From NCBI RefSeq assembly GCF_041821085.1, contig NZ_JBGUAZ010000003.1, positions 496,001 to 560,000 on the forward strand: DNA of 64,000 bases, written 5' to 3'. Numbering within the stretch: the first letter of the stretch is position 1; each line of letters begins with the position of its first letter. This DNA is from Natrinema sp. HArc-T2 (GTDB lineage Archaea > Halobacteriota > Halobacteria > Halobacteriales > Natrialbaceae). Positions 1 to 64,000 of this stretch are shown piece after piece. A model generated the notes under the pieces. It had not been told where the DNA came from. It searched no databases and saw nothing but the letters and a program-made list of their open reading frames with translations. The position numbers and the translations under genes are program-made.

Positions 1-71
1 CGCAACCAGAGGAGACGAATCGAGGAAAAGCAATCGACCGCAGAGAGCAAAGAGCGGAAACGTGACTGGAG

Positions 72-287
72 TTAGTCCGCGTTGAGCGGCGGACGTGCGG
101 AGTTGGCCTCGTCGGAAACGTCTGCTGGCGTGTTAATGAACATCGCGTGTCCGATGATCGACATCGAGACGAGCGCGCCGACCGGAATTGCCGCCGTCAG
201 CGAGACGCCGACGACGGTCAGGGCTGCGGTGATGCCGAGCAGTGCGACTGGGATGAGGCCAAGAACAATGTCGTAGTATCCAGTCAT
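72..287 (-). CDS. small two-helix membrane protein, unknown function
   Basis: A 71-residue protein with two hydrophobic stretches (about residues 7-25 and 28-50) and a short acidic tail, which suggests a two-pass membrane protein with the tail outside the bilayer. I do not recognise a named family. It has its own AT-rich upstream region with a TATA-like TATTATAG on the minus strand near 294-302, close enough to the start for a leaderless transcript. Nothing in the neighbourhood suggests a specific role. Confidence 0.6.
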   Translation of the reverse strand: MTGYYDIVLGLIPVALLGITAALTVVGVSLTAAIPVGALVSMSIIGHAMFINTPADVSDEANSARPPLNAD

Positions 288-584
288 AATCTATCCTATA
301 ATAGGAGGAATAGCCATATAAGTATTTCCCATAATTAGCCCATGATAGACGTGTTTCCAACCCATAATCATTGGATTGTATCTTCATAACTTATGAAGTG
401 GTTCCACATGATTGATTAGCTGATACAATACTCCCACTCGAATTTATGTATAATTCCTTTTGTATAAAAAGCGCGCTCAACAGCTTCCTAACGCTTGAAA
501 AGCAGGCTATTTATCGCAGTATATTTGCGATCTGATGGTTCAGTGAGCGCCCGTAAAATCGAGTTCGCTCGAGGCTCGTAGGAC
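288..584. other. AT-rich intergenic region with palindromes
   Basis: This gene-free stretch is much more AT-rich than the rest of the window. It holds the palindrome TCCTATAATAGGA at 293-305 directly 5' of the small membrane protein gene, a perfect 17-base palindrome at 382-398 (arms CTTCATAA/TTATGAAG around one base), and repeated CCCATAAT/CCCATGAT words at about 328-367. I see no convincing ORF or tRNA. It probably carries the promoter and operator sites for the gene at 72-287. Confidence 0.5.
382..398. promoter_or_regulatory. perfect 17-base palindrome, possible operator
   Basis: CTTCATAA, one central C, then TTATGAAG: a perfect inverted repeat about 95 bases upstream of the 287 start codon. 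The size and symmetry suit a dimeric winged-helix regulator. The regulator is unknown, and function is inferred only from symmetry and position. Confidence 0.35.
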
Positions 585-1010
585 TTACCGCGTTCGTGAT
601 ATGAACAGGGCGTAGCCAAGCCGCCAGCCGAGCAAGGCAACGAGGACGGTGCCGGTAATGACGATGGGAAACGGCCAGGTCGTCCCGCCCTCGAACAGCG
701 GCGAGCCGCGGATCATCAGCCCGACGTTCGCCGCTGCGATCCACGCAACGGTCGTCAGTCGGAGGTCGCCGATCCCGCTGGAATGGTCACGCGTGTAGAC
801 GCCTGCGAGCACTGCAACGGTGAGCCAGCCGATCACGAACGGGATGGCCGTCGCGAGCGATGCAAGCGGTTCGGCGATCGGGTTCCCGCCGTGTTCGACG
901 TTGCCGAGGAGGACCAGCCCGACGACCACAGCGAGGTCCACGATGCCAGTGATGACCCGCTTCCGGTCGGGTGTGTTCTCCCGGGACCCGGTCTGAACTG
1001 CCGTATCCAT
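585..1010 (-). CDS. DUF3054 family integral membrane protein
   Basis: A 141-residue protein with four predicted membrane helices, at roughly residues 22-40, 55-72, 88-102 and 112-132. The GVYTRDHSSGIGDLRLT-type loop and the conserved WLTVAVLAGVY region match the DUF3054 family of small haloarchaeal and actinobacterial membrane proteins as I recall it. No biochemical role is established for the family. The gene is single, and its start faces the hairpin-rich gap at 1011-1438. Confidence 0.75.
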   Translation of the reverse strand: MDTAVQTGSRENTPDRKRVITGIVDLAVVVGLVLLGNVEHGGNPIAEPLASLATAIPFVIGWLTVAVLAGVYTRDHSSGIGDLRLTTVAWIAAANVGLMIRGSPLFEGGTTWPFPIVITGTVLVALLGWRLGYALFISRTR

Positions 1011-1108
1011 ACGACCGTGTGCGCACCGCGCACCTATTGGTCTCCCGGTTCGCCTCGGCAGAAACCGATCTGATACGGACTCCTATCAGTCAGTGCCGGG
1101 GAACCCGC

Positions 1109-1240
1109 GACCGCCCTGCGGTCGGGCCGGGAATTCGGGGCAGTAAACCGTATGACAGGATGGTGGCGCTCGGCGAGAGCCGATCGCCGAGTGCCGCCCA
1201 CCGGACAGCGCATCATCGTGCGAGGTCTCCCCCGCACGAT
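1109..1240. ncRNA. candidate structured RNA (three hairpins)
   Basis: Hairpin 1 has arms GACCGC (1109-1114) and GCGGTC (1118-1123). Hairpin 2 pairs 1162-1176 with 1184-1198, 15 pairs including G-U, with the perfect core CTCGGCGA/TCGCCGAG. Hairpin 3 has arms ATCGTGCG (1215-1222) and CGCACGAT (1233-1240). Three strong stems in 130 bases of non-coding DNA suggest a structured transcript or a block of terminators. Strand and boundaries cannot be fixed from sequence alone. Confidence 0.35.
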
Positions 1241-1407
1241 CGGAGCGTCAACGGACGGGTACTTTGTTAGCGGTGGCGTTCAGACATGGCCATCGTACCG
1301 TCTATCGCGGTTACACGGTAATACCGTATTACGACAGCCGAGGATACGGCCTGCTCACGATCGATCTCGCCCCACGTTAATCGATTCGTGACTATCTGCA
1401 AAAGAAC

Positions 1408-1415
1408 TAATATAG
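1408..1415 (+). promoter_or_regulatory. TATA-like box of the J-domain gene
   Basis: TAATATAG lies about 28 bases upstream of the ATG at 1439. That is the spacing expected for a leaderless haloarchaeal transcript and supports this start over the upstream in-frame codons. Confidence 0.45.
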
Positions 1416-1438
1416 GTCGACGCCGAATCGGTCTCGTG

Positions 1439-2128
1439 ATGGCTGTGGTCGGCGACAAACGAGTCGGCTGTGACGGCTGTGGCCGAACAGTTGCGCTCGA
1501 GGAACTGACGACAGTGACGATGCCCGACGGCCAGCAGGTCGTCTGCTGTCCGGACTGTGAGCCCCACGCCAGAGCGGCCGCACAGAAGGGCGGGTCGCTC
1601 GATCAGCGTCGGGATACCTGTGATGGCTGTACCGGTACCTTCCTCGTGGCCGAACTCGAGGACGTGGTGCTCGATGATGGCACCGTCTTGACCTGTTGTC
1701 CGTCGTGTGCATCCGAGGCACCGACGGGAGACGATGACGACACGGCGTCGACCGACACTGACGGGCCCGCCGATGCCGGGACGGCGACCGGGCCCGAGTC
1801 AGCCGACGACGCTCAGTATCGCTGTACGCAGTGTCACGAACAGGTCTCCGAGGAGCCGTTCTGTGTGACGACGATCGACGACCGCACCGAGCGGCTGTGT
1901 GCCGAGTGCAAGGCCAACGCCGAAGATCGTGGCATCGTTGCGACCGTCGAGATGCGAAAGACCAAAGCGCGTGAGATACTCGGCGTGGAGCCGGACGTGA
2001 CCGACGACGAACTCCGAGCTGTGTATCACGAACAGGTCAAACGTGCCCATCCCGATCGCAAAAGCGGTAGCAAATCCGCGTTTCAGCTCGTCACGGATGC
2101 GTACGAGCGACTTCAAGACGACGACTGA
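1439..2128 (+). CDS. triple zinc-finger protein with C-terminal J domain
   Basis: 229 residues. Three cysteine modules are visible: C11xxC14 with C37xxC40, C61xxC64 with C87xxC90, and C129xxC132 with C154xxC157. A low-complexity acidic linker at about 95-125 separates the second and third. The last 55 residues are a short J domain: AREILGVEPDVTDDEL, then HPD at 204-206, then FQLVTDAYERL. The HPD tripeptide is the DnaK-stimulating motif, so a co-chaperone that presents zinc-bound clients to Hsp70 is plausible; that role is inference. Classical DnaJ has its J domain at the N-terminus, so this order is reversed. The ATG at 1439 is preferred over an upstream extension because of the TATA-like box 28 bases before it. 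Confidence 0.75.
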   Translation: MAVVGDKRVGCDGCGRTVALEELTTVTMPDGQQVVCCPDCEPHARAAAQKGGSLDQRRDTCDGCTGTFLVAELEDVVLDDGTVLTCCPSCASEAPTGDDDDTASTDTDGPADAGTATGPESADDAQYRCTQCHEQVSEEPFCVTTIDDRTERLCAECKANAEDRGIVATVEMRKTKAREILGVEPDVTDDELRAVYHEQVKRAHPDRKSGSKSAFQLVTDAYERLQDDD

Positions 2129-2731
2129 CTATTCTTTGCGACCTCTGAACCCGACCGTCGCTGGATTAAAACAGTACGTCGAGTCGCAGGCTGCACACGA
2201 CGCCGTCAGGTGTTTGCCATGTGTATACAGTTTCCAGAGCTTGGTCTGTCCCTGTTCGAGTTCGAGCGTGACCGGATGGCCACAGTCCGGGACCGTACAC
2301 GGGAACCGAATGTACCAGTTCGGGACCGACAGCGCCCCAAGCGGTGCGAGCTCGCTTCGTAGCCGGGAGAGTAGATTGAAGATCGTCACTGTGAGGTCCG
2401 ACCGATCGATCGTCACGCCGTCGACGTCACTGACGTAGCCGCGACGGCTCACTCCCTCTTCACGCAGCGGCAACACTGGAATCCCTTTCGCGACCGCATA
2501 GCCGATCTCCTGATCGATCCACGTGGTCTCGGCTGAGTCCTCAGTGAGGACTGCAACGACGACATCGCTGTTGGCAACGCGTCCCTCGAGTCGCGTCCGG
2601 GAGCGGACGGATTCGAGTTCCTCGAGCGCGATGTGGACGCCAAACGGGAAGTTCTTGACCGTCGAGAACAGGTCCTGGACGAGTGTGAGATCGCTCGGTG
2701 CGTGAGAGACGTACACCTGTTCCCCGGTCAT
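2129..2731 (-). CDS. TIR-domain protein with C-terminal zinc ribbon
   Basis: 200 residues. The N-terminal about 125 residues look like a TIR fold: the first strand is VYVSHAPSD, a central strand is DVVVAVLTEDS, and there is SAETTWIDQE, in which W71 and E75 have the W-x3-E spacing of TIR NADases with catalytic Glu. The C-terminal part (140-190) has C145/C150 and C179/C182 (plus C187), a probable zinc ribbon. Known TIR enzymes cleave NAD+ or make cyclic ADP-ribose signals; whether this one does is inference. There is no adjacent Thoeris, STING or Sir2 partner. Its stop codon abuts the stop of the convergent J-domain gene with no intervening base. Confidence 0.65.
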   Translation of the reverse strand: MTGEQVYVSHAPSDLTLVQDLFSTVKNFPFGVHIALEELESVRSRTRLEGRVANSDVVVAVLTEDSAETTWIDQEIGYAVAKGIPVLPLREEGVSRRGYVSDVDGVTIDRSDLTVTIFNLLSRLRSELAPLGALSVPNWYIRFPCTVPDCGHPVTLELEQGQTKLWKLYTHGKHLTASCAACDSTYCFNPATVGFRGRKE

Positions 2732-2786
2732 GATGCCTAGGATAAGCAGTCGCCCGAACCGTTATTAAACTACGTCAGACTCGCAT

Positions 2787-3227
2787 TTAACTGCTGTCGT
2801 GTTCAGGGCGGTAATTTTTGATCGTCGAGAGGACGCGTTTCGAAAACTCGAGTTGGGAGAGCTCCGACCCCAGCTGCTCGAACCACTCGCGTTCGACGTA
2901 CCACCAGCCGCGGATGTCGTCGTCGGTCGTCAGTGACGTCACCTCCAGCCGACCCGGCGTCCACGAGCGTTCGTCACCGATCGTCAGCAACGTCCGCAAT
3001 ACCGCGCCGACCTCGTTGCGCGTAATTCTGGACGTCTCGGCGACGACTTCGTACTCGAGTTCGATCCCGGCACCGTCCTCGGCGGGCGGGTCGCCCTCGT
3101 CCTCGTCTTTCCACGCGAACGAGGTCAAGTAGATGCCGTGGCTCATCAGGCGATTCTCGAGCGTTACGGCGACGGGACGCTCTCCGGTTACCGAATCGTG
3201 CTCGGCGGTAGCCCGGTCGTCGGTCAT
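2787..3227 (-). CDS. conserved haloarchaeal protein, unknown function
   Basis: 146 residues from the ATG at 3227; a start at 3146 (MSHGIYLT) would give 119. The core (about 30-145) has ETSRITRNEVGAVLRTLL followed by W-rich segments (DDIRGWWYVEREWFEQLG), possibly a small winged-helix-like or alpha/beta domain. No catalytic motif is visible and I do not recognise the family. It lies between the TIR gene and tpiA, all on the minus strand, with a 76-base gap to tpiA. Confidence 0.55.
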   Translation of the reverse strand: MTDDRATAEHDSVTGERPVAVTLENRLMSHGIYLTSFAWKDEDEGDPPAEDGAGIELEYEVVAETSRITRNEVGAVLRTLLTIGDERSWTPGRLEVTSLTTDDDIRGWWYVEREWFEQLGSELSQLEFSKRVLSTIKNYRPEHDSS

Positions 3228-3303
3228 ACATGCTGTTCGACGGGCAGCGAGAAAAGTCGGTCGGCGACGCGCGTTCGCTGTTCGCTGCCGCTTGCGACCC
3301 GAA

Positions 3304-3948
3304 TTACAACGGGGCGACGAGATCCTTGAGCGCCGCCGTTGGATCGTCGGCTTTCGCGACGCCGCTTGCGAGCAGGACACCTTCCGAGCCGAGGTCGCCC
3401 GCGGCGACGACATCGTCGCCCGTACTGATGCCCGCACCACAGAGAACCGAGACGTCGGCATCGACGCTCGCCGCAGCGTCGACGGCGTCCTCGACGACGT
3501 CGGGATCGGCCTGGCTGACCGGCGTGCCAGTCCCGATGAGTTCGGGGGGTTCGACGGCGACGGCGTCCGGTCCGAGCGCCGCGGCCGCGCCAATCTGGGC
3601 CGGGTTGTTCGCACAGACGACCGTCTCGAGCTCTGCTCGCTTGGCTGCCTGGACGGCACCGTCGATGTCGGCCAGTTTCAGCCGCTGCTCGGAGTGGTTG
3701 ATCAGGGTGCCGACCGCTCCCGCGTCGGCGACGTGCTCGGCAAGGGTGTGGCCGGTGTTGCTGCCGTGCTCGATCGGATCGACGTGCTGGGCCCACGTCT
3801 CGGCGCCCGTCTCGGCGACGCGCTCGATGTGGGCGGTCGGCGGCGCGACGGCCAGCCGAGCGTCGGTGGTTTCGTTGACATCACGGACGGCCTCCGCGAC
3901 GGCGACCGGATCACACGGATAGGTCTTCAGGTTGACTAGGACGAACAT
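3304..3948 (-). CDS. tpiA: triosephosphate isomerase
   Basis: 214 residues, the short archaeal form of the TIM barrel. It interconverts dihydroxyacetone phosphate and glyceraldehyde-3-phosphate in glycolysis and gluconeogenesis. Active-site residues are all present: N6 and K8 in NLK, H85 in INHSE, and E133 in [11 protein letters not shown]. The phosphate-binding GAGIS and GVLLASG motifs are near the C-terminus. The start is the ATG at 3948, giving MFVLVNLK as in archaeal homologues. Confidence 0.95.
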
Positions 3949-4020
3949 ATCGGCAACCGCACCCGCACGGAAGAAATAGCTTGCGAGTCGGCGACGCGGG
4001 CTTCGAGACCGCTCCCGGGG

Positions 4021-4563
4021 TCAGTCTTTGCGCTTGACGACGTCGCCAAGCGTGTAACTGCCTGTCGCGGAGCCGCCGGACCACTCCGAATCCTCGCCAG
4101 AACTCCCCTGTGCGCTCAGGTTGATCTCGAGGAAGTTCTCGAGTTTGGACTGGACGCGGTCGCTCGGCAGCGTATCACCGCGCTCGATCTTGCGGATGAG
4201 GCTGGCTTTCTCGTTGAGTTCGTTTGCCAGCTCGGACTGGCTCAGCCCCTTGCTCTCGCGGGCGTTGCGGACGCGATCGTCGTAATCGGTCGCAAGCTCG
4301 TCCATGTCGTCGAACATGTCCGAGCGCCGCTGGCTCGAGCCACCGGAACTCGAGCTCGTCGACGTCGATGTCGACTGACTCCCACTGCTCGACGAAGACG
4401 AACTCGAGCCGGTCGAATATTTCGTCGACGTGCTCGAACTCGAGGTCTGTTTGACTTCAGTGCCGAAGTCCGTGCAGTTCGAACACACGTCTAGCTTCGC
4501 ACCCTCGACTTTGATCGTCTTCGGGGACGACGTCTCGGCCCCACACATCTCGCACTGAACCAT
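4021..4563 (-). CDS. multiprotein bridging factor aMBF1
   Basis: 180 residues. An N-terminal zinc ribbon has C4xxC7 and C27xxC30. A long Ser/Thr-rich linker (about 38-80) follows, then a Cro/C1-type helix-turn-helix (VRNARESKGLSQSELANELN, with IRKIERGDTLPS) at about 97-150. This is the archaeal MBF1 architecture; MBF1 homologues associate with the small ribosomal subunit and with transcription or translation fidelity. The serine homopolymer run in the linker is unusually long. The neighbouring tpiA and lipid synthase genes are on the same strand. Confidence 0.9.
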   Translation of the reverse strand: MVQCEMCGAETSSPKTIKVEGAKLDVCSNCTDFGTEVKQTSSSSTSTKYSTGSSSSSSSSGSQSTSTSTSSSSGGSSQRRSDMFDDMDELATDYDDRVRNARESKGLSQSELANELNEKASLIRKIERGDTLPSDRVQSKLENFLEINLSAQGSSGEDSEWSGGSATGSYTLGDVVKRKD

Positions 4564-4650
4564 ACCCAGTTCTATATCGTGCCGAGGGATAAAGCATGCG
4601 GCGTCGTTTCAGACCGAAGAACGGCCCAGGAAACGGCTCAAGACGCGCTC

Positions 4651-5265
4651 TCACTCGAGAGCGACCCAGGCGTAGTAAAAGCGCTGGAGTGCGGTCAGGT
4701 GGCCGACGACCGCCAGGAAGCCCAACAGCAGGCCGACGAGGGTAACGTCACCGACGACCGGTCCCGAGACCGGATAGGCCAGCAAGCCGACCAGTCCGAT
4801 GATCGCCAGCCGGTCTGCACGACCGACGAGACCGCCATAAACCCGGTCGAGGCCGACGGCCTGTGCCTGCGTTCCGAGATAGGAGGTCATCACCACGCCG
4901 GTCACGGCGGCAAAGCCGAGCAAGTAGTTCTCGAGGCCCGCCGCCAGCCCGGCGATGACGACGATGTCCGCATAGCGATCGAGGACGTGATCCAGCAGGT
5001 CACCGGCGGCCGAGGCGACCTCCTGTTCGCGTGCGAGCGCGCCGTCGACGATGTCGAGCCACCCATTGAGAAAGACGAGCGCCGCAGCGACGGCGTACCA
5101 GACCGGATCCTCGAGGCCGCCGAGTGCGAACGCTCCAGCGGCGAGAATCGCCATCCCGAACGCGAGCACGCTCACACCGTTGGGAGTCATCCCGACGCGG
5201 TCGAATCCCTTCACGAACGGATTGAGGGCACCAGAGATGTACGGTCGGAACTTATCGAGCGTCAT
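4651..5265 (-). CDS. CDP-alcohol phosphatidyltransferase (archaetidylinositol phosphate synthase type)
   Basis: 204 residues, polytopic, with the full CDP-alcohol phosphotransferase signature D-x2-D-G-x2-A-R-x8-G-x3-D-x3-D at about 70-92 (DIVDGALAR, then GDLLDHVLD). Such enzymes displace CMP from CDP-archaeol with a phosphorylated alcohol; archaeal members of this length make archaetidylinositol phosphate, but substrate choice is inferred. Its ATG overlaps the stop of the upstream kinase gene by ATGA, so it is the third cistron of a coupled hisC-kinase-synthase operon. Confidence 0.85.
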   Translation of the reverse strand: MTLDKFRPYISGALNPFVKGFDRVGMTPNGVSVLAFGMAILAAGAFALGGLEDPVWYAVAAALVFLNGWLDIVDGALAREQEVASAAGDLLDHVLDRYADIVVIAGLAAGLENYLLGFAAVTGVVMTSYLGTQAQAVGLDRVYGGLVGRADRLAIIGLVGLLAYPVSGPVVGDVTLVGLLLGFLAVVGHLTALQRFYYAWVALE

Positions 5266-5816
5266 GTGAGATACTCCATGAAGTCGACCTCGCCGGCGCT
5301 TGGCTCACGCTCGCCCGCTACGACTGCGGCGAGTTCGTCCGCGACGGCCTCGGGGTCGCGGTCCGTCGTGTCGATCTCGTAGACTGATTCGAGGCCGTGT
5401 TCCTCGACTGCCTCCGAGAGGATCACGTCCAGCGCCTCGCTCTCGGCGTTTTCGCGCGCCTTCGCGTCTGTCTCGCCACGTTCGCGCAACCGCTCCTCGA
5501 GCGTTTCGGGGTGACACCGGAGCACGACGACCCGATCGGCGTCGAAGTGATGTGCGAGATGGGATTCGATCACGACGTCATCGCGGCCGTCGAGCCACGC
5601 CGCGAGTGCTTCGAGATCGGCGATCTTGCTTTCACGATCCGCGTCGACCTCGGTGTAGAGTGCCTCGTCTTCGAGGACCTGATTGAGATGGATCACGTCG
5701 AGGTCGGGCGTCGGCTCGTCCTCGCCGTCGCCGTTCAAGTCTGCCAGTTGGGACTCGAGCAGTTCCGTCGCGGTCGTCTTGCCGGTGCCGGGAGTGCCAG
5801 TGACGGCGACCCTCAC
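5262..5816 (-). CDS. AK6/Fap7-type adenylate kinase-like NTPase
   Basis: 184 residues from a GTG start. The P-loop GTPGTGKTT is at residues 7-15, and the LID-like region contains RCHPETLEERL and the Asn-rich ARENAESEALDVI helix typical of the AK6/Fap7 group. Eukaryotic and archaeal relatives act in small-subunit ribosome maturation and have adenylate kinase/ATPase activity. The GTG at 5816 is chosen because it overlaps the hisC stop as GTGA and places the P-loop at the usual position; longer in-frame extensions would lie inside hisC. It is coupled downstream to the lipid synthase. Confidence 0.85.
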   Translation of the reverse strand: MRVAVTGTPGTGKTTATELLESQLADLNGDGEDEPTPDLDVIHLNQVLEDEALYTEVDADRESKIADLEALAAWLDGRDDVVIESHLAHHFDADRVVVLRCHPETLEERLRERGETDAKARENAESEALDVILSEAVEEHGLESVYEIDTTDRDPEAVADELAAVVAGEREPSAGEVDFMEYLT

Positions 5817-6952
5817 GGATCGGCCACCTCCGCATCCGGGTCGTCGGCCACGTCCACGTCGAGGTCTTCGAGCACGTCGTTGAGCGTCGCGACCGCGCGC
5901 TCGGTCTCGGCTTCGGTGCCACAGGTGATACGGATACAGCCCGGGAGACCGAAACTCGAGCAGTCGCGAACGATGACCCCGCGCTCTTGCATCTCTGTGG
6001 CCACAGCTGAGGCGTCGCCGGCGTCGACGAGGACGAAATTGCCCTCGCTCTCCCAAACGTGAGCGTTGATATTGTCCTGCATGTACGCGCGAGACTCGCG
6101 GGTCGTCTCGACGGTGCGGACGACGTGTTCCTCGTCGTCGATGGCGGCGAGGCCGGCACGGCAGGCGAGTTCGCTCGCCGCGAAGGGCGTGTTCACGCGG
6201 GTATAGGCGTCGGCCCACTCACTGGGCACGACGGCGTATCCGAGTCGGACGCCGGCCAGCCCGTACGCTTTCGAGAACGTCCGCAGAACCGCCACGTCGT
6301 CGCGGGCTTCGAAGTCATCCCAGCCTTCGATCAGCGCGATTGCGCTCTCCCGGTCGGCGAACTCGCCGTAGGCTTCGTCGACGGCGATCAACGTTTCCTC
6401 GTCGGTTTCGTCGGCGAGTCGCTCGACTTCCGCAAGCGGCATCGTCGAGCCGGAGGGGTTGTGCGGGCTCGTCAGCCAGATCACGCGCTCGCCGTCGTAG
6501 GCCTCGAGGACGACATCGGCGTCCTGTCTGAAGTCGTTGGCCCGCGAGAGTTCGTACTCGCGGACGTCGCCGTGGTGGAACCGGGAACTCATCCCGTAAT
6601 AAGCGAAGCCGGGTCTGGGGACGAGGATATCGTCGCCGGGTTCGAGTGTCGCCCGGTGGAGGTAATCGATCGCGCCGTCGCCGCCGTTTGCCAGCCAGAC
6701 TTGCTCGTCGGCGACGTTCCGGCGGGCGGCGATGGCGGTCGTCAGATCGGCGTGGGCGGCTTTGGGGTAGGAACTCACGTTCGAGGCCGTCTCCCGGATG
6801 GCCACGGCGGCGGCCGGCGAGGGCCCGTGTGGGTTCTCGTTCGAGGCGAGTTTGATGAACTCCGAGGGGTCGCGCCCGAGTTCGCGGGCGACCTCCTCGA
6901 TGCCTCGACCCGCCTCGTATGCGACGTGATCGGACAGGTCGCGCGGTTGCAT
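5813..6952 (-). CDS. hisC: histidinol-phosphate aminotransferase
   Basis: 379 residues, a fold-type I PLP aminotransferase. It has FIKLASNENPHGPSP near the N-terminus, LTSPHNPSG, the AVDEAYGEF loop, and the PLP lysine in LRTFSKAYGLAGVRLGY. It converts imidazole-acetol phosphate and glutamate to histidinol phosphate. The ATG at 6952 (MQPRDLSDHVAYEAGRG) is preferred to one at 6991 because homologues start at this motif. It is the first gene of the operon with the kinase and lipid synthase; the three functions are unrelated, so the linkage is probably transcriptional only. Confidence 0.9.
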   Translation of the reverse strand: MQPRDLSDHVAYEAGRGIEEVARELGRDPSEFIKLASNENPHGPSPAAAVAIRETASNVSSYPKAAHADLTTAIAARRNVADEQVWLANGGDGAIDYLHRATLEPGDDILVPRPGFAYYGMSSRFHHGDVREYELSRANDFRQDADVVLEAYDGERVIWLTSPHNPSGSTMPLAEVERLADETDEETLIAVDEAYGEFADRESAIALIEGWDDFEARDDVAVLRTFSKAYGLAGVRLGYAVVPSEWADAYTRVNTPFAASELACRAGLAAIDDEEHVVRTVETTRESRAYMQDNINAHVWESEGNFVLVDAGDASAVATEMQERGVIVRDCSSFGLPGCIRITCGTEAETERAVATLNDVLEDLDVDVADDPDAEVADP

Positions 6953-7134
6953 ACGGGAATCCAGTTTGTGACGGGTCTTAAGAGTGCTCACATATGGTCA
7001 ACGTGGCCATCGTCGCCTGTCCGCGCTGCTGTGGTGTGTGCTGGTCGTGACGAACGACAGCTGTGTACTGACCGCTCAACGGAGACAGCAGTTGATTCCG
7101 TTACGGTGAAAAATATGGTGGCGCGGTCGGTCGT

Positions 7135-7698
7135 TCACTCACTGATGAGTTGGGTTTCGAGGGGCACGTCAGTGGTGATGACATCCATCAGGGGTGACGT
7201 CGCCTCGACGCGTTCGCGCAGTTCCTCGAGTTGTTCCTCGGGAGCATCGGTGGAGACGTACGTCGTACACCGGATCGTTTCGTAGCCGGGGCGAACGTCA
7301 TCGGAAATTCCGAGGAAGCCACGGAGATCGACGTCTCCCTCCATCTCGAAGCGGAGGTCGTCGAGTTCGATATCCATGGCTGCGGCGTTCGCTGCGTAGC
7401 CGACACTGAGACACGATCCGAGTGCGCCGAGCAGGAGTTCGACGGCATTCGGCGCCGTTCGCTCTCCCAGAATCTGCTCGGGTTCGTCGCCCTGAAGCGT
7501 GAACTCACGGGTGTGGATCGTCTCGCCCGCCTGCTCGAACGCGTCGATCGTCGTTGTCGCCTTGAGGGCGTCCTCCCACTCGGTTTCAGCCCGGAATTGG
7601 AACCTGCCGACATCAGTGTCGTCGCTAACCGCTTCGACTGCCTCCTCGAGGGCGGACACGTCAACACCGTTGATTTCGGTCTTTTCAGTCGTTGCCAT
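7135..7698 (-). CDS. OsmC family protein
   Basis: 187 residues with the OsmC/Ohr fold signature: RTAPNAVELLLGALGSCLSVGYAANAA supplies the thiol cysteine, and a second cysteine occurs in ETIRCTTYVS. OsmC proteins are thiol-dependent hydroperoxidases, but many archaeal members are uncharacterised. The start is taken at MATTEKTEI (7698) rather than the hydrophobic extension to 7737. The gene is isolated between hisC and the DNA ligase gene. A second, shorter OsmC protein is encoded at 27279-27674. Confidence 0.85.
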   Translation of the reverse strand: MATTEKTEINGVDVSALEEAVEAVSDDTDVGRFQFRAETEWEDALKATTTIDAFEQAGETIHTREFTLQGDEPEQILGERTAPNAVELLLGALGSCLSVGYAANAAAMDIELDDLRFEMEGDVDLRGFLGISDDVRPGYETIRCTTYVSTDAPEEQLEELRERVEATSPLMDVITTDVPLETQLISE

Positions 7699-7800
7699 TA
7701 CTGAATCACCATTGCACTCTACAACGAGCAAGAGCATAATCTAGCTAGGTACACTCACTCAAGCAGTCAGCTCTGTCCGTCGACTCTGTCTCTCAAGGTG

Positions 7801-9558
7801 TCACTCCGCTCGTAGCCGCTCTACGCGCTCGAGGCTATCGGCATCAGCCGGATCCTTGTCGTGGCGTACCCCCTGGAATCGCGGGAACCGCAGTGCATAG
7901 CCCGAGGAGTACGTCGGCGACGACTGAATCTCCTCGTAGCCGACCTCGAAGACGACTGCGGGCTCGATGTCGACGTCCTGCCCGTTTTCGGCAGCGATGT
8001 GGGGCTCGAGCAGCTCCGTTAGCTCCGCGAGTTTGTCGTCAGTGATGCCAGTCGCGACCTTGCCGACCGTCTCGAGGTCGTCGCCAGCCTGCACGGACAG
8101 TTCGAAGGTCCCGAGGAAGGTCGCACGCCGACCCTCGCCCCACTCTGCACCAGTGACGACGCAATCGAGCGTCTCCACGTCCGGCTTGCGCTTGCGCCAG
8201 TGTTTCCCGCGGCGGCCCGGCGAGTACGTCGAGTCGGGGTCTTTGAGCATGATGCCCTCGTGGCCCGCCTCGAGCGCGTCGGCGTCGATCGACTCGATCT
8301 CGTCGGGATCGTCGGTCAGCCAGAGCAGGGAGAGTCCCTCGACGTCCGCGTCGGCGGCGGTGCCGTCGCCGTCGGCGTGGCCCTCGGCGTCGGGGCCTCC
8401 CAACACCGACCGGAGCCGGTCGTGGCGGGTTGTCAGCGGCTCTGCGAGCAAGTCCTCGCCGTCGGCGTGCAGACAGTCGAAAAAGACCGGTCGAACCGTG
8501 ACGTTCTCGCGGGCTTTCGCGACGTCGTGTTTACGGCGGAACCGCTTGAGGACCTCCTGAAACGGCAGCGGTGCGCCGCCCTCGTCGATCGCGACGACCT
8601 CACCGTCGAGGATCACGGGTTCCTCGAGCGTGTCGTCGGCGAACTCGACGACTTCCGGCAGGGCGTCGGTGATCTCTTCCATGTTTCGCGAGAAGACGCG
8701 GGTCTCCGCAGTCGTCTCGGCGTCGCCAGGATCGTAGTGTAACTGAATCCGTGCCCCATCGTACTTCCACTCGACAGCGGCTTTCTCCCACTCCTCGAGC
8801 GCGTCAGTGACCGTTCCAGCCTGTGCGAGCATCGCTTGGACGGGCCGACCGACCTCGAGATCCATCGCATCAAGTCCCTCGCGCCCCTTCTCGCGGGCGA
8901 TTCGAGCAACCCGCCCGTAGTCGTTCGACACTTGTAGGGCGCGTTCGACGCGGTCTTCGGGCACGTCGAACGCCGCAGCGATGGCGTCGCGGACGGTCCC
9001 CTCGCCGACGCCGATGCGCATCTCTGAGAGGACGATGCGGGCGAGATAGCGCGCTTCCTCGCTCGAGCAGCGATTGAAGAGGCCAAAGAGCAGGTCGACC
9101 TTGCGGTCCTGGCTGCCCGATCCCTCGGCGTGGGCCAGATCCGCGAGCGTCTCGTAGACCTCGAGGACGGTGAGCCCGTCGCCACCGCCAGCGCCACCGC
9201 CGGTGAATGCATCGAGGCCCTGCTGGCCGCCGAAGTCGTAACTCGCCGCCACGTCGCCGATCTCGCCGACCTCGGCGAGTCGGTCTTCGACATCGTCTGC
9301 GCCCACGTTCGTTCCCGCCGCGCGGGCGATCGCCTCGTAACACGTACTCGGCCCGATATCGAGCGTCGTCGAGTCCCAGGCCGGAAACACCCGCCCCTGA
9401 GCGAAACGGGCGACGAGTTCGAGGGTCTCCGGATCGGCCCCCTCGTCAGCGTCGTCGCCGGCGTCGGCGAGCAGGTCCCGAACGTAGGCGACGATCTCGA
9501 GGTCGGCGGCTTCGGCGTCGATCGTCCCGGCGCGGTCGGCGAACGTGGCGAACTCCAT
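7801..9558 (-). CDS. lig: ATP-dependent DNA ligase
   Basis: 585 residues. The order is an N-terminal DNA-binding domain (1-220), the adenylation domain with lysine 265 in WKYDGARIQ (motif I, KxDG), EPVILDGEVVAID (motif IV region) and GIMLKDP, then an OB domain with KWRKRKPD-like motif V (HWRKRKPDVETLDCVV). It seals nicks with ATP in replication and repair. The length is normal for archaeal Lig. A glycine-rich insert (GGGAGGGDG, about 120-128) is present in the DNA-binding domain. The start at 9558 (MEFATFADRAG) matches homologues better than the upstream ATG at 9639. Confidence 0.95.
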   Translation of the reverse strand: MEFATFADRAGTIDAEAADLEIVAYVRDLLADAGDDADEGADPETLELVARFAQGRVFPAWDSTTLDIGPSTCYEAIARAAGTNVGADDVEDRLAEVGEIGDVAASYDFGGQQGLDAFTGGGAGGGDGLTVLEVYETLADLAHAEGSGSQDRKVDLLFGLFNRCSSEEARYLARIVLSEMRIGVGEGTVRDAIAAAFDVPEDRVERALQVSNDYGRVARIAREKGREGLDAMDLEVGRPVQAMLAQAGTVTDALEEWEKAAVEWKYDGARIQLHYDPGDAETTAETRVFSRNMEEITDALPEVVEFADDTLEEPVILDGEVVAIDEGGAPLPFQEVLKRFRRKHDVAKARENVTVRPVFFDCLHADGEDLLAEPLTTRHDRLRSVLGGPDAEGHADGDGTAADADVEGLSLLWLTDDPDEIESIDADALEAGHEGIMLKDPDSTYSPGRRGKHWRKRKPDVETLDCVVTGAEWGEGRRATFLGTFELSVQAGDDLETVGKVATGITDDKLAELTELLEPHIAAENGQDVDIEPAVVFEVGYEEIQSSPTYSSGYALRFPRFQGVRHDKDPADADSLERVERLRAE

Positions 9559-9711
9559 CGGCGGTGTCTCTCTCCGGGAGGAGTAAAACGGTTCTGAGAC
9601 GGGACCGTCCCGTGAACAGGCGCTCGAAACGTGGGCCAACGCCGAAGCGACCGGCGTCGCAGAGAAGCGGGCCGAAACGATCGGCTGGATACAGCCGCGT
9701 CCGAGGATGGG

Positions 9712-10053
9712 CTACTGGCTCGAGACGGTGATCTCGCCGTCGGCGGTTACGGTCACGTCGTAGCCGTCGTGGGTGAACGTTACGGACCCGGTTCGTGTGT
9801 CGCCGCTGTGGGTCGAACTGAACAGGGCATTGAGCGCGTCGGGATCGATCGTCTCGAAAAGCGGCGTGAGGACGCCGACGGTCTCCATGGCAGCACTCGC
9901 GTCCGAATCGGATGCGGATGCCACACCCTCTGCCTCCCGCAACGCCGCAATGACAGCGTCGCTCAGAGACTCGTCGTCAGCTGCGGTGTAGATGAGAGGG
10001 TCCTGACGAACATCGGCATCTGCGTGCATCGATCGATTTTGTCTCGTCGCCAT
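9712..10053 (-). CDS. HalOD1 output-domain protein
   Basis: 113 residues. The region from about 20 to 110 (DDESLSDAVIAALREAEG, then LTPLFETIDPDALNALF, then GSVTFTHDGYDVTVTADGEI) is the HalOD1 halobacterial output domain, a small haloarchaeal module often linked to Bat-type regulators. Its biochemical role is unknown. It lies directly downstream of the HTH-10 regulator gene with a 59-base gap on the same strand, so the two are probably functionally linked. Confidence 0.8.
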   Translation of the reverse strand: MATRQNRSMHADADVRQDPLIYTAADDESLSDAVIAALREAEGVASASDSDASAAMETVGVLTPLFETIDPDALNALFSSTHSGDTRTGSVTFTHDGYDVTVTADGEITVSSQ

Positions 10054-10112
10054 CAGTATCCCAGTATGAATTGCTATTGATTGGTGACTCCCGGGGTTGA
10101 GTAATCAATGGT

Positions 10113-10772
10113 TTAAGTACCGATGTCGTTCGCGATCGTGCTCCGGACGAGCGCCTTCTGCCCGCGCCGAATGAGCGCCGAGAGCGCTTGGCTCGAGATT
10201 TCGAACTCCTCGGCCAACTCTTCTGCCGACGTCTCACGCGGCACCTCGAAGTAGCCACGTTCCAGCGCGCGAGATAACACATCACGCTGGCGAGCGGTGA
10301 GATCGTATTTGGCCGACGCTTCCGCATCGGTTCGATAGAGGCGATGCAGCGTAAACGAGAGGTCGGCCTCGTCACAGTGCTCACGATAGCTCGAGAGCGC
10401 CTCGCGGTTTGGGATCTGTGCGCGGTATTCCATCGTCGTCCCCGCCGCTTTGATCTCGAGAAACGTGATCCCGAGCTCGATCGCATCGGTATACGTCAGG
10501 CCACGCTCGCCCGTCGACGAGAGCGAGATCCGAAAGAGCCGTCGATCGGTCAGCGTCGCGAGCATCTCGAAATCGGTAATGGTCGGGTCGTGTGGAAGGA
10601 CTCGGAAGAACCGATCGAGCTCGCTCTCCTGGCCACGTGCCCAGAGAGTCAGCCGCGAGTCGCTTTTCAGCGCCGGCTGCTCGTCTTCGACTTCGACGGT
10701 GACCCCGGGAGCCGCTTGCCGGGTCTCCAGCAGGATCGGATTCGAGAGCGTATACTCGGCAATGAAGCTCAT
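10113..10772 (-). CDS. bacterio-opsin-activator-type HTH transcriptional regulator
   Basis: 219 residues. The N-terminal about 155 residues form the bacterioopsin-activator GAF/HTH-associated region. The C-terminal HTH-10 domain begins at YDLTARQRDVLSRALERGYFEVPRETSAEELAEEF and ends with ISSQALSALIRRGQKALV. Such one-domain-plus-HTH regulators are abundant in haloarchaea. The ligand, if any, is unknown. The downstream HalOD1 gene is a likely partner or target. Confidence 0.85.
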   Translation of the reverse strand: MSFIAEYTLSNPILLETRQAAPGVTVEVEDEQPALKSDSRLTLWARGQESELDRFFRVLPHDPTITDFEMLATLTDRRLFRISLSSTGERGLTYTDAIELGITFLEIKAAGTTMEYRAQIPNREALSSYREHCDEADLSFTLHRLYRTDAEASAKYDLTARQRDVLSRALERGYFEVPRETSAEELAEEFEISSQALSALIRRGQKALVRSTIANDIGT

Positions 10773-10940
10773 ACGAATCGCCCGTCGGGAGTTCTGGCAG
10801 TTCGTTCGGCGCCGTCAGATGACCACGGGGGCGGGTCATCGGCCACTGTCAGTCTCGACTCGCCGGTGTGAGTTCGAACTCGCATCCAGTTCGGATGGAG
10901 GATCGCAGAGAAAACATAATTTTTGTTGCTGTGTCGACAT

Positions 10941-11570
10941 CTACCGCGTCGCCTTGATCCCGACGAACGAGCCGTCGCCGTACCCGTCCTCGATCGGCTC
11001 GGGACCGTCGATCTCCTCGAGCCAGTGATAGATCGTCTGGACGAACTCGAAGTCGGTAAAGCCAGCCGTCTCGAGTGCGCCGACGAGTTCATCCGTCGAG
11101 ACGAACGTCGCGTCACGATAGAACGGATTCTGTGCTTTTTTCTCCTGGTATTTGCGACCGACGGGACTGTCCTTGTCGATGTAGCCAATCACGAGACTGC
11201 CCGACGGTGTGAGGATGCGGTCGGCTTCCGCGAGCGTTTGCGGGATGTCGTCGACGAAACAGATCGTCGTCACGATCAACGCGGTGTCGAAGCTCTCGTC
11301 TCGGAAGGGGAGCGATTCAGCGACCCCTCTGACCACATCGATGCCCCGTGCTTGGGCGTGCTCGAGCATCGCCCCGGCCGGATCGATGCCGACGTCTAAC
11401 TCGAGAGGGGCGGCAAAGCGTGCGCTGCCGACGCCGATTTCGATCCCGCGCCCGAATTCCGGGATGAGTTGTCGCAGTGCGTTCAGTTCGGATCGGTAGG
11501 CGTCATCGTGAGCCTCGAACCAGTCTTCGTACCGGTCGGTGTGTGCCTCGAACGGGGCCGTTTTCGGCAT
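10941..11570 (-). CDS. class I SAM-dependent methyltransferase
   Basis: 209 residues. The SAM-binding motif I is GRGIEIGVGSARFAAPL at about 40, the acidic end of motif II is in DVGIDPAGAMLEHA, and SFDTALIVTTICFVDD is motif IV in the UbiE/ARSM-like group. The substrate is not evident. The start at 11570 (MPKTAPFEAHTDRYEDWF) matches the usual start of this group. The nearest divergent gene is SAM synthetase, which makes the methyl donor, but nothing more specific can be said. Confidence 0.85.
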   Translation of the reverse strand: MPKTAPFEAHTDRYEDWFEAHDDAYRSELNALRQLIPEFGRGIEIGVGSARFAAPLELDVGIDPAGAMLEHAQARGIDVVRGVAESLPFRDESFDTALIVTTICFVDDIPQTLAEADRILTPSGSLVIGYIDKDSPVGRKYQEKKAQNPFYRDATFVSTDELVGALETAGFTDFEFVQTIYHWLEEIDGPEPIEDGYGDGSFVGIKATR

Positions 11571-11780
11571 ACCTGTCCGTACGGCGCGTGGTACTACCAA
11601 CATTGGGGCCGGAAACGCGACCGGAGATCGCGGAGATCGTAAGATCTCGAGGGGGTCGTGCCACGTACCGTTGGCGTCTCCATCTTCGTCTCCGGTGGGG
11701 TCGTGTGGAGTGAAGAGCAGTCTCTCAGCTAAGTCTGGTCCCAACGATGATTTATGCTCACAGCCGTCGTGGCCCTCTCT

Positions 11781-12941
11781 ATGGCCGACTCCTCGGTTAC
11801 CGTTCAGCACCTCGAGCGGCCCCCCATCTCGTCACGACCGACGGAGTTCGTCGAACGGAAAGGACTGGGCCATCCTGACACGCTCTGTGACGGGATCGCC
11901 GAAGCGATTTCACGGCAACTCTCACGGCACTACCTCGACGAGTTCGGTCGGATTCTCCATCACAACACCGACAGCGTACAGCTCGTCGCCGGAACGACCG
12001 ACCCCGATTTTGGCGGCGGTGAAATCGTCGACCCGATCACCGTCATTCTCGGCGGACAGGCGACCAAAACCGTCGATGGACAACGGGTGCCGGTCGACGA
12101 CCTCGCAGTCGACGCCGCACGGGAGTACGTCGACGCAACCATCGAGGAGCTGCCGACTGACGCGATCGAATTCGAGTCGCGTCTCGGCGAGACGTCCGCC
12201 GATTTGAAGGCGCTGTTCGACGAGCAGAGTGTGCCTCGAGCAAACGACACCAGTATCGGCGTCGGCTACGCGCCGCTGTCCGAAACGGAGCGTATCGTCC
12301 GCGAGCTCGAGGCGGCGATCCGCGAGGGCGTTCCGGCGGTCGGCGAGGACATCAAGGTGCTGGGCTGGCGCACGGACGCCGACCTGCGGCTCACCGTCGC
12401 TGCTGCCGTCATCTCCCGGTACGTCGCAACCGTCGAGGAGTACGTCGACGTCGTCGCACAGGTCGAGGATCTGGCCACCCGCTACGCAAGCGACCGCACC
12501 GAGCGCGATGTCCACGTCGATGTCAACGCCGCCGACGACATCGACGCGGGGACCGTCTATCTCACCGAAACCGGCCTCTCCGCCGAGATGGGAGACGACG
12601 GAAACGTCGGGCGTGGCAACCGTGTCAACGGGCTCATTACGCCCCACCGGTCGATGAGCCTCGAGGCAACAGCCGGCAAGAACCCGGTCAGCCACGTCGG
12701 TAAGCTCTACAACATCGTCGCGACGAACGCCGCAGAACGGATCCATCGAGAACTCGACGCCGAGTACACCGGGGTAAAACTCCTCTCTCAGATCGGCACA
12801 CCGGTGACGGACCCCCAGGCCATCGACGTCGAGACGACAGTCCATGACGACGAGGCGATCCGACGGCTCGTCGCTGCTGAACTCGAGGGTGTCGACACAC
12901 TGTCTCGTGACATCGTAGCCGGCGACGTGCAACTGTTTTAG
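11781..12941 (+). CDS. mat: S-adenosylmethionine synthetase, archaeal type
   Basis: 386 residues of the archaeal methionine adenosyltransferase family, which differs from bacterial MetK. Signatures include [18 protein letters not shown] near the N-terminus, [35 protein letters not shown], and [16 protein letters not shown]. It forms SAM from methionine and ATP. The ATG at 11781 (MADSSVTVQ) is chosen over 11754, which adds a hydrophobic nonconserved segment. The next gene starts 33 bases downstream on the same strand. Confidence 0.95.
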
Positions 12942-12974
12942 CGCTGGTCGACGTTGGCTCCGTGAGGTGTCACA

Positions 12975-13628
12975 GTGACGGAACGCCGACTGCGAACCAG
13001 TCGATCACGGGACGACCCCCTGACTGACGGCGGCTTCGAGGGGGCCGGGACGCTCGTTGGGCTCGCGACGCGAGACGGCGTCCTTCTGGCAGCCGACACG
13101 CGCACGAGCCAGGACACCGTCGTCCGCAGCGAGCGCGTCCGAAAACTCGCGCAGGTCCACCCGACCGCCGCGATGGGATCGTCTGACGACCTCGGCGCCG
13201 TACAGTCGTTCGTCCGAACGGTTCGGCTCGAGGCCGACCGCTACGAGACCGAACGTGGCGAGCCGATGACGCTGTCGGCGCTTGCCGCGACTGCGGCCGA
13301 GGAACTCCGGTCGGAGTCCGCAACGGGGACGTTCGTCCTCGGTGGTGTCGACGACGACGGCTCACACCTCTTTGAACTGTCTCGAGATGGCGGCCTCTTC
13401 GAGGACGAGTCCGTCGTCGTCGGAAGCGGGCGGGAAATCGCCGCTGGCGTCCTCGAAGCCGACGCGACGGCAGCGCTCACGATGGCCGCGGGGCGACGGC
13501 TCGCCGGTCGTGCCCTCGCGAGCAGTGCCGAGCGTGACACACAGACCGGCGTCGAGGTGCACGTCGCCGAGATCACGAACGCCGGCGTCGAGACGACCGA
13601 CTACGAGGCGGTCGCCGATCTCTTGTAA
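12975..13628 (+). CDS. proteasome beta-fold (Ntn hydrolase) paralogue lacking the Thr1 nucleophile
   Basis: 217 residues from a GTG start. Aligned to a 20S beta subunit, the segment GTLVGLATRDGVLLAADTRTS matches the mature N-terminus TTTVGI...GVVLATDMRAS. The partners of the catalytic triad fall in place (D at position 17 and K at position 33 of the mature numbering), but position 1 is glycine and Thr occurs at position 2. The rest (HPTAAMGSSDDLGAVQSFVRTVR, GTFVLGGVD, VVVGSGREIAAGVLEA) follows the proteasome fold. It is probably a non-proteolytic or altered Ntn hydrolase. Confidence 0.75.
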   Translation: MTERRLRTSRSRDDPLTDGGFEGAGTLVGLATRDGVLLAADTRTSQDTVVRSERVRKLAQVHPTAAMGSSDDLGAVQSFVRTVRLEADRYETERGEPMTLSALAATAAEELRSESATGTFVLGGVDDDGSHLFELSRDGGLFEDESVVVGSGREIAAGVLEADATAALTMAAGRRLAGRALASSAERDTQTGVEVHVAEITNAGVETTDYEAVADLL

Positions 13629-13647
13629 GGGCACCCAGACGGACCAC

Positions 13648-13714
13648 TGTCAGTCATGTCCGGCGCACCCGCTGACGGTTGCAGGTCGCCGGTAAACAGT
13701 GACAGCAGATCGTC
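13648..13714. repeat. short palindromic element, family 3, copy 1
   Basis: The boundary words are CTGTCAGTC at the left and CAGTGACAGCAG then ATCGTC at the right, partially inverted repeats of each other. The element fills the gap between two convergent genes and ends directly at the minus-strand stop codon. A second copy with the same boundaries is at 55855-55924. The 22-base right end there differs from this one at two positions. This is a candidate mobile or terminator palindrome. Confidence 0.45.
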
Positions 13715-14026
13715 TCAGTCGCGTCGCTTGGCGTCCCGTCCCAGCTGTCGTTCGACGGCGTCGACCTTGTCGCTGGCGCGTTGCTCGACCGTTCGTTTGT
13801 CGTCGACTTTCAACGTCGTGATCACTCGGGCTTCGTCGACGGCCGCGTGTGCTGCCGCTGCGGCGTCGAACAACTCGCTCGCGTCGTCGGCTTCGATGAT
13901 CGTCCCCATCGGATTGGTCTCGTAGGCGACATCGAACGACTCGAGCGCGTCGATTGCCTTCGCGACCTCTTCGGACAGACTGCCCTCCCGAACGGGGGTG
14001 ACGTTGAGGTCGCCGATCGCGGTCAT
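13715..14026 (-). CDS. MTH1187/YkoF-type thiamine-binding family protein
   Basis: 103 residues. DLNVTPVREGSLSEEVAKAIDALE, YETNPMGTIIEAD and the C-terminal RVITTLKVDDKRT match the MTH1187 (DUF77) family, a ferredoxin-like fold in which bacterial relatives bind thiamine precursors. Binding activity here is inferred. The start is the ATG at 14026; the longer reading to 14149 adds a nonconserved segment. The C-terminus is rich in basic residues (GRDAKRRD). Confidence 0.8.
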   Translation of the reverse strand: MTAIGDLNVTPVREGSLSEEVAKAIDALESFDVAYETNPMGTIIEADDASELFDAAAAAHAAVDEARVITTLKVDDKRTVEQRASDKVDAVERQLGRDAKRRD

Positions 14027-14179
14027 GGCTGACGGTACGGTGTCGGCGGATATAATGGCGCAACCTGCTCGAACGAGGGTTCTTTGCCGGCTTGCCCTCG
14101 ACACCCCGCTATCCCTATGTATCTGCCCGGTGTCGACATTCCTACCCACGATGAACGATCAGGGTATGGGAGGCCGGTC

Positions 14180-14911
14180 ATGGTAGCGGTCTCGGCGGAT
14201 TTTTACTGGATCGCGGGGTTCGCCATCGTCGCAGCGCTCGTCAACAGCGCGGGGATCGTCGCCATCTTCCGCTATCGGGAGTGGGCGGAACGATATCTCA
14301 CCTATTTCATGTGTTTTGCCGCAGGGGTCCTCCTTTCGACGCCGCTGTTGCTCGCGCTGCCGAACGCGATCGCGAACAACCCGAACGCGGGGTTCAGTGC
14401 CCTGGCCGGGTTCCTGTTCATGTTTTTCTCCAACAAACTGATCACGTATCGCACCAAGCAAGAGAGCCTCGCGTTCGGGGTGACGGCGGCGGAAGGTATC
14501 GGGATCCACTCGCTGGTCGACGGCGTCGTGTACACCGTCACGTTCAGCGTGTCCCTCCTGACCGGGATTCTGGCGGGCACCGGGTTAGTCGTCCACGAGT
14601 TCGCCGAAGGGGTCATCACGTATCTCGTCTTGCTGAAGGGGAACGTGACGGAACGAACGGCGGCGATGTACGCGTTTTTCATCGCCACGCTGACGACACC
14701 GATCGGCGCGTTCGTCGCGTATCCGCTGGTCACCAGACTGGGCCAGCGCCACCTGGGACTGCTGCTCGGGTTCGTCTCGGGTGTGCTGCTCTATGTCTCC
14801 GCATCTCACCTGCTCCCCGAAGCGAGCGCACACGAGCAGAAACACTCGACTGTCACCCTCATGGCCGGCGTCGGGTTGGCGCTGTTTATCGTGTTCTCGC
14901 GGACGATATGA
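14180..14911 (+). CDS. ZIP family divalent metal transporter
   Basis: 243 residues with eight hydrophobic segments. Helix IV carries HSLVDG and helix V carries HEFAEG, the paired ZIP motifs in which His and acidic residues form the transport site. ZIP proteins import Zn2+, Fe2+ or Mn2+; selectivity cannot be read from the sequence. The start at 14180 (MVAVSADFYW) puts the first helix at the N-terminus; upstream in-frame ATGs at 14084 and 14117 would add a hydrophilic leader. Confidence 0.85.
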   Translation: MVAVSADFYWIAGFAIVAALVNSAGIVAIFRYREWAERYLTYFMCFAAGVLLSTPLLLALPNAIANNPNAGFSALAGFLFMFFSNKLITYRTKQESLAFGVTAAEGIGIHSLVDGVVYTVTFSVSLLTGILAGTGLVVHEFAEGVITYLVLLKGNVTERTAAMYAFFIATLTTPIGAFVAYPLVTRLGQRHLGLLLGFVSGVLLYVSASHLLPEASAHEQKHSTVTLMAGVGLALFIVFSRTI

Positions 14912-14995
14912 GGAACTCGAGCCCCTGGTCAGTCACCGAACGTTCGTCGCCTCGAGAGACGTGCTTTCAAGTCACTCGCGCGCGCACTCGGAGCT

Positions 14996-16549
14996 ATGCC
15001 AGAGGAGGAACTCGCCGCACGGGTCGCGGACGTGCTGGCGGTCGACGCTGCTGACTTCCGCCAGCGGGCCGAGGGGGATGCCGAGGTGATCAAAGACGCC
15101 GTCGAGGAAGGAGTCTTCGACAACCCGCAGGCGATCATCGGCCTCGAGTACGAGTTCTACGCGATCAAGGCCGACGACTGCACGCTGCGGCGGGTTCCAC
15201 GCCGACTGCTCGAGCTGATCGGCTTCGAGAAGGAACTTGGCTTGCACAACGCGGAGATGACGACCAGCCCACAGCCGCTGAACGCACCCGGGCTGGCGGC
15301 TCAGGAGTCGGAAGTCAAAGCGCGCCTGCAGACGGCACTCGACGTGACCCAGTCCGAGCGGATGCGGCTGGTCAGCGACGGGCTGTGGACGATTCCGCCG
15401 GAGGGCGAAACGGCGGGCACGTACCTCGCCGACAGCATCGAGCGACCGGCGACGACACCGGACGGGGCCGAGCGCTCGATCCGCATCGCGACGAACATGA
15501 GTGGCTCCGCTCGGTATCACGCGATGGCCAACACCGACCAGGCCGACTCGGCGGGGATGCGTATCGAAGCCCCACACGTCTCGTTGCAGGCCAATACCGT
15601 CATGCCCGAGAGTCTGATCACGTCGATCCAGCCCCACTATCAGGTGGCCCACGCACCGGACCTTCCCGAATATTTCAACTACGCGCTCCGGGTCGCGGGT
15701 CCGTTGCTCGCACTCGGCGTCAACTCCCCGTTTTTCCCCGCCGATCTGTACGACGAGGACGCGACCGCCGACGAGATTCTCCGAGACGGCTGGATGGAAC
15801 ATCGCATCAGCGTCTTCGAGACCGTGCTCAACGACCCCACGACGGGCGAGGGGAAAGTCCGGTTCCCCCACGATCTCGAGAGCGTCGACGAGGCGATCGA
15901 CCGAATCGTCGACGACGACACGATCGTGCCGATGCCGGTCGAACCCGGCGAGCGTTTCGACGATCAGTTTCCCCACTTCAGGCGCAAACACGGCACCTAC
16001 TGGCGGTGGGTTCGTCCCGTCTTCGGCGGCCCGACGCGCTCGGCGGCCAACGCCCGCATCGAGTTTCGGCCGATCCCCGCCCAGCCGACGGTCCGCGATT
16101 CGGTGGCCTTCCTCGCCGCCTTTGCCGGCCTGATGGAGAGTCTCACTCGGCTCGAGCATCCCGTCCACGAACTCGACTGGCAGCTCGCTCGCGAAAACTT
16201 CTACGGGGCGATGACCGATGGCCTCGAGGCCGAGCTGACGTGGATCACCAACGACGGTCGGGAAATCACAGACGGGCTCGAGCTCTACGAGGATCTGCTC
16301 GCCCACGCCGAAGACGGGCTGGTCAACCGCGGGCTGAGCGAGGAAGACGCCGCCAAATATCTCTACCCGCTCCGGCGGCGGGTCCGCCAGAAAGTGACAC
16401 CAGCCAGCTGGAAGCGCGAGCAGGTGCGGGCAGCCCTCGAGGACGGTGCCGACCTCGCCGACGCGATGGAGCGGATGCAACAGCGCTACGTGACCCGGCA
16501 GTCGGAGACGTTGCTCGAGGGAAGCTTCGCGGACTGGATCGGCGACTAG
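14996..16549 (+). CDS. large GCS2-like carboxylate-amine ligase
   Basis: 517 residues. The segment IIGLEYEFYAIK near residue 47 and RSAANARIEFRPIPAQPTVRDSVAFLAAFAGLM near 350-380 resemble the GCS2 family (gamma-glutamylcysteine ligases of bacteria and haloarchaea), as does LGLHNAEMTTSPQPL. GCS2 ligases join an amino acid to the gamma-carboxyl of glutamate using ATP. Haloarchaeal gamma-glutamylcysteine ligase is about 350 residues, so this longer protein may act on another amine or be a diverged paralogue. The substrate is unknown. Confidence 0.65.
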   Translation: MPEEELAARVADVLAVDAADFRQRAEGDAEVIKDAVEEGVFDNPQAIIGLEYEFYAIKADDCTLRRVPRRLLELIGFEKELGLHNAEMTTSPQPLNAPGLAAQESEVKARLQTALDVTQSERMRLVSDGLWTIPPEGETAGTYLADSIERPATTPDGAERSIRIATNMSGSARYHAMANTDQADSAGMRIEAPHVSLQANTVMPESLITSIQPHYQVAHAPDLPEYFNYALRVAGPLLALGVNSPFFPADLYDEDATADEILRDGWMEHRISVFETVLNDPTTGEGKVRFPHDLESVDEAIDRIVDDDTIVPMPVEPGERFDDQFPHFRRKHGTYWRWVRPVFGGPTRSAANARIEFRPIPAQPTVRDSVAFLAAFAGLMESLTRLEHPVHELDWQLARENFYGAMTDGLEAELTWITNDGREITDGLELYEDLLAHAEDGLVNRGLSEEDAAKYLYPLRRRVRQKVTPASWKREQVRAALEDGADLADAMERMQQRYVTRQSETLLEGSFADWIGD

Positions 16550-16582
16550 CGGTTCGTGACCGGTGCGATCGGCAAAAAGACG

Positions 16583-17980
16583 TTATTGGGCCGGTTCGAC
16601 GTTCTGGTTCATCCGGAACAGGTTGTCCGGATCGTACGTGGCCTTGACCTCGGCCAGCCGTTGCTGGTTCGTCCCGTAGGCGAGGTCCTCCTCGCCCTCG
16701 TCCTCGCTGATGAAGTTCATGTAGACGCCGCCAGTCGCATACGAGGCCATCGCGTCGAAGAACTCCCGGGACCAGGCGATGCACTTGTCATCCATCGCAG
16801 GGTCCTCCCAGCGCGTGTGGACGTTCATCCCGTATTCGGCGTCCCGGTGGGGAAACGCCGTCGCGTCCGCTGGGACCCGTCCCATCGCGCCGCCGAGCTG
16901 TCCGAAGAAGATTTCGGACAGCGGGGTGGGGAGGTCTCGTGCGTATTCGACCACTGTATCGATGGCGTCGTCCGAGACCGTACTGAAGTTGTGTGACTTC
17001 CAGTAGTTCCGGGCACCCTCCTCGAGCAGTGGATCGAACGCTTGCTGGAACTCGGCGTACTGGTGTGGACCGACGACATCGGCGATCGGATCGCCGTACT
17101 CACGAATCGGAGCGAGCACGTCCTCACCCGCTGCCATGTCACCGGCGTAGAACGGAACGACGACGAGAACGTCCTCGCCGTGAACGTCCTCCGGGAGGAA
17201 CGGGAGCGGTGGTGCCTTGCGCAGGACCATCCAGACGGTCGACTCGTCCGGTGCCGTTTCGTTGAAGTCCCGCACATGTCGGAGGACATCTGGTGCGTCC
17301 GCACCGTGGTAGACGACCATCCCGGTGAGTACCTCCGGTCCGACCTCGTGGAGGTCGAACTCGAACGACGTGACGACGCCGAAGTTGCCACCGCCGCCGC
17401 GGACCCCCCAGAAGAGATCCGGATTTTTGTCTTCGCTCGCGTGCCGCAGTTCGCCGTCCGCGGTGACGATATCGACCGATCGCAGGTTATCCACTGTCAT
17501 TCCGTACCTGCGAGTCAGCCACCCGAACCCGCCGCCGAGCGTCAGTCCCGCGACGCCGGTCGTCGAGTTGATTCCCAGTGGCGTCGCCAGCCCGAACGCC
17601 TGTGCTTCGTGGTCGAAGTCGGCGAGGGTCGCACCCGGTTCGACTCGAGCCGTTTGTTCCTCCGGGTCTACGCGAACCGATCGCATCGCCGAGAGGTCGA
17701 GCATCAGACCGTCGTCACAGACCGCGTTCCCCGCGATGTTGTGTCCGGCACCGCGGATCGCGAGTACCATGTCCTGCTCGCGGGCGAAGTTCACCGCCGC
17801 GATCACGTCCGAGACACCCATCGCTCGAGCGATAAGTGCCGGTCGCCGGTCGATCATGCCGTTCCAGATCGCTCGCGTCTCGTCGTAGTTCGGATCCTCG
17901 GGGCGGAGCAATTCGCCGTGAAGCCCCTCGCCGAATCCGTCTATTGCACCGTCGTCTACGGGTGTGGTAGTAACTGCCAT
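16583..17980 (-). CDS. BBE-type FAD-dependent oxidoreductase
   Basis: 465 residues. The FAD-binding (PCMH) domain has AIRGAGHNIAGNAV, in which the histidine (residue 80 from this start) is where flavin attaches covalently in berberine-bridge-like enzymes, followed by GVAGLTLGGGFGWLTRRYG. The second covalent site, Cys, is missing, so attachment would be single. The C-terminal BBE segment ends with YDPDNLFRMNQN. Substrates of haloarchaeal members are unknown, possibly sugars or alcohols. It is divergent from and paralogous to the gene at 18243. A start at 17986 is also possible. Confidence 0.85.
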   Translation of the reverse strand: MAVTTTPVDDGAIDGFGEGLHGELLRPEDPNYDETRAIWNGMIDRRPALIARAMGVSDVIAAVNFAREQDMVLAIRGAGHNIAGNAVCDDGLMLDLSAMRSVRVDPEEQTARVEPGATLADFDHEAQAFGLATPLGINSTTGVAGLTLGGGFGWLTRRYGMTVDNLRSVDIVTADGELRHASEDKNPDLFWGVRGGGGNFGVVTSFEFDLHEVGPEVLTGMVVYHGADAPDVLRHVRDFNETAPDESTVWMVLRKAPPLPFLPEDVHGEDVLVVVPFYAGDMAAGEDVLAPIREYGDPIADVVGPHQYAEFQQAFDPLLEEGARNYWKSHNFSTVSDDAIDTVVEYARDLPTPLSEIFFGQLGGAMGRVPADATAFPHRDAEYGMNVHTRWEDPAMDDKCIAWSREFFDAMASYATGGVYMNFISEDEGEEDLAYGTNQQRLAEVKATYDPDNLFRMNQNVEPAQ

Positions 17981-18164
17981 TATCACTCAGTATCCGTACG
18001 CTTCGCACGGGGATATAGTCACACATAATTAATAGTTAAGATAGGTTCGCCGACAGGAGTGACCCGAGAGCTGGCGTATCGACGGGCGATCGGGGATCGA
18101 ATGCTATTTCTCCGCACAGTTAGCCGCCCGATTTGTATCCGCACGCAGAAATTTAATTCCAGCT

Positions 18165-18185
18165 TATCGGACATATCTATCCGAT
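18165..18185. promoter_or_regulatory. inverted repeat between divergent oxidoreductase genes
   Basis: ATCGGA (18166-18171) and TCCGAT (18180-18185) form a 6-base inverted repeat with an 8-base spacer, 60 to 80 bases upstream of the 18243 start. The whole gap (17981-18242) is AT-rich and holds TATA-like stretches for both directions, near 18025-18043 for the minus gene and 18199-18208 for the plus gene. It may be an operator for a common regulator; no regulator gene adjoins it. Confidence 0.3.
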
Positions 18186-18242
18186 TGATGATCGTGTTAG
18201 ATATACTACTGTTTTATTCCTGCTGAACGCATATCGTGAGAT

Positions 18243-19676
18243 ATGGGAACAGTGAACAAATCAGCAGGCGATGAGGCGATCGCAGCACTCCCGGACGAGG
18301 CCGTCCGGTCCTTCATCGACCGGTTCCACGGGGACCTCCTGCGTCCGTCAGACGACGAGTACGACGACGCTCGCGAGGTCTGGAACGGGATGATCGACAA
18401 ATACCCGGCGCTCGTCGCGCGCTGTGTGGACGTCGACGACGTCGCCACAGCCGTCGACTTCGCCCGAAACCACGACCTGCCCCTCGCGGTCCGGGGTGGT
18501 GGGCACAACGCGGCCGGGACGGCTGTCTGCGATGGCGGGCTCGTCGTCGATCTGACGGAAATGAACGGTGTCCGTGTCGACCCCGAGGCGAAGACTGTCC
18601 GTGTCGACGGCGGGGCGACGCTGGGCGACGTCGACCTCGAGACACAACGCTTCGGCCTCGCGACGGCTCTCGGTGTGGTGTCAGAGACCGGCGTCGCCGG
18701 GTTGACGCTCAACGGCGGCTACGGACACCTGAGTCGCAAGTACGGACTGGCACTTGACAATCTGATCAGCGTCGACGTCGTGACGGCCGATGGCAAACTG
18801 CGCCACGCCAGCGCTGACGAGAACGAGGACCTGTTCTGGGCGATCCGCGGCGGCGGTGGTAACTTCGGCGTCGTCACCGCTCTCGAGTACGCGCTCCACG
18901 AGGTCGGCCCCGACGTGTACGCACTCTTCGTCTGGTTCCACGGCGACGACACCGCCGTCGCTATGGATGCCTTCCGCGAGTGGACCGAGACCGCACCGCG
19001 GGACGCGAGCGCCCTCGCGTTTACTGCCCACGTTCCCGACATAGCGGAGTTCCCCGAGGAATCGTGGGGCGAGCCGGCGATCGCGTTCCTCGGCTCGTAC
19101 CTGGGAGACCCCGACGACGCCGAGGACGTCTTCGATTCGTTCCGGGAGCGTGCGACGCCGATCACCGACCTGAGCGGAGTGATGGCCTACGCCGACCTGC
19201 AGTCGATGCTCGACGAGGACTACCCGGACGGGCTGCGCTACTACTGGAAGTCGATCTTCCTCGAGGAACTCACTGACGACGTGATCGACCTCATGACTCG
19301 ATACAACGAATCGGCGCCGTCGGCGCTCTCGACGATTGACGTCTGGCATCTCGGCGACGCGGTTGCTGACGTTCCCCAGGATGCGACCGCGTTCTGGCAC
19401 CGCGACAAGCCGTACATGCTCAACTTCGAGGCGAACTGGGAGGACGCCGACGACGATGACGCAAACGTGGGGTGGGTTCGCGAGGGTTTTGCCGAGGCAC
19501 AGACCCTTTCGATCGCTTCGGGCCGCTACGGTAACTTCCCGGGGCTGAACGAAGACCCCGCGAAACTGCTCTACGGCGAGAACTACGACCGGCTGGTCGA
19601 CGTCAAGACGAAATACGACCCCGATAACCTATTCCGGTCGAACACGAACGTCCCGCCGCGCCCGACCGGTGCCTGA
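18243..19676 (+). CDS. BBE-type FAD-dependent oxidoreductase (paralogue)
   Basis: 477 residues, clearly related along its length to the product of the divergent gene: VRGGGHNAAGTAV with the flavin-attaching histidine at residue 88, GVAGLTLNGGYGHLSRKYG, LFWAIRGGGGNFGVVT, and the terminal YDPDNLFRSNTN. Motif order and length are the same, so the pair arose by duplication. The bicovalent cysteine is absent here as well. The substrate is unknown. An acidic insertion (about 395-405, EDADDDDAN) distinguishes it from the other copy. Confidence 0.85.
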   Translation: MGTVNKSAGDEAIAALPDEAVRSFIDRFHGDLLRPSDDEYDDAREVWNGMIDKYPALVARCVDVDDVATAVDFARNHDLPLAVRGGGHNAAGTAVCDGGLVVDLTEMNGVRVDPEAKTVRVDGGATLGDVDLETQRFGLATALGVVSETGVAGLTLNGGYGHLSRKYGLALDNLISVDVVTADGKLRHASADENEDLFWAIRGGGGNFGVVTALEYALHEVGPDVYALFVWFHGDDTAVAMDAFREWTETAPRDASALAFTAHVPDIAEFPEESWGEPAIAFLGSYLGDPDDAEDVFDSFRERATPITDLSGVMAYADLQSMLDEDYPDGLRYYWKSIFLEELTDDVIDLMTRYNESAPSALSTIDVWHLGDAVADVPQDATAFWHRDKPYMLNFEANWEDADDDDANVGWVREGFAEAQTLSIASGRYGNFPGLNEDPAKLLYGENYDRLVDVKTKYDPDNLFRSNTNVPPRPTGA

Positions 19677-19801
19677 CTGGGCGCGCGGATACCGGTCGCC
19701 AACATACGACCCGGATAGCGACATCACGAACGGCGTCCGATGGGATCGATCGTTTTTCGCCGCCGGAAGCGATTAAGTAACTTCGCTCGAGAGGTGTGCG
19801 T

Positions 19802-20794
19802 ATGGTAACTTTCCTCTCTGGAGGCACCGGAACGCCGAAACTCTTAGACGGCGCCGGTGTCGCGTTCTCGCCAGAGGAGACCACGGTCATCGCCAATACG
19901 GGTGATGACATCGAACTCGGTGGACTGTTCGTCTCGCCGGATGTCGATACCCTACTGTTTCAGGGCGGTGGCATCCTCGACCGCGAGACGTGGTGGGGAA
20001 TCGATGACGACACGCACCGAACCAACGCAGCGCTGTCTGAGATCGCGTCGACCGCTGGACTTCCCGACGGGCCGCAATACCTCCCCGAGGAAAAACAGAC
20101 CACGGGCCGGCGACTCGCGAACTGGCGGCGCTTTTCGGGGGTCGCGGAGTTCATGACGATCGGCGACCGCGACCGGGCCGTCCACATCACGCGCACCAGT
20201 CTCCTCGATGAGGGCAAGACGTTGAGCGAGGCGACCCAGCGGCTGGCCGACGCGTTCGGCGTCACGATCGACCTGCTCCCGATGAGCGACGATCCCGTCG
20301 CCAGTCTCGTCCACACCGACGAGGGCATGATGCACTTTCAGGAGTACTGGGTCGCCCACCGCGGCGAGCCGACTGTCGAAACCGTCGAATTTCGGGGCTC
20401 GTCGGATGCCGAGCCCGCGCCGGGCGTTCTCGAGGCACTCGACGACACCGTCGTCATCGGCCCCTCGAACCCGGTCACCAGCATCGGGCCGATGCTCGCA
20501 CTGCCGGGCGTCGCCGACGCGCTCGCCGAGACGACGGTCGTTGCCGTCTCGCCGTTTCTCGGCGACGACGCTTTCTCCGGGCCCGCGGGCGACCTCATGG
20601 CTGCGGTCCATGCAGAGCCCAGCACCGAGGGGCTGGCGACCGCCTATCCGTTCGTCGACGCCTTCGTGATCGACGAGGACGACGACGCCGACTTCGACCG
20701 ACCGACGGTTCGGACGGACATCCGGATCGACGACTCCGAAGATGCCGCGCGCGTCACTCGAGCCGTCGACGACGCGATCGATCGCGTGCGCTAA
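19802..20794 (+). CDS. cofD: 2-phospho-L-lactate transferase (F420 biosynthesis)
   Basis: 330 residues of the CofD family. The N-terminal [17 protein letters not shown] is the nucleotide-binding loop, followed by [25 protein letters not shown], and [17 protein letters not shown] is the second family signature. It transfers a phospholactyl-type group from the GPP/GDP-activated donor to the deazaflavin FO to make F420-0. The ATG at 19802 is preferred to the GTG at 19796 two codons earlier. The next gene begins one base after the stop, so the two are cotranscribed. Confidence 0.95.
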
Positions 20795-20795
20795 C

Positions 20796-21557
20796 ATGTC
20801 CGGACGCGTCTCGTTTACGCCGCCGCTCGCACTCGCCAGCCTCAGCGGCGAGGCCGACGCTGACTGGGCGCGAGCCGGCGCTGACTACGCTGGCGCGGCG
20901 TTCCTCGGCGGGATCGCCCTCGATGCCGACGCGAGAGCGGCTGCACGCGACCTCGTCGCCCGCGACCGGTCCGAGTTCCTGCCCGACGATCCGCTCGCCT
21001 TTATCGACCGCCAGCTCGCAGCGCTCGAAGACGTCCCTCTCCAGCCAGCGTTCAACGTCCGGAGCGCGACTGTCGATCCGATGGCCGACGCGGCCCGCGT
21101 CTGTCGGGATCGGGACGCCTATCTCGAGATAAACGCCCACTGCCGGCAGGACGAACTCTGTGCCGTCGGCTGTGGCGAGACGCTCTTACAGGATGGCGAC
21201 CGTCTCGCAAGCTACGTCAGCCGCGCAGCCGAGACCGGCGCGACCGTCGGCGTGAAGGTCCGCGCCGAAGTTCCCGGCGTCGATCTGTCGGCACTGGCCC
21301 GCGACCTCGAGCGCGCGGGGGCTGATTTCGCCCACATCGACGCGATGGACTCCGAGTCGATCATCGCGGACGTGGTCGATGCGACCGACCTGTTCGTGAT
21401 CGCCAATAACGGCGTCCGCGACGACGCGACCGTCCGCGAGTACGCCGACTACGGGGCCGACGCGGTCAGCGTCGGTCGGCCCAGCGATAACCCCGTGGTG
21501 CTCGAACGCGTTCGCGCGGCTGTCGACCGCCACTTTGGCCTCGAGCAGGTTCGCTAG
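20796..21557 (+). CDS. Dus-like FMN-binding TIM-barrel protein
   Basis: 253 residues with the tRNA-dihydrouridine synthase-type core: YLEINAHCRQDELCAVGCGETLLQD aligns with the catalytic NxGCP region and its Gly-rich loop, GVKVRAEVPGV is the next strand, and FVIANNGVRDD the FMN phosphate region. The typical Cys-Pro of true Dus enzymes is replaced by a His-Cys, so tRNA activity is uncertain. It immediately follows cofD, as in other haloarchaea as I recall, which hints at a link to deazaflavin metabolism; that is inference. Confidence 0.75.
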   Translation: MSGRVSFTPPLALASLSGEADADWARAGADYAGAAFLGGIALDADARAAARDLVARDRSEFLPDDPLAFIDRQLAALEDVPLQPAFNVRSATVDPMADAARVCRDRDAYLEINAHCRQDELCAVGCGETLLQDGDRLASYVSRAAETGATVGVKVRAEVPGVDLSALARDLERAGADFAHIDAMDSESIIADVVDATDLFVIANNGVRDDATVREYADYGADAVSVGRPSDNPVVLERVRAAVDRHFGLEQVR

Positions 21558-21644
21558 CAGTAGCTGATCACACGGCTTCTCCAGCAGTAAACGGGAAAAC
21601 TCGTCGCACAAGTAACGACGATCGACGACAAGAGCAGTCGTTTG

Positions 21645-21730
21645 CTATAGTAGCCACTGAAAGGTAATGCACACCCGATCGCACGAGGACTGTGCGATCG
21701 GTGTGTCAATCGTTTCAGTTGTTACTATAG
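21645..21730. repeat. palindromic MITE-like element, family 1, copy 1
   Basis: An 86-base element. Its terminal inverted repeats are CTATAGTAGCCACTGAAA and TTTCAGTTGTTACTATAG, two mismatches between them. An inner stem-forming pair is CACACCCGATCGCAC/GTGCGATCGGTGTG. It lies in the gap between two convergent genes, four bases from the stop of the 21734 gene. A second copy at 60368-60450 shares its layout and most bases. No protein is encoded, so it would be mobilised in trans or act as a bidirectional terminator. Confidence 0.65.
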
Positions 21731-21733
21731 TGG

Positions 21734-22222
21734 TTAGCCGGCAGACATATATTGCGTGAGGGAACGCAGATCAACATCGAGAACTGCGAGGAGAAGCGCT
21801 CCGTATCCTCCGAGCAGGGGGAGCAATGGACGGTAGTAGTATGGGCACCCACAAATACATCCGACGGGCTCAGCAGTCACGCCAACGACTGGTCCGATTG
21901 GCGATGAGAACGTAAACTCTGCTCGAATATGCTGCCAGTAGACGAAATCCTCTGGGATGTGACAGACGCACCCCAAACAGCCGCCAACAAACTGAAGCGG
22001 GACGGTACTCAGAAACAGGAGGAGGAAGCCACTTACACTGAGTGCCCAGCGCTGTGTGACATAGCCCACGAACCCTGCCGCCGTCAGCAGGATTCCAACA
22101 CCGAGAAAGAATCCGATGAGCGGAAATGGAACGGGAAGAATATCGGTGAGGATAATCAGACAGGTTCCCAGCGCGAGAATAGCGCTGACTTCCGCTGCTC
22201 GTCTTCGGACTGCTGCGTCCAT
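21734..22222 (-). CDS. Cys-rich four-helix membrane protein, unknown function
   Basis: 162 residues from the ATG at 22222; a GTG start at 22237 would add five. There are about four hydrophobic segments, and between segments 3 and 4 two cysteine clusters: GGCLGCVCH and VGCICGCPYYY. These could bind a metal or form disulfides outside the membrane. I recognise no family. The codon use is more AT-rich than its neighbours, and a palindromic element sits four bases beyond its stop, so recent transfer is plausible. Confidence 0.6.
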   Translation of the reverse strand: MDAAVRRRAAEVSAILALGTCLIILTDILPVPFPLIGFFLGVGILLTAAGFVGYVTQRWALSVSGFLLLFLSTVPLQFVGGCLGCVCHIPEDFVYWQHIRAEFTFSSPIGPVVGVTAEPVGCICGCPYYYRPLLPLLGGYGALLLAVLDVDLRSLTQYMSAG

Positions 22223-22285
22223 GATTCTTGCTGTCACTCAGAAATCTAACAAATTTCATCCATTTCGGGATGCGATATTCTCCCT

Positions 22286-22546
22286 TCAGGCTTCGTTCGC
22301 TTCATCCTCGATGGTCGAGACCGTGTGGATTTCGTCGTACCGGACGCTCCTGTCGTCAAGTGGCTGGCCGTCGAGTTCGAGATACACGGGCTCGAAACCA
22401 GTCACGTCTCCGGTGACGACCGTTATTTGATCCATCGTCCGCTCTGCGCTTCGAACCTCGACCGTGTCGCCGATGTCGACGTGGTTCTGGACGAGCAATT
22501 TGGTTCGTTTCGTATCGGCGTCGGGAGGGACAGTCAAAGTAGTCAT
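22286..22546 (-). CDS. small conserved haloarchaeal protein, unknown function
   Basis: 86 residues, starting MTTLTVPPDADTKRTKLLV. The sequence is strand-rich (DIGDTVEVRS, ITVVTGDVTGFEPVYLEL, SVRYDEIHTVSTIEDE) and suggests a small beta barrel, possibly nucleic-acid- or ligand-binding; I recognise no named family. It is divergent from the HD-domain gene, with a 111-base gap that must contain both promoters. A long minus-strand reading upstream of this start is an antisense shadow of the HD gene. Confidence 0.55.
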   Translation of the reverse strand: MTTLTVPPDADTKRTKLLVQNHVDIGDTVEVRSAERTMDQITVVTGDVTGFEPVYLELDGQPLDDRSVRYDEIHTVSTIEDEANEA

Positions 22547-22657
22547 CGGCTGTCGGACCGAAGCGGGGCGACACCCGTAGTCGTTGACCCGGTATTCGCA
22601 ACGCGAGCGGTGTCGTCCGGACGACCGTTTTTGTACGAACCGGTCGAACGAGGAGTA

Positions 22658-23890
22658 ATGAAAGTCATCAAGGACAGCGTCCACGACCACATCCAGGTCG
22701 ACGGCGTCGCGCGTGACCTGCTCGACACGCCCGAAGTACAGCGGCTTCGGCACGTCGGCCAGCTCGGAACCGTCTCTCTCGTGTATCCTTCTGCCAACCA
22801 CACTCGCTTTGAACACAGCCTCGGCGTCTATCACCTCGCCTGCGAGGCCCTCGAGCACCTCGCTATCGAGGGACGACAGGCCGAACGGGTCCACGCCGCC
22901 GCCCTGCTTCACGACGTGGGCCACGGCCCTTTCAGTCACAACCTCGAGTCGCTGACCCACCGTCGCACCGGTCGATATCACGACGACGTCCACGAGTTGC
23001 TCGCGGACGGGGCGGTCGGCGAGGTGTTGCGCGACCACGACCTCGAGCCCGACCGGGTCGCCGAGTTGGTCGCCGGCGAGGGACGCTTCGGGCAGGTGGT
23101 CTCGGGGGAACTCGACGTCGACCGGATGGATTACCTGGTGCGGGATGCCCACCACACGGGCGTTCCCTACGGCACGATCGATCATGGCCGGCTCGTCCGC
23201 GAGCTGACGTTCGTCGACGGCGAACTCGTCCTCGACGAGGGGAACGTCCAGACTGCCGAAAGCCTGCTGGTCGCGCGGGCGCTGATGAACCCGACGGTCT
23301 ACAGTCATAGCGTCGCCCGGATCAGCAAGGCGATGCTCCGACGGGCTGCCGAACGACTGTTGGACGCTCCTGAGACCGATGTCGACGCCGCGACCCTCCA
23401 GCGGATGGACGACCACGACCTGATCGTCGCCCTGCGCTCGTGTGATCGAACGGCGGCGTTCTCGAGGCGACTGGATCACCGCGACCTGTACAAGCGGGCG
23501 GTCTGGGCCGAACTCGACGACGTGCCCGACGAGATCATCGACGCCGATCACGAAACGATCTGCGACCTCGAGCACGAGATCGGCGATCGGGCGGATGTCG
23601 ACCCTACCGACGTCATCCTCGACGTGCCGAGTCGGCCCTCGATGACGGAGTCGACGACGCGCGTGATGGTCAACGGCGAGATCCGACAGCTGGGCCAGCA
23701 GTCGCCGCTGGTCGCGGCGCTGCGGGCGGCCCAGCACTCTCAGTGGCGACTCGGCGTCTACTCGCCGCCCGAGTTGCGGGATCGGGTCGGTCGGGCCGCC
23801 GTCGATGTGCTCAGACTGGACATCGATGGTGCGCTCGTCAGCGAGGTCCGAAACGGGCTGGACGCGACGCTCGATCAGTTCGTCGACTGA
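22658..23890 (+). CDS. HD-domain phosphohydrolase (dNTPase-like)
   Basis: 410 residues. The HD metal site is complete in type: H53 in RFEHSLGVYHL, H85-D86 in LLHDVGHGPFSH, and a downstream D in LDVDRMDYLVRDAHHTG. This is the dNTP triphosphohydrolase/SAMHD1-related branch of HD proteins, in which the metal-bound site hydrolyses dNTPs; which nucleotide is not known. The ATG at 22658 follows a GGAG-like sequence (AGGAGTA, 22651-22657), a good ribosome binding site. A palindromic element begins at its stop codon. Confidence 0.85.
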   Translation: MKVIKDSVHDHIQVDGVARDLLDTPEVQRLRHVGQLGTVSLVYPSANHTRFEHSLGVYHLACEALEHLAIEGRQAERVHAAALLHDVGHGPFSHNLESLTHRRTGRYHDDVHELLADGAVGEVLRDHDLEPDRVAELVAGEGRFGQVVSGELDVDRMDYLVRDAHHTGVPYGTIDHGRLVRELTFVDGELVLDEGNVQTAESLLVARALMNPTVYSHSVARISKAMLRRAAERLLDAPETDVDAATLQRMDDHDLIVALRSCDRTAAFSRRLDHRDLYKRAVWAELDDVPDEIIDADHETICDLEHEIGDRADVDPTDVILDVPSRPSMTESTTRVMVNGEIRQLGQQSPLVAALRAAQHSQWRLGVYSPPELRDRVGRAAVDVLRLDIDGALVSEVRNGLDATLDQFVD

Positions 23891-23969
23891 TACTGTTGGA
23901 CAACAGGATCACACATCGATCGCACGCGAACCGCGATCGGGTGATCACGGACTGTTGTTCGACAGTGTA
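23890..23969. repeat. palindromic element, family 2, copy C (diverged)
   Basis: This element begins at the last base of the HD gene stop. Its termini ATACTGTTGGACAACAG and CTGTTGTTCGACAGTGT form an inverted repeat with three mismatches, and an inner GATCAC...GTGATC pair is also visible. The terminal sequence resembles the ATACTGCCGGACA ends of the elements at 53265-53373 and 53824-53933. At about 80 bases it is shorter. It lies between two plus-strand genes. Confidence 0.45.
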
Positions 23970-24025
23970 CACCTGTCCGTTTCGGGGGTCGAACCGTTGA
24001 AGGCGCTGACGGCGAACTGACGCGT

Positions 24026-25045
24026 ATGGAACGAACGGGAACGATTCTCCGCGGCCGCGAGTTCGAGCCTATCGGGGGACGGGTCGTCATCGACGACGAG
24101 GGTCGCATCGAGGCCATCGAGGAAACGTCGGTCGAGAGTGACGACATCATCCTCCCGGCCTTCGTCAACGCCCACACACACATCGGCGACTCGATCGCCA
24201 AGGAAGCCGGTGGCGGCCTCTCGCTCGAGGAACTGGTCGCGCCGCCGGACGGGCTGAAACATCGGTTGCTCCGGCAGGCCTCCCGCGACGAACTCGTGAG
24301 CGCGATGGCGCGCTCGCTGTCGTTCATGCAGCGGGCCGGGACGGCGGCCTGCCTGGACTTTCGCGAGGGCGACGTCGAGGGTGTTCGGATGCTCGCAGAC
24401 GCCGCCGAGGGTCTCGAGATCGATGCACTGTCCTTTGCCCGCGGCTCTATCGATGCGATGCATGCCGGCGATGGCTTCGGTGCCAGCGGGACGAACGATG
24501 CGAATTTCGACCAGGAGCGGCGGGCGACCCGCGAGGCGGGCAAGCCCTTCGGCATCCACGCCGGCGAGGTTGACGAAAGCGATATCAACCCAGCGCTGGA
24601 TCTCGAGCCCGACTTTCTGGTACACATGGTCCATCCCGAACCGCTGCACCTCGATCGGCTCGCAGACAGCGAGATTCCGGTCGTCGTCTGCCCCCGCTCG
24701 AATCTCGTGACTGGCGTCGGGCTGTCTCCTTACGAAGAACTAAACGAGCGCACGACGCTCGCACTCGGGACGGATAACGTGATGCTCAACTCGCCGTCGA
24801 TGTTCCGCGAGATGGAGTTCCTCGCGAAACTGTCCGACTTGCCGGCCGACGAAATCCTTCGGATGGCAACCATCAACGGAGCCGAAATCGCCGATCTCGA
24901 GTACGGCCTCGTAGAGCCCGGCCGGGAGGCCCGGCTATTGGTGCTCGACGGCGACTCGGACAACCTCGCCGGCGCGCGCGATCCCGTCCGGGCCGTCGTC
25001 CGGCGCGCTGGCGTCGACGACGTTCGGGAAGTCGTCTACAGATAG
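24026..25045 (+). CDS. amidohydrolase superfamily metal-dependent hydrolase
   Basis: 339 residues. Metal ligands are visible in order: H50 and H52 (NAHTHIGD), H in FGIHAGEVDES, H in LVHMVHPEP, and D in LALGTDNVML. The N-terminal beta sandwich (GGRVVIDDEGRIEAIEE) and the C-terminal RLLVLDGDSDNL strand complete the composite domain typical of cytosine deaminase/TRZ-ATZ-like amidohydrolases. It probably deaminates or hydrolyses a cyclic amide or amine; the substrate is unknown. Confidence 0.85.
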   Translation: MERTGTILRGREFEPIGGRVVIDDEGRIEAIEETSVESDDIILPAFVNAHTHIGDSIAKEAGGGLSLEELVAPPDGLKHRLLRQASRDELVSAMARSLSFMQRAGTAACLDFREGDVEGVRMLADAAEGLEIDALSFARGSIDAMHAGDGFGASGTNDANFDQERRATREAGKPFGIHAGEVDESDINPALDLEPDFLVHMVHPEPLHLDRLADSEIPVVVCPRSNLVTGVGLSPYEELNERTTLALGTDNVMLNSPSMFREMEFLAKLSDLPADEILRMATINGAEIADLEYGLVEPGREARLLVLDGDSDNLAGARDPVRAVVRRAGVDDVREVVYR

Positions 25046-25047
25046 TC

Positions 25048-25530
25048 TCAGTCGAGCCGTTCTGCTGTCTCGGCGTGTTCGTTCGCGAGTTCGACGTACC
25101 GGTCGGCGGTCGCCTCGAGATGTGGGTCGTCGATCTCCGTCTTCGGCTCGGCGGGTGACCCGGCGACGAGCGTCGACGGCGGGATCTCGGTGCCCTCGGT
25201 GACGACGCTGCCGGCGGCGACGTGGGCCCCGTCGAGGACGACGGCGTTCATGCCCACGAGCGCGCGCTCGGCAACGGTCGCGTCGTGGACGATGGCGCTG
25301 TGGCCGACCGTCGAGTAGGGTTTTAATTCTGCGTCCTCGTGGAGAACGGCGTTGTCCTGAACGTTTGCACCCTCGCCAACGACGATCCGACCGTGATCGC
25401 CGCGAAGCGTAGTGTTCGGCCAGACGCTCGCATCGTCTTCGATGACGACGTCGCCGATGACGACTGCGGCCTCGTCGACGTACGCGGAGTCGGCCACCTG
25501 CGGTTCGGTCCCATTGAACGAACGGAGCAT
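25048..25530 (-). CDS. gamma-carbonic anhydrase-like hexapeptide-repeat protein
   Basis: 160 residues of left-handed beta helix (hexapeptide repeats, residues 18-140) with a C-terminal helix. The family signature LRGD, the zinc-ligand-like H in NAVLHED, and the two histidines in GHSAIVHDA match the gamma-class carbonic anhydrase (CamH/YrdA) type. Activity in such proteins varies, so hydration of CO2 is only possible. The start at 25530 (MLRSFNGTEPQ) fits family members. It is convergent with the amidohydrolase gene, two bases apart. Confidence 0.85.
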   Translation of the reverse strand: MLRSFNGTEPQVADSAYVDEAAVVIGDVVIEDDASVWPNTTLRGDHGRIVVGEGANVQDNAVLHEDAELKPYSTVGHSAIVHDATVAERALVGMNAVVLDGAHVAAGSVVTEGTEIPPSTLVAGSPAEPKTEIDDPHLEATADRYVELANEHAETAERLD

Positions 25531-25803
25531 GTGAGATCCTGTCTCGAGAACTGTCTTGAACCTGCCCATCACGGACGGGTGGCGTGTCGGTGCCGGTGTC
25601 TCTATGGGAAGATTGATCCGTGTGTTGGATCTTTGTTATAAGGGGTGCTATTATAAAACCAGCATATTTTGGTAGTACAGTTACGGCAGTCGCCGCAAAA
25701 CTACCGGATGGCGGCACGCGATGGTCCAGACAACAGCACCCTGCCGCCACGCCAGCATCGCCGAACCAGCCGGTTCGGGCTTCACTCGTTCGTTTCTCTG
25801 CCG
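25531..25803. other. intergenic region, no gene seen
   Basis: 273 bases between two minus-strand genes. An AT-rich stretch (TTGTTATAAGGGGTGCTATTATAAAACC, about 25633-25660) could hold promoter elements for the gene starting at 25530. Beyond that I see no ORF, tRNA or repeat. Confidence 0.4.
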
Positions 25804-26094
25804 CTAGTTCTCGTCCCCTCGGTCCGACAGTCGCTCGGAGAGACGGTCGAATCGGTCCTGTAGGGACTCCCGGCGGTCCCGTTCGGTGTCGGCGCGATAC
25901 GTCGCCTCGAGCAGGCGCCCCTCGTCGCGGTCGACGGTCACGGAGAGGACGGCACCCTCGTGGCGGCCAGCCGCCGGCAGCCGTTCGACTGCAACCGGGA
26001 GGTCGTCGACGACGTTGCCGTCGGCCTCGAGCAAGAGCACTGCCGTCTCCCCGTCGACGATTCGATCGAGGACGGCAGTGTAGGTCTCGCTCAT
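25804..26094 (-). CDS. DUF3006 family protein
   Basis: 96 residues. YTAVLDRIVDGETAVLLLEADGNVVDDLPVAVERLP and the EGAVLSVTVD strand are the DUF3006 pattern, a small all-beta domain; the C-terminal 30 residues are a charged helix. Its ATG overlaps the stop of the MBL-fold lipoprotein gene by ATGA, and the pairing of DUF3006 with ComEC-type MBL proteins is common in bacteria. It probably cooperates with that neighbour, but the function is not known. Confidence 0.8.
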   Translation of the reverse strand: MSETYTAVLDRIVDGETAVLLLEADGNVVDDLPVAVERLPAAGRHEGAVLSVTVDRDEGRLLEATYRADTERDRRESLQDRFDRLSERLSDRGDEN

Positions 26095-27170
26095 CTCGCT
26101 ACCCCCTCCCCCGAAGCACGAACGACAGCGCCGGCAACCGACGACCGACCGCTGTCGGGTGTCGGCAGTCCACGCGCGGCGGATAGCCCGCTGTGTGCCA
26201 GCGGAGCCACGAGTGCCGACTCGATCGCGTGTTTGCGCTCGAGCAGCGTCGCCGGGTCGGTCGATGCGTTCCGTTCCGTGGCGACCGAGGCAGCCGTCCC
26301 GTTGGTCGTCACGACAATATCGCCGTGGACGCCGGTCCAGTAGGTCTCGATCCCGCGGTCGGCGAAGGCCGCGAGCACTTCATCGTGTGGGTGGCCGTAG
26401 CGAGAGTCGACTGGACTCGAGACGACCGCGATATCGGGATCGACCCGGTCGAGAAACGGCGCGTTCGAGGAGGTCGACGAACCGTGGTGGCCCGCCTGGT
26501 AGGCATCTGACGCGAGATCGTCGCCGTACGTCTCGACCAGTCGCTGTTCCCCACTGGCGTCGAGGTCGCCGGTCGTCAGATACGAGAAGTCGCCGAAGGC
26601 AAGCGAGAGGACGACACCGTTAGTGTCGATGTCACCGCTCGCGTCGCCGTCAGGTGGGTTCAGGACGGTGGCCTCGAGGCCGTCGCCAGCCACCGGCAGC
26701 CGATCACCCGCGACGACCTCGTAGAACGAGACGTTGTATGCCTCGACGGCATCGAGGTAGTGCTCGTAGGTCGCGGTTGGATGAGGGACGCCGGAGTCGT
26801 AGATCGCGCCGATCCCGTCACCTGTTTCTTCGAAGTGTTCGATGAGTTCGGGGTGGCCGCCGATGTGGTCGGCGTGGCCGTGGGTCGCGATCAGGTGATC
26901 GATTCGGTCGATGTCGTGGGCCTCGAGATAGTCGATAACTGCCTGTCCGTCGTCGCGGTAGTCGCCCGTATCGATCAGGATCGTCTCGTTCGACGGCGTC
27001 ACGATGAGAGTCGAATCGGCCTGTCCGACGTCGATGTGGTGGAGCTCGAGGGTGCCACTGACGTCGGCTGCCCCCTCACGCTCGATGCCGTCGCTGCCAT
27101 CGATTGCGCTGCTACAGCCAGCGACAACGAGCAGTCCCGCGACGGCAACGACCAGCAGTTCTCGGCGCAT
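26091..27170 (-). CDS. ComEC/Rec2-like MBL-fold lipoprotein
   Basis: 359 residues. It starts with a signal peptide of the lipoprotein type whose lipobox ends VAGC with the lipidated cysteine at 19, then the metallo-beta-lactamase domain with [22 protein letters not shown] (metal ligands), LTTGDLDASGE and AGHHGSSTSS. This matches the extracellular MBL domain of ComEC, here as an independent surface-anchored protein without channel helices. It probably hydrolyses a phosphodiester (DNA uptake or nutrient scavenging); that is inference. Confidence 0.85.
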   Translation of the reverse strand: MRRELLVVAVAGLLVVAGCSSAIDGSDGIEREGAADVSGTLELHHIDVGQADSTLIVTPSNETILIDTGDYRDDGQAVIDYLEAHDIDRIDHLIATHGHADHIGGHPELIEHFEETGDGIGAIYDSGVPHPTATYEHYLDAVEAYNVSFYEVVAGDRLPVAGDGLEATVLNPPDGDASGDIDTNGVVLSLAFGDFSYLTTGDLDASGEQRLVETYGDDLASDAYQAGHHGSSTSSNAPFLDRVDPDIAVVSSPVDSRYGHPHDEVLAAFADRGIETYWTGVHGDIVVTTNGTAASVATERNASTDPATLLERKHAIESALVAPLAHSGLSAARGLPTPDSGRSSVAGAVVRASGEGVAR

Positions 27171-27278
27171 CCGTGTGTCGAACCGACGCACTCGGCAGGG
27201 ATGTGTGTTCGGACCGGTTCAGACACCTGGCTGTCACGAATATGGACGAATGACTGTGTCAGCGGGTCGAGGCCGGCG

Positions 27279-27674
27279 TCAGAACGCGTCGCCTTCGAAG
27301 GTCGTGTCGGCGTGGAGACTGTCTTTCAGCGCGTCGTGAACCTTACAGAGTTCGAAGGCGCGCTCGATGACTTCCTCGCCAGTATCGTTGTCGACGTCGC
27401 CCGCGACGCTGATATCGAAGTGAATCGACTCGAGTTTGTCGTCGTCGTTCAGTTCGCCAGTGATATCGATCTCGATCTTGCCGAGGTCGTCGGCCCCGCG
27501 TTGCTGGCCGCCGACGCGCAGCGCCGGCACGTAACAAGAGCCATACGCCGCCAGCAGCGCCTCGAGCGTGTCGGGTGCGTCCTCGCCGTTGGCGTCGATC
27601 GTGGTCTCGAACTCGCGGATGTCGTTGGTGGCGCTGTACCCCTCCTCGGAGACGGTGGTGACTGTTTTCGCCAT
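27279..27674 (-). CDS. OsmC family protein (second)
   Basis: 131 residues, beginning MAKTVTTVSEEGYSAT. LEALLAAYGSCYVPALRVGGQQRG holds the central cysteine, and EEVIERAFELCKVHDALKDSL the C-terminal helix with a second cysteine, as in OsmC-like thiol peroxidases. It is shorter than the 7135-7698 paralogue, lacking its N-terminal extension. Substrate and redox partner are unknown. The ATG at 27674 is chosen over longer readings that run into the next gene. Confidence 0.85.
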   Translation of the reverse strand: MAKTVTTVSEEGYSATNDIREFETTIDANGEDAPDTLEALLAAYGSCYVPALRVGGQQRGADDLGKIEIDITGELNDDDKLESIHFDISVAGDVDNDTGEEVIERAFELCKVHDALKDSLHADTTFEGDAF

Positions 27675-27778
27675 GGCACTCGAGACGTCCACAGCCGGTG
27701 CTGTAAACGTTGTTCTCGTGGGGATGACGATCCGATCTGCCGAACAAAAACAGGAAATCGAGAGAACGCGACGGCGCG

Positions 27779-28507
27779 TCAGGGCTCGAGTTCGACCGGC
27801 TCGTCGGCTTCGAGCGTGTGGACCTCGGCGGTGCTGCCGGTCGCGCGCACTTCCCTGGCGAAGTCCTCGGGGTCCTGTTCGATCGGTGGGAACGTATCGT
27901 AGTGCTGTGGGAAGGCGTGATCGACGTCGAGCCAGTCGACGGCAACGGCAGCCTGCCACGGCCCCATAGTAAAGTGATCGCCGATCGGCACCGCGGCGGC
28001 GTCGGGCTCGAGATACGGGCCGACGACTTCACGCATCTCGGTCATGAGGCTGGTGTCGCCGGCGTGGTAGAACGTCGTCGCGTCCTCGTCTGCGACCTGC
28101 GTTGGCTTCGTATCGGAGACGACGAAGCCGGCGGGCATCCCGCCGCTCGCGTCGTTTTCGGTCATGATCCCGTTAGTGTGGTCGGCCCGGACCATGGTGA
28201 CGTAGGCGTCGCCACACTCGACGGTACCGCCGAGGTTCATCCCCATCCCGCCAACGGCGTCCTCGAAACCGAACTCGTCCTGGCAGTAGGAGACGAGTTC
28301 CGGCGTCGCGACCAGCGTCGCCTCCGAAAACGCCCCGGCGTCGGCGATGTGGTCGGCGTGGCCGTGTGTCAACAGCACGTAATCGGGCGTGTCGACGTCG
28401 GCCGGCTCGAGGTCGGTCTTCGGGTTGTCGAAGAACGGATCGATCAACAGTTCCGTCTCTCCAACGGTGACGTGCCACGTCGAGTGGCCATGCCAGGTAA
28501 CTTCCAT
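27779..28507 (-). CDS. UPF0173-type metal-dependent hydrolase
   Basis: 242 residues with a metallo-beta-lactamase fold of the YtkL/UPF0173 type: [14 protein letters not shown] at the N-terminus, the ligand motif [13 protein letters not shown], and [13 protein letters not shown]. No substrate is established for the family. It is followed on the same strand by the OsmC gene, which may be cotranscribed. Confidence 0.85.
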
Positions 28508-28618
28508 AGCAGGTGACGCGTTCGTGCGAATCCACCATAAAAGTGGGCGGGGCCGACGTACTCGTCTCGCCCGGTGGCGATGCCGTGTGGTTTTGTATCC
28601 CCGGTTCGTACGGCGACT

Positions 28619-28882
28619 ATGCTCGCACTCACGCTCGAGGAATTCATGGTGGAGTTGAACGACGGCGCGATCAAGAACGTCGGTCCGAACAACAAGGCAG
28701 TGACGGCCAAGATGTTCGACGTCGAGTCAGCCGAAGCCAGGGAGTTCGGCGACAAGCGCGTCAAGCTCGTCTTCGAGGACGAGGACGACAACGAGATCCA
28801 GATCTCGCTGTTCCCGGAGGACGTTCAGAAAATCGTGGACGATATCGACGCGCTCGAGGACGAGTCGGCGATTTTCGACTGA
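28619..28882 (+). CDS. small acidic conserved protein, unknown function
   Basis: 87 residues from the ATG at 28619; a reading from 28574 would add 15. [33 protein letters not shown] is followed by alternating strand and charged helix ([31 protein letters not shown]). I recognise no family. It precedes the RecJ-like gene by 90 bases, so a functional link to nucleic acid metabolism is possible but unproved. Confidence 0.55.
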
Positions 28883-28942
28883 CGGCGGCGCTGTGTCGCG
28901 GCTGTTTTCGTGAGTCGTGTCACGAACGCATTTCGACAACCG

Positions 28943-28950
28943 TTTTAGGG
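28943..28950 (+). promoter_or_regulatory. TATA-like box of the RecJ-like gene
   Basis: TTTTAGGG lies 30 bases upstream of the ATG at 28973, the spacing of a leaderless haloarchaeal promoter. It supports that start and a separate transcript from the small gene upstream. Confidence 0.4.
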
Positions 28951-28972
28951 CGAAACCGCTTGGTTCGAATAG

Positions 28973-31108
28973 ATGGGTAACTGTATCATCTGCGGCACAC
29001 CCGTTGACGGCGAGATCTGCGAGAGTCACGAGGAGGATGCTGTTTTCGAATTTCGCGGCACGTCTCCCTCGCAGCTCACGCCCGGTCGCTACTACCGGGG
29101 GACCGTCGACGGCTACGCCGACTTCGGTGTCTTCATCGACATCGGAGACCACGTCACTGGCCTGTTGCACAGAAGCGAACTCGACCGCCGACTCGAAAGT
29201 CTCGACTGGGAACCGGGCGACGACGTGTTCGTCCAGGTACTCGACGTCCGCGACAACGGCAACGTCGACCTCGGCTGGTCGATCCGCCAGCGCGAACGTG
29301 AGTTCCGTGGCCACTTGATCGAGACCGCCGACGGCGAGTACCGACCGGAAGACCTTGAGGACGACACTGATGCGGAGCCGTCCGACGAGAGCGACGCCGA
29401 AACACCGGCAGCCGGCGAGTTGCAAGCTGGTGCCACTGAAGAGCCCGAACCCGCAGCCGCGGAGACGGGCGGTACCGTCGCAAGCAGCGGCTCCGTCGCG
29501 ACCGAGACTGCTGCCGCGTCGACGCCGACGACCGACGACGCCGCCGAGTCCGACTCCGAGACCGAACAGGAGCCCGCACTCAAGCGGACCACCGTCGATG
29601 CTATCGAGAATCAGGTCGGCAGCGTCGTCCGCCTCGAGGGTGAGATCACCGGCGTCCGCCAGACCAGCGGTCCGACGGTCTTCGAACTGCGCGACGAAAC
29701 CGCGACCGTCGAGTGTGCGGCGTTCAAGGAAGCCGGCGTTCGCGCCTACCCCGCCGTCGAACTCGATGACATCGTCGCCCTCGAAGGCGAGGTCGAACGC
29801 CACAACGGCGACCTGCAGATCGAGACCGAGTCCCTCGATATCCTCGAGGCCGAGGCCCGCGAAACGGTCGTCGACCGTCTCGAGAGCGCGCTCGAACAGG
29901 AGGCACGACCCGAAGACGTCGCGCTACTGGCCGACCACGACGCAGTCGCAGCCGTCGAAGACGGTATCGCCGACGCGGCGACCGCGATCCGCCGTGCGGT
30001 CATGGAGGCCCGCCCGGTCGTCGTCCGCCACGGCGCGACCGCAGACGGCTACGTTGCCGGCGCTGCCATCGAACGCGCCGTCCTCCCGCTGATCCGCGAG
30101 AAACACACCCGTGAGGACGCTGAGTATCACTACTTCGAGCGCCGCCCGCTCGACGGTCGCGTCTACGACATGGACGCCGCGACCAACGACGTTACCTCGA
30201 TGCTCGAAGCCCGCGACCGCCACGGTGAACAGCTCCCGCTGGTCGTCCTGGTCGACGCCGGCTCGACTGTCGAATCCGTCGACGGCTACGACCTGCTCTC
30301 GCTGTACGACGCCGAGGCGCTCGTGATCGACGACAGCCGCGCCGACGACGAGATTACCGACGCCGTCTCCGTCGCCGTCGCCCCGTCGCTGGCCGGCGCT
30401 GACGTTGCCGACGTCACCTCGACCGCGCTGGCGACCAACGTCGCTGCCCACGTCAACGACGACGTCCGCGACGATCTCGAGCACCTTCCCGCAGTCAGCT
30501 ACTGGGAGGACACGCCCGAGGCATACCTCGACCTCGCCAGCGAGGCCGGCTACGACGAGACTGGCGTCTCCGAACGCCGCGAAGCCGTCGCCCTCGAAGC
30601 CTACTACCAGTCCTACAAGGACAAGCGCGAACTCATCATCGACCTGCTGTTCGGCGATGGCGAGAACTCGGAGCGACCCCGGAACGGCGACCTCGCCGCC
30701 CACGTCTCCGAGCAGTTCCGCGACAAGCTCGAGACCGAACTCGAGACGGCTCGCGAGAACCTCACCGTCGAAGGCGTCGACGGTGTCACCGTCTCCGTCC
30801 TCGATACGGACGCGTTCACCCACCGGTACAACTTCCCGACGACGATCCTGCTGCTGGACGCGCTCCACCGCAGCGAGCGCGAGCAGGCAGACACCTACGT
30901 CACGCTCGGCGTCGGCGACGACGAACTCCACGTCCGCGCGACCGAAGACGTGAACGTCCGCGACCTCGGCGACGCGATCGCCGAGGCCGTGCCAAACGGC
31001 GGCGTCAGCGTCGTCGGCGGTGCCGACGGCCACGTCGAGTTCCTGCCCGGCGAACGCGATTCGGTTCGTGACGCCGCACTCGAGGCGCTCGGCGAGACGC
31101 TCGCGTAA
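28973..31108 (+). CDS. zinc finger/S1/OB RecJ-like protein with degenerate DHH motifs
   Basis: 711 residues: an N-terminal zinc finger (C4, C7, C16, H19), an S1 RNA-binding domain (about 37-105, GRYYRGTVDGYADFGVFIDIGDHVTGLLH), a long acidic Ala/Thr linker (120-205), an OB-fold domain (210-290), then a RecJ/DHH-type domain. In that domain the metal motifs are eroded: the first site reads RHGATADGY (352-360), and the DHH position reads VIDDSRADD (451-459). Archaeal RecJ/GAN nucleases normally need these acidic and histidine residues, so this protein is probably a scaffold or non-nucleolytic member. That is inference from motifs. Confidence 0.8.
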   Translation: MGNCIICGTPVDGEICESHEEDAVFEFRGTSPSQLTPGRYYRGTVDGYADFGVFIDIGDHVTGLLHRSELDRRLESLDWEPGDDVFVQVLDVRDNGNVDLGWSIRQREREFRGHLIETADGEYRPEDLEDDTDAEPSDESDAETPAAGELQAGATEEPEPAAAETGGTVASSGSVATETAAASTPTTDDAAESDSETEQEPALKRTTVDAIENQVGSVVRLEGEITGVRQTSGPTVFELRDETATVECAAFKEAGVRAYPAVELDDIVALEGEVERHNGDLQIETESLDILEAEARETVVDRLESALEQEARPEDVALLADHDAVAAVEDGIADAATAIRRAVMEARPVVVRHGATADGYVAGAAIERAVLPLIREKHTREDAEYHYFERRPLDGRVYDMDAATNDVTSMLEARDRHGEQLPLVVLVDAGSTVESVDGYDLLSLYDAEALVIDDSRADDEITDAVSVAVAPSLAGADVADVTSTALATNVAAHVNDDVRDDLEHLPAVSYWEDTPEAYLDLASEAGYDETGVSERREAVALEAYYQSYKDKRELIIDLLFGDGENSERPRNGDLAAHVSEQFRDKLETELETARENLTVEGVDGVTVSVLDTDAFTHRYNFPTTILLLDALHRSEREQADTYVTLGVGDDELHVRATEDVNVRDLGDAIAEAVPNGGVSVVGGADGHVEFLPGERDSVRDAALEALGETLA

Positions 31109-31224
31109 GGCTCGTCTTCTCCATCGTCCACTCTCGTATTGAGCGGCAGCGCTGTTTGCGGTTGATGACTGATCGTCGGTGAGTAGTCGTGGCCGCGTAC
31201 CGGTCAGGTGTCCGCACAGGATCG

Positions 31225-31461
31225 TTACTGCTCAGTATATCGTCCGGCCAGCCAGATCAGAAACAGAAGCGTCCCGAGACCCAGAGCCGTGACCGCAAGG
31301 GCGAATCGTGGGCTCGTAAGCGGCAGACCCGAAAGCGGCAGACTCGATAGATAACCAGTGATCTGCTTCAGTCCCCAGACCGCAGCCAGAACGCTGATGG
31401 CGAGTGCTGTAAGCAGGAGTTCGTAGTCAAACCACGTCTTTAGTCCTTCCAACGACGGCAT
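31225..31461 (-). CDS. small two-helix membrane protein, unknown function
   Basis: 78 residues with two hydrophobic segments at about 14-32 and 50-70. It has its own promoter: a TATTTTATAA stretch at 31481-31490 sits about 25 bases before the start in the minus direction. I do not recognise the family, and no neighbour suggests a function. Confidence 0.5.
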   Translation of the reverse strand: MPSLEGLKTWFDYELLLTALAISVLAAVWGLKQITGYLSSLPLSGLPLTSPRFALAVTALGLGTLLFLIWLAGRYTEQ

Positions 31462-31599
31462 AGTATCTGCTTGTGTTCGGTATTTTATAATCCTTCAGTC
31501 AAATTGTCATCTATACTCGTCTCCGCCTCTCGAGTACCGGACCGGCGGACGATCTCTCGAGCCACCAACCTCTTCCCGACCCCAATAGAATTGACACGT

Positions 31600-32070
31600 A
31601 TGAACGGGAGCGAGCGAGTCGATCGCGGCGGGGCTGACGGGCCGTGGACTCGGTTGCGTGAGAACGCGACCGGGATCACCTCACTACTCGTGACGGCCTT
31701 CTGGCTCGGTGCGATGTTTACCGGACAGGACTGGTGGCTCGCGGCGTTGCTCGTCGGCTACATCGCCGTCGTCCCGCTGGTCGCGATCCTCTTCGGTGAC
31801 GAAGACGATCGCCGCGAGTGGGCCGACGAATATCTCAGTACGGACACCGCCGAGACGGACGGGAAATCTGAGCCGACGGATTCCAAGACCGACGCCCTCG
31901 AGACGTTGCGCGAGCGCTACGCCGCCGGCGACCTCACTGACGAGCAGTTCGAGCGGAAACTCGAGCGACTGCTGGACACGGAGACGCTCGAGGAGGCTCA
32001 GGAGTGGGGCCAAAAGCGGGATCGGGAGCGAACGGACGATCGAGAGCGGGATCTCGAGTACGACCGATGA
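31600..32070 (+). CDS. membrane protein with C-terminal SHOCT domain
   Basis: 156 residues. Two hydrophobic helices lie at about 27-62 (TGITSLLVTAFWLGAMF, then WWLAALLVGYIAVVPLVAILF), then the C-terminal ETLRERYAAGDLTDEQFERKLERLLDTE is the SHOCT short C-terminal domain. SHOCT proteins are poorly understood; the domain is thought to aid oligomerisation. The start at 31600 is preferred to longer readings. It is convergent with mrpG, six bases away. Confidence 0.8.
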   Translation: MNGSERVDRGGADGPWTRLRENATGITSLLVTAFWLGAMFTGQDWWLAALLVGYIAVVPLVAILFGDEDDRREWADEYLSTDTAETDGKSEPTDSKTDALETLRERYAAGDLTDEQFERKLERLLDTETLEEAQEWGQKRDRERTDDRERDLEYDR

Positions 32071-32076
32071 TGGCCC

Positions 32077-32451
32077 TCAATCGTCGCTTGGCTCGGCATC
32101 GTCGGCTCGCTCGGTACCGCCGGGTCGTTCGACCGCGTTCGGGTCGGGCCAGGTGACGCTCCCAAGGAAGGGGACCCCGATGCGCTCGGCGGCGCGGGCG
32201 ATCATGTGCGAGCCAGTCGGGATCGTCAGAAAGAGGAAGGCGATCCCGATGAGAGCAGTCAACCCCTCGCTGCCGGGGCCGAACTCGACGAAGCCGGCCA
32301 GGAAGATCGCCGCGGTGCCGAGCGTCGTCGGCTTACTGGTGGCGTGCATCCGATTGTAGACGTTCGGCAGGCGCAGCAGACCGATGGTGCCGACGGTGAG
32401 GAAAAAGGCCCCGACGACGACCAGCGCGATGACGATGGCAGTGTGAATCAT
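32077..32451 (-). CDS. mrpG: Na+/H+ antiporter subunit MrpG
   Basis: 124 residues with three membrane helices: AIVIALVVVGAFFLTVGTIGLLRLPNVYNRMHA and PTTLGTAAIFLAGFV are characteristic of MrpG/MnhG/PhaG. It is the last gene of the seven-subunit antiporter operon, and its ATG overlaps the mrpF stop by four bases. It is a small subunit of the membrane complex that exchanges Na+ for H+. Confidence 0.92.
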   Translation of the reverse strand: MIHTAIVIALVVVGAFFLTVGTIGLLRLPNVYNRMHATSKPTTLGTAAIFLAGFVEFGPGSEGLTALIGIAFLFLTIPTGSHMIARAAERIGVPFLGSVTWPDPNAVERPGGTERADDAEPSDD

Positions 32452-32738
32452 TCGATCACCTCGCCGTCGGTGACGAACTTAGCGACAGCGACGGTTGCGA
32501 TGAAGCCGATGATCGCGAGCACGAGGCTCACCGTGATAAAGAGGCCCCGGCCAGTCAGCAGTGCGAACAGCACCGCAATCGCGACGACGTTCGTCCCGAT
32601 GGCGTCCAGTGCGACCACCCGATCCGGGTTCGTCGGCCCCCGAATGACGCGGTACCCACAGAGGACACAGAGGCCACTGACGAGGATTAGCGCGCCGTGG
32701 ATCGCCGTCTCGAGCACGACCGGGTCGGCCTCAGTCAT
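32448..32738 (-). CDS. mrpF: Na+/H+ antiporter subunit MrpF
   Basis: 96 residues from the ATG at 32738, three hydrophobic helices. VIRGPTNPDRVVALDAIGTNVVAIAVLFALLTG is the MrpF signature. It overlaps mrpE by eight bases and mrpG by four, indicating tight translational coupling. The upstream in-frame start at 32786 would lie inside mrpE and adds a nonhydrophobic leader. Confidence 0.9.
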   Translation of the reverse strand: MTEADPVVLETAIHGALILVSGLCVLCGYRVIRGPTNPDRVVALDAIGTNVVAIAVLFALLTGRGLFITVSLVLAIIGFIATVAVAKFVTDGEVIE

Positions 32739-33336
32739 CGTCGACACCTCCGTTTTGGCGGTCCGTGGTACTGTCTCTTTCCCCACCGGAAACGACGATC
32801 TCCGGCGGCGGGTCGGATGGCGACGCGGCTTCGTTGAACAACTCGAGTGCGTAGTTTTCCCATGTGTGAATCGGCTCGGCGATCGCTTCTGGATCGCGAC
32901 CGTTGACGCCGTGGACGTACAGCGCGTTGGTCTCGTCGTCGTAATCGAGCGTCACCGTCCCTGGTGTGATCGTGATGCTGTTGGCGATAATGGTGATCGC
33001 GAGGTCGGATTCGACCCGCAGCGGGACGAGGATCACTTCGGGCTCGATCGGCATCCCCGGCGAGAGCACTCGGTAGGCGACGTCGACGTTCGCCCGCAGG
33101 AGTTCCCAGGTGAACGCGCCCAGATAGAGTCCGGCGTAGGGCAAGGCACCTATTACACGGCTGAGATCGAGGTCCTTGCTGTAGAGCCGCCGGAAGACGA
33201 ACGCGACCGGCAGTCCGACGAGCAATCCTGCGAGCAGCCCGCGGACGACCGAGACGGGTGTCAGCGGCAGCCCGCGGACGAATACCCACAGGACGGCGAA
33301 AACGACGCCGACGACGGGCCAGGTTCGAACCCGCAT
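32731..33336 (-). CDS. mrpE: Na+/H+ antiporter subunit MrpE
   Basis: 201 residues. The N-terminal two thirds match MrpE/MnhE (three hydrophobic segments, then NSITITPGTVTLDYDDETNALYVHGVNG). The last 40 residues are an acidic hydrophilic extension not usual in bacterial MrpE. It shares one base with the mrpD stop (TGATG). It is part of the antiporter complex. Confidence 0.9.
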   Translation of the reverse strand: MRVRTWPVVGVVFAVLWVFVRGLPLTPVSVVRGLLAGLLVGLPVAFVFRRLYSKDLDLSRVIGALPYAGLYLGAFTWELLRANVDVAYRVLSPGMPIEPEVILVPLRVESDLAITIIANSITITPGTVTLDYDDETNALYVHGVNGRDPEAIAEPIHTWENYALELFNEAASPSDPPPEIVVSGGERDSTTDRQNGGVDDD

Positions 33337-34994
33337 CAGTGCCCACCTCCGTTGGCGCTCGAGTCGATCAGGTCACTCGCATCCTGCGGAGCGACGGCGT
33401 CCACGTAGCTGTCGGTGTCGATGGCTGCGTCGGCGGCGAGCTCCGCGAACTCGTAGACGGGCTCGAAGCCGACGCCGACCGCGACGATCGTCACCGCGAG
33501 GACCGCGAGGACAGCTACCTGTACGGAATCGACCGTCGCCGCCTCCACGGCGTCCGTCTGTGCTCCCCAGAAGCTCCGATTCCACGCTCGAGTCGTGTAG
33601 GCGATCGTTAGCAGCGAGCCGACGAGCAAGACGACGAGCACGGGGCCAGCGCGGGCTCGAGCCGCGGCGTCGAAGACGAGGAACTTGCCGAAAAAGCCCG
33701 ACAGCGGTGGAATGCCGACGAGCGCGAGCGAGGCGACGAACACCGCGATCGCGAGCGGCGGCGATCGCTTCGCCAGCCCGCCGAGATCGGCAAATTGGCT
33801 CGTCCCCGTCGCCGCCCGGACCGTGCCGACCGACAGGAAGAGCAGCCCCTTGGCCAGCGTGTGATTGAGGGCATACACTAGCGCGGCGACGATCGCCAGC
33901 TTGCGCAGGCCTGGCGCCGTCACCGTCGTCGCGATCGCGACCGGCATTGCGATGAAGCCGACCTGGCCGATGCTCGAGTAGGCGAACACGCCCTCGAGCG
34001 AGTCTCGCCCGATGGCCCCGATCCCGCCGACGAGGATGCTGGCGGTGGCCATCACGAACAGCGCTGCGCCGACGAACGGCAGTGGGGAGTCGCCAGCGAT
34101 CGTCACCCCTGGCAGCGCGAGCTCGACGCCGACCTCGGCTCCGGCGAAGACGGTAAAGGAGAGTCGGATGATGGCGTAGATGCCGACCTTTTTCGTCGCG
34201 CCGGCGAGCAAGGCGGTGACCTGTGGCGGCGCGGCCCGGTAGGCCGTCGGGATCCAGAACTGGAAGGGAACGAGCCCCGCCTTGAGCGCGAACACTGACA
34301 GGAGCAAGCCGAACAGGCCGACGACTGGGGCCGGCTCGAGGCCATAGGCCGCCGGTTCGGCGAGCCGCCGTGCGAGATCGGCCATGTTGAGCGTCCCCGT
34401 GGTCGCGTAGATCCCGCCGACACCCAGCAGGAAGACGGCGCTGCCGACGAGGTTGAGCGTGACGTACCAGAACGCGGCGCGGGTGTGCTGGGGGCCGCCG
34501 CTGTAGGCGACGAAGACGTAGCTGGCCATCAGCATCACCTCGAACCAGACGAAGAGGTTGAACAGGTCGCCGGTGAGAAACGCACCGGTCACGCCCAGCG
34601 CGAGGAAGTGAAAGAGCGGGAAGTAGTAACTCCGTCCCTCACCGCCGGGGAGGTGGCGGGTCGAAAAGACCAGCGACGCGACCCCCAGGATCGCGACCAT
34701 GGTTAGCATGAACGCCGACAGGCCGTCGGCGACGAGCGTGATCCCGAAGGGGGCCGGCCAGCCGCCGACCTGGTAGGTCGCGATCCCTGGCGCGTCCGGC
34801 GCGAGGACAATATACCAGTCGATCGCCGCCACTACGGTCGCGTAGGCTATGCCGCTGGCCAAGCTCACCGCGGCTCGAGCCCGCGGATAGCGGCCGAGCA
34901 ACAGCGTTCCCGCGGCTGCGGCGAGGACGATCAGCATCGGCGCGATCACGAGCGGTGATTCTGTGCCGACCGGGGTGGCAGTTAGTGCCGTCAT
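33336..34994 (-). CDS. mrpD: Na+/H+ antiporter subunit MrpD
   Basis: 552 residues, about 14 membrane helices, of the NuoM/NuoN/MrpD family related to complex I antiporter-like subunits. PLFHFLALGVTGAFLTGDLFNLFVWFEVMLMASY has the conserved ion-path acidic residue E (WFE), and the central KAGLVPFQFWIPTAYRAAPPQVTALLAGATKKVG has the essential lysines. It exchanges Na+ for H+ together with MrpA. There is a 46-base gap after mrpC. Confidence 0.92.
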   Translation of the reverse strand: MTALTATPVGTESPLVIAPMLIVLAAAAGTLLLGRYPRARAAVSLASGIAYATVVAAIDWYIVLAPDAPGIATYQVGGWPAPFGITLVADGLSAFMLTMVAILGVASLVFSTRHLPGGEGRSYYFPLFHFLALGVTGAFLTGDLFNLFVWFEVMLMASYVFVAYSGGPQHTRAAFWYVTLNLVGSAVFLLGVGGIYATTGTLNMADLARRLAEPAAYGLEPAPVVGLFGLLLSVFALKAGLVPFQFWIPTAYRAAPPQVTALLAGATKKVGIYAIIRLSFTVFAGAEVGVELALPGVTIAGDSPLPFVGAALFVMATASILVGGIGAIGRDSLEGVFAYSSIGQVGFIAMPVAIATTVTAPGLRKLAIVAALVYALNHTLAKGLLFLSVGTVRAATGTSQFADLGGLAKRSPPLAIAVFVASLALVGIPPLSGFFGKFLVFDAAARARAGPVLVVLLVGSLLTIAYTTRAWNRSFWGAQTDAVEAATVDSVQVAVLAVLAVTIVAVGVGFEPVYEFAELAADAAIDTDSYVDAVAPQDASDLIDSSANGGGH

Positions 34995-35040
34995 CGTCGA
35001 TCACCACATGCTACGTGCGTCGTCGAAGGTTGCAGCGTCG

Positions 35041-35394
35041 TCATTTGCGATCACCCAGCTTCGTCACGTCTAACGTCCCGTGTTCTTCGTAGACCCGATA
35101 CGACAGCACGAGCGCGAACGCGGTCATGCCGAAGCCGATGACGATGGCGGTCAACACGAGCGCCTGCACCACCGGGTCAGCCGTCTGGGGCGCACCCTCG
35201 CCGTGGCCGGCGAGGATCGGCACCGACTCGGCGACCGCCGGTGCGATCCCACCCATCGCCAGCAGGTAGACGTTCGCCGCCTGGCTGATAATCGCCAACC
35301 CCCAGACGACCCGGATCAGGTCCCGCTGCAAGAGCAGGAAGGTCCCGAGCGCGAACAGCGCCCCGACCGCGGCTGCGAGGGCGATCGCCGTCAT
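35041..35394 (-). CDS. mrpC: Na+/H+ antiporter subunit MrpC
   Basis: 117 residues, three helices, NuoK-like: LQRDLIRVVWGLAIISQAANVYLLAMGG and PVVQALVLTAIVIGFGMTAFALVLSYRVYEE are the family motifs. The ATG at 35394 overlaps the mrpB stop by four bases. The usual MrpC length is about 110 residues. Confidence 0.92.
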   Translation of the reverse strand: MTAIALAAAVGALFALGTFLLLQRDLIRVVWGLAIISQAANVYLLAMGGIAPAVAESVPILAGHGEGAPQTADPVVQALVLTAIVIGFGMTAFALVLSYRVYEEHGTLDVTKLGDRK

Positions 35395-35855
35395 TCTGCA
35401 CCCACCACCGAGAGGATCGTCAGTAACCCACCGACAACGACACAGTAGACGCCGAAGTCGAACGCGATCGCGCTCGCGACCTCGAGGTGATCGTAGATCG
35501 GCACCCCCTCGAGCATGACGAACGTCTGCGTGAGAAACGGCTTCCCGAAGGCAAGCGGCGCGAGCCCGCTGACGACCGCGATCGCGAAGCCGGCAGCGAA
35601 CAGCCGCCGATAGGCCACGACGACCCGGTCGCGCGAGGGTTCCTTGCCGGGGTCGACGTCGCGCCCGAGGATTCCCCGCTCTAAGAAATCCAGACCGAAG
35701 GCCATGTAAATGATCGCGAACGCCGTCGTCGTCAGCACGCCGCCGATGAACCCACCGCCGGGGAGGTTGTGACCCTCGATGAACAGCGAGATCGCGACGA
35801 CCAGTACGATCGGGACGATCGCTCGCGCGGTTGTGCGCATGATGACCGTCGTCAT
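35391..35855 (-). CDS. mrpB: Na+/H+ antiporter subunit MrpB
   Basis: 154 residues, four helices. RAIVPIVLVVAISLFIEGHNLPGGGFIGGVLTTTAFAIIYMAFG is the MrpB/MnhB signature, and HLEVASAIAFDFGVYCVVVGGLLTILSVVG the C-terminal pair. It overlaps the mrpA stop by four bases. A second MrpB-like module is fused at the end of MrpA. Confidence 0.92.
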   Translation of the reverse strand: MTTVIMRTTARAIVPIVLVVAISLFIEGHNLPGGGFIGGVLTTTAFAIIYMAFGLDFLERGILGRDVDPGKEPSRDRVVVAYRRLFAAGFAIAVVSGLAPLAFGKPFLTQTFVMLEGVPIYDHLEVASAIAFDFGVYCVVVGGLLTILSVVGAE

Positions 35856-38281
35856 TCGTCGCCACCTCCGGTGGTGTCGGCGTCGTCTCGAGCCTCGATC
35901 GCGTCGCCAGTGCGAGCGGTGGGTCGTTCGTCGTCGCCGCGACCGCGCATGACGATCAGCGTCAGGATCGAGATCGCAGCGAGTGCGATCACGGCAAGTT
36001 CGCCCAGCGTGTCGAACCCACGAAAGTCGACCAGCGTCACGTTGACGATGTTGGTGCCGCCGCCCTCCGGCACGGCCTGTGCTGCGAAGTAGCGGGCGAT
36101 GTCGGTGCTGCCCTCGGGGCGGACGCCGCTCGAGACGAGCACCGTGACGAACGCGGTCACCCCGACGACGAGCGAGACGACGATGTCGCGGACGGTCGTC
36201 CCGACCGCGATCCGTTCGGTCGCCGGGATCTCCTCGATCACGAGCAAGAAGAGCACGAGAACCAGCGTCTCGACGACGAGCTGGGTCAGCGCGAGGTCGG
36301 GCGCGCTCGCGAGGATGTAGAAGATGGCGACCATGAAGCCGAGAATCGAGAGCGTGAGGACGCCCGCAACGTGGGTGTCGGAGAGGACGACAGCGAGCGC
36401 GCCGACAACTGCCACGAGCAAGACCAGGCCCATGGCCAGCGTGACCTCGAAGCCAACCGCGACCGATCCGATGGCATCCGCCGCGACGAAGCCAGCGAGT
36501 GCGAGCGCGCAGATCCCGCTCAGGACCCACGTCGCGTACGTCCGCAGGAGGCTGTTGTGAATCGTTTCCGCGAACCAGCGTCCCTCGTCGGTGAGCCCCT
36601 CAATGATGACGTCGTACCACCAGTTCGAACGGACCGGCGGCGTCGACCCCACGAACCGCCGGATGCTGTCGTGGAGTCGATCGTAGAACGGGAACGCGGC
36701 GACGCCGACGGCGATCGTCACTGCGCTCATTCCAACCGGCGTCGAGTACGATGTCGGGAGGCCGACGTGCATCTCGTGGGGATCGACCGCCGTCGCCTCG
36801 AGGCCGGACTGGACGATGACGTCGACCGCGAGTTGCGGATCGACGCTGACGACCGCCGCGAGCAGCGCCAGCACGGCCGGGGAGACGAGCATCGTCACGG
36901 GTGGGCTGTGAACGTGACCGAGCGCGTCGGGACGCTCGCCGAAAAACAGCGAGAGGAACCGCAACGAGTAGAGGACGGTGAAGATACTCCCGAAGACGGC
37001 GACGGCAGGGTAGAGCCAGCCGAGTAGGCCGATGTCGTGGTAGTGACTCGCCTCGACGGCGGCTTCGAAGAGTAGCTCCTTCGAGTAGAAGCCATTAAAT
37101 GGCGGTATTCCGGCCATGCTGAGCGCGACGACGGTGGTGATCGCCGCCGTTACCGGCAACTCGTGGCGGAGCCCGCCGAGGTCGTCGATCTCTCGAGTGC
37201 CGGCCTCGTGAGCGATAATCCCAGCGACCAGAAACAGCGCGGCCTTGAACAGGGCGTGGTTGAGCAGGTGGAAAACGCCAGTCTCGGCGCCGTAGACGGA
37301 TGTAAAGCCGAAACCGGCGACCATCAACCCGAGGTGACTCGCCGTGGAGTAGGCCAGCAGTTCCTTGATATCCGTCGCCGCAACGGCCATCATTGCACAG
37401 ACGGTCATCGTCGTCAGGCCAAGCGTCGCAAAGAGGAACAGCCACTCGGGGCCGACGAGCATGGGCCGGACGCGGCCGACGAAGTAGACGCCGACTTTGA
37501 CCATCGTCGCGGAGTGGAGAAACGCCGAGACCGGCGTAGGTGCGGCCATCGCGTTGGGCAGCCAGAAATGTAGCGGGACCTGTGCGGACTTCGTCCCCGC
37601 GCCAATCGCGAGCAGCCCCAATACGGGGAGAAACAGCCCCCGTCCTCGGAGGGCTGCGGTCATCGCGTCGGGTTCCTCGAGCATCGCGGCGAGATCGAAC
37701 GCAGCGCCGGGACCGAGGATATCAGCCGCGACGATCGACAGCAACAGGAAGCCAACGAGCAAGAAGAGCCCGCCGCCGACGGTGATGAACATAGCCATCC
37801 GGGCGGCGTACTGCGAGGAGTCGTCGGCAGTGTAGAACCCGATCAGCACGAACGAGGCGAGGCTCGTGAGTTCCCAGAACAGAAAGATCGCGATTAGATC
37901 GGCCGCGAGCGCGACGCCGATGATCGAGCCCATGAACGCGAACAAGGCAGCGTAGTATCGCACGAGCCCCGACTGGCCGTGCATGTACGCCGGCGAGTAG
38001 GTAAAGATGAGCGCGCCGATACCGCTTGCCAGCAGCGCAAACAGTAGTGCCCACCCGTCCACGTAAAATCGGAGTGCGACGTTGAGTGAGGGAATCCACT
38101 CGAGCGCGACGGTCCCCTCGCTCCCGTATTGGGTTGCAAGCAGGCCGAACGAAAGCACGGCGACGACGGTCCCTGCGAACCCGGCTTCTTCGCCGAGGAG
38201 ACGAAAGAACAGTGGCGTGAGTGCTGCGGCGACAAACGGCACGGCGACCGCGGCGACGACCACCGCAAGGTCGGGAGACAT
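35852..38281 (-). CDS. mrpA: Na+/H+ antiporter subunit MrpA (fused form)
   Basis: 809 residues. The N-terminal 500 residues are NuoL-like (LFWELTSLASFVLIGFY with the ion-path Glu, AGTKSAQVPLHFWLPNAMAAPTPVSAFLHSATMVKVGVYF with the Lys/His path). The C-terminal part contains a DUF4040/MrpB-type module (LALTQLVVETLVLVLFLLVIEEIP, and NIVNVTLVDFRGFDTLGELAVIALAAISILTL), the standard long MrpA layout. First gene of the operon. TATA-like TTTAAG lies about 30 bases before its ATG. Confidence 0.93.
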   Translation of the reverse strand: MSPDLAVVVAAVAVPFVAAALTPLFFRLLGEEAGFAGTVVAVLSFGLLATQYGSEGTVALEWIPSLNVALRFYVDGWALLFALLASGIGALIFTYSPAYMHGQSGLVRYYAALFAFMGSIIGVALAADLIAIFLFWELTSLASFVLIGFYTADDSSQYAARMAMFITVGGGLFLLVGFLLLSIVAADILGPGAAFDLAAMLEEPDAMTAALRGRGLFLPVLGLLAIGAGTKSAQVPLHFWLPNAMAAPTPVSAFLHSATMVKVGVYFVGRVRPMLVGPEWLFLFATLGLTTMTVCAMMAVAATDIKELLAYSTASHLGLMVAGFGFTSVYGAETGVFHLLNHALFKAALFLVAGIIAHEAGTREIDDLGGLRHELPVTAAITTVVALSMAGIPPFNGFYSKELLFEAAVEASHYHDIGLLGWLYPAVAVFGSIFTVLYSLRFLSLFFGERPDALGHVHSPPVTMLVSPAVLALLAAVVSVDPQLAVDVIVQSGLEATAVDPHEMHVGLPTSYSTPVGMSAVTIAVGVAAFPFYDRLHDSIRRFVGSTPPVRSNWWYDVIIEGLTDEGRWFAETIHNSLLRTYATWVLSGICALALAGFVAADAIGSVAVGFEVTLAMGLVLLVAVVGALAVVLSDTHVAGVLTLSILGFMVAIFYILASAPDLALTQLVVETLVLVLFLLVIEEIPATERIAVGTTVRDIVVSLVVGVTAFVTVLVSSGVRPEGSTDIARYFAAQAVPEGGGTNIVNVTLVDFRGFDTLGELAVIALAAISILTLIVMRGRGDDERPTARTGDAIEARDDADTTGGGDE

Positions 38282-38310
38282 TCAGTTATCGGGAATAGGA
38301 TGAGACCATC

Positions 38311-38316
38311 CTTAAA
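38311..38316 (-). promoter_or_regulatory. TATA-like box of the mrp operon
   Basis: On the minus strand the sequence reads TTTAAG, about 30-35 bases before the mrpA start codon at 38281. Transcription from here would produce an almost leaderless operon mRNA. Confidence 0.45.
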
Positions 38317-38453
38317 GAATTACCTTTTGGACACTTGACGACAGACCGCAGGTCGCGGACGATCGCCAGACAACGAGAGCCCGCTCGACCAGCGAGGCTG
38401 GGCAGTCGCAGAGTCCGACACGCTTATTCGCAAACGGCGACGAATCACGTCTA

Positions 38454-40115
38454 GTGAGTACCGAGACGCCCGAACCGACCGAAACCGAAGCGTTCGAGCG
38501 AGTCTGTGAGACACTCGTCGAGCGGATCTTAAACGGCGAGATCGAGCGCGACGAGGTCGAGAAAGCCAAACTCGAGGCCTGTTCGGAACACTCCGCGCCG
38601 AAAGTACCGAAAAACTCCGAACTGCTCGACTACGCGCCCGAGGAGCACCGCGAGACGCTCGAGACCGTGCTCCAGCGCAAACCGGTTCGCACGGCGTCGG
38701 GCGTCTCGCCGGTCGCGATCATGACCTCGCCCGAGCGGTGTCCCCACGGGAAGTGTCTCTACTGTCCCGGCGGCCCCGACTCCGAGTTCTCGTCCTCGCA
38801 GAGCTACACGGGCGAAGAACCCGCTGCCGCCCGCGGGGTACAAAACGACTACGACCCCTACGGGCAGGTGACGCTGCGCCTCGAGCAACTGCGCCAGATC
38901 GGCCACCCCGTCGACAAGGTCGAACTCATCCTGATGGGCGGAACGATGACTGCCCGGAGCCACGACTACCAGGAGTGGTTCGTCAAGCGCGCGCTCGAGG
39001 CGATGAACGATTACGACGTCGACAAGGAGCCCGAACCGGCCGAAGGCGTCAGTTTCGCACAGGACCCCGACGAGTACGACTGGAAGTACGTCGAGGACGT
39101 CATCACGGAAAACGAGACCGCCGACATCCGCAATATCGGGACGACCTTTGAGACCAAACCCGACTGGTGCGATCCCGAACAGATCGATCGGATGCTCGAA
39201 CTCGGCGGGACGAAAGTCGAAGTCGGCGTCCAGACCACCTATGAGAGGATCAACCGGGAGATGCATCGGGGCCACGGCGTCCAAGAGTCGATCGACGCCA
39301 ACCAGCGACTGCGGGATTCAGCGTTCAAGGTCGGCTTCCACATGATGCCGGGCCAGCCGGGAATGAGCAAAGAGATGTGTCTCGAGGACTTCCGGCGGCT
39401 CTTCGAACAGGAGCAGTGGAAGCCTGATTACCTGAAGATCTATCCGACGCTGATCGTCCGCGGGACGGCGACCTACGACTGGTGGCACAAAGGCGAGTAC
39501 GACCCGCTCGACAACGACAAAGCCGCGGAGCTGGTCGCGGAGATCAAGGACATGATCCCGCGCTACACGCGCCTCCAGCGGGTCCAGCGCGACATTCCGG
39601 CGGACTTCATCGACGCCGGCGTCTGGAAGTCGAACCTCCGACAGCTCGCCCGCCAGCGCATGGACGAGCACGGCTGGGAGTGTGAGTGTATCCGCTGTCG
39701 CGAGGCCGGGATGAACGACGAGGACCCCGACAACGTCGAGCTCGACGTGATGACCTACGACGCCTGTGGTGGCACCGAACACTTCATTTCGTTCGAGGAC
39801 TTCGAGAAGGACCTCCTCGTGGGCTTCTGTCGGCTTCGGTTCCCGAACGATCCGGTCCGTCCGGAACTCGAGAACACGGCACTGGTCCGCGAACTCCACG
39901 TCTACGGCTCGGAGGTCGCCGTCGGAAACGAAAGCGAGACCGACCAGCACCAGCATCAGGGCTACGGCCGCCGACTGATGGAGCGCGCCGAGGCCCTCGC
40001 CGCCGACGCCGGCTACGACAAGGTCAGCGTGATTTCGGGTATTGGCGCTCGAGAGTACTACCGGAACAAACTCGGCTACCATCAGGACGGGCCGTACGTG
40101 AGCAAACGGCTCTGA
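38454..40115 (+). CDS. elp3: tRNA uridine-34 acetyltransferase Elp3
   Basis: 553 residues from a GTG start. A lysine-rich N-terminal segment leads to the radical SAM domain with C96, C101 and C104 (CPHGKCLYCPGG) as the 4Fe-4S ligands. A further Cys-rich site (WECECIRCREAG) is at about 405-415. The last 140 residues are a GNAT acetyltransferase domain (LLVGFCRLRF, LVRELHVYGSEVAV, GYGRRLMERAEALAADAGY). Archaeal Elp3 acts alone to make 5-carboxymethyl-uridine at the wobble position. Confidence 0.95.
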   Translation: MSTETPEPTETEAFERVCETLVERILNGEIERDEVEKAKLEACSEHSAPKVPKNSELLDYAPEEHRETLETVLQRKPVRTASGVSPVAIMTSPERCPHGKCLYCPGGPDSEFSSSQSYTGEEPAAARGVQNDYDPYGQVTLRLEQLRQIGHPVDKVELILMGGTMTARSHDYQEWFVKRALEAMNDYDVDKEPEPAEGVSFAQDPDEYDWKYVEDVITENETADIRNIGTTFETKPDWCDPEQIDRMLELGGTKVEVGVQTTYERINREMHRGHGVQESIDANQRLRDSAFKVGFHMMPGQPGMSKEMCLEDFRRLFEQEQWKPDYLKIYPTLIVRGTATYDWWHKGEYDPLDNDKAAELVAEIKDMIPRYTRLQRVQRDIPADFIDAGVWKSNLRQLARQRMDEHGWECECIRCREAGMNDEDPDNVELDVMTYDACGGTEHFISFEDFEKDLLVGFCRLRFPNDPVRPELENTALVRELHVYGSEVAVGNESETDQHQHQGYGRRLMERAEALAADAGYDKVSVISGIGAREYYRNKLGYHQDGPYVSKRL

Positions 40116-40131
40116 GCCGGTCTCGTTCGAG

Positions 40132-40677
40132 CTATTTTCCTGCCGCGTTCGACTCGAGTGCGGCAAGATAGAGGAAGTACGCCAGCGCCGCGACGACCAG
40201 CGACACCGCCAGCACGGTCACTCCGACGTACCCGTTGAGTGCCACAGCGGGATTGCGCCAGAGGTAGACGCTTCCCTCGATTGCGAACGCAGTGAGCCCG
40301 CCGTAGAACAGCGCCAGCACGGTCGCTCGAACCACTGCGATCGCCCCACGCTCGCGGCTCTGGAACAACTCGAGGACGAACAACAGCGCGAACACGAGGA
40401 GATAGAACGGGCCGGGAATCGCCTGCCCGAGCGTCTGCGGGCCGGTCACTGCGATGTAGCCGTAGTACGCCAGGGCGAGCAAGACACCGCCGACCAGCGT
40501 CAGTGAGAGCCCGTAACCGCTGGCGTCCTCGACGGTCGCCGGGACGACGCCGTCGCTCGTGCCCGACCCATCCGCGCGTGTGAGGTCGGTGCCGCTGGGA
40601 CCCGCTCGCTCGTCCGACGGCCCGGTTCCGGAGTCCGAAGCCGTCGATGCGTCATCGTCGTCACCGGTGCTAGCCAT
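40132..40677 (-). CDS. membrane protein with acidic N-terminus, unknown function
   Basis: 181 residues. The first 50 are Asp/Ser/Gly-rich and hydrophilic; the rest has four hydrophobic helices (SLTLVGGVLLALAYYGYIAV, PFYLLVFALLFVLELF, VVRATVLALFYGGLTAFAI, VGVTVLAVSLVVAALAYFLYL). I recognise no family. It converges with elp3 and lies upstream of, and divergent from, the sulfite-oxidase-like gene. Confidence 0.55.
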   Translation of the reverse strand: MASTGDDDDASTASDSGTGPSDERAGPSGTDLTRADGSGTSDGVVPATVEDASGYGLSLTLVGGVLLALAYYGYIAVTGPQTLGQAIPGPFYLLVFALLFVLELFQSRERGAIAVVRATVLALFYGGLTAFAIEGSVYLWRNPAVALNGYVGVTVLAVSLVVAALAYFLYLAALESNAAGK

Positions 40678-40815
40678 AGCGGCTGTTTTCCGTCTCGCAT
40701 AAGAAAAGTTAGCACATCAATGACAACTAACCAGTGTGGACCGTCATGATCGGCACGAGGTGGCTCGAGTCCGCGAGAGGGAGACACCTATTGCGTGCCA
40801 ACACATACCACACAC

Positions 40816-42363
40816 ATGCTTTCGAACTCGCTGGGTACTGTGATCGCTCATGTGCGGTGGGCCGGCTCGAGAGCGATCGTCGCCTTGCTTGCGGCGATCG
40901 TCGCGGTCGCGGGCTCGTTTACCGTCTCGGGGAGGACGCCGTCGTTCGTCGTCGCGCCGGTCGATGCGTTCGTCGTCACGACGACGCCAGCGGTCGTGCT
41001 CACGGTTGCGATCGAACAACTGGGCCGGTTGGGTGAGACGCTAGCGTCGCTCGTCGCAGTCGCGCTGACGATCGGGCTCTTCGCCGTCGTCGCCCAGTTC
41101 GCACTGGTCGGTGGCAAGATGCTGTCGCCGCGCCTACCGGTCCCGGCGTGGGTGAGCCAGCCGGCAGTCGTCGGAGCCGCGATGGCGCTTCTCGCGTGGC
41201 TACTCGTGGGCGACATCGCGTCTGCCGTCGGGACAGCGGTTCCTGCGGCGATTTTGATTGCGCTCGTGAGTGGACGGCCCGGTGGACCGGTCCCGGAAGC
41301 GGGCGTCGACGCGAGCCGTCGGCAGCTGCTCGCCCTGACGGGAGGGGCGTTCGGATTCGGAATTATATCGTATGCGATCGGTTCGCGCCAATCGCCTGGT
41401 CTCGAGCGAGACCTCGAGGGGAATCTCGAAGCGGACGCGACAGCGCTCAGCCAGCAGGCAGCCGACATGGAACTCGAGATTGACGGGATTCCGGGCCTTG
41501 TCAGCGAGTCGTCGGCGTTTTTCACCGTCGACATCAACAACATCGATCCCGTCGTCAACGCCGACGACTGGACGCTCACGGTCACTGGGGAAGTCGACAC
41601 CGACTACACGCTCACGTACGACGAACTCATCGATGGCGACGTGCGAACGGGCTACAACACGCTGCGCTGTGTCGGCGAACAACTGAACGCGGACTTACTC
41701 GATAACGCGATCTGGACGACCGTCCCCGTCGCGCCGATGCTCAAGCGCGCCGGCCCCGGCGGGGGCTGTGAGTGCGTGCGGGTCCAGGCAGCAGACGGAT
41801 ACTTTCAGCAGTTTCCCCTCGCCGCGATGGAGCGTGGCTATCTCGCATTCGGGATGAACGGGAAGGCGCTGCCGCGTGCCCACGGCCACCCCGTTCGGCT
41901 GCTGATTCCCGGCCACTGGGGCGAGATCAACGTCAAGTGGGTCACGGAATTCGAGGTGCTCGAGGAGGAAGTCGACGGCTACTGGGAGGAGCGCGGCTGG
42001 CACGGCACCGGTCCGGTGAACACGATCGCGAAGCTCTGGACGACCAACGAACTCGACAATGGACGAGTGCAGGTCGGCGGGCACGCCTACGCGGGCACCC
42101 GTGGGATCGAGACCGTCGAGGTGTCGACTGACGGCGGCGACAGTTGGGAACCTGCCGAGTTGAGCGAGGCGTTCGATCCGGCGGACGTACTCGGCGACCG
42201 CGACGCCTGGCGGCAGTGGCAGTACACCTGGGAGCCACCGGCGGGCGACAGCGAGGTGGTCGTCCGCGCGATCGACGGCACCGGCGACATCCAACCAGAA
42301 GAAAAATCGAGTCCGTTCCCCAGCGGCTCGAGCGGCTGGGTCCGCGAGACCGTGAGTGTCTAG
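40816..42363 (+). CDS. sulfite-oxidase-family molybdoenzyme with N-terminal membrane domain
   Basis: 515 residues. Residues 1-150 have about five hydrophobic helices. After them SRRQLLALTGGAFGFGIISYAIG (RR at 168-169) resembles a Tat twin-arginine signal, although it follows transmembrane segments rather than starting the protein. The catalytic domain has the molybdopterin-ligating cysteine C285 in YNTLRCVGEQ, GHPVRLLIPGHWG, and the Ig-like dimerisation domain (VEVSTDGGDSWEPAEL). It probably oxidises a sulfur or other oxyanion outside the membrane; the substrate is unknown. An earlier GTG start at 40795 is possible. Confidence 0.8.
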   Translation: MLSNSLGTVIAHVRWAGSRAIVALLAAIVAVAGSFTVSGRTPSFVVAPVDAFVVTTTPAVVLTVAIEQLGRLGETLASLVAVALTIGLFAVVAQFALVGGKMLSPRLPVPAWVSQPAVVGAAMALLAWLLVGDIASAVGTAVPAAILIALVSGRPGGPVPEAGVDASRRQLLALTGGAFGFGIISYAIGSRQSPGLERDLEGNLEADATALSQQAADMELEIDGIPGLVSESSAFFTVDINNIDPVVNADDWTLTVTGEVDTDYTLTYDELIDGDVRTGYNTLRCVGEQLNADLLDNAIWTTVPVAPMLKRAGPGGGCECVRVQAADGYFQQFPLAAMERGYLAFGMNGKALPRAHGHPVRLLIPGHWGEINVKWVTEFEVLEEEVDGYWEERGWHGTGPVNTIAKLWTTNELDNGRVQVGGHAYAGTRGIETVEVSTDGGDSWEPAELSEAFDPADVLGDRDAWRQWQYTWEPPAGDSEVVVRAIDGTGDIQPEEKSSPFPSGSSGWVRETVSV

Positions 42364-42402
42364 ATTTCCGCCCGGACCCGCTAAACGGGGGACGGGGCCG
42401 TC

Positions 42403-43047
42403 TCAGTCGATCGTGATCTCGAGCTCGAGCAAGCCGAGATGCGAGGGGGCACCACCGCCGTTTTGGCGGAACTCCTGTGGTGTGGAGTTGACGACGTTGT
42501 AGAAGTCGGCCTGATCGGTTGGCACCAGAACGCTGCCGTCGTCGCGCTGGAGGAACGCCGGTGTGTCGGTGTCCTCGATCAGTTCGCGCTGTTCGTCCCA
42601 CTCCTCGCCGCCGTAGATGAACGTGCCAAAGGAAAACCGACCCGCGGCGAGCGCGTCGTGTTTCGACATGAACATCCCGGCCTCTTCGGCGTTGAACTCC
42701 TCGTCGCTCACCCAGGCGATCGCCGCGATGTCGTCGGTCTGGAGGAGATAGAAGTCCCAGGAGAGCGTCGCGTCGAACACCGCCCAGACGCTGCGGGGGC
42801 CGATCGTCTGCACCTCGACGCTGAACGCGGGGACGACCTGCGATCCCTCCGGTTCCGGGATGAACGTCGCGTCGTAGCCTGGCACGCGGATGCCGCGATC
42901 GTGGTATGCGATCCCGTCCATGTCGATGTCGGCCTCGATCCGGTCGACGATCCCGTGGACGGTCGCCCCGCCCTGGGCGTTGAGATGGTCGAGGAAGTCG
43001 GGAAAGCGCGAGACGTCCGTCCAGGGCTGGCCGTCGGCCCCGCTCAT
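42403..43047 (-). CDS. conserved haloarchaeal protein, unknown function
   Basis: 214 residues, soluble and acidic, without membrane segments. It has RFPDFLDHLNAQGGATVHGIVDRIEADIDMDGIAYHDRGIRVPGYD at the N-terminus and many aromatic residues later (SVWAVFDATLSWDFYLLQTDDIAAIAWVSDEE). No cofactor or catalytic motif is visible to me. Its position, converging with the sulfite-oxidase-like gene, does not assign a role. Confidence 0.55.
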   Translation of the reverse strand: MSGADGQPWTDVSRFPDFLDHLNAQGGATVHGIVDRIEADIDMDGIAYHDRGIRVPGYDATFIPEPEGSQVVPAFSVEVQTIGPRSVWAVFDATLSWDFYLLQTDDIAAIAWVSDEEFNAEEAGMFMSKHDALAAGRFSFGTFIYGGEEWDEQRELIEDTDTPAFLQRDDGSVLVPTDQADFYNVVNSTPQEFRQNGGGAPSHLGLLELEITID

Positions 43048-43245
43048 ACGAGGGCACCCCCTCGAGCGGAGCGCGATCGGTCCCAGTCCCCGGCACGCGA
43101 TACCGTAGCAGCGAGCTCGTGTGGCTGTCCACCGACGGCGTGGGTCATATCACGGACTGCGTGCCGGCGCGGATTAGGCGTTCCGACCTCGCCCGATGGG
43201 AGCCGGAGCGACACGTCTTTTTGACCGGGCCGGGCAGTGTGCAGT

Positions 43246-45390
43246 ATGGATCCAAAGCGGGAACTCACCAGCGTCGACCTCGCCGCTCTCGTCGGGGAAT
43301 GCGGTGCCTACGAGGGCGCGAAAGTCGACAAGGCCTATCTCTACGGCGACGATCTCGTCCGGCTCAAGATGCGCGATTTCGACCGGGGTCGCATCGAACT
43401 CATCCTCGAGGTCGGCGAGATCAAACGCGCGCACACGGTCGCTCCCGAGCGGGTGCCCGACGCCCCCGGCCGACCGCCGCAGTTCGCGATGATGCTGCGC
43501 AACCGCCTGTCGGGCGCTGACTTCGCCGGCGTCGAACAGTACGAGTTCGACCGCATCCTCGAGTTCACCTTCGAGCGCGAGGACGGCACGACCCGGATCA
43601 TCGTCGAACTGTTCGGCCAGGGTAACGTCGCGGTCACCGACGGCGAGTACGAGGTGATCGACTGCCTCGAGACGGTCCGACTGAAATCCCGAACCGTCGT
43701 GCCGGGCTCGCGCTACGAGTTCCCCGAGTCCCGGATCAATCCGCTGACTGTCTCTCGAGAGGCGTTCGACCACGAGATGGACGACTCCGACACGGACGTC
43801 GTCCGGACGCTCGCGACCCAGCTCAACTTCGGCGGACTCTACGCCGAGGAGGTCTGTACCCGCGCCGGCGTCGAGAAGGGACTGGACATCGCCGATGCCG
43901 ACGAGGCAGTGTACGACCGCGTCTACGAGGCCATCGAACGGCTCGCGCTCGACATTCGAAACGGGAACTTCGAGCCGCGACTCTACCGCGAGCGCGACGA
44001 CGCGGACGACGGAGACGGCGACGCAAGCGAGGGTCCCGTCGTCGACGTCACCCCGTTCCCGCTCGAGGAACACGACGACCTCGTGGGCGAGTCCTACGAC
44101 ACGTTCCTCGAGGCGCTGGATGACTACTTCTTCCAGCTCGAGCTCGGCGAGGACGAAGAGCCGGAACCGACCGAACAGCGACCGGATTTCGACTCGGAGG
44201 TCGCCAAGTACGAGCGCATCATCGAGCAACAGCAGGGCGCGATCGAGGGGTTCGAACAGGAGGCCGACGCGTTGCGCGAGCAGGCCGAACTGCTCTATGC
44301 CGAGTACGGACTGGTCGACGAGATCCTCTCGACGATCCAGGACGCCCGCGCACAGGACCGACCGTGGGACGAGATCCGCGAGCGATTCGAGGCCGGTGCC
44401 GAGCAGGGCATCGAAGCCGCCGAGGCGGTCGTCGACGTCGACGGCAGCGACGGGACGGTCACGATCGACCTCGACGGCGACCGGATCGACCTCGTCGTCG
44501 ATGAGGGCGTCGAGCAGAACGCCGATCGACTCTACACCGAGGCCAAGCGCGTCGAGGAAAAAAAGGAGGGCGCGCTCGCGGCCATCGAGGACACCCGCGA
44601 GGACTTAGAGGACGCCAAACGGCGCCGTGACGAGTGGGAAGCCGCCGACAGCGAAAGCGCAGCCGAGGACGGCGACGACGGCGCGGACGAACAGCGCGAC
44701 TGGCTCGCCGAGCCGTCGATTCCCATTCGCGAGAACGAACCCTGGTTCGATCGCTTCCGCTGGTTCCACACGAGCGACGGCTACCTCGTAATCGGCGGGC
44801 GCAACGCCGACCAGAACGAGGAACTCGTCAAGAAGTATCTCGAGCCCGGCGACAAAGTCCTCCACACCCAGGCCCACGGCGGCCCCGTCACCGTCCTGAA
44901 GGCGACCGATCCCAGCGAGGCCTCCTCGAGCGACATCGAACTGCCCGACTCGAGCATCGAGGAAGCCGCCCAGTTCGCCGTCTCCTACTCGTCGGTCTGG
45001 AAAGACGGTCGCTACGCGGGCGACGTCTACGCCGTCGACGCCGATCAGGTCACGAAGACCCCAGAGAGCGGTGAATACCTGGAGAAAGGTGGGTTCGCGA
45101 TCCGTGGCGACCGGACCTACTACCGGGATACGCCGGTCGGCGCAGCGGTCGGCATCCAGTGTGAGCCGTACACCCGCGTCATCGGCGGCCCGCCGTCGGC
45201 CATCGAGGATCGGGTGGAGACGACGATCGAACTCGAGCCCGGTCGGTACGCACAGGCCGATACGGCGAAACGGCTCTATCGCCGGTTCCGCGAGCGATTC
45301 GAAGACGAGTCGTTCGTCCGAAAGATCGCCAGTCCCGACCGAATTCAACACTTCATGCCGCCGGGCGGGAGCCGGATCAAGGGCGACTAA
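43246..45390 (+). CDS. rqcH: NFACT-family ribosome rescue factor RqcH
   Basis: 714 residues. The N-terminal NFACT-N domain starts MDPKRELTSVDLAALVGECGAYEGAKVDKAY and has RPPQFAMMLRNRLSGADF. A coiled-coil middle (about 300-470, rich in Glu/Arg) follows. The NFACT-R-like segment PWFDRFRWFHTSDGYLVIGGRNADQNEELVKKYLEPGDKVLHTQAHG is at about 500-550, with a C-terminal ERFEDESFVRKIASPDRIQHFMPP. RqcH/Rqc2 binds 50S-nascent-chain complexes and adds Ala tails. Pelota is encoded 2 kb downstream. Confidence 0.9.
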   Translation: MDPKRELTSVDLAALVGECGAYEGAKVDKAYLYGDDLVRLKMRDFDRGRIELILEVGEIKRAHTVAPERVPDAPGRPPQFAMMLRNRLSGADFAGVEQYEFDRILEFTFEREDGTTRIIVELFGQGNVAVTDGEYEVIDCLETVRLKSRTVVPGSRYEFPESRINPLTVSREAFDHEMDDSDTDVVRTLATQLNFGGLYAEEVCTRAGVEKGLDIADADEAVYDRVYEAIERLALDIRNGNFEPRLYRERDDADDGDGDASEGPVVDVTPFPLEEHDDLVGESYDTFLEALDDYFFQLELGEDEEPEPTEQRPDFDSEVAKYERIIEQQQGAIEGFEQEADALREQAELLYAEYGLVDEILSTIQDARAQDRPWDEIRERFEAGAEQGIEAAEAVVDVDGSDGTVTIDLDGDRIDLVVDEGVEQNADRLYTEAKRVEEKKEGALAAIEDTREDLEDAKRRRDEWEAADSESAAEDGDDGADEQRDWLAEPSIPIRENEPWFDRFRWFHTSDGYLVIGGRNADQNEELVKKYLEPGDKVLHTQAHGGPVTVLKATDPSEASSSDIELPDSSIEEAAQFAVSYSSVWKDGRYAGDVYAVDADQVTKTPESGEYLEKGGFAIRGDRTYYRDTPVGAAVGIQCEPYTRVIGGPPSAIEDRVETTIELEPGRYAQADTAKRLYRRFRERFEDESFVRKIASPDRIQHFMPPGGSRIKGD

Positions 45391-45492
45391 GACGCGGTGC
45401 TCTCCCGGGATCGTGAAGACTCCGGGGGGATCGACAGTGACCCCGACATAGACGGGTCAACGCTGATTGGCCATCATCGAGTAGGATAGTTG

Positions 45493-45735
45493 ATGCCACT
45501 GCTCGAGGTGCTCGCCCCCGCCGTACTCGGCGGACTCGATGCCGTTACCATCGTCGGCTGGATCGCCGTCGCCGCGATGGCGGTCATAATTGGCTTCGTC
45601 GTGTTTCTGGCACTTGGCCCCAGCATGCAACCGCAGCGGGCGAAGCACGCCGAACCGACGCCGACCGACGGCGACGGTCGCGACGCCGGCACAGAGGAAC
45701 GATCAGACGCGCCGACCGAGTCCGGCTCCCACTGA
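45493..45735 (+). CDS. small single-helix membrane protein, unknown function
   Basis: 80 residues. A hydrophobic segment (about 20-42, TIVGWIAVAAMAVIIGFVVFLALG) is followed by a basic then acidic low-complexity tail. The ATG at 45493 (following a TTG in frame) is chosen. I recognise no family. It lies 102 bases downstream of rqcH. Confidence 0.45.
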   Translation: MPLLEVLAPAVLGGLDAVTIVGWIAVAAMAVIIGFVVFLALGPSMQPQRAKHAEPTPTDGDGRDAGTEERSDAPTESGSH

Positions 45736-45764
45736 CGGCTCGAGACGGCGTTCGAACGCGGCTG

Positions 45765-46328
45765 CTACTCGAGTTCCTCAGATCGAGCGTATCGCTCGGC
45801 GTTCTCGGTGGACTCGTCGCTGTCGGATGCGTCATGTGAGACGTCGTTTCGCTCTCGCGTGTCGAACGGCTCGGGCTCGATGACGCCCTCCTCGAGTCTG
45901 GCGAGGCAGTCCATGACGGTGTAGCTGCGGTCGCCGTCGGTACAGGGGGCGACACACTGGAGGTCGCCGTCGGCGTAGACGGCGACGCACGCGGTTGGGA
46001 CGCGAACTTCGGCAGCCCGATGACCGATCACTGAGGGCGTTTCACGCCAGTCGAACGCCGGCTCGAGGTCGTAGCCTTCCTGGTCGGCCCACGACTGGAA
46101 CGCCTCGACGGTTCCCGTTATCGACGGCCCGGAATCGCTGACCTCTTCGAGTGCGGGTCGCACCGCTGTCCAGGTCTCGATGTGGACGGCAGCGCCGATC
46201 GCGTCCTCGAGCCGACGTGCGCGCGCGACGAGCTCTTTGAGCGGCTCCACGACAGCCGCGGACGTGTGGGCGTGGACGAACACCTCGATCCGGATTGGCG
46301 CTGTGAACTCCGTGCTCGAGTCTGTCAT
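45765..46328 (-). CDS. conserved haloarchaeal protein, unknown function
   Basis: 187 residues. The first half (PIRIEVFVHAHTSAAVVEPLKELVARARRLEDAIGAAVHIETWTAVRPALEE) looks like a ferredoxin-fold or ligand-binding alpha/beta unit, and ACVAVYADGDLQCVAPCTDGDRSYTVMDCLARLEEG provides four cysteines, two of them (CVAPC) close together. The C-terminal 40 residues are acidic and probably disordered. No function can be assigned. Confidence 0.55.
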   Translation of the reverse strand: MTDSSTEFTAPIRIEVFVHAHTSAAVVEPLKELVARARRLEDAIGAAVHIETWTAVRPALEEVSDSGPSITGTVEAFQSWADQEGYDLEPAFDWRETPSVIGHRAAEVRVPTACVAVYADGDLQCVAPCTDGDRSYTVMDCLARLEEGVIEPEPFDTRERNDVSHDASDSDESTENAERYARSEELE

Positions 46329-46514
46329 TGTGTGTTTCGGCCTCGGTTCGGGCCTCACGTATCTGAGGCATCGGTCACCATCATAAAGCTAGCAACCTCC
46401 GGTCAGAATCGACTCTCTGGCTCTGCGCCACATCGATGCTCTACGCCGACGTCTCGACGATCGAATCTCATAACGGGGCCGCGGTATCGACTGGGGTCAC
46501 CAACGCACTCGAGT

Positions 46515-46572
46515 GTCGCTCGAACGGACACCTCGGTTCGGACCGCGTTCCGAACCGGCTCGCTCGAGCGAC
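46515..46572. terminator. nested stem-loop between minus-strand genes
   Basis: Outer arms GTCGCTCGA (46515-46523) and TCGAGCGAC (46564-46572) enclose inner arms CGGTTCGGA (46534-46542) and TCCGAACCG (46549-46557), each perfect over nine bases. It lies just 3' of the stop of the gene at 46597-47223. It may be a terminator or a repeat; without a poly-T tract its role is not certain. Confidence 0.4.
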
Positions 46573-46596
46573 GGCGTGGAGTGTCCCACCTGTCGG

Positions 46597-47223
46597 CTAC
46601 CGGGACTCGGTCGCCGGTTCGTCGACGTGTGATTCACGAACCGAAATTTCGATGTCGGTTCCGTCCTCGAGTTCGATGGTCGGCTGCCCGGGCTCGCCGG
46701 TCTCGATGCGGTCGCGCTCGCGACCGACTGTCCGGGTCCGCTCGCGTTCGGACGCGTCGTAGGCCGAACTCATGGCGATCAGGAACCCGACCATCGCGGT
46801 CACGAGGGCGACGGCGGCGATCGCGACGGTCCCGACTGGAGCCAGGACGCCGGAGAGGACCTCCCCGGCGACGAACAGCGAAACCGACGTCACGAGCGCG
46901 ATCAGCGTGAGCAGGCGGGCGAGCCGACCAGTATCGAGCCCGTGGTAGTGCTTCTCACCGCTTGTATCGGTCAGCACTGCCAGGACGCCCAGGATGCCGG
47001 TGTACGAATCGTCGGTCTGTGCGTTTCCGAGGGAATGTATCGACTGTGCGATCCACACACCGGCGGTGAAGTTGAGAAATGCGACGAACGAGACGAGTCC
47101 GATCTGTCCGTCGACGAACAGCCCCGCAACCATGGCCCCGAGAAACGTCAATGCCATGAGGGCATGTGTCACGAGCGAGCGCGTACCGAAGTCTTCGAGT
47201 CGCGCTGTGTATCCAGCGTTCAT
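46597..47223 (-). CDS. four- or five-helix membrane protein, unknown function
   Basis: 208 residues. Helices occur at roughly 17-36, 43-62, 70-85, 103-120 and 128-150, then a hydrophilic basic-acidic tail with many Arg/Glu residues (RTRTVGRERDRIETGEP). I do not recognise a family. It diverges from the pelota gene; the shared gap is 191 bases and AT-rich near the start (CAAATAAAGTG at 47280-47290). Confidence 0.55.
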   Translation of the reverse strand: MNAGYTARLEDFGTRSLVTHALMALTFLGAMVAGLFVDGQIGLVSFVAFLNFTAGVWIAQSIHSLGNAQTDDSYTGILGVLAVLTDTSGEKHYHGLDTGRLARLLTLIALVTSVSLFVAGEVLSGVLAPVGTVAIAAVALVTAMVGFLIAMSSAYDASERERTRTVGRERDRIETGEPGQPTIELEDGTDIEISVRESHVDEPATESR

Positions 47224-47414
47224 ACTCACACGGATGCGTGCGACGTCAATAGTGTCATGCCCTACCTATGTCAACAGTTTGCAAATAAAGTGACTGTCGT
47301 GAATCGGTGATCGAGTGCTCGGTTCGCCTGATGACACAGGAGCAGCGAGCAGTTCGAGACCGCACTGGACGACCGATCGCAGTCCACTTACCGCGGCCCC
47401 GCAAAGCCACGGCC

Positions 47415-48482
47415 ATGCAGATCAAAGACCGGGAGCAGGTCGAGGGTGGCCGCGAGCGGCTCACCGTCGTCCCGGAGAGCGTCGACGATCTCTGGCACCT
47501 GCAGTACGTCCTAGAGCCCGGCGACCGCGTCGCAGGCGATACGACCCGGCGAATCCAGCGCAACGACGACCAGATGCGCGATACCGGCGGCGAGCGCGAA
47601 CACATGTGGGTCGCGATCGCCGTCGAGGACATCGAGTTCCACAAATTCGCCAACCGGCTGCGAGTGGGCGGCGAGATCGTCGCCTGCTCGCGCGAGGATC
47701 AACTGGGCTTTCACCACACGTTGAACGTCGAAACCCGCGAGGAGCTCTCGATCGAGAAACGATTCAAACCGGATCAAAAGGCCCGCCTCGAGGAGGCCGA
47801 GGAAGCGACCGAAAACCCCGACGTGGCGATCGCGACCGTCGAGGAGGGACAGGCCCACGTCCACACGGTCGCCCAGTACGGCACCGAAGAGCGAGCAGCG
47901 TTCACCGGCCCGACCGGGAAAGGCGAGTACGCCCGCGAGCGCTCGGAGCTGTTCGCGGAACTCGGCACGGTCCTCAAACGCCTCGAGGTCGACGCGATCA
48001 TCCTCGCCGGCCCCGGCTTTACGAAACAGGACGCCTACAAGTATCTCGAGGACAACGAACCCGAGGTCGCCGAGCTGATTACGATGGTCGATACGGCGGC
48101 GGTCGGCGACCGCGGTGTCCACGAAGTCCTGAAACGCGGGGCCGTCGCCGACGTCCAGGAGGAGACTCGCATCGAGAGCGAGGCCGAATACATCGACGAA
48201 CTCACCCGACGGATGGCAGAGGGCGCGAAGGCAGCCTACGGCCCCGAACAGGTCGCGAAAGCCGCCGAGTTCGGCGCGATCGATCGCCTGCTCGTCCTCG
48301 ACGACCGCCTCCGGAAAGAACGCGGCCCCGACGGCGAGTGGGACATCGACATCGACCAGATCGTTCGGACGACCGAGCAGAAAGGCGGCGAGGTGACGGT
48401 CTTCTCGAGCGAGTTCCCACCGGGTCAGCAACTCGCCAACCTCGGCGGGGTCGCGGCGCTGTTGCGCTATCGGCTGGAGTGA
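47415..48482 (+). CDS. pelA: ribosome rescue factor pelota (Dom34)
   Basis: 355 residues, three domains as in archaeal pelota: an Sm-like N-terminal beta domain ([29 protein letters not shown]), an eRF1-2-like central domain with [20 protein letters not shown], and the eRF1-3-like C-terminal domain ([43 protein letters not shown]). It dissociates stalled ribosomes with aABCE1. RqcH, which acts on the resulting large subunit, is encoded nearby. Confidence 0.93.
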
Positions 48483-48495
48483 CGGTCGCCGTCGG

Positions 48496-49257
48496 TCAGC
48501 TGCTCTCGACTGCCAGCTCGTCGCTTGCCTCGATGAGTTGGATCAAGACGGAGGCAAACAGCGACCCCGAACTCCAGATCGCGGTTTCACTGCCTTCGTC
48601 GCCGACGACACTCAGGAGGATGCTATCGTCGTCAGCGATGGCGATCCGGCCCGATCGCTGGTCTTCCGTCCCGTGGGCTGGCGGGTTCTCGACGGTAATG
48701 ACATCGTGATCGGCGAACCGGTCTCGGACTGCCGTCGTTCGACTGACGACGACGACCGTCACGCCGGCTTCGGCGCGCTCTACGAGAGTTCGTTCGATCG
48801 TGTCTGTGACGAGTTCCGGCAGCCGAGTCCCGAAGACGATCCGCTCGTCCGCCTGAGAGAGGATGTCGACGGTTCGATCGTCGACGCGGTCGCGGCCACG
48901 GACCGTCCAGATGTCTTCCTGGGTCTCCTCGCCCGCAGGTTCGCGTTTGACCGTTTCGACGTACTCGAACGCCCGGTCCTGTTCTCGTTCGAACCGTGCT
49001 CGGAGCGTCTCGCGCGCCTCGTCGACGCTGACCGGTCGGTACCGGATCGGGTTCGACTGCTGGACTTCGAGCAGACCCTGCGATTCCAAGCTCTCGGCGA
49101 CGCTGTAGACCTGCGACCGCGGAACGTCGGTGATATCGGCGACGTCCCGTGCGGTCCCGGCACCGAGCCGGTGCAACGCGATGAACACCTTGGCCTCGTA
49201 GCTGGTCAGGCCGAGGTCCTCGAACGCGTCGACGGCTTCAGTTTCGCCGCCGCTCAC
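48496..49257 (-). CDS. TrmB family transcriptional regulator
   Basis: 253 residues. The N-terminal winged helix is GLTSYEAKVFIALHRLGAGTARDVADITDVPRSQVYSVAESLESQGLLEV (about 15-65), typical of TrmB, followed by a helical linker and a C-terminal regulatory domain (about 115-250) with a phospholipase-D-like fold pattern. Its ATG overlaps the RND-exporter stop by four bases, so it is the last gene of that operon and probably regulates it. The ligand is not known. Confidence 0.88.
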   Translation of the reverse strand: MSGGETEAVDAFEDLGLTSYEAKVFIALHRLGAGTARDVADITDVPRSQVYSVAESLESQGLLEVQQSNPIRYRPVSVDEARETLRARFEREQDRAFEYVETVKREPAGEETQEDIWTVRGRDRVDDRTVDILSQADERIVFGTRLPELVTDTIERTLVERAEAGVTVVVVSRTTAVRDRFADHDVITVENPPAHGTEDQRSGRIAIADDDSILLSVVGDEGSETAIWSSGSLFASVLIQLIEASDELAVESS

Positions 49258-52200
49258 TTGTCATCACCTCTCGCCGAGCGCGTGTCGTCTGTCGCGTTCG
49301 ACGTGCCGCCGTCGCTTGCGGTCGGCGTGGGCTGGCCGGCACCAGACGGATCGAAGGAGACGTCGGGGCCGAAGTACCGCGTCCACAGCACCAGCAGCGC
49401 CGGCAGGACGATAACGCTCGCGAGGAACGCGTACGTGATCGTCAGCGCGGTGATGATACCGAACTGCTGGAGTGCCGGGAGGATCGCGACGGCGAGCGTC
49501 CCGAACCCGCCGACGGTCGTCGCCGCGCTGCCCAGCAACGCCCCGCCGGTACCTGTTACCGTGGTCCGGAGTGCCGTCCAGACGTTGCCCTGGCGCTCTA
49601 ACTCGAGAGCGTAGCGGTCGCTGACGTGGATGCTGTAGGCGACACCGAGTCCGATCGTGAGGCTCGTGATCATCCCTGTGAGCACGTTAAACGGCATCTC
49701 GATGAGATACATCGTCCCCAAGATCCAGCTCACGGAGAACGCGACCGGGAGCAAGGTTACGACCCCAAGCGTCGCGCTGCTGCCTGTCAGCCGGTAGGCG
49801 ACGGTCAGGAAGACGAAGACGGACACGAGCGTGATCAACAGACTCTCGAGGACGGTCTGGAGCAGGTCCTGTTCGACGATGTGGCTGACAATCGGATCGC
49901 CGGTTGCGACGGCGCTCCAGCGGTCGTCGCTGCCCTCCTCGATGGTGGTGGCGATATCACGCATTTCGTCGGTCGTCTCGGCACTCGAGGCATCACCCTC
50001 AACGGCGATAACCAGTCGTGCTGCCTGGTAGTCTCCGTCGTCAGTCTGGTGGAGAACCTGGTTTGCGGCCTCGTGGTCGATCTCGAAGAGTTGGTTGTAC
50101 AGCCCCGAGACGTTCTCATCGGGGACGCCATCGTCGTCGGTGTCAGCTGCGGTGAACGACTTGTTGAACGATTCGTTCTGTGCAGCGACCGATCGCATCG
50201 TCGACAGTGGGTCCTGGACGTCCGCCTCGCCGGTCGCAAGCGTGTAGGCAACGTCACTGTTGGTGGCATCCGTTCGAGCGGTTTCGATTCGATCGAGGAC
50301 GTCTGGATCGGTCACATTCCCTTCGACGAGGATCTGTGCCTGACTGTCCGCCCGCTGGAAGTGCTGGTTGACGTACTCGAGGTCGTTTTTGGCCTGATAC
50401 TCGCCGGGCTGGAGCGGGCCGGGCAGGCTCTCGGTCCACTCGGGTGGGCTGTCCGCGATGAAGTCCTCCTGCTGGAAGCTGGTGTCGACCTGCGTCGCGC
50501 CGTAGGCACCCCCTGCACTTACCAGGAGGGCACCGATGAGGACGACCGCGGGCGCTTTGCGAGCGGCGACCGCGCCGACCGCGAGCGCGTCGCTGAATCG
50601 GCCCTGCCCGGTCCCGAACGCGCGCTTGCGCCGGTCGAGACCGACGGACTCGAGCAATTCGTCGAGTTCGATCTTGGCAGCCGGAATCAGCGCGCCGAAG
50701 ACGATCAGGGCGGCGACGATACCGACGGAGCTGACGATCCCGAATTCCCGAATGGGTCCGATCGGGCTAACGAGATTCGAGAGGAAGCCGATGACGGTCG
50801 TGGCTGTCACCCAGACGAGGGCGACGCCGACGCCGCCGAGTGCGATCGACATCGAGCCGCGGACGCTGCCGGTGGTGCCGTCTTCTTCGCGCTGTTCGCG
50901 GTGGCGCATAAAGACGTGAATCGCGTAGTCGATCGAGAGTCCGATCAACAGGACGGGAACCGCGACGAACATCTGGTTGAACGCGATCCCGGCCCAGCCC
51001 ATGAAGCCGAACGTCCAGACGAGGACGGCGACGATGCCGGCGACCCCGAGGACGATGTCGAGGATGTCGCGGTAGGCGACAATCAGTGCGACGACGACGA
51101 ACAGCAAGGCGAGCGGGCCGACGATGGCGAGGCTATCGCCCATCGACCGCTCGATTTCGTCGGTCATGACGCCACCACCGAAGATGAGGTAGTCACCCGT
51201 CTGTTCGTTCGCGAGTTCTCGGATCTGCAGTTGACTCTCGACGATGCGGTCGCTGATGGAACCTTCCATCCCACCACTGCTGTCTGTGGCGGTCGCCTGC
51301 GTGATCGATGTCATCCGCGCGTCGGCCTGCGTACTGCCCGGTTCGTACGAGGTCGGCATCAGCGCGATCGCGAAGTTGTCGTCGGAGCTATCACTCGATA
51401 ACGTCTGCTCGAGGACCCGCTCGTACTCGTCATTGTCGAGATCCTCGAGCGCCGCGATCTGTTCGTCGAGCGGCGGCAGTTCTTCGCGCTGGAGTGCAGC
51501 GTACTCGTCCTCGAGCACGCCGTAGGTTCCGGCCTGATAGACGCCCTGGAGCTGTTCGGACAGTTGCTGGTAGTCGGGATCAGCCTCGGGGTTCTCCGTC
51601 TCGGCGCGGATCGCAGCGCGCTGTGATTCGATCTCTCGAGCCTGCTGGACGACCGACACGTACTCGTCGGTCTGGCTTTCGTTCAGCTCGTCCGTTGCGT
51701 CGTCGATGACGTCGTCGAACTGCGTCTCGAGTTCGGCCGACCGTGCCTGATACGTGGATTCGTTGATCGCGCCACGCTCATAGGACGCGTTTAACTGCTC
51801 GTACTGGCGCTGGAGTCCGACGGTCTGATTGAGGCCGTCCTGAAGCTGCGATCGCGTGTCGTTCAGTTCGGCAGCCTGCTCGTTTCTGATCGCGCTCGTC
51901 GCAACGATGTTCTCGACGCCGGTGATCGACTGATTCTCGACGAGCGTCGAATTGATCGACTCGTTCGCTCGTAGTTCCTGCTGGAACTCGAGCGACGAGA
52001 GCAACGATTCTTTCGTGAGAACGTTGTCACCGCGTGCGATTACCTGTACCTGTGTCGTGTTCTCCCGTTGCTCGCTCGTGAAGTTGCCATCGATGCGCTC
52101 GAGGGCTTTTGCTTCCGGCGAGTCGCTCTCGAACTGCGAGAGCGACGAGTCGTCGTCGACTCGTGGCATTCCCGCGCCGATGAGCGCTGTCGAGAGCAAA

Positions 52201-52265
52201 AGGACCACGAGCACGATCCGTGTGTGCGTCGCGATGCCGTCCGCGAGCCGATCGGGGAGGCTCAT
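49254..52265 (-). CDS. RND family exporter (MMPL/SSD type)
   Basis: 1003 residues. One N-terminal helix (VLVVLLLSTALIGAGM) is followed by a long extracellular domain (about 40-370) with coiled-coil character and multiple Gln/Glu, then five helices with GLSIDYAIHVFMRHREQREEDG, a second extracellular domain (about 535-770) and a second set of helices with GLGVAYSIHVSDRYALELERQG. This is the two-repeat RND/MMPL layout with sterol-sensing-like helices. The substrate (lipid, hydrophobic toxin) is unknown. Start 52265 (MSLPDRLADGI). Confidence 0.85.
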   Translation of the reverse strand: MSLPDRLADGIATHTRIVLVVLLLSTALIGAGMPRVDDDSSLSQFESDSPEAKALERIDGNFTSEQRENTTQVQVIARGDNVLTKESLLSSLEFQQELRANESINSTLVENQSITGVENIVATSAIRNEQAAELNDTRSQLQDGLNQTVGLQRQYEQLNASYERGAINESTYQARSAELETQFDDVIDDATDELNESQTDEYVSVVQQAREIESQRAAIRAETENPEADPDYQQLSEQLQGVYQAGTYGVLEDEYAALQREELPPLDEQIAALEDLDNDEYERVLEQTLSSDSSDDNFAIALMPTSYEPGSTQADARMTSITQATATDSSGGMEGSISDRIVESQLQIRELANEQTGDYLIFGGGVMTDEIERSMGDSLAIVGPLALLFVVVALIVAYRDILDIVLGVAGIVAVLVWTFGFMGWAGIAFNQMFVAVPVLLIGLSIDYAIHVFMRHREQREEDGTTGSVRGSMSIALGGVGVALVWVTATTVIGFLSNLVSPIGPIREFGIVSSVGIVAALIVFGALIPAAKIELDELLESVGLDRRKRAFGTGQGRFSDALAVGAVAARKAPAVVLIGALLVSAGGAYGATQVDTSFQQEDFIADSPPEWTESLPGPLQPGEYQAKNDLEYVNQHFQRADSQAQILVEGNVTDPDVLDRIETARTDATNSDVAYTLATGEADVQDPLSTMRSVAAQNESFNKSFTAADTDDDGVPDENVSGLYNQLFEIDHEAANQVLHQTDDGDYQAARLVIAVEGDASSAETTDEMRDIATTIEEGSDDRWSAVATGDPIVSHIVEQDLLQTVLESLLITLVSVFVFLTVAYRLTGSSATLGVVTLLPVAFSVSWILGTMYLIEMPFNVLTGMITSLTIGLGVAYSIHVSDRYALELERQGNVWTALRTTVTGTGGALLGSAATTVGGFGTLAVAILPALQQFGIITALTITYAFLASVIVLPALLVLWTRYFGPDVSFDPSGAGQPTPTASDGGTSNATDDTRSARGDDK

Positions 52266-52477
52266 TCGAACACCTCGCGAGTCGGCTGCGTGCAGTCGGT
52301 CGGGTACATCTGTTGTTATGATCCTACAAACTCGACGGTATATACCTGTTCGGTCTACGAGTGCAGCCCGTCGCCACTCAATAAACGGGCGTATTAACCG
52401 CTGTTGAGGCGAATTCACCAGGTAATGTCGAACGGCTGTAGAGAATCGATGTGGCGGCGTGAGCGTCGATCGTCCGA
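52266..52477. other. intergenic promoter region of the RND operon
   Basis: 212 bases. An AT-rich segment (TATATACC at 52340-52347) lies about 75 bases upstream of the RND start. I see no ORF. A further AT-rich segment with TCAATAAAC is at 52377-52385. Confidence 0.35.
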
Positions 52478-53212
52478 CTACTCGACCGAAACCGTCTGGA
52501 GATCCTCGGCGAACCGGACGTCGCCGTCGTAATGAGCGGCGATCGACTCGAGCATCTCGTCGTGGTGGCCGTCGGTGTGTGGATAGAGGTGGGTCAGGTA
52601 AACGCGGCCGAGCTCCCGGCCGGCGAGTTCTCGACCGAGTGCGTCCGGTGTCGGATGGTTCGAGACGTCGACATCGTCGGGGAACGAACAGTCGTGGGCG
52701 AAGATCGCCGATCCTTCGGCGAAGTTCGCCAATCCGGCGAAGGCCTCGCTGTCGGCACTGAACGTGAAGAGATCGCCAAAGCGGTAGGCCAGACACGGCA
52801 CCGAGTGGCGCGTCTCGTAGGCCGAGACGTCGAAGCCCGCGACGGTGAACTCGCCGGGGACGACCTCTCGTACCTGGACCTCGAGTTTGTCCTGCATGTA
52901 CTCGTAGACAGAGAGCAAGTCGTCGACGAGCGCCTTGGTGCCCTGCGGGCCGACGATCTCGAGGTGGTCTTCGCCGGCGAGCCAGCGGGCTTTCATCAGC
53001 GGCAGCAGGTCGGCGACGTGGTCTAAGTGGTGGTGTGTCAAGAGGACCGTCGAGACGTTCTCGTAGCCGATGCCGGACTGCTGGAGCCGCTGGAGAACGC
53101 CGGCACCGCAGTCGATCAACAGCGTGCGACCGTCCTCCTGGACGAGAATTCCCGTCTGAAACCGTTCGCCTGTGGGCATGGCACTGCCCGTTCCGAGAAA
53201 GGTGATACGCAT
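52478..53212 (-). CDS. metallo-beta-lactamase fold protein, RNase Z-like
   Basis: 244 residues: MRITFLGTGSAMPTGERFQTG (RNase Z/ElaC N-terminal motif), LLIDCGAGVLQRLQQ, the ligand motif LLTHHHLDHVADLLPLM, FTFSADSEAF, and a late HLYPHTDGH. It resembles tRNase Z but is shorter than the main archaeal RNase Z (about 300 residues) and lacks an obvious exosite arm, so it is probably a relative with an unknown phosphodiester substrate. Confidence 0.8.
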   Translation of the reverse strand: MRITFLGTGSAMPTGERFQTGILVQEDGRTLLIDCGAGVLQRLQQSGIGYENVSTVLLTHHHLDHVADLLPLMKARWLAGEDHLEIVGPQGTKALVDDLLSVYEYMQDKLEVQVREVVPGEFTVAGFDVSAYETRHSVPCLAYRFGDLFTFSADSEAFAGLANFAEGSAIFAHDCSFPDDVDVSNHPTPDALGRELAGRELGRVYLTHLYPHTDGHHDEMLESIAAHYDGDVRFAEDLQTVSVE

Positions 53213-53558
53213 AGGCGGGTGTGGAACCCCTGGCCCGATAAGGGTACCTCTCGAGGACGTCTTCATACTACTGGACAGCAGTCAATACGAAGCCGGTCGC
53301 ATACGTGCGGCCGTCACCTGTGGGGACGGCCGCGAATTCGCGACCGGCTTCACGTCGTTCTGTCCGGCAGTATCAGTCACGCCGAGAGGCCACGCGGCTG
53401 CGACGACCGGCACAAAGATTCAAGCGAGTCGGCAGCCCATCGTGTGGTATCGGTCCGATGGGTTCGTATTCGATTGGCAGCCACCATCAGCACTCGCGGA
53501 GTGACCGCCCGGTCGAGGCATGCAGTAGCCAGCGCCACGCCGGAGGGGAGATGCGGCG
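53213..53558. other. intergenic gap with palindromic element, no gene
   Basis: 346 bases between divergent genes. Element A (53265-53373) covers about a third. The rest (53374-53558) has no credible reading frame with normal haloarchaeal codon use, only a weak hairpin CATCGTGTGG...CCGATGG at about 53438-53461. Confidence 0.4.
53265..53373. repeat. palindromic MITE-like element, family 2, copy A
   Basis: 109 bases. The ends are ATACTACTGGACAG and CTGTCCGGCAGTAT, inverted with two mismatches; inner arms GAAGCCGGTCGC/GCGACCGGCTTC and GCGGCCGTC/GACGGCCGC form a long imperfect hairpin. A second element with the same ends (ATACTGCCGGACA) is 451 bases away at 53824-53933. There is no coding sequence, so any movement would depend on a transposase elsewhere. 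Confidence 0.6.
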
Positions 53559-53819
53559 ATGATCGGTCGACTCGAGACGGCGTTGCCGCCGCGGATCACG
53601 AAAACGACGCTGTACCGGGTCGCCGGCTTGCTCCTCCGGGTGTACGTCGTCAGTCTGGGACTCATCGGCATCTACAGTCTCCTGTGGGTGCTCGAGGTCG
53701 CCGGCATGCTTCCCGGTCGCGTGCTGTCGACGGTCTGGTTCGGCGTCGCCGCGGTCGGACTGCTCTTTCTCGTTCTTTTGATCCCGCTGTACTACCGGGC
53801 TCGAACGACCGAGTGCTAA
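53559..53819 (+). CDS. small two-helix membrane protein between palindromic elements
   Basis: 86 residues with two hydrophobic segments (about 20-45, VAGLLLRVYVVSLGLIGIYSLLWVLEV, and 58-78, VWFGVAAVGLLFLVLLIPLYY). No family recognised. It lies between the two family-2 elements, and the second begins four bases after its stop. The gene might be carried with the elements, but its codon use looks normal for the genome. Confidence 0.5.
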   Translation: MIGRLETALPPRITKTTLYRVAGLLLRVYVVSLGLIGIYSLLWVLEVAGMLPGRVLSTVWFGVAAVGLLFLVLLIPLYYRARTTEC

Positions 53820-53823
53820 CACG

Positions 53824-53933
53824 ATACTGCCGGACAAACGTCAGTAGACACTCGGGCGCGTGACAACGTCTGTCTCCGCTGGTGACAGCGTCTCGAGTGC
53901 GATCACTGTCTGAGCCGCGCTGTCCGGCAGTAT
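53824..53933. repeat. palindromic MITE-like element, family 2, copy B
   Basis: 110 bases. Ends ATACTGCCGGACA (53824-53836) and TGTCCGGCAGTAT (53921-53933) are a perfect 13-base inverted repeat. The interior is less symmetrical than in copy A, with CACTCG near the left and CGAGTG near the right. It separates the small membrane gene from the Nmad3-like gene, so it may provide a terminator or promoter for either. Confidence 0.6.
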
Positions 53934-54017
53934 ACCAGATCGGCCTCGGGAGTAGCCTTGTCCGTACTTTCGGCGGATTTATCGCTGCGCCGTCCCGATT
54001 GGCGTGTACGTCCGAAT

Positions 54018-54812
54018 ATGACAGTCGTTCTCGCCGGCGTCGGTGCCGACAGCACGAACGTCGGCGCGCTGGCACCGCTGTACGATGACGACCGGTTCGA
54101 GTACGTCCCGATCCCAGAGAAAACCCGCGAGACGACGGAATCGGAGACGCTCGGGTCGTGGGAACTGCGAGCCGACGACGGCGTCGCCGCCGATCTCACG
54201 ACCCGGATCACGCCCCAGCCGGTCGGCGACGGGGCCGAGACCGTTACCGGCGATGCCCTCGCGTCGTGGCCGCTTCATCGCGACCCTAACTTCGAGGCGC
54301 TGACCTACGGCGAACATCGGACCAGCGGCTACGTCTCACGGCTGCGCGCGCTCGAGCCCGGCGACGTCGTCGGCTTTTATGCCGGGCTGCGCCGACCGGA
54401 CGGTGATCGCGCCCACCGTTACCTGATCGGCTATTTTACTGTCGACGACGTGGTCGTCGCCAGTCCCGACATGCCTCGAGCCGAGCGCGAAGCGATCCTC
54501 GCAGCACATCCTGACAATGCTCACGCAAAACGTGCACAGGACGGGGACCTCTTCCTCGAGAAACCGGTCGTCATCGTCGATGGACGCGAACCGGGCGGCC
54601 TCTTCGAGCGCGATCCGATCCGCATCAGCGACTACTACGTCGCCGAGGGCAACGAGCGACCACAGTACTACCTGCGCGAGGAGATCGAATCGGCGTGGAA
54701 CGTGCAAGCTGGTGGGTCGAACATGATGTTCAAGCCGGCCTACCGCTGTGACCGCTCGGGGGCCGCGTTTCGGGAACTGGTCGGGATTCCGGGCGAGCGG
54801 CCAGTCGCGTAG
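54018..54812 (+). CDS. Nmad3-like putative nucleotide-modification protein
   Basis: 264 residues. The N-terminal AGVGADSTNVGALAPLYDDDRFEYVPIPEKT resembles, from memory, the start of the Nmad3 domain (nucleotide modification associated domain 3), reported in phage and prokaryotic base-modification clusters. The middle has LEPGDVVGFYAGL and RAHRYLIGYFTVDDVVV, the end GGSNMMFKPAYRCDR. The function is predicted only. No other modification genes adjoin it; it is preceded by a palindromic element. A TTTATC TATA-like box is near 53978. The ATG at 54018 is chosen. Confidence 0.55.
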   Translation: MTVVLAGVGADSTNVGALAPLYDDDRFEYVPIPEKTRETTESETLGSWELRADDGVAADLTTRITPQPVGDGAETVTGDALASWPLHRDPNFEALTYGEHRTSGYVSRLRALEPGDVVGFYAGLRRPDGDRAHRYLIGYFTVDDVVVASPDMPRAEREAILAAHPDNAHAKRAQDGDLFLEKPVVIVDGREPGGLFERDPIRISDYYVAEGNERPQYYLREEIESAWNVQAGGSNMMFKPAYRCDRSGAAFRELVGIPGERPVA

Positions 54813-54819
54813 TCGATGG

Positions 54820-55158
54820 TCACGTTCGTTGGTCGAACTGATCGAGAACCGACTCGAGGTCATCGAAATTCTCACCGGGTGTGATCACGCCATCCTGCTG
54901 CCGATAGTCGACGACATCGTGTGCGTCGAGCCGCGGGAGGTGGTTGTGGACTAACGCGATGGTAGTCGATCGTCGAGTCGTAGGGCCGGCATCGCCCGTC
55001 CCAGAGTTGTGCTCCGACGAGGTGAGCCGACGGCTCAGTTCGTCGGGTGTCGTTCGATCGACCGTGCGAAGGACCGTTATCACGGCCCTGACCGTTCCGC
55101 TCGAGAGGAGGGTATGAACCGTCTCGCTGTCGAGGGTGGTTGACTGTGATCGAGACAC
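54820..55158 (-). CDS. DUF7344-type winged-helix protein
   Basis: 112 residues. The core GTVRAVITVLRTVDRTTPDELSRRL and STTIALVHNHLPRLDAHDVVDYRQQDGVI match the small haloarchaeal DUF7344 winged-helix domain, a probable DNA-binding regulator. It converges with the Nmad3-like gene, seven bases away, and diverges from the acyltransferase gene. Confidence 0.7.
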   Translation of the reverse strand: MSRSQSTTLDSETVHTLLSSGTVRAVITVLRTVDRTTPDELSRRLTSSEHNSGTGDAGPTTRRSTTIALVHNHLPRLDAHDVVDYRQQDGVITPGENFDDLESVLDQFDQRT

Positions 55159-55290
55159 AGGTGGGTTACCGGTACGGGACGGGACATGGCTACTCCCATA
55201 CTAGTTGGGTATCATCTGCCGACTCGTGTCGGCGTCATCCCGCCCGACGATCGATCGGTTTCATGTAGCGATCCATCAAAGCGTGTGGCA

Positions 55291-55821
55291 GTGACGGCTT
55301 CCGACGACACGACGCCACGACACGAGCGCGTCACACACCACGCGACGCCCGGGCCGCGCAACTCGCTGGCCCACTGGACCACTGCCCGCTCCCCGCTTCG
55401 GGTTGCGATCAACTACATCATCGTCTGGCTCGTCAGGATCTCGCCGAGTCTCCAGCTCAAACGCTGGCTGCTACGGCGTCTCGGTGCCACAGTTGGATCG
55501 GGCGTCTCGTGGGGTCTCGAGGCCACACCCGACGTCTTCTGGCCGGACCTGATCACACTCGAGGCGGACGCGATCGTCGGCTACGACGCGACGATCCTCT
55601 GTCACGAGTTCTTACAGGACGAGTACCGAACCGGCGAGGTCGTCGTCGGTGAGCGGGCGATGATCGGTGCGGGCGCGATCATCCTTCCCGGCGTCGAAAT
55701 CGGGGCCGATGCTCGCATCGCGGCGAACTCACTGGTAACACGTGACGTGCCGCCGGGGACGACGGTCGCGGGTGTGCCGGCGGAGCCGATGGGCGAATCG
55801 AGTGCTGACGACCGAAACTGA
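55291..55821 (+). CDS. hexapeptide-repeat acyltransferase
   Basis: 176 residues from a GTG at 55291; a longer ATG reading from 55186 adds a nonconserved 35 residues. SPLRVAINYIIVWLVRISPSLQLKRWLLRRLGATVGSGVSWGLEATPDVFWPDLITLEADAIVGYDATILCHEFL leads into the left-handed beta helix (VGERAMIGAGAIILPGVEIGADARIAANSLVTRDVPPGTTVAGVPA). This is a sugar- or lipid-type O-acetyltransferase; the acceptor is unknown. Confidence 0.75.
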   Translation: MTASDDTTPRHERVTHHATPGPRNSLAHWTTARSPLRVAINYIIVWLVRISPSLQLKRWLLRRLGATVGSGVSWGLEATPDVFWPDLITLEADAIVGYDATILCHEFLQDEYRTGEVVVGERAMIGAGAIILPGVEIGADARIAANSLVTRDVPPGTTVAGVPAEPMGESSADDRN

Positions 55822-55854
55822 CCGGTTGCCGGCGCGTCGGTCGAAAAATGTGGC

Positions 55855-55924
55855 CTGTCAGTCGGTGCCGGTGGGCATGCGACCAACCCTGTGCTGGGCC
55901 GGGACCCAGTGACAGCAGTTCGTC
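55855..55924. repeat. short palindromic element, family 3, copy 2
   Basis: Ends CTGTCAGTC (55855-55863) and CAGTGACAGCAGTTCGTC (55907-55924) match the 13648-13714 copy at nearly every base. Like it, the element fills the gap between convergent genes and ends at the minus-strand stop codon. The inner region differs. Confidence 0.45.
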
Positions 55925-56335
55925 TCAATCGTCGCTCGGTGCTGCGGCTTGCTGGTTTCTGACGTGCTCGACGATGGCAGCCGTCTCGTCGACGAACTCC
56001 TCGTGGTCGATTTCCGCCCCGTGGAGCGCCGTCGAGAGGTATCGGACCGCGCCAGCGACGGCGACTGCCTCAGCGAGTTCGGTGTCTGTCACTCCCTCGA
56101 GTTTCGCCTCCTCGCGATGGAAGTGGATACAGTACGGACACTGAATCGCCGCTGCTGCGCCGAGCGCGACGAGGGCTTTCTCTCGCTGCTCGAGGTCCGT
56201 CTCCGTCTCTTCGAACTGGAGGTCGCGGATGGTCTCCCAGGTGTGGTCTGCAGCCGGCTCCGGGAGGGCCGCGATCCAGGTCGGAACCTGTCCGAGAGCC
56301 GCTTCGATCTCCGCTTGTGTCTCTGTCGATACCAT
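55925..56335 (-). CDS. AhpD/carboxymuconolactone decarboxylase-family protein
   Basis: 136 residues. QREKALVALGAAAAIQCPYCIHFHREEAKLEGVTDTELAEAVAVAG contains the CxxC-x3-H motif (CPYCIHFH) of AhpD-like thiol oxidoreductases. These are part of peroxide defence or unknown decarboxylation. The ATG at 56335 is preferred to the extended reading to 56440. Substrate not known. Confidence 0.85.
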   Translation of the reverse strand: MVSTETQAEIEAALGQVPTWIAALPEPAADHTWETIRDLQFEETETDLEQREKALVALGAAAAIQCPYCIHFHREEAKLEGVTDTELAEAVAVAGAVRYLSTALHGAEIDHEEFVDETAAIVEHVRNQQAAAPSDD

Positions 56336-56574
56336 TGCGTTCTCGCCTCTGGATCTGGATTTCAGACCGAGTCGCTGCGCCGGATTCGACCGCGCTACGC
56401 ACGGTAGAAATCCACCTCGTATTTCGACTCGCAACTGCATGATCCTCTCACACTAGTATCCGACAGCAACTGCTAGATGATTACGAGTGTCGTGTATCAA
56501 CCGAGAACTGTTCGATCGGGTCGACGCAGCAAAGGAGAGTCGAGTGTCGTGTGAAACCGGTCTCGGAACGGCGT

Positions 56575-57744
56575 CTACAGCGACGACCAGGATTTGCGGG
56601 CTTCGTTCCAGGACGTGATGTCGGCGATCCAGCGGGCGGCGATCAGCTTCTTCAGGTTCTCTGCTGGGAGGCCGCCGAACGTGTCGACGGGCAAAGAAAT
56701 CCCCTTCGCTGGCTTGACGTCGTGGGCGATGGCCTTGTCGCCGACGGAGATGACGGTCCCCTTGTCCTCGTGCTCCCAGGTCTTCAGCGGGCGGTTGGCG
56801 ATCGCGCGAGCGATGTTCTCACCGGCGACCTCGGCAGCCTGCCAGGCGGCCTGTGCCGTCGGCGGTGCGGGCTGGTCGCCCTGGTCGATGATCGCCGAGT
56901 CGCCGACCGCGAACACGCGCCCGTCCGTGGTCTGGAAGTTTGCGCCGGTGGTCACGCGGTTGTGTTCGTTCTCGAGGTCGACGCCGTCCATCGCGTCCCG
57001 ACCCGTGATCCCACCGGTCCAGATGAGGACATCGTGCTCGAGGGGTTCGCCCTCGTCGAACTCGATGTGGTCGTCGGTGGCCTGGGTGATCGGATCGTCC
57101 GTGTGAATGCGGACGCCGGCTTCTTCGAGCAGGTCGCGCAGGGCCTGCTGGCACTCCGGATCGTTACCGGGGAAGATCTCCTCGAGCGCTTCGACGAGGT
57201 GGATCTCGATTGGCGCGCGGTGTTGGTCGCGGAACTCGGCGATCTCGCCGGCGGTCTGGATGCCCGAGAGGCCAGCCCCGCCGATGACGACCTGTGCGGG
57301 ATCGCTGCGGGTCGCGTCCTGACTGGCTTCGTTGACGGCCTCGTGGATCTCGAGGGCGTCGTCTAAGCTCTTGAGCGTCAGGGAGTGGTCCTCGAGGCCG
57401 GGGATGCCGTAGTAGGCGGTCTGGGTGCCCAGCGCGACGAGGACGTAGTCGTAGTCGACGTCCTCGCTGTCCGCGAGTTCGACGACCTGTTCGTCGACGT
57501 CCAGGCCCGTGACTTCGTCCTGGATGAATCGGGTCGCCGGGTCAGCGATCTGGTCGACCGGGAAGGTAATGTCCGAGCGGACGCTGGGGTCGCGGATCAC
57601 GCGGTGTGATTCGTGCAACACGAGGTGATAATCGACATCGGCGATCCAGGTCAGCCGTACGTTACCGCCAAGCTCCGATTGGAGCTTTTTGATTGCGCCG
57701 GCGCCGGCATAGCCAGCCCCGAGCACGACAACGTTCTCAGTCAT
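56575..57744 (-). CDS. type II NADH dehydrogenase-like FAD oxidoreductase
   Basis: 389 residues. NVVVLGAGYAGAGAIKKL (FAD-binding GxGxxG), YDYVLVALGTQTAYYG, the NAD-binding QVVIGGAGLSGIQTAGEIAE, and the FAD-terminal DGRVFAVGDSAIIDQG follow the NDH-2/pyridine nucleotide-disulfide oxidoreductase plan. It probably passes electrons from NADH to menaquinone at the membrane face. Its start is the ATG at 57744 (MTENVVVLG). Confidence 0.85.
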   Translation of the reverse strand: MTENVVVLGAGYAGAGAIKKLQSELGGNVRLTWIADVDYHLVLHESHRVIRDPSVRSDITFPVDQIADPATRFIQDEVTGLDVDEQVVELADSEDVDYDYVLVALGTQTAYYGIPGLEDHSLTLKSLDDALEIHEAVNEASQDATRSDPAQVVIGGAGLSGIQTAGEIAEFRDQHRAPIEIHLVEALEEIFPGNDPECQQALRDLLEEAGVRIHTDDPITQATDDHIEFDEGEPLEHDVLIWTGGITGRDAMDGVDLENEHNRVTTGANFQTTDGRVFAVGDSAIIDQGDQPAPPTAQAAWQAAEVAGENIARAIANRPLKTWEHEDKGTVISVGDKAIAHDVKPAKGISLPVDTFGGLPAENLKKLIAARWIADITSWNEARKSWSSL

Positions 57745-57873
57745 ACAGCACAATGGGAAGCACTATGATACAAAGCTGTTGAAAGAGGAGTCGGTATGGT
57801 CACGCTTCACACGACGCCATACTGGCGATCGGGGACGATGCTCGAGTCGGGTCGTCGGCCGCCCGTGACCGAC

Positions 57874-58794
57874 TTAGAGGATCCGCTCCCCGAACGTACT
57901 CGCGGTCAGTTCGGCTGCCAGCGTCGCCGTCTCGTTTGCCTCGTCCAGAATCGGATTCACTTCGACGACGTCCATCGATCGGAGGACGCCCTCGGCCTCG
58001 TCGCGCCGAGAGAGTGTCTCGAGTGCCGCGTGAGCCTCTCGGTAGGTGACGCCGCCGCGGACGGGGGTGCCGACACCGGGGGCAGTCTTCGGATCGAGCC
58101 AGTCTAAATCGAGACTGACGTGGACGCCGTCGGTGCCGTCGGTCGCGACCGCGAGTGCGTCTTCGACGACGGCGGAGACGCCACGTTGGTCGATGTCGGT
58201 CATCGTGTAGGCCGTCAGCTCGCTTTCTTCGAGCAGGTCGCGCTCGCGCTCGTCGATGCTCCGCAGGCCGACGTAGGCGATCGACGATTCCTGAAGCCCG
58301 GGTACGGGTGCCCACTCCGTCTGGCCGAACGCGCCGTATCCGAGGACGGCGGCCAGCGGCATGCCGTGGACGTTGCCGCTCGGCGAGGTTTCAGGCGTGT
58401 TCAGGTCGGCGTGGGCGTCGAACCAGATCGCGCCGAGGTCGGTCTCGCGCGCCGAGCCAGCAAGCGAACCGATCGCGACCGAGTGGTCCCCGCCCAGCAC
58501 GAGTGGAAACTCGCCGTCGGCACGCGTCGCCGCGACGCGGTCGCTCAGCCGCCGACAGACGTCTTCGATCTCGCGGAGGAATTTCGCGTTTCCGCCGTGG
58601 GGCTGGTCGGCGTCCGGATCTCGCTCTTCGGCTCGAGGCATCGACAGGTCGCCGTCGTCGATCGGGTCGACGCCAGCCCGCTCGAGGCCGTCGGCTAGCC
58701 CCGCATACCGGATCGCCGACGGGCCCATGTCGACGCCGCGGCGGTTCGCCCCGTAGTCCATCGGCGCGCCGATGATCCTGACGGTCCGGTCCAT
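57874..58794 (-). CDS. rocF: arginase family ureohydrolase
   Basis: 306 residues. Metal-ligand motifs GGDHSVAIGS, WFDAHADLNTP and SLDLDWLDP, plus SMDVVEVNP, are those of the arginase/agmatinase family with two Mn2+. The SGNVHGMPLA loop agrees with arginase rather than agmatinase. It hydrolyses arginine to ornithine and urea. The start is the ATG at 58794 (MDRTVRIIGAPMDYG); an extension to 58839 is nonconserved. Confidence 0.88.
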   Translation of the reverse strand: MDRTVRIIGAPMDYGANRRGVDMGPSAIRYAGLADGLERAGVDPIDDGDLSMPRAEERDPDADQPHGGNAKFLREIEDVCRRLSDRVAATRADGEFPLVLGGDHSVAIGSLAGSARETDLGAIWFDAHADLNTPETSPSGNVHGMPLAAVLGYGAFGQTEWAPVPGLQESSIAYVGLRSIDERERDLLEESELTAYTMTDIDQRGVSAVVEDALAVATDGTDGVHVSLDLDWLDPKTAPGVGTPVRGGVTYREAHAALETLSRRDEAEGVLRSMDVVEVNPILDEANETATLAAELTASTFGERIL

Positions 58795-58902
58795 AGACTC
58801 GCTACACCGCCGATCGGTTTGACCGTGGTGGTCAGTCACAGTCGCTGCGCGGACATTCGACAGCCTAGTCGATCACACACGGACGGTCTCGGTGGCGATA
58901 GC

Positions 58903-58924
58903 TTTAGGGTTAGACCTGTCTAAA
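58903..58924 (+). promoter_or_regulatory. promoter with TTAGAC-CT-GTCTAA palindrome (metal-regulator operator)
   Basis: TTAGAC (58910-58915), two bases, and GTCTAA (58918-58923) form an inverted repeat like DtxR/IdeR boxes. It overlaps a TATA-like TTTAGG (58903-58908) about 30 bases before the ATG at 58936, so a bound regulator would block its own promoter. Autoregulation is inferred. Confidence 0.5.
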
Positions 58925-58935
58925 CTCGGGACAGC

Positions 58936-59622
58936 ATGATGCTGAGCGACGTGATGGAGGACTACCTCAAAGCGATCTATCAGCTCCAGCGCGAGACCGA
59001 CGAGCGGATCAAGACCTCCGAGATCGCCGCGGAGCTGGACGTCACGTCGCCGACCGTTACTAGCATGCTCGACAAACTCGAGGAGCGAGACCTCGTCGAC
59101 CGCGAGAAGTATCGCGGCGTGACCTTGACCGACGAAGGCGAAACCGTCGCCCTCGAGATCGTCCGCCATCATCGGCTGCTCGAGGCCTACCTCACTGAAC
59201 ACTTAGATTACGACTGGTCGGAGGTCCACGCGGAAGCCGACCGCCTCGAACACCACATCAGCGAGAACTTCGAGGCCCGCGTCGCCGACGCGCTCGGCGA
59301 GCCGACGGTCGACCCACACGGCTCGCCGATCCCGAGTGCCGACCTCGAGCCGCCGGAACGCCCCGACGGCGAGGCCATCACCGAATTCGAGGAAGGGGCC
59401 GTCGTGACCGTCGCCGAGGTCGCCGACCACGACCCGGAGGTACTCTCGTATCTCGCCGACCACGGCGTCGAACCCGGTGTCGACCTCGAAATAGTCGAGA
59501 TCGCCCCGTTCGGAATGGTGACGGCGTGCTCGAGCGAGGCCGACGAGCCGGTCTCACTGCCCGAATCAGTCGCCAGACACGTCCGCGTTGCACCACCCGC
59601 CGAACCCCAGCCGTCGTCGTAG
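58936..59622 (+). CDS. DtxR/MntR-type metal-dependent transcriptional regulator
   Basis: 228 residues. The winged helix at 1-62 (MEDYLKAIYQLQRETDERIKTSEIAAELDVTSPTVTSMLDKLEERDLV) and the dimerisation/metal domain with EIVRHHRLLEAYLTEHLDY, EVHAEADRLEHHISE and DPHGSPIP match DtxR. A C-terminal FeoA-like SH3 domain is present (GAVVTVAEVADHDPEVLSYL, through GMVTACS). It senses Fe2+ or Mn2+. Two ATGs are adjacent at 58936 and 58939. Confidence 0.9.
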   Translation: MMLSDVMEDYLKAIYQLQRETDERIKTSEIAAELDVTSPTVTSMLDKLEERDLVDREKYRGVTLTDEGETVALEIVRHHRLLEAYLTEHLDYDWSEVHAEADRLEHHISENFEARVADALGEPTVDPHGSPIPSADLEPPERPDGEAITEFEEGAVVTVAEVADHDPEVLSYLADHGVEPGVDLEIVEIAPFGMVTACSSEADEPVSLPESVARHVRVAPPAEPQPSS

Positions 59623-59769
59623 CTGTCGCAGACGACGCACCGATCGCGATAGCACTGGAGCATGGGAACCACGGATGCACGCATCATCGTGGGCAGACGA
59701 TACGAAACACCCCGGGATTCCCGATGCAAACGTCATAACGTTGGCGAAACCGTCGGCACACCCGCCGGG

Positions 59770-59775
59770 TTTAAG
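59770..59775 (+). promoter_or_regulatory. TATA-like box of the HTH regulator gene
   Basis: TTTAAG lies 30 bases before the ATG at 59800, giving a leaderless transcript. It supports that start. Confidence 0.45.
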
Positions 59776-59799
59776 GAAACCAAATACGAATAAAACACT

Positions 59800-60333
59800 A
59801 TGTCATCCATCGAACTCACCCCCAGTCAGAAGAAAATACTCCGCGCCCTGACGAACCTCCACAAAGAGTCCGAAGACGCCATCAAAGGCGAAGATATCGC
59901 CGAGCAGGTCGACCGCAATCCCGGGACGATCCGTAACCAGATGCAGAGTCTCAAAGCCCTCCAACTAGTAGAGGGTGTACCGGGACCGAAAGGCGGCTAC
60001 AAACCAACCGCCGCCGCCTACGAAGCACTCGAGATCCAGCAGATGGACGAGCCCGCATCGGTTCCGCTGCAACACGAGGGCGAACCCGTCAGCGACACCA
60101 TCATCGAGGAGATCGATCTCTCGAGCGTGCACCATCCGGAACTCTGCCGCGCAGAGATCCACGTGCAGGGACGACTCAGCGACATTCACGAGGGCGATTC
60201 CGTCACCGTCGGTCCGACGCCGCTCTCGAAACTCGTCATCGACGGCACCGTCGACGGCAAAGACGACACGAACAACATCCTCATTCTCCGGATCGACGAC
60301 ATGGTCGCACCCGCCGAAGAGCCGGCCCACTGA
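59800..60333 (+). CDS. winged-helix transcriptional regulator (Rrf2/TrmB-like N-terminus)
   Basis: 177 residues. The N-terminus LTPSQKKILRALTNLHKESEDAIKGEDIAEQVDRNPGTIRNQMQSLKALQLVEGVPGPKGGYKPTAAAYEAL is the archaeal winged helix that also precedes CBS domains in COG2524-type regulators. Here the C-terminal part (about 90-170) is different: VHHPELCRAEIHVQGRLSDIHEGDSVTVGPTPLSKLVIDG, a beta-rich possible ligand-binding unit. The target is unknown. Confidence 0.75.
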   Translation: MSSIELTPSQKKILRALTNLHKESEDAIKGEDIAEQVDRNPGTIRNQMQSLKALQLVEGVPGPKGGYKPTAAAYEALEIQQMDEPASVPLQHEGEPVSDTIIEEIDLSSVHHPELCRAEIHVQGRLSDIHEGDSVTVGPTPLSKLVIDGTVDGKDDTNNILILRIDDMVAPAEEPAH

Positions 60334-60367
60334 GCGGCAGTCGTCGGCTCTCATCTCGCTTCTCCTG

Positions 60368-60450
60368 CTATAGTCGCCACTGAACGTCTGCACACCTGAT
60401 CACACGAGGTTGTGCGATCGGTGTGCCACTCGTTTCAGTTGTGACGATAG
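60368..60450. repeat. palindromic MITE-like element, family 1, copy 2
   Basis: 83 bases. Ends CTATAGTCGCCACTGAA and TTTCAGTTGTGACGATAG and inner CACACCTGATCACAC/GTGCGATCGGTGTG match the layout and most bases of the copy at 21645-21730. It lies in the gap between the HTH regulator (+) and gyrA (-), again convergent. Confidence 0.65.
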
Positions 60451-60524
60451 CGTCTGCGCTCTCGGTCGTCGAACGATCGGCAAAAACTGGTTCGAGTCGA
60501 GACGATGGGAGAACTGCAGCGTGA

Positions 60525-63011
60525 TTACTCGAGCGCGTCTGCGTCTGCGTCCCCATCGGCGGTCGCCGCCGGAATTACGTCGACGCTCGCGACCGCGTCG
60601 CCGTCGTCGACGTCCATGACGATCACGCCCATCGTGTTGCGTCCGACAGTCGAGATTTCGTCGACACGCGTGCGGACGATCTGGCCGCGCTCGCTCATCA
60701 GCACGAGCCCGTCGTCCGCGTCGACTGCCTTGACTGCCGTCACGGGACCGTTGCGCTCGCCGGTCTTGATGTCGATCAGTCCCTTCCCGTATCGCGACTG
60801 GGTGCGATACTCCGAGAGGGGTGTCCGCTTGCCGTAGCCGTGTTCCGTGACCGTCAACAGCGACTGTCCGTCGTCTTCGTCGGCTGCGACCAGTCCCGCC
60901 ACGGCGTCGTCGTCTTGCAGTTTGATGCCATTGACACCGCGGGCGTTGCGGCCCATCGCACGGACTTCGTCCTCGTCGAACCGGATCGTCATGCCACCCT
61001 CGGTCGCGATGACGAGGTCTTGCGAGCCGTCGGTGACTTCGACGTCGACGAGTTCGTCACCCTGCTCGAGATCGGCGGCGATGATCCCCGTCGAGAGGAT
61101 GTTGTCGAACTCCGCGCCGGCGGTGCGTTTGACGTAGCCGTTGCGGGTGGCCATCGTCACGAACTCGTCGTCGTCGAAGGCGTCTGTGTCGACGATGGCC
61201 GTGATGTCCTCACCGGGGTCGAGATCGAGGATATTGACCGCGGATTTGCCGCGGGCAGTCCGGCCCATCTCGGGGATTTCGTACGTCTTGAGCCGGTAGA
61301 CTTCGCCCTGATTCGTAAAGCACAGCAGGTAGTCGTGGGTGTTGGCCCGGAAGACCGTCGCGACGCGGTCGTCTTCCTTGACGTCCGCGCCGATGATGCC
61401 TTTCCCGCCCCGACCCTGGGGGTCGAACTGGTCGATCGGCATCCGCTTGACGTAGTCGTCTTCGGTCATGACCACGAACACCTCCTCTTCGGGAATGAGG
61501 TCCTCGTGGGTGACTGTGCCCTGATCCTCGATAATCGAGGTCCGTCGCTCGTCGCCGTACTCAGCTTTGATCTCGCGGAGTTCGTCTTTGATGACACCGA
61601 GGAGTTCCGACTCGCTCTCTAAGATCGTCGTCAGGCGCTCGATTTCGGCCTGGACCTCCTCGTACTCGGATTCGATCTCGGCGGCCTCCATCGAGGTGAG
61701 ACTGCCGAGTTGCATCCGGACGATGTGATCAGCTTGGTCCGCAGAGAAGTCGTAGGCGTCCTGAAGTGCCGCTTTCGCAGCCGAGCGGTCCTCGCTGTCG
61801 CGGATCAGCTCGACGACGTCCTCGGCGTTCTCGACGGCCGTCAGCCGGCCCTCGAGGATGTGTGCACGATCTTCAGCCTCTTCGAGGTCGTACTCGCTGC
61901 GTCGGCGGACGACCTCGCGGCGGTGGGCGATGTACTCCTCTAAGGTCTCTTTGAGCGAGAGGACCTGCGGCTGGCCGTCGACCAGCGCGAGGTTGATGAC
62001 GCCGAACGTTCGCTCGAGGTGATTCTCGAGCAGTTTGTTCTTGACGACCTCGACGTTTGCGCTGCGGTTGAGTTCGATGACGATACGGACGCCGTCACGG
62101 TCGGACTCGTCGCGCAGATCGGTGATACCCTCGATTTCGCCCTCGTTGACGTCGTCAGCGATGCGCTCGACGAGGCGGGCCTTGTTGGCCTGATAGGGGA
62201 GTTCGGTGACGACGATGCGCTCGCGACCGTTTTTCCACTCTTCGACCTCGAACTCGGCGCGGACGCGGATGCGGCCGCGACCGGTCTTGTACGCCGAATA
62301 GATGGCGTCTCGACCGACGATGTTCGCGCCCGTCGGGAAGTCCGGTCCCTTGACGTGGTCCATCAGGTCCTCGACGGTCGCATCGGGGTCGTCGATCAGT
62401 TCGATGGTCGCGTCGATGACTTCGCTTAGGTTATGCGGCGGGATGTTCGTCGACATCCCGACGGCGATCCCCGACGAGCCGTTGACCAGCAGGTTCGGGA
62501 ACGCTGCCGGGAGCACGTCGGGTTCCTGCAAGCGGTCGTCGTAGTTCGAGGAGAAATCGACCGTGTCCTTATCGATGTCCTCGAGTAGCTCCTCGGCGAC
62601 GGAGGCCATCCGAGCCTCGGTGTATCGGGGCGCGGCAGCCGGGTCGCCGTCCATCGAGCCGAAGTTCCCCTGGCCGTCGACCAGCGGATAGCGCATCGAG
62701 AAGTCCTGGGCCATCCGGACCAGGGTGTCGTAGATCGCGCTGTCGCCGTGAGGGTGGTAATCACCCATCGTCTCCCCGACGATCGAGGAGGACTTGCGGT
62801 GGCTCGAGCCACTCGAGACGCCCATCTCGTGCATCGCATACAGGATGCGCCGGTGGACGGGTTTGAGCCCGTCGCGGACGTCGGGGAGGGCCCGGCCTGC
62901 GATGACACTCATCGCGTAGTCGATGTAACTCTGCTCCATCTCGTCTTCGATACGGACGTTTTCGACCGCTCTGGCCTCTACGTCCGTCGGATCGGGTACG
63001 TCTGAACTCAT
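60525..63011 (-). CDS. gyrA: DNA gyrase subunit A
   Basis: 828 residues. The catalytic tyrosine is Y130 in APRYTEARM. The quinolone-resistance region [22 protein letters not shown] has serine 91 and aspartate 95, the wild-type pattern. The C-terminal third consists of gyrase beta-pinwheel blades, with the GyrA box [11 protein letters not shown] at about 525-535. It introduces negative supercoils with GyrB. A GAGGTGA ribosome binding site (63017-63023, minus strand) precedes the ATG at 63011. gyrB lies 18 bases upstream. Confidence 0.97.
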
Positions 63012-63029
63012 GTAGTCACCTCAAACCTG

Positions 63030-64000
63030 CTATATGTCGATCCACTCGGCTTCCGGCGCGTGGTCCTTGATGAACTGCTTGCGAGGCTCGACAGCGTCGC
63101 CCATCAGGACGGAGAACATCTTGTCCGCCGCCGCCGCGTCCTCGATCGTGATCTGTTTGAGGATGCGGTTGTCGGGGTTCATCGTCGTCTCCCAGAGTTG
63201 CTCGGGGTTCATCTCGCCAAGCCCCTTGAACCGCTGGACCTGCGAGGGGTTACCGTCGCATTTCTCTTCGACGATCCGGTCGCGTTCGGCGTCGGTCATC
63301 GCGTCATAGGTCTCGCCGCGATACCGGATGCGATAGAGCGGCGGCTGGGTCGCGTAGACGTAGCCACCCTCGAGTAGCGGGCGCATATGCCGGTAGAAGA
63401 ACGTCAACAGGAGCGTCCGAATGTGTGCGCCGTCGACGTCGGCGTCGGTCGCCATGATGATCTTCTTGTAGCGGACGTCCTCGACGTCGAACTCGTCGCC
63501 GATCCCCGCGCCGATCGCGGTGATCATGTTGCGAATCTCGTCGTTCTCTAAGATTCGATCGAGCCGGTGTTTCTCGACGTTCAGGATCTTCCCCTTGATG
63601 GGGAGAACTGCCTGGAACTCGGGGTTGCGGGCCTGTTTCGCGCTGCCGCCTGCGGAATCACCCTCCGCGATGAACAGTTCGGCTTTCTCGGGGTCTTTCG
63701 TCTGACAGTCAGCGAGTTTGCCTGGGAGGGAGGTGGACTCGAGGGCGGACTTGCGCCGCGTCAGTTCCTCGGCCTTCTGGGCGGCCATGCGGGCTTTCGC
63801 AGCCTCGACGGCCTTGGTGACGATCGCCTCGGCGGTGTCGGGGTGTTCCTCGAAGTAGGTGCCAAGGCCCTCGTGCATGGCGCTCTCGACAATCCCACGG
63901 ACCTCGGAGTTGCCGAGTTTCGTCTTCGTCTGGCCCTCGAACTGGGGATCGGGGTGTTTGATCGAGATGACTGCCGTGAGCCCCTCGCGGATGTCCTCGC
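63030..64000 (-). CDS. gyrB: DNA gyrase subunit B (partial, C-terminal part)
   Basis: The open frame runs off the window end, so only the last 322 residues are seen. They contain the TOPRIM motifs [19 protein letters not shown] (EGDSA), [39 protein letters not shown] (DxDxD), and the C-terminal [21 protein letters not shown]. The ATPase domain is outside the window. It is followed by gyrA with 18 bases between, a standard gyrBA operon. Confidence 0.95.

Follow-up and report, generated by a model that had tools for sequence, protein, structure and literature searches.

The 64,000-nt stretch of Natrinema sp. HArc-T2 DNA analysed here (the window) contains two palindromic elements, A and B, which lie to either side of a small membrane protein gene and are followed by a gene of the Nmad3 family; a third and shorter member of the same palindrome family lies elsewhere in the window. 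The features, with their coordinates and strands, are as follows.

23888..23970, minus strand: short-form member of the A/B family, the third in the window; its left TNA coincides with the stop codon (TGA) of the ORF 22325-23890
52478..53212, minus strand: gene for an MBL-fold (RNase Z-like) metal-dependent hydrolase, the conserved upstream neighbour
53263..53375, plus strand: element A with its target duplication (left TCA 53263-53265, right TCA 53373-53375); the element proper, 53266-53372, is 107 bp, TACTACTGGACA...TGTCCGGCAGTA, and scores 104 bits, with an empty-site comparison in Haloterrigena sp. H1
53559..53819, plus strand: gene for an 86-aa protein predicted to have two membrane segments; a resident gene of Natrinema and other Natrialbaceae
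53824..53933, plus strand: element B, a full-length copy (element proper 53825-53932; 104.3 bits)
54018..54812, plus strand: Nmad3 (PF18754) gene, 264 aa, start ATG at 54018, identified by profile match and with a predicted PUA/EVE-like fold
54820..55158, minus strand: gene for a DUF7344 protein, a neighbour often seen downstream in the genus

The two palindromes had been picked out in a first-pass annotation at 53265-53373 and 53824-53933, and both are confirmed there, with shared 13-nt ends that are perfect or nearly so. Element A is intergenic, between the divergent MBL and membrane genes, and element B starts 5 nt past the stop codon of the membrane gene. The membrane protein gene proposed by the same annotation also holds up, with two hydrophobic segments encoded in the ORF at 53559-53819; this 86-codon ORF has no match among Pfam or NCBIfam families.

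Elements A and B both fold considerably better than dinucleotide-preserving shuffles, with z-scores of -6.6 and -4.2, respectively, as DNA and of -8.1 and -4.0 as RNA. The end ATACTGCCGGACA occurs 45 times in the window genome at no more than one mismatch, as against 2 matches for the reversed control pattern, and pairing of ends yields about 27 elements, 19 of which align in the same orientation almost without gaps. The core of the family is 108 bp long, with 12-bp terminal inverted repeats TACTGYCGGACA enclosing a nested palindromic interior, and the element proper reads TACTGYCGGACA...TGTCCGRCAGTA (108 bp). The short, 80-nt form corresponds to the long form minus exactly the 30-nt apical hairpin. 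Overall, the copies fall into size classes of 107-110, 74-80 and 42-45 bp, with neither a transposase gene nor any coding capacity, and clusters of similar size (107-108, 74-75 and 42-45 bp) are present in Haloterrigena sp. H1. We note that the mini forms of that genome (L359, L360 and L361; 42-45 bp) consist of little more than two joined terminal repeats, with intact ends and perfect TNA duplications. In the inner stems compensatory changes are seen at 9 of 25 pairs, amounting to 46 cells as against 18.6 in shuffled alignments and at most 8 in slid controls, and the covariation score of 0.240 compares with 0.133 for the shuffles and at most 0.079 for the slid controls; the number of pair types shows no excess over the shuffles, and the five covariation measures are not all above them.

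A covariance-model search identified family members in 91 of 125 genomes and 22 of 29 genera of the taxonomic family Natrialbaceae; elsewhere in the order they are far less frequent. The window genome has some 45-50 distinct copies, a number taken from 80 covariance-model rows at E<=1, many of which represent both strands of one copy. Rfam has no match for the palindrome, no A/B-family element was found in phage records, and no description of the family was found in the openly accessible literature; the family is apparently both widespread among haloarchaea and unreported so far. A different palindrome, of 82 bp, lies at 21647-21728 of the window (ATAGTAGCCACTGAAA...TTTCAGTTGTTACTAT); it shares the CGATCGCAC-type core with the A/B family, has other ends, and seems to represent a sister family that differs in its terminal repeats. 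Matches to the 82-bp model recur in the window genome and in another haloarchaeal family, with 13 matches in one such genome (G153).

The repeats had been described at first pass as mobile-looking, and this impression is borne out by target duplications, empty sites and identical dispersed copies. Among the first 55 copies examined, the bases at -1 and +1 are identical in 42, a T is present at -2 in 44, and an A at +2 in 48; this agreement of flanking bases shows that the ATACTG...CAGTAT repeat takes in, with its outer A and T, part of a 3-bp TNA duplication. With the set expanded to 114 distinct copies, an exact 3-bp duplication is seen in 82, all of them TNA, and the -1 and +1 bases agree in 95; eight of nine short forms checked have a perfect duplication. 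The TNA is preferentially preceded by C and followed by G, a CTNAG-like target. For two other copies, relatives retain the empty site with one TNA each (TTA and TAA) and about 90% identity in the flanks, and the orthologous empty site for element A in Haloterrigena sp. H1 has CCG at the position of TCA, and so differs at the TNA itself. Three identical copies occupy unrelated sites in N. hispanicum, with duplications of TGA, TGA and TAA. Element A has kept its duplication (TCA on both sides), and element B, flanked by CGA and TAC with no recognisable duplication, has lost it.

The target duplications, the empty sites and the identical dispersed copies together argue strongly that A and B belong to a single family of non-autonomous DNA transposons (a MITE) of Natrialbaceae and were inserted separately; we regard this reading, with Nmad3 as an unrelated resident gene, as very probably correct. 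Members of the family share with MITEs in general their shortness, lack of coding sequence, terminal inverted repeats, target duplication and dispersed copies, but differ from other MITEs in having a nested palindrome, discrete size classes reaching down to forms of 42-45 bp, and a preference for stop codons, and in having no parent that we could find. Pairs of copies in inverted orientation occur at two other loci. At one (L109, 40-147 and 1502-1609), two 108-bp copies with TCA duplications are separated by about 1.4 kb, in which a long ORF (214-1404) lies, a possible composite. At the other, in Natribaculum breve (L270, 5771-5848 and 7168-7245), two 78-bp elements with TCA flanks bracket Nmad3, which is here apart from its usual downstream neighbours.

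The position of the copies relative to genes was unexpected. For 43 of the 114, the TNA coincides exactly with the TGA or TAA that ends a flanking ORF, counting only ORFs with at least 70 codons and the haloarchaeal GC-position signature. The same flanks contain 236 TNA sites that are such stops, 2464 that are non-coding and 4018 that are coding. Stop placements thus account for 43 of 101 non-coding copies, whereas the corresponding share among TNA sites outside coding sequence is 8.7% (odds ratio 7.7, p 1.5e-18), and when only sites in a CTNAG context are considered the odds ratio is 3.8 (p 3e-5); both p values are too optimistic, as copies from related genomes were dropped only if the 25 nt on their left were identical. 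Two prior tests of stop placement that used other definitions pointed in the same direction. The short copy in the window is an example, sitting at 23890 on the stop of its neighbouring ORF, and neither A nor B is on a stop codon. Because the duplication rebuilds the stop codon, an insertion of this kind leaves the gene whole and provides it with a 3' untranslated region that is a strong hairpin. The novelty here is the MITE family itself, and above all this exact placement on stop codons.

These properties suggest how the family might spread. A DDE transposase acting in trans, probably IS5/IS1031-like, would insert the element into TNA trinucleotides; these, as seen above, are very often gene stop codons (TGA or TAA), which the duplication regenerates. 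Copies at stop codons would be tolerated, and perhaps kept, as the hairpin can presumably end or protect the transcript. An IS5/IS1031-like enzyme is proposed since the TNA duplication fits: a 3-bp TNA target duplication is a trait of the IS1031 group of the IS5 family, although the A/B family, unlike IS1031, has no transposase of its own. None of the loci searched contained an IS with A/B-family ends. The ends of thirty DDE_Tnp_1 loci from five element-rich genomes do not match those of the family, the PF13586 loci of nine genomes include no autonomous transposon with family ends, and the listed terminal inverted repeats of one element-rich genome include no pair with IS-like spacing. Pairs of ends 0.5-3.5 kb apart in several genomes proved to be only chance matches or two neighbouring MITEs, three further pairs from haloarchaea, flanked by TNA and spaced 0.6-3.5 kb, have no recognised transposase inside, and the matches of the bare end in IMG/VR are due to chance. 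A bolder proposal, that integration is itself aimed at gene ends with the stop codon as the preferred TNA target, such that a portable transcript-end module has spread through the taxonomic family, strikes us as rather doubtful; if it were true, each insertion would leave the gene whole and supply it with a new 3' end in the form of a hairpin.

Haloarchaea are rich in transposase-free repeats whose mobilisation has been called enigmatic (PMC3119063), and the A/B family adds to these a defined TNA duplication, N. hispanicum as a host with recent activity, and stop codons as a rule of placement, which together make both the transposase and any effect on transcript ends directly testable. The closest of the described repeats are SMR-A and SMR-B of Haloquadratum walsbyi, which are about 110 bp long (80 bp in one case) and have terminal repeats unrelated to those of known transposons (PMC3119063). 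Compared by their description, SMRs and the A/B family are both haloarchaeal, similar in length and bounded by prominent terminal repeats. The palindromes could be small mobile repeats of the SMR-A/B type, and the likeness in length, terminal repeats and high copy number, in the lack of a known parent transposon and in a mobilisation described as unexplained, would fit (PMC3119063). SMRs, however, are defined as lacking a target duplication, SMR-A inserting into PATEs or IS605 elements (PMC3119063). The TNA duplication in 82 of 114 copies and the stop-codon position in 43 of 114 set the A/B family apart from such duplication-free repeats, and we consider an assignment to the SMRs unlikely.

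The conservation of the hairpin with compensatory changes, and the strong enrichment of copies directly at gene ends, would also be expected of immobile host elements, either regulatory or structural RNAs or DNA sites such as terminators, attenuators or protein-binding sites. That the palindromes are nothing but such elements is quite improbable given the empty sites, the duplications and the identical copies at unrelated sites, all of which speak for mobility, and given that Rfam offers no match; some copies of the MITE may nonetheless have been domesticated.

The relationship of the repeats to Nmad3 was a separate concern, since the first-pass annotation saw in the locus an isolated chromosomal Nmad3 gene next to mobile-looking repeats, suggestive of an undescribed function in modification or anti-modification. 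The identification of the gene itself is secure: in the HMM search that the annotation called for, the ORF at 54018-54812 matches Pfam Nmad3 (PF18754) over 249 residues with 126.8 bits (E 1.4e-36), well above the curated cut-off of 27. Its distribution, on the other hand, is not that of a foreign gene. Nmad3 is present in 116 of 125 genomes and 28 of 29 genera of the taxonomic family, nearly always as a single copy, and class-wide in 220 of 292 Halobacteria and 64 of 77 genera. The gene order MBL - membrane gene - Nmad3 - (DUF7344) - acyltransferase-like - NDH is common to Natrinema relatives, mostly with no palindrome, and parts of it are found in other Natrialbaceae as well. Two observations had been named in advance as counting against the proposed link, the lack of an Nmad3 match and synteny conserved without the repeats; the match stands, and synteny is indeed conserved where the repeats are missing. 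The picture of an isolated Nmad3 tied to its repeats is thus not borne out.

A mobile or foreign Nmad3 cassette that arrived with the repeats and serves DNA modification or anti-modification has some circumstantial appeal, as Nmad3 adjoins mobile repeats here and has an Nmad2 partner outside the haloarchaea, and as in one viral contig Nmad3 is adjacent to a gene that encodes a ParB-DNA methylase fusion. Pairs of adjacent Nmad2 and Nmad3 genes are found in Methanophagales, a gammaproteobacterium and an acidobacterium (L319, L321 and L322). The haloarchaeal gene belongs to the same Pfam family, but is a lone gene with neither Nmad2 nor a modification enzyme at the window locus, where none of the latter was found near Nmad3. 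Nmad2 (PF18753) is absent from the window genome and from 143 of 145 Halobacteria (present in 2), and PADLOC reports no match. Together with the single-copy distribution and the neighbours kept in the absence of repeats, this leaves a cassette of this kind highly improbable and a repeat-linked modification function unsupported: the locus consists of a core gene, Nmad3, next to which lie two copies of the MITE, and is not a modification cassette. We note that the viral contig (L325), in which a distant Nmad3 relative of 31% identity lies beside the ParB-N6/N4 DNA methylase fusion gene, represents the phage-type setting to which the annotation referred. The phage record collection yields no Nmad3 match; PHROG 34025, whose function is not annotated, nevertheless matches the window Nmad3 (E 3e-145), and was probably built from a predicted provirus region.

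Two further readings of the palindromes have next to nothing to recommend them. As short, dispersed, extragenic palindromes with imperfect hairpins they resemble REP or REPIN sequences moved by a RAYT (TnpA-REP) transposase, but IS200-type or RAYT movement is not known to duplicate its target, and long terminal inverted repeats are not known from REPs, such that the exact TNA duplications and perfect ends observed render this origin barely credible. Equally hard to credit is a single composite transposon of A, B and the membrane gene that imported the latter, for despite the like elements on both sides and the absence of the gene from the N. hispanicum/N. limicola clade, the gene is found at that position with neither element present in Haloterrigena sp. 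H1 and in many Natrinema and other Natrialbaceae, and the outer flanks, TCA and TAC, share no duplication.

With Nmad3 regarded as a resident gene, its predicted structure offers some indication of its role. A confident model built from a 38-sequence alignment has a pLDDT of 92.7 and a pTM of 0.91. Foldseek reports nothing below E 0.001 for this model (best E 0.03), the first 19 rows being EVE, ASCH, THYN1, McrB-N and related proteins, and a second structure aligner gives MJECL36, PH1033, ZmASCH, VcaM4I, THYN1, YTH domains and McrB-N at Z of about 5 to 7; the best match (Z 7.1, rmsd 4.8 over 134 residues) is a weak score. In the list of PDB folds the top rows are nearly all of the PUA superfamily, with DrmAB as the one exception among the best 50. 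By sequence, no match to Nmad3 was found in the PDB, and among Pfam profiles up to E 1 only Nmad3 is reported, with no match to an EVE or PUA-like family. The predicted fold of Nmad3 appears similar to those of the EVE, ASCH, YTH and McrB-N proteins of the PUA superfamily, but the protein differs from them in the absence of a Pfam match, in its weak structural scores, in being a larger protein of 264 residues, and in having invariant residues of its own (D11, PIP 31-33, H87, D89, N167 and H169).

Several proteins of the EVE, ASCH, YTH and McrB-N types read modified bases or bind RNA, and from these fold neighbours we infer that Nmad3 may be a PUA-like nucleic-acid reader. The predicted fold and the invariant residues give a somewhat less than even chance that it is specifically a reader of modified bases. 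Such a protein would read a modified base, or act on nucleic acid, in a housekeeping capacity shared across haloarchaea, and a role with modified bases that is independent of the repeats is plausible on the strength of the model. Nmad3 thereby ceases to be a curiosity of phage modification and becomes a gene that most Halobacteria carry in single copy, its predicted fold resembling that of base readers, and is a good target in the search for unrecognised nucleic-acid modification in haloarchaea. In one Natrinema species (L063, G053:C1:472484-473229) Nmad3 is split into two frames, apparently by a frameshift.
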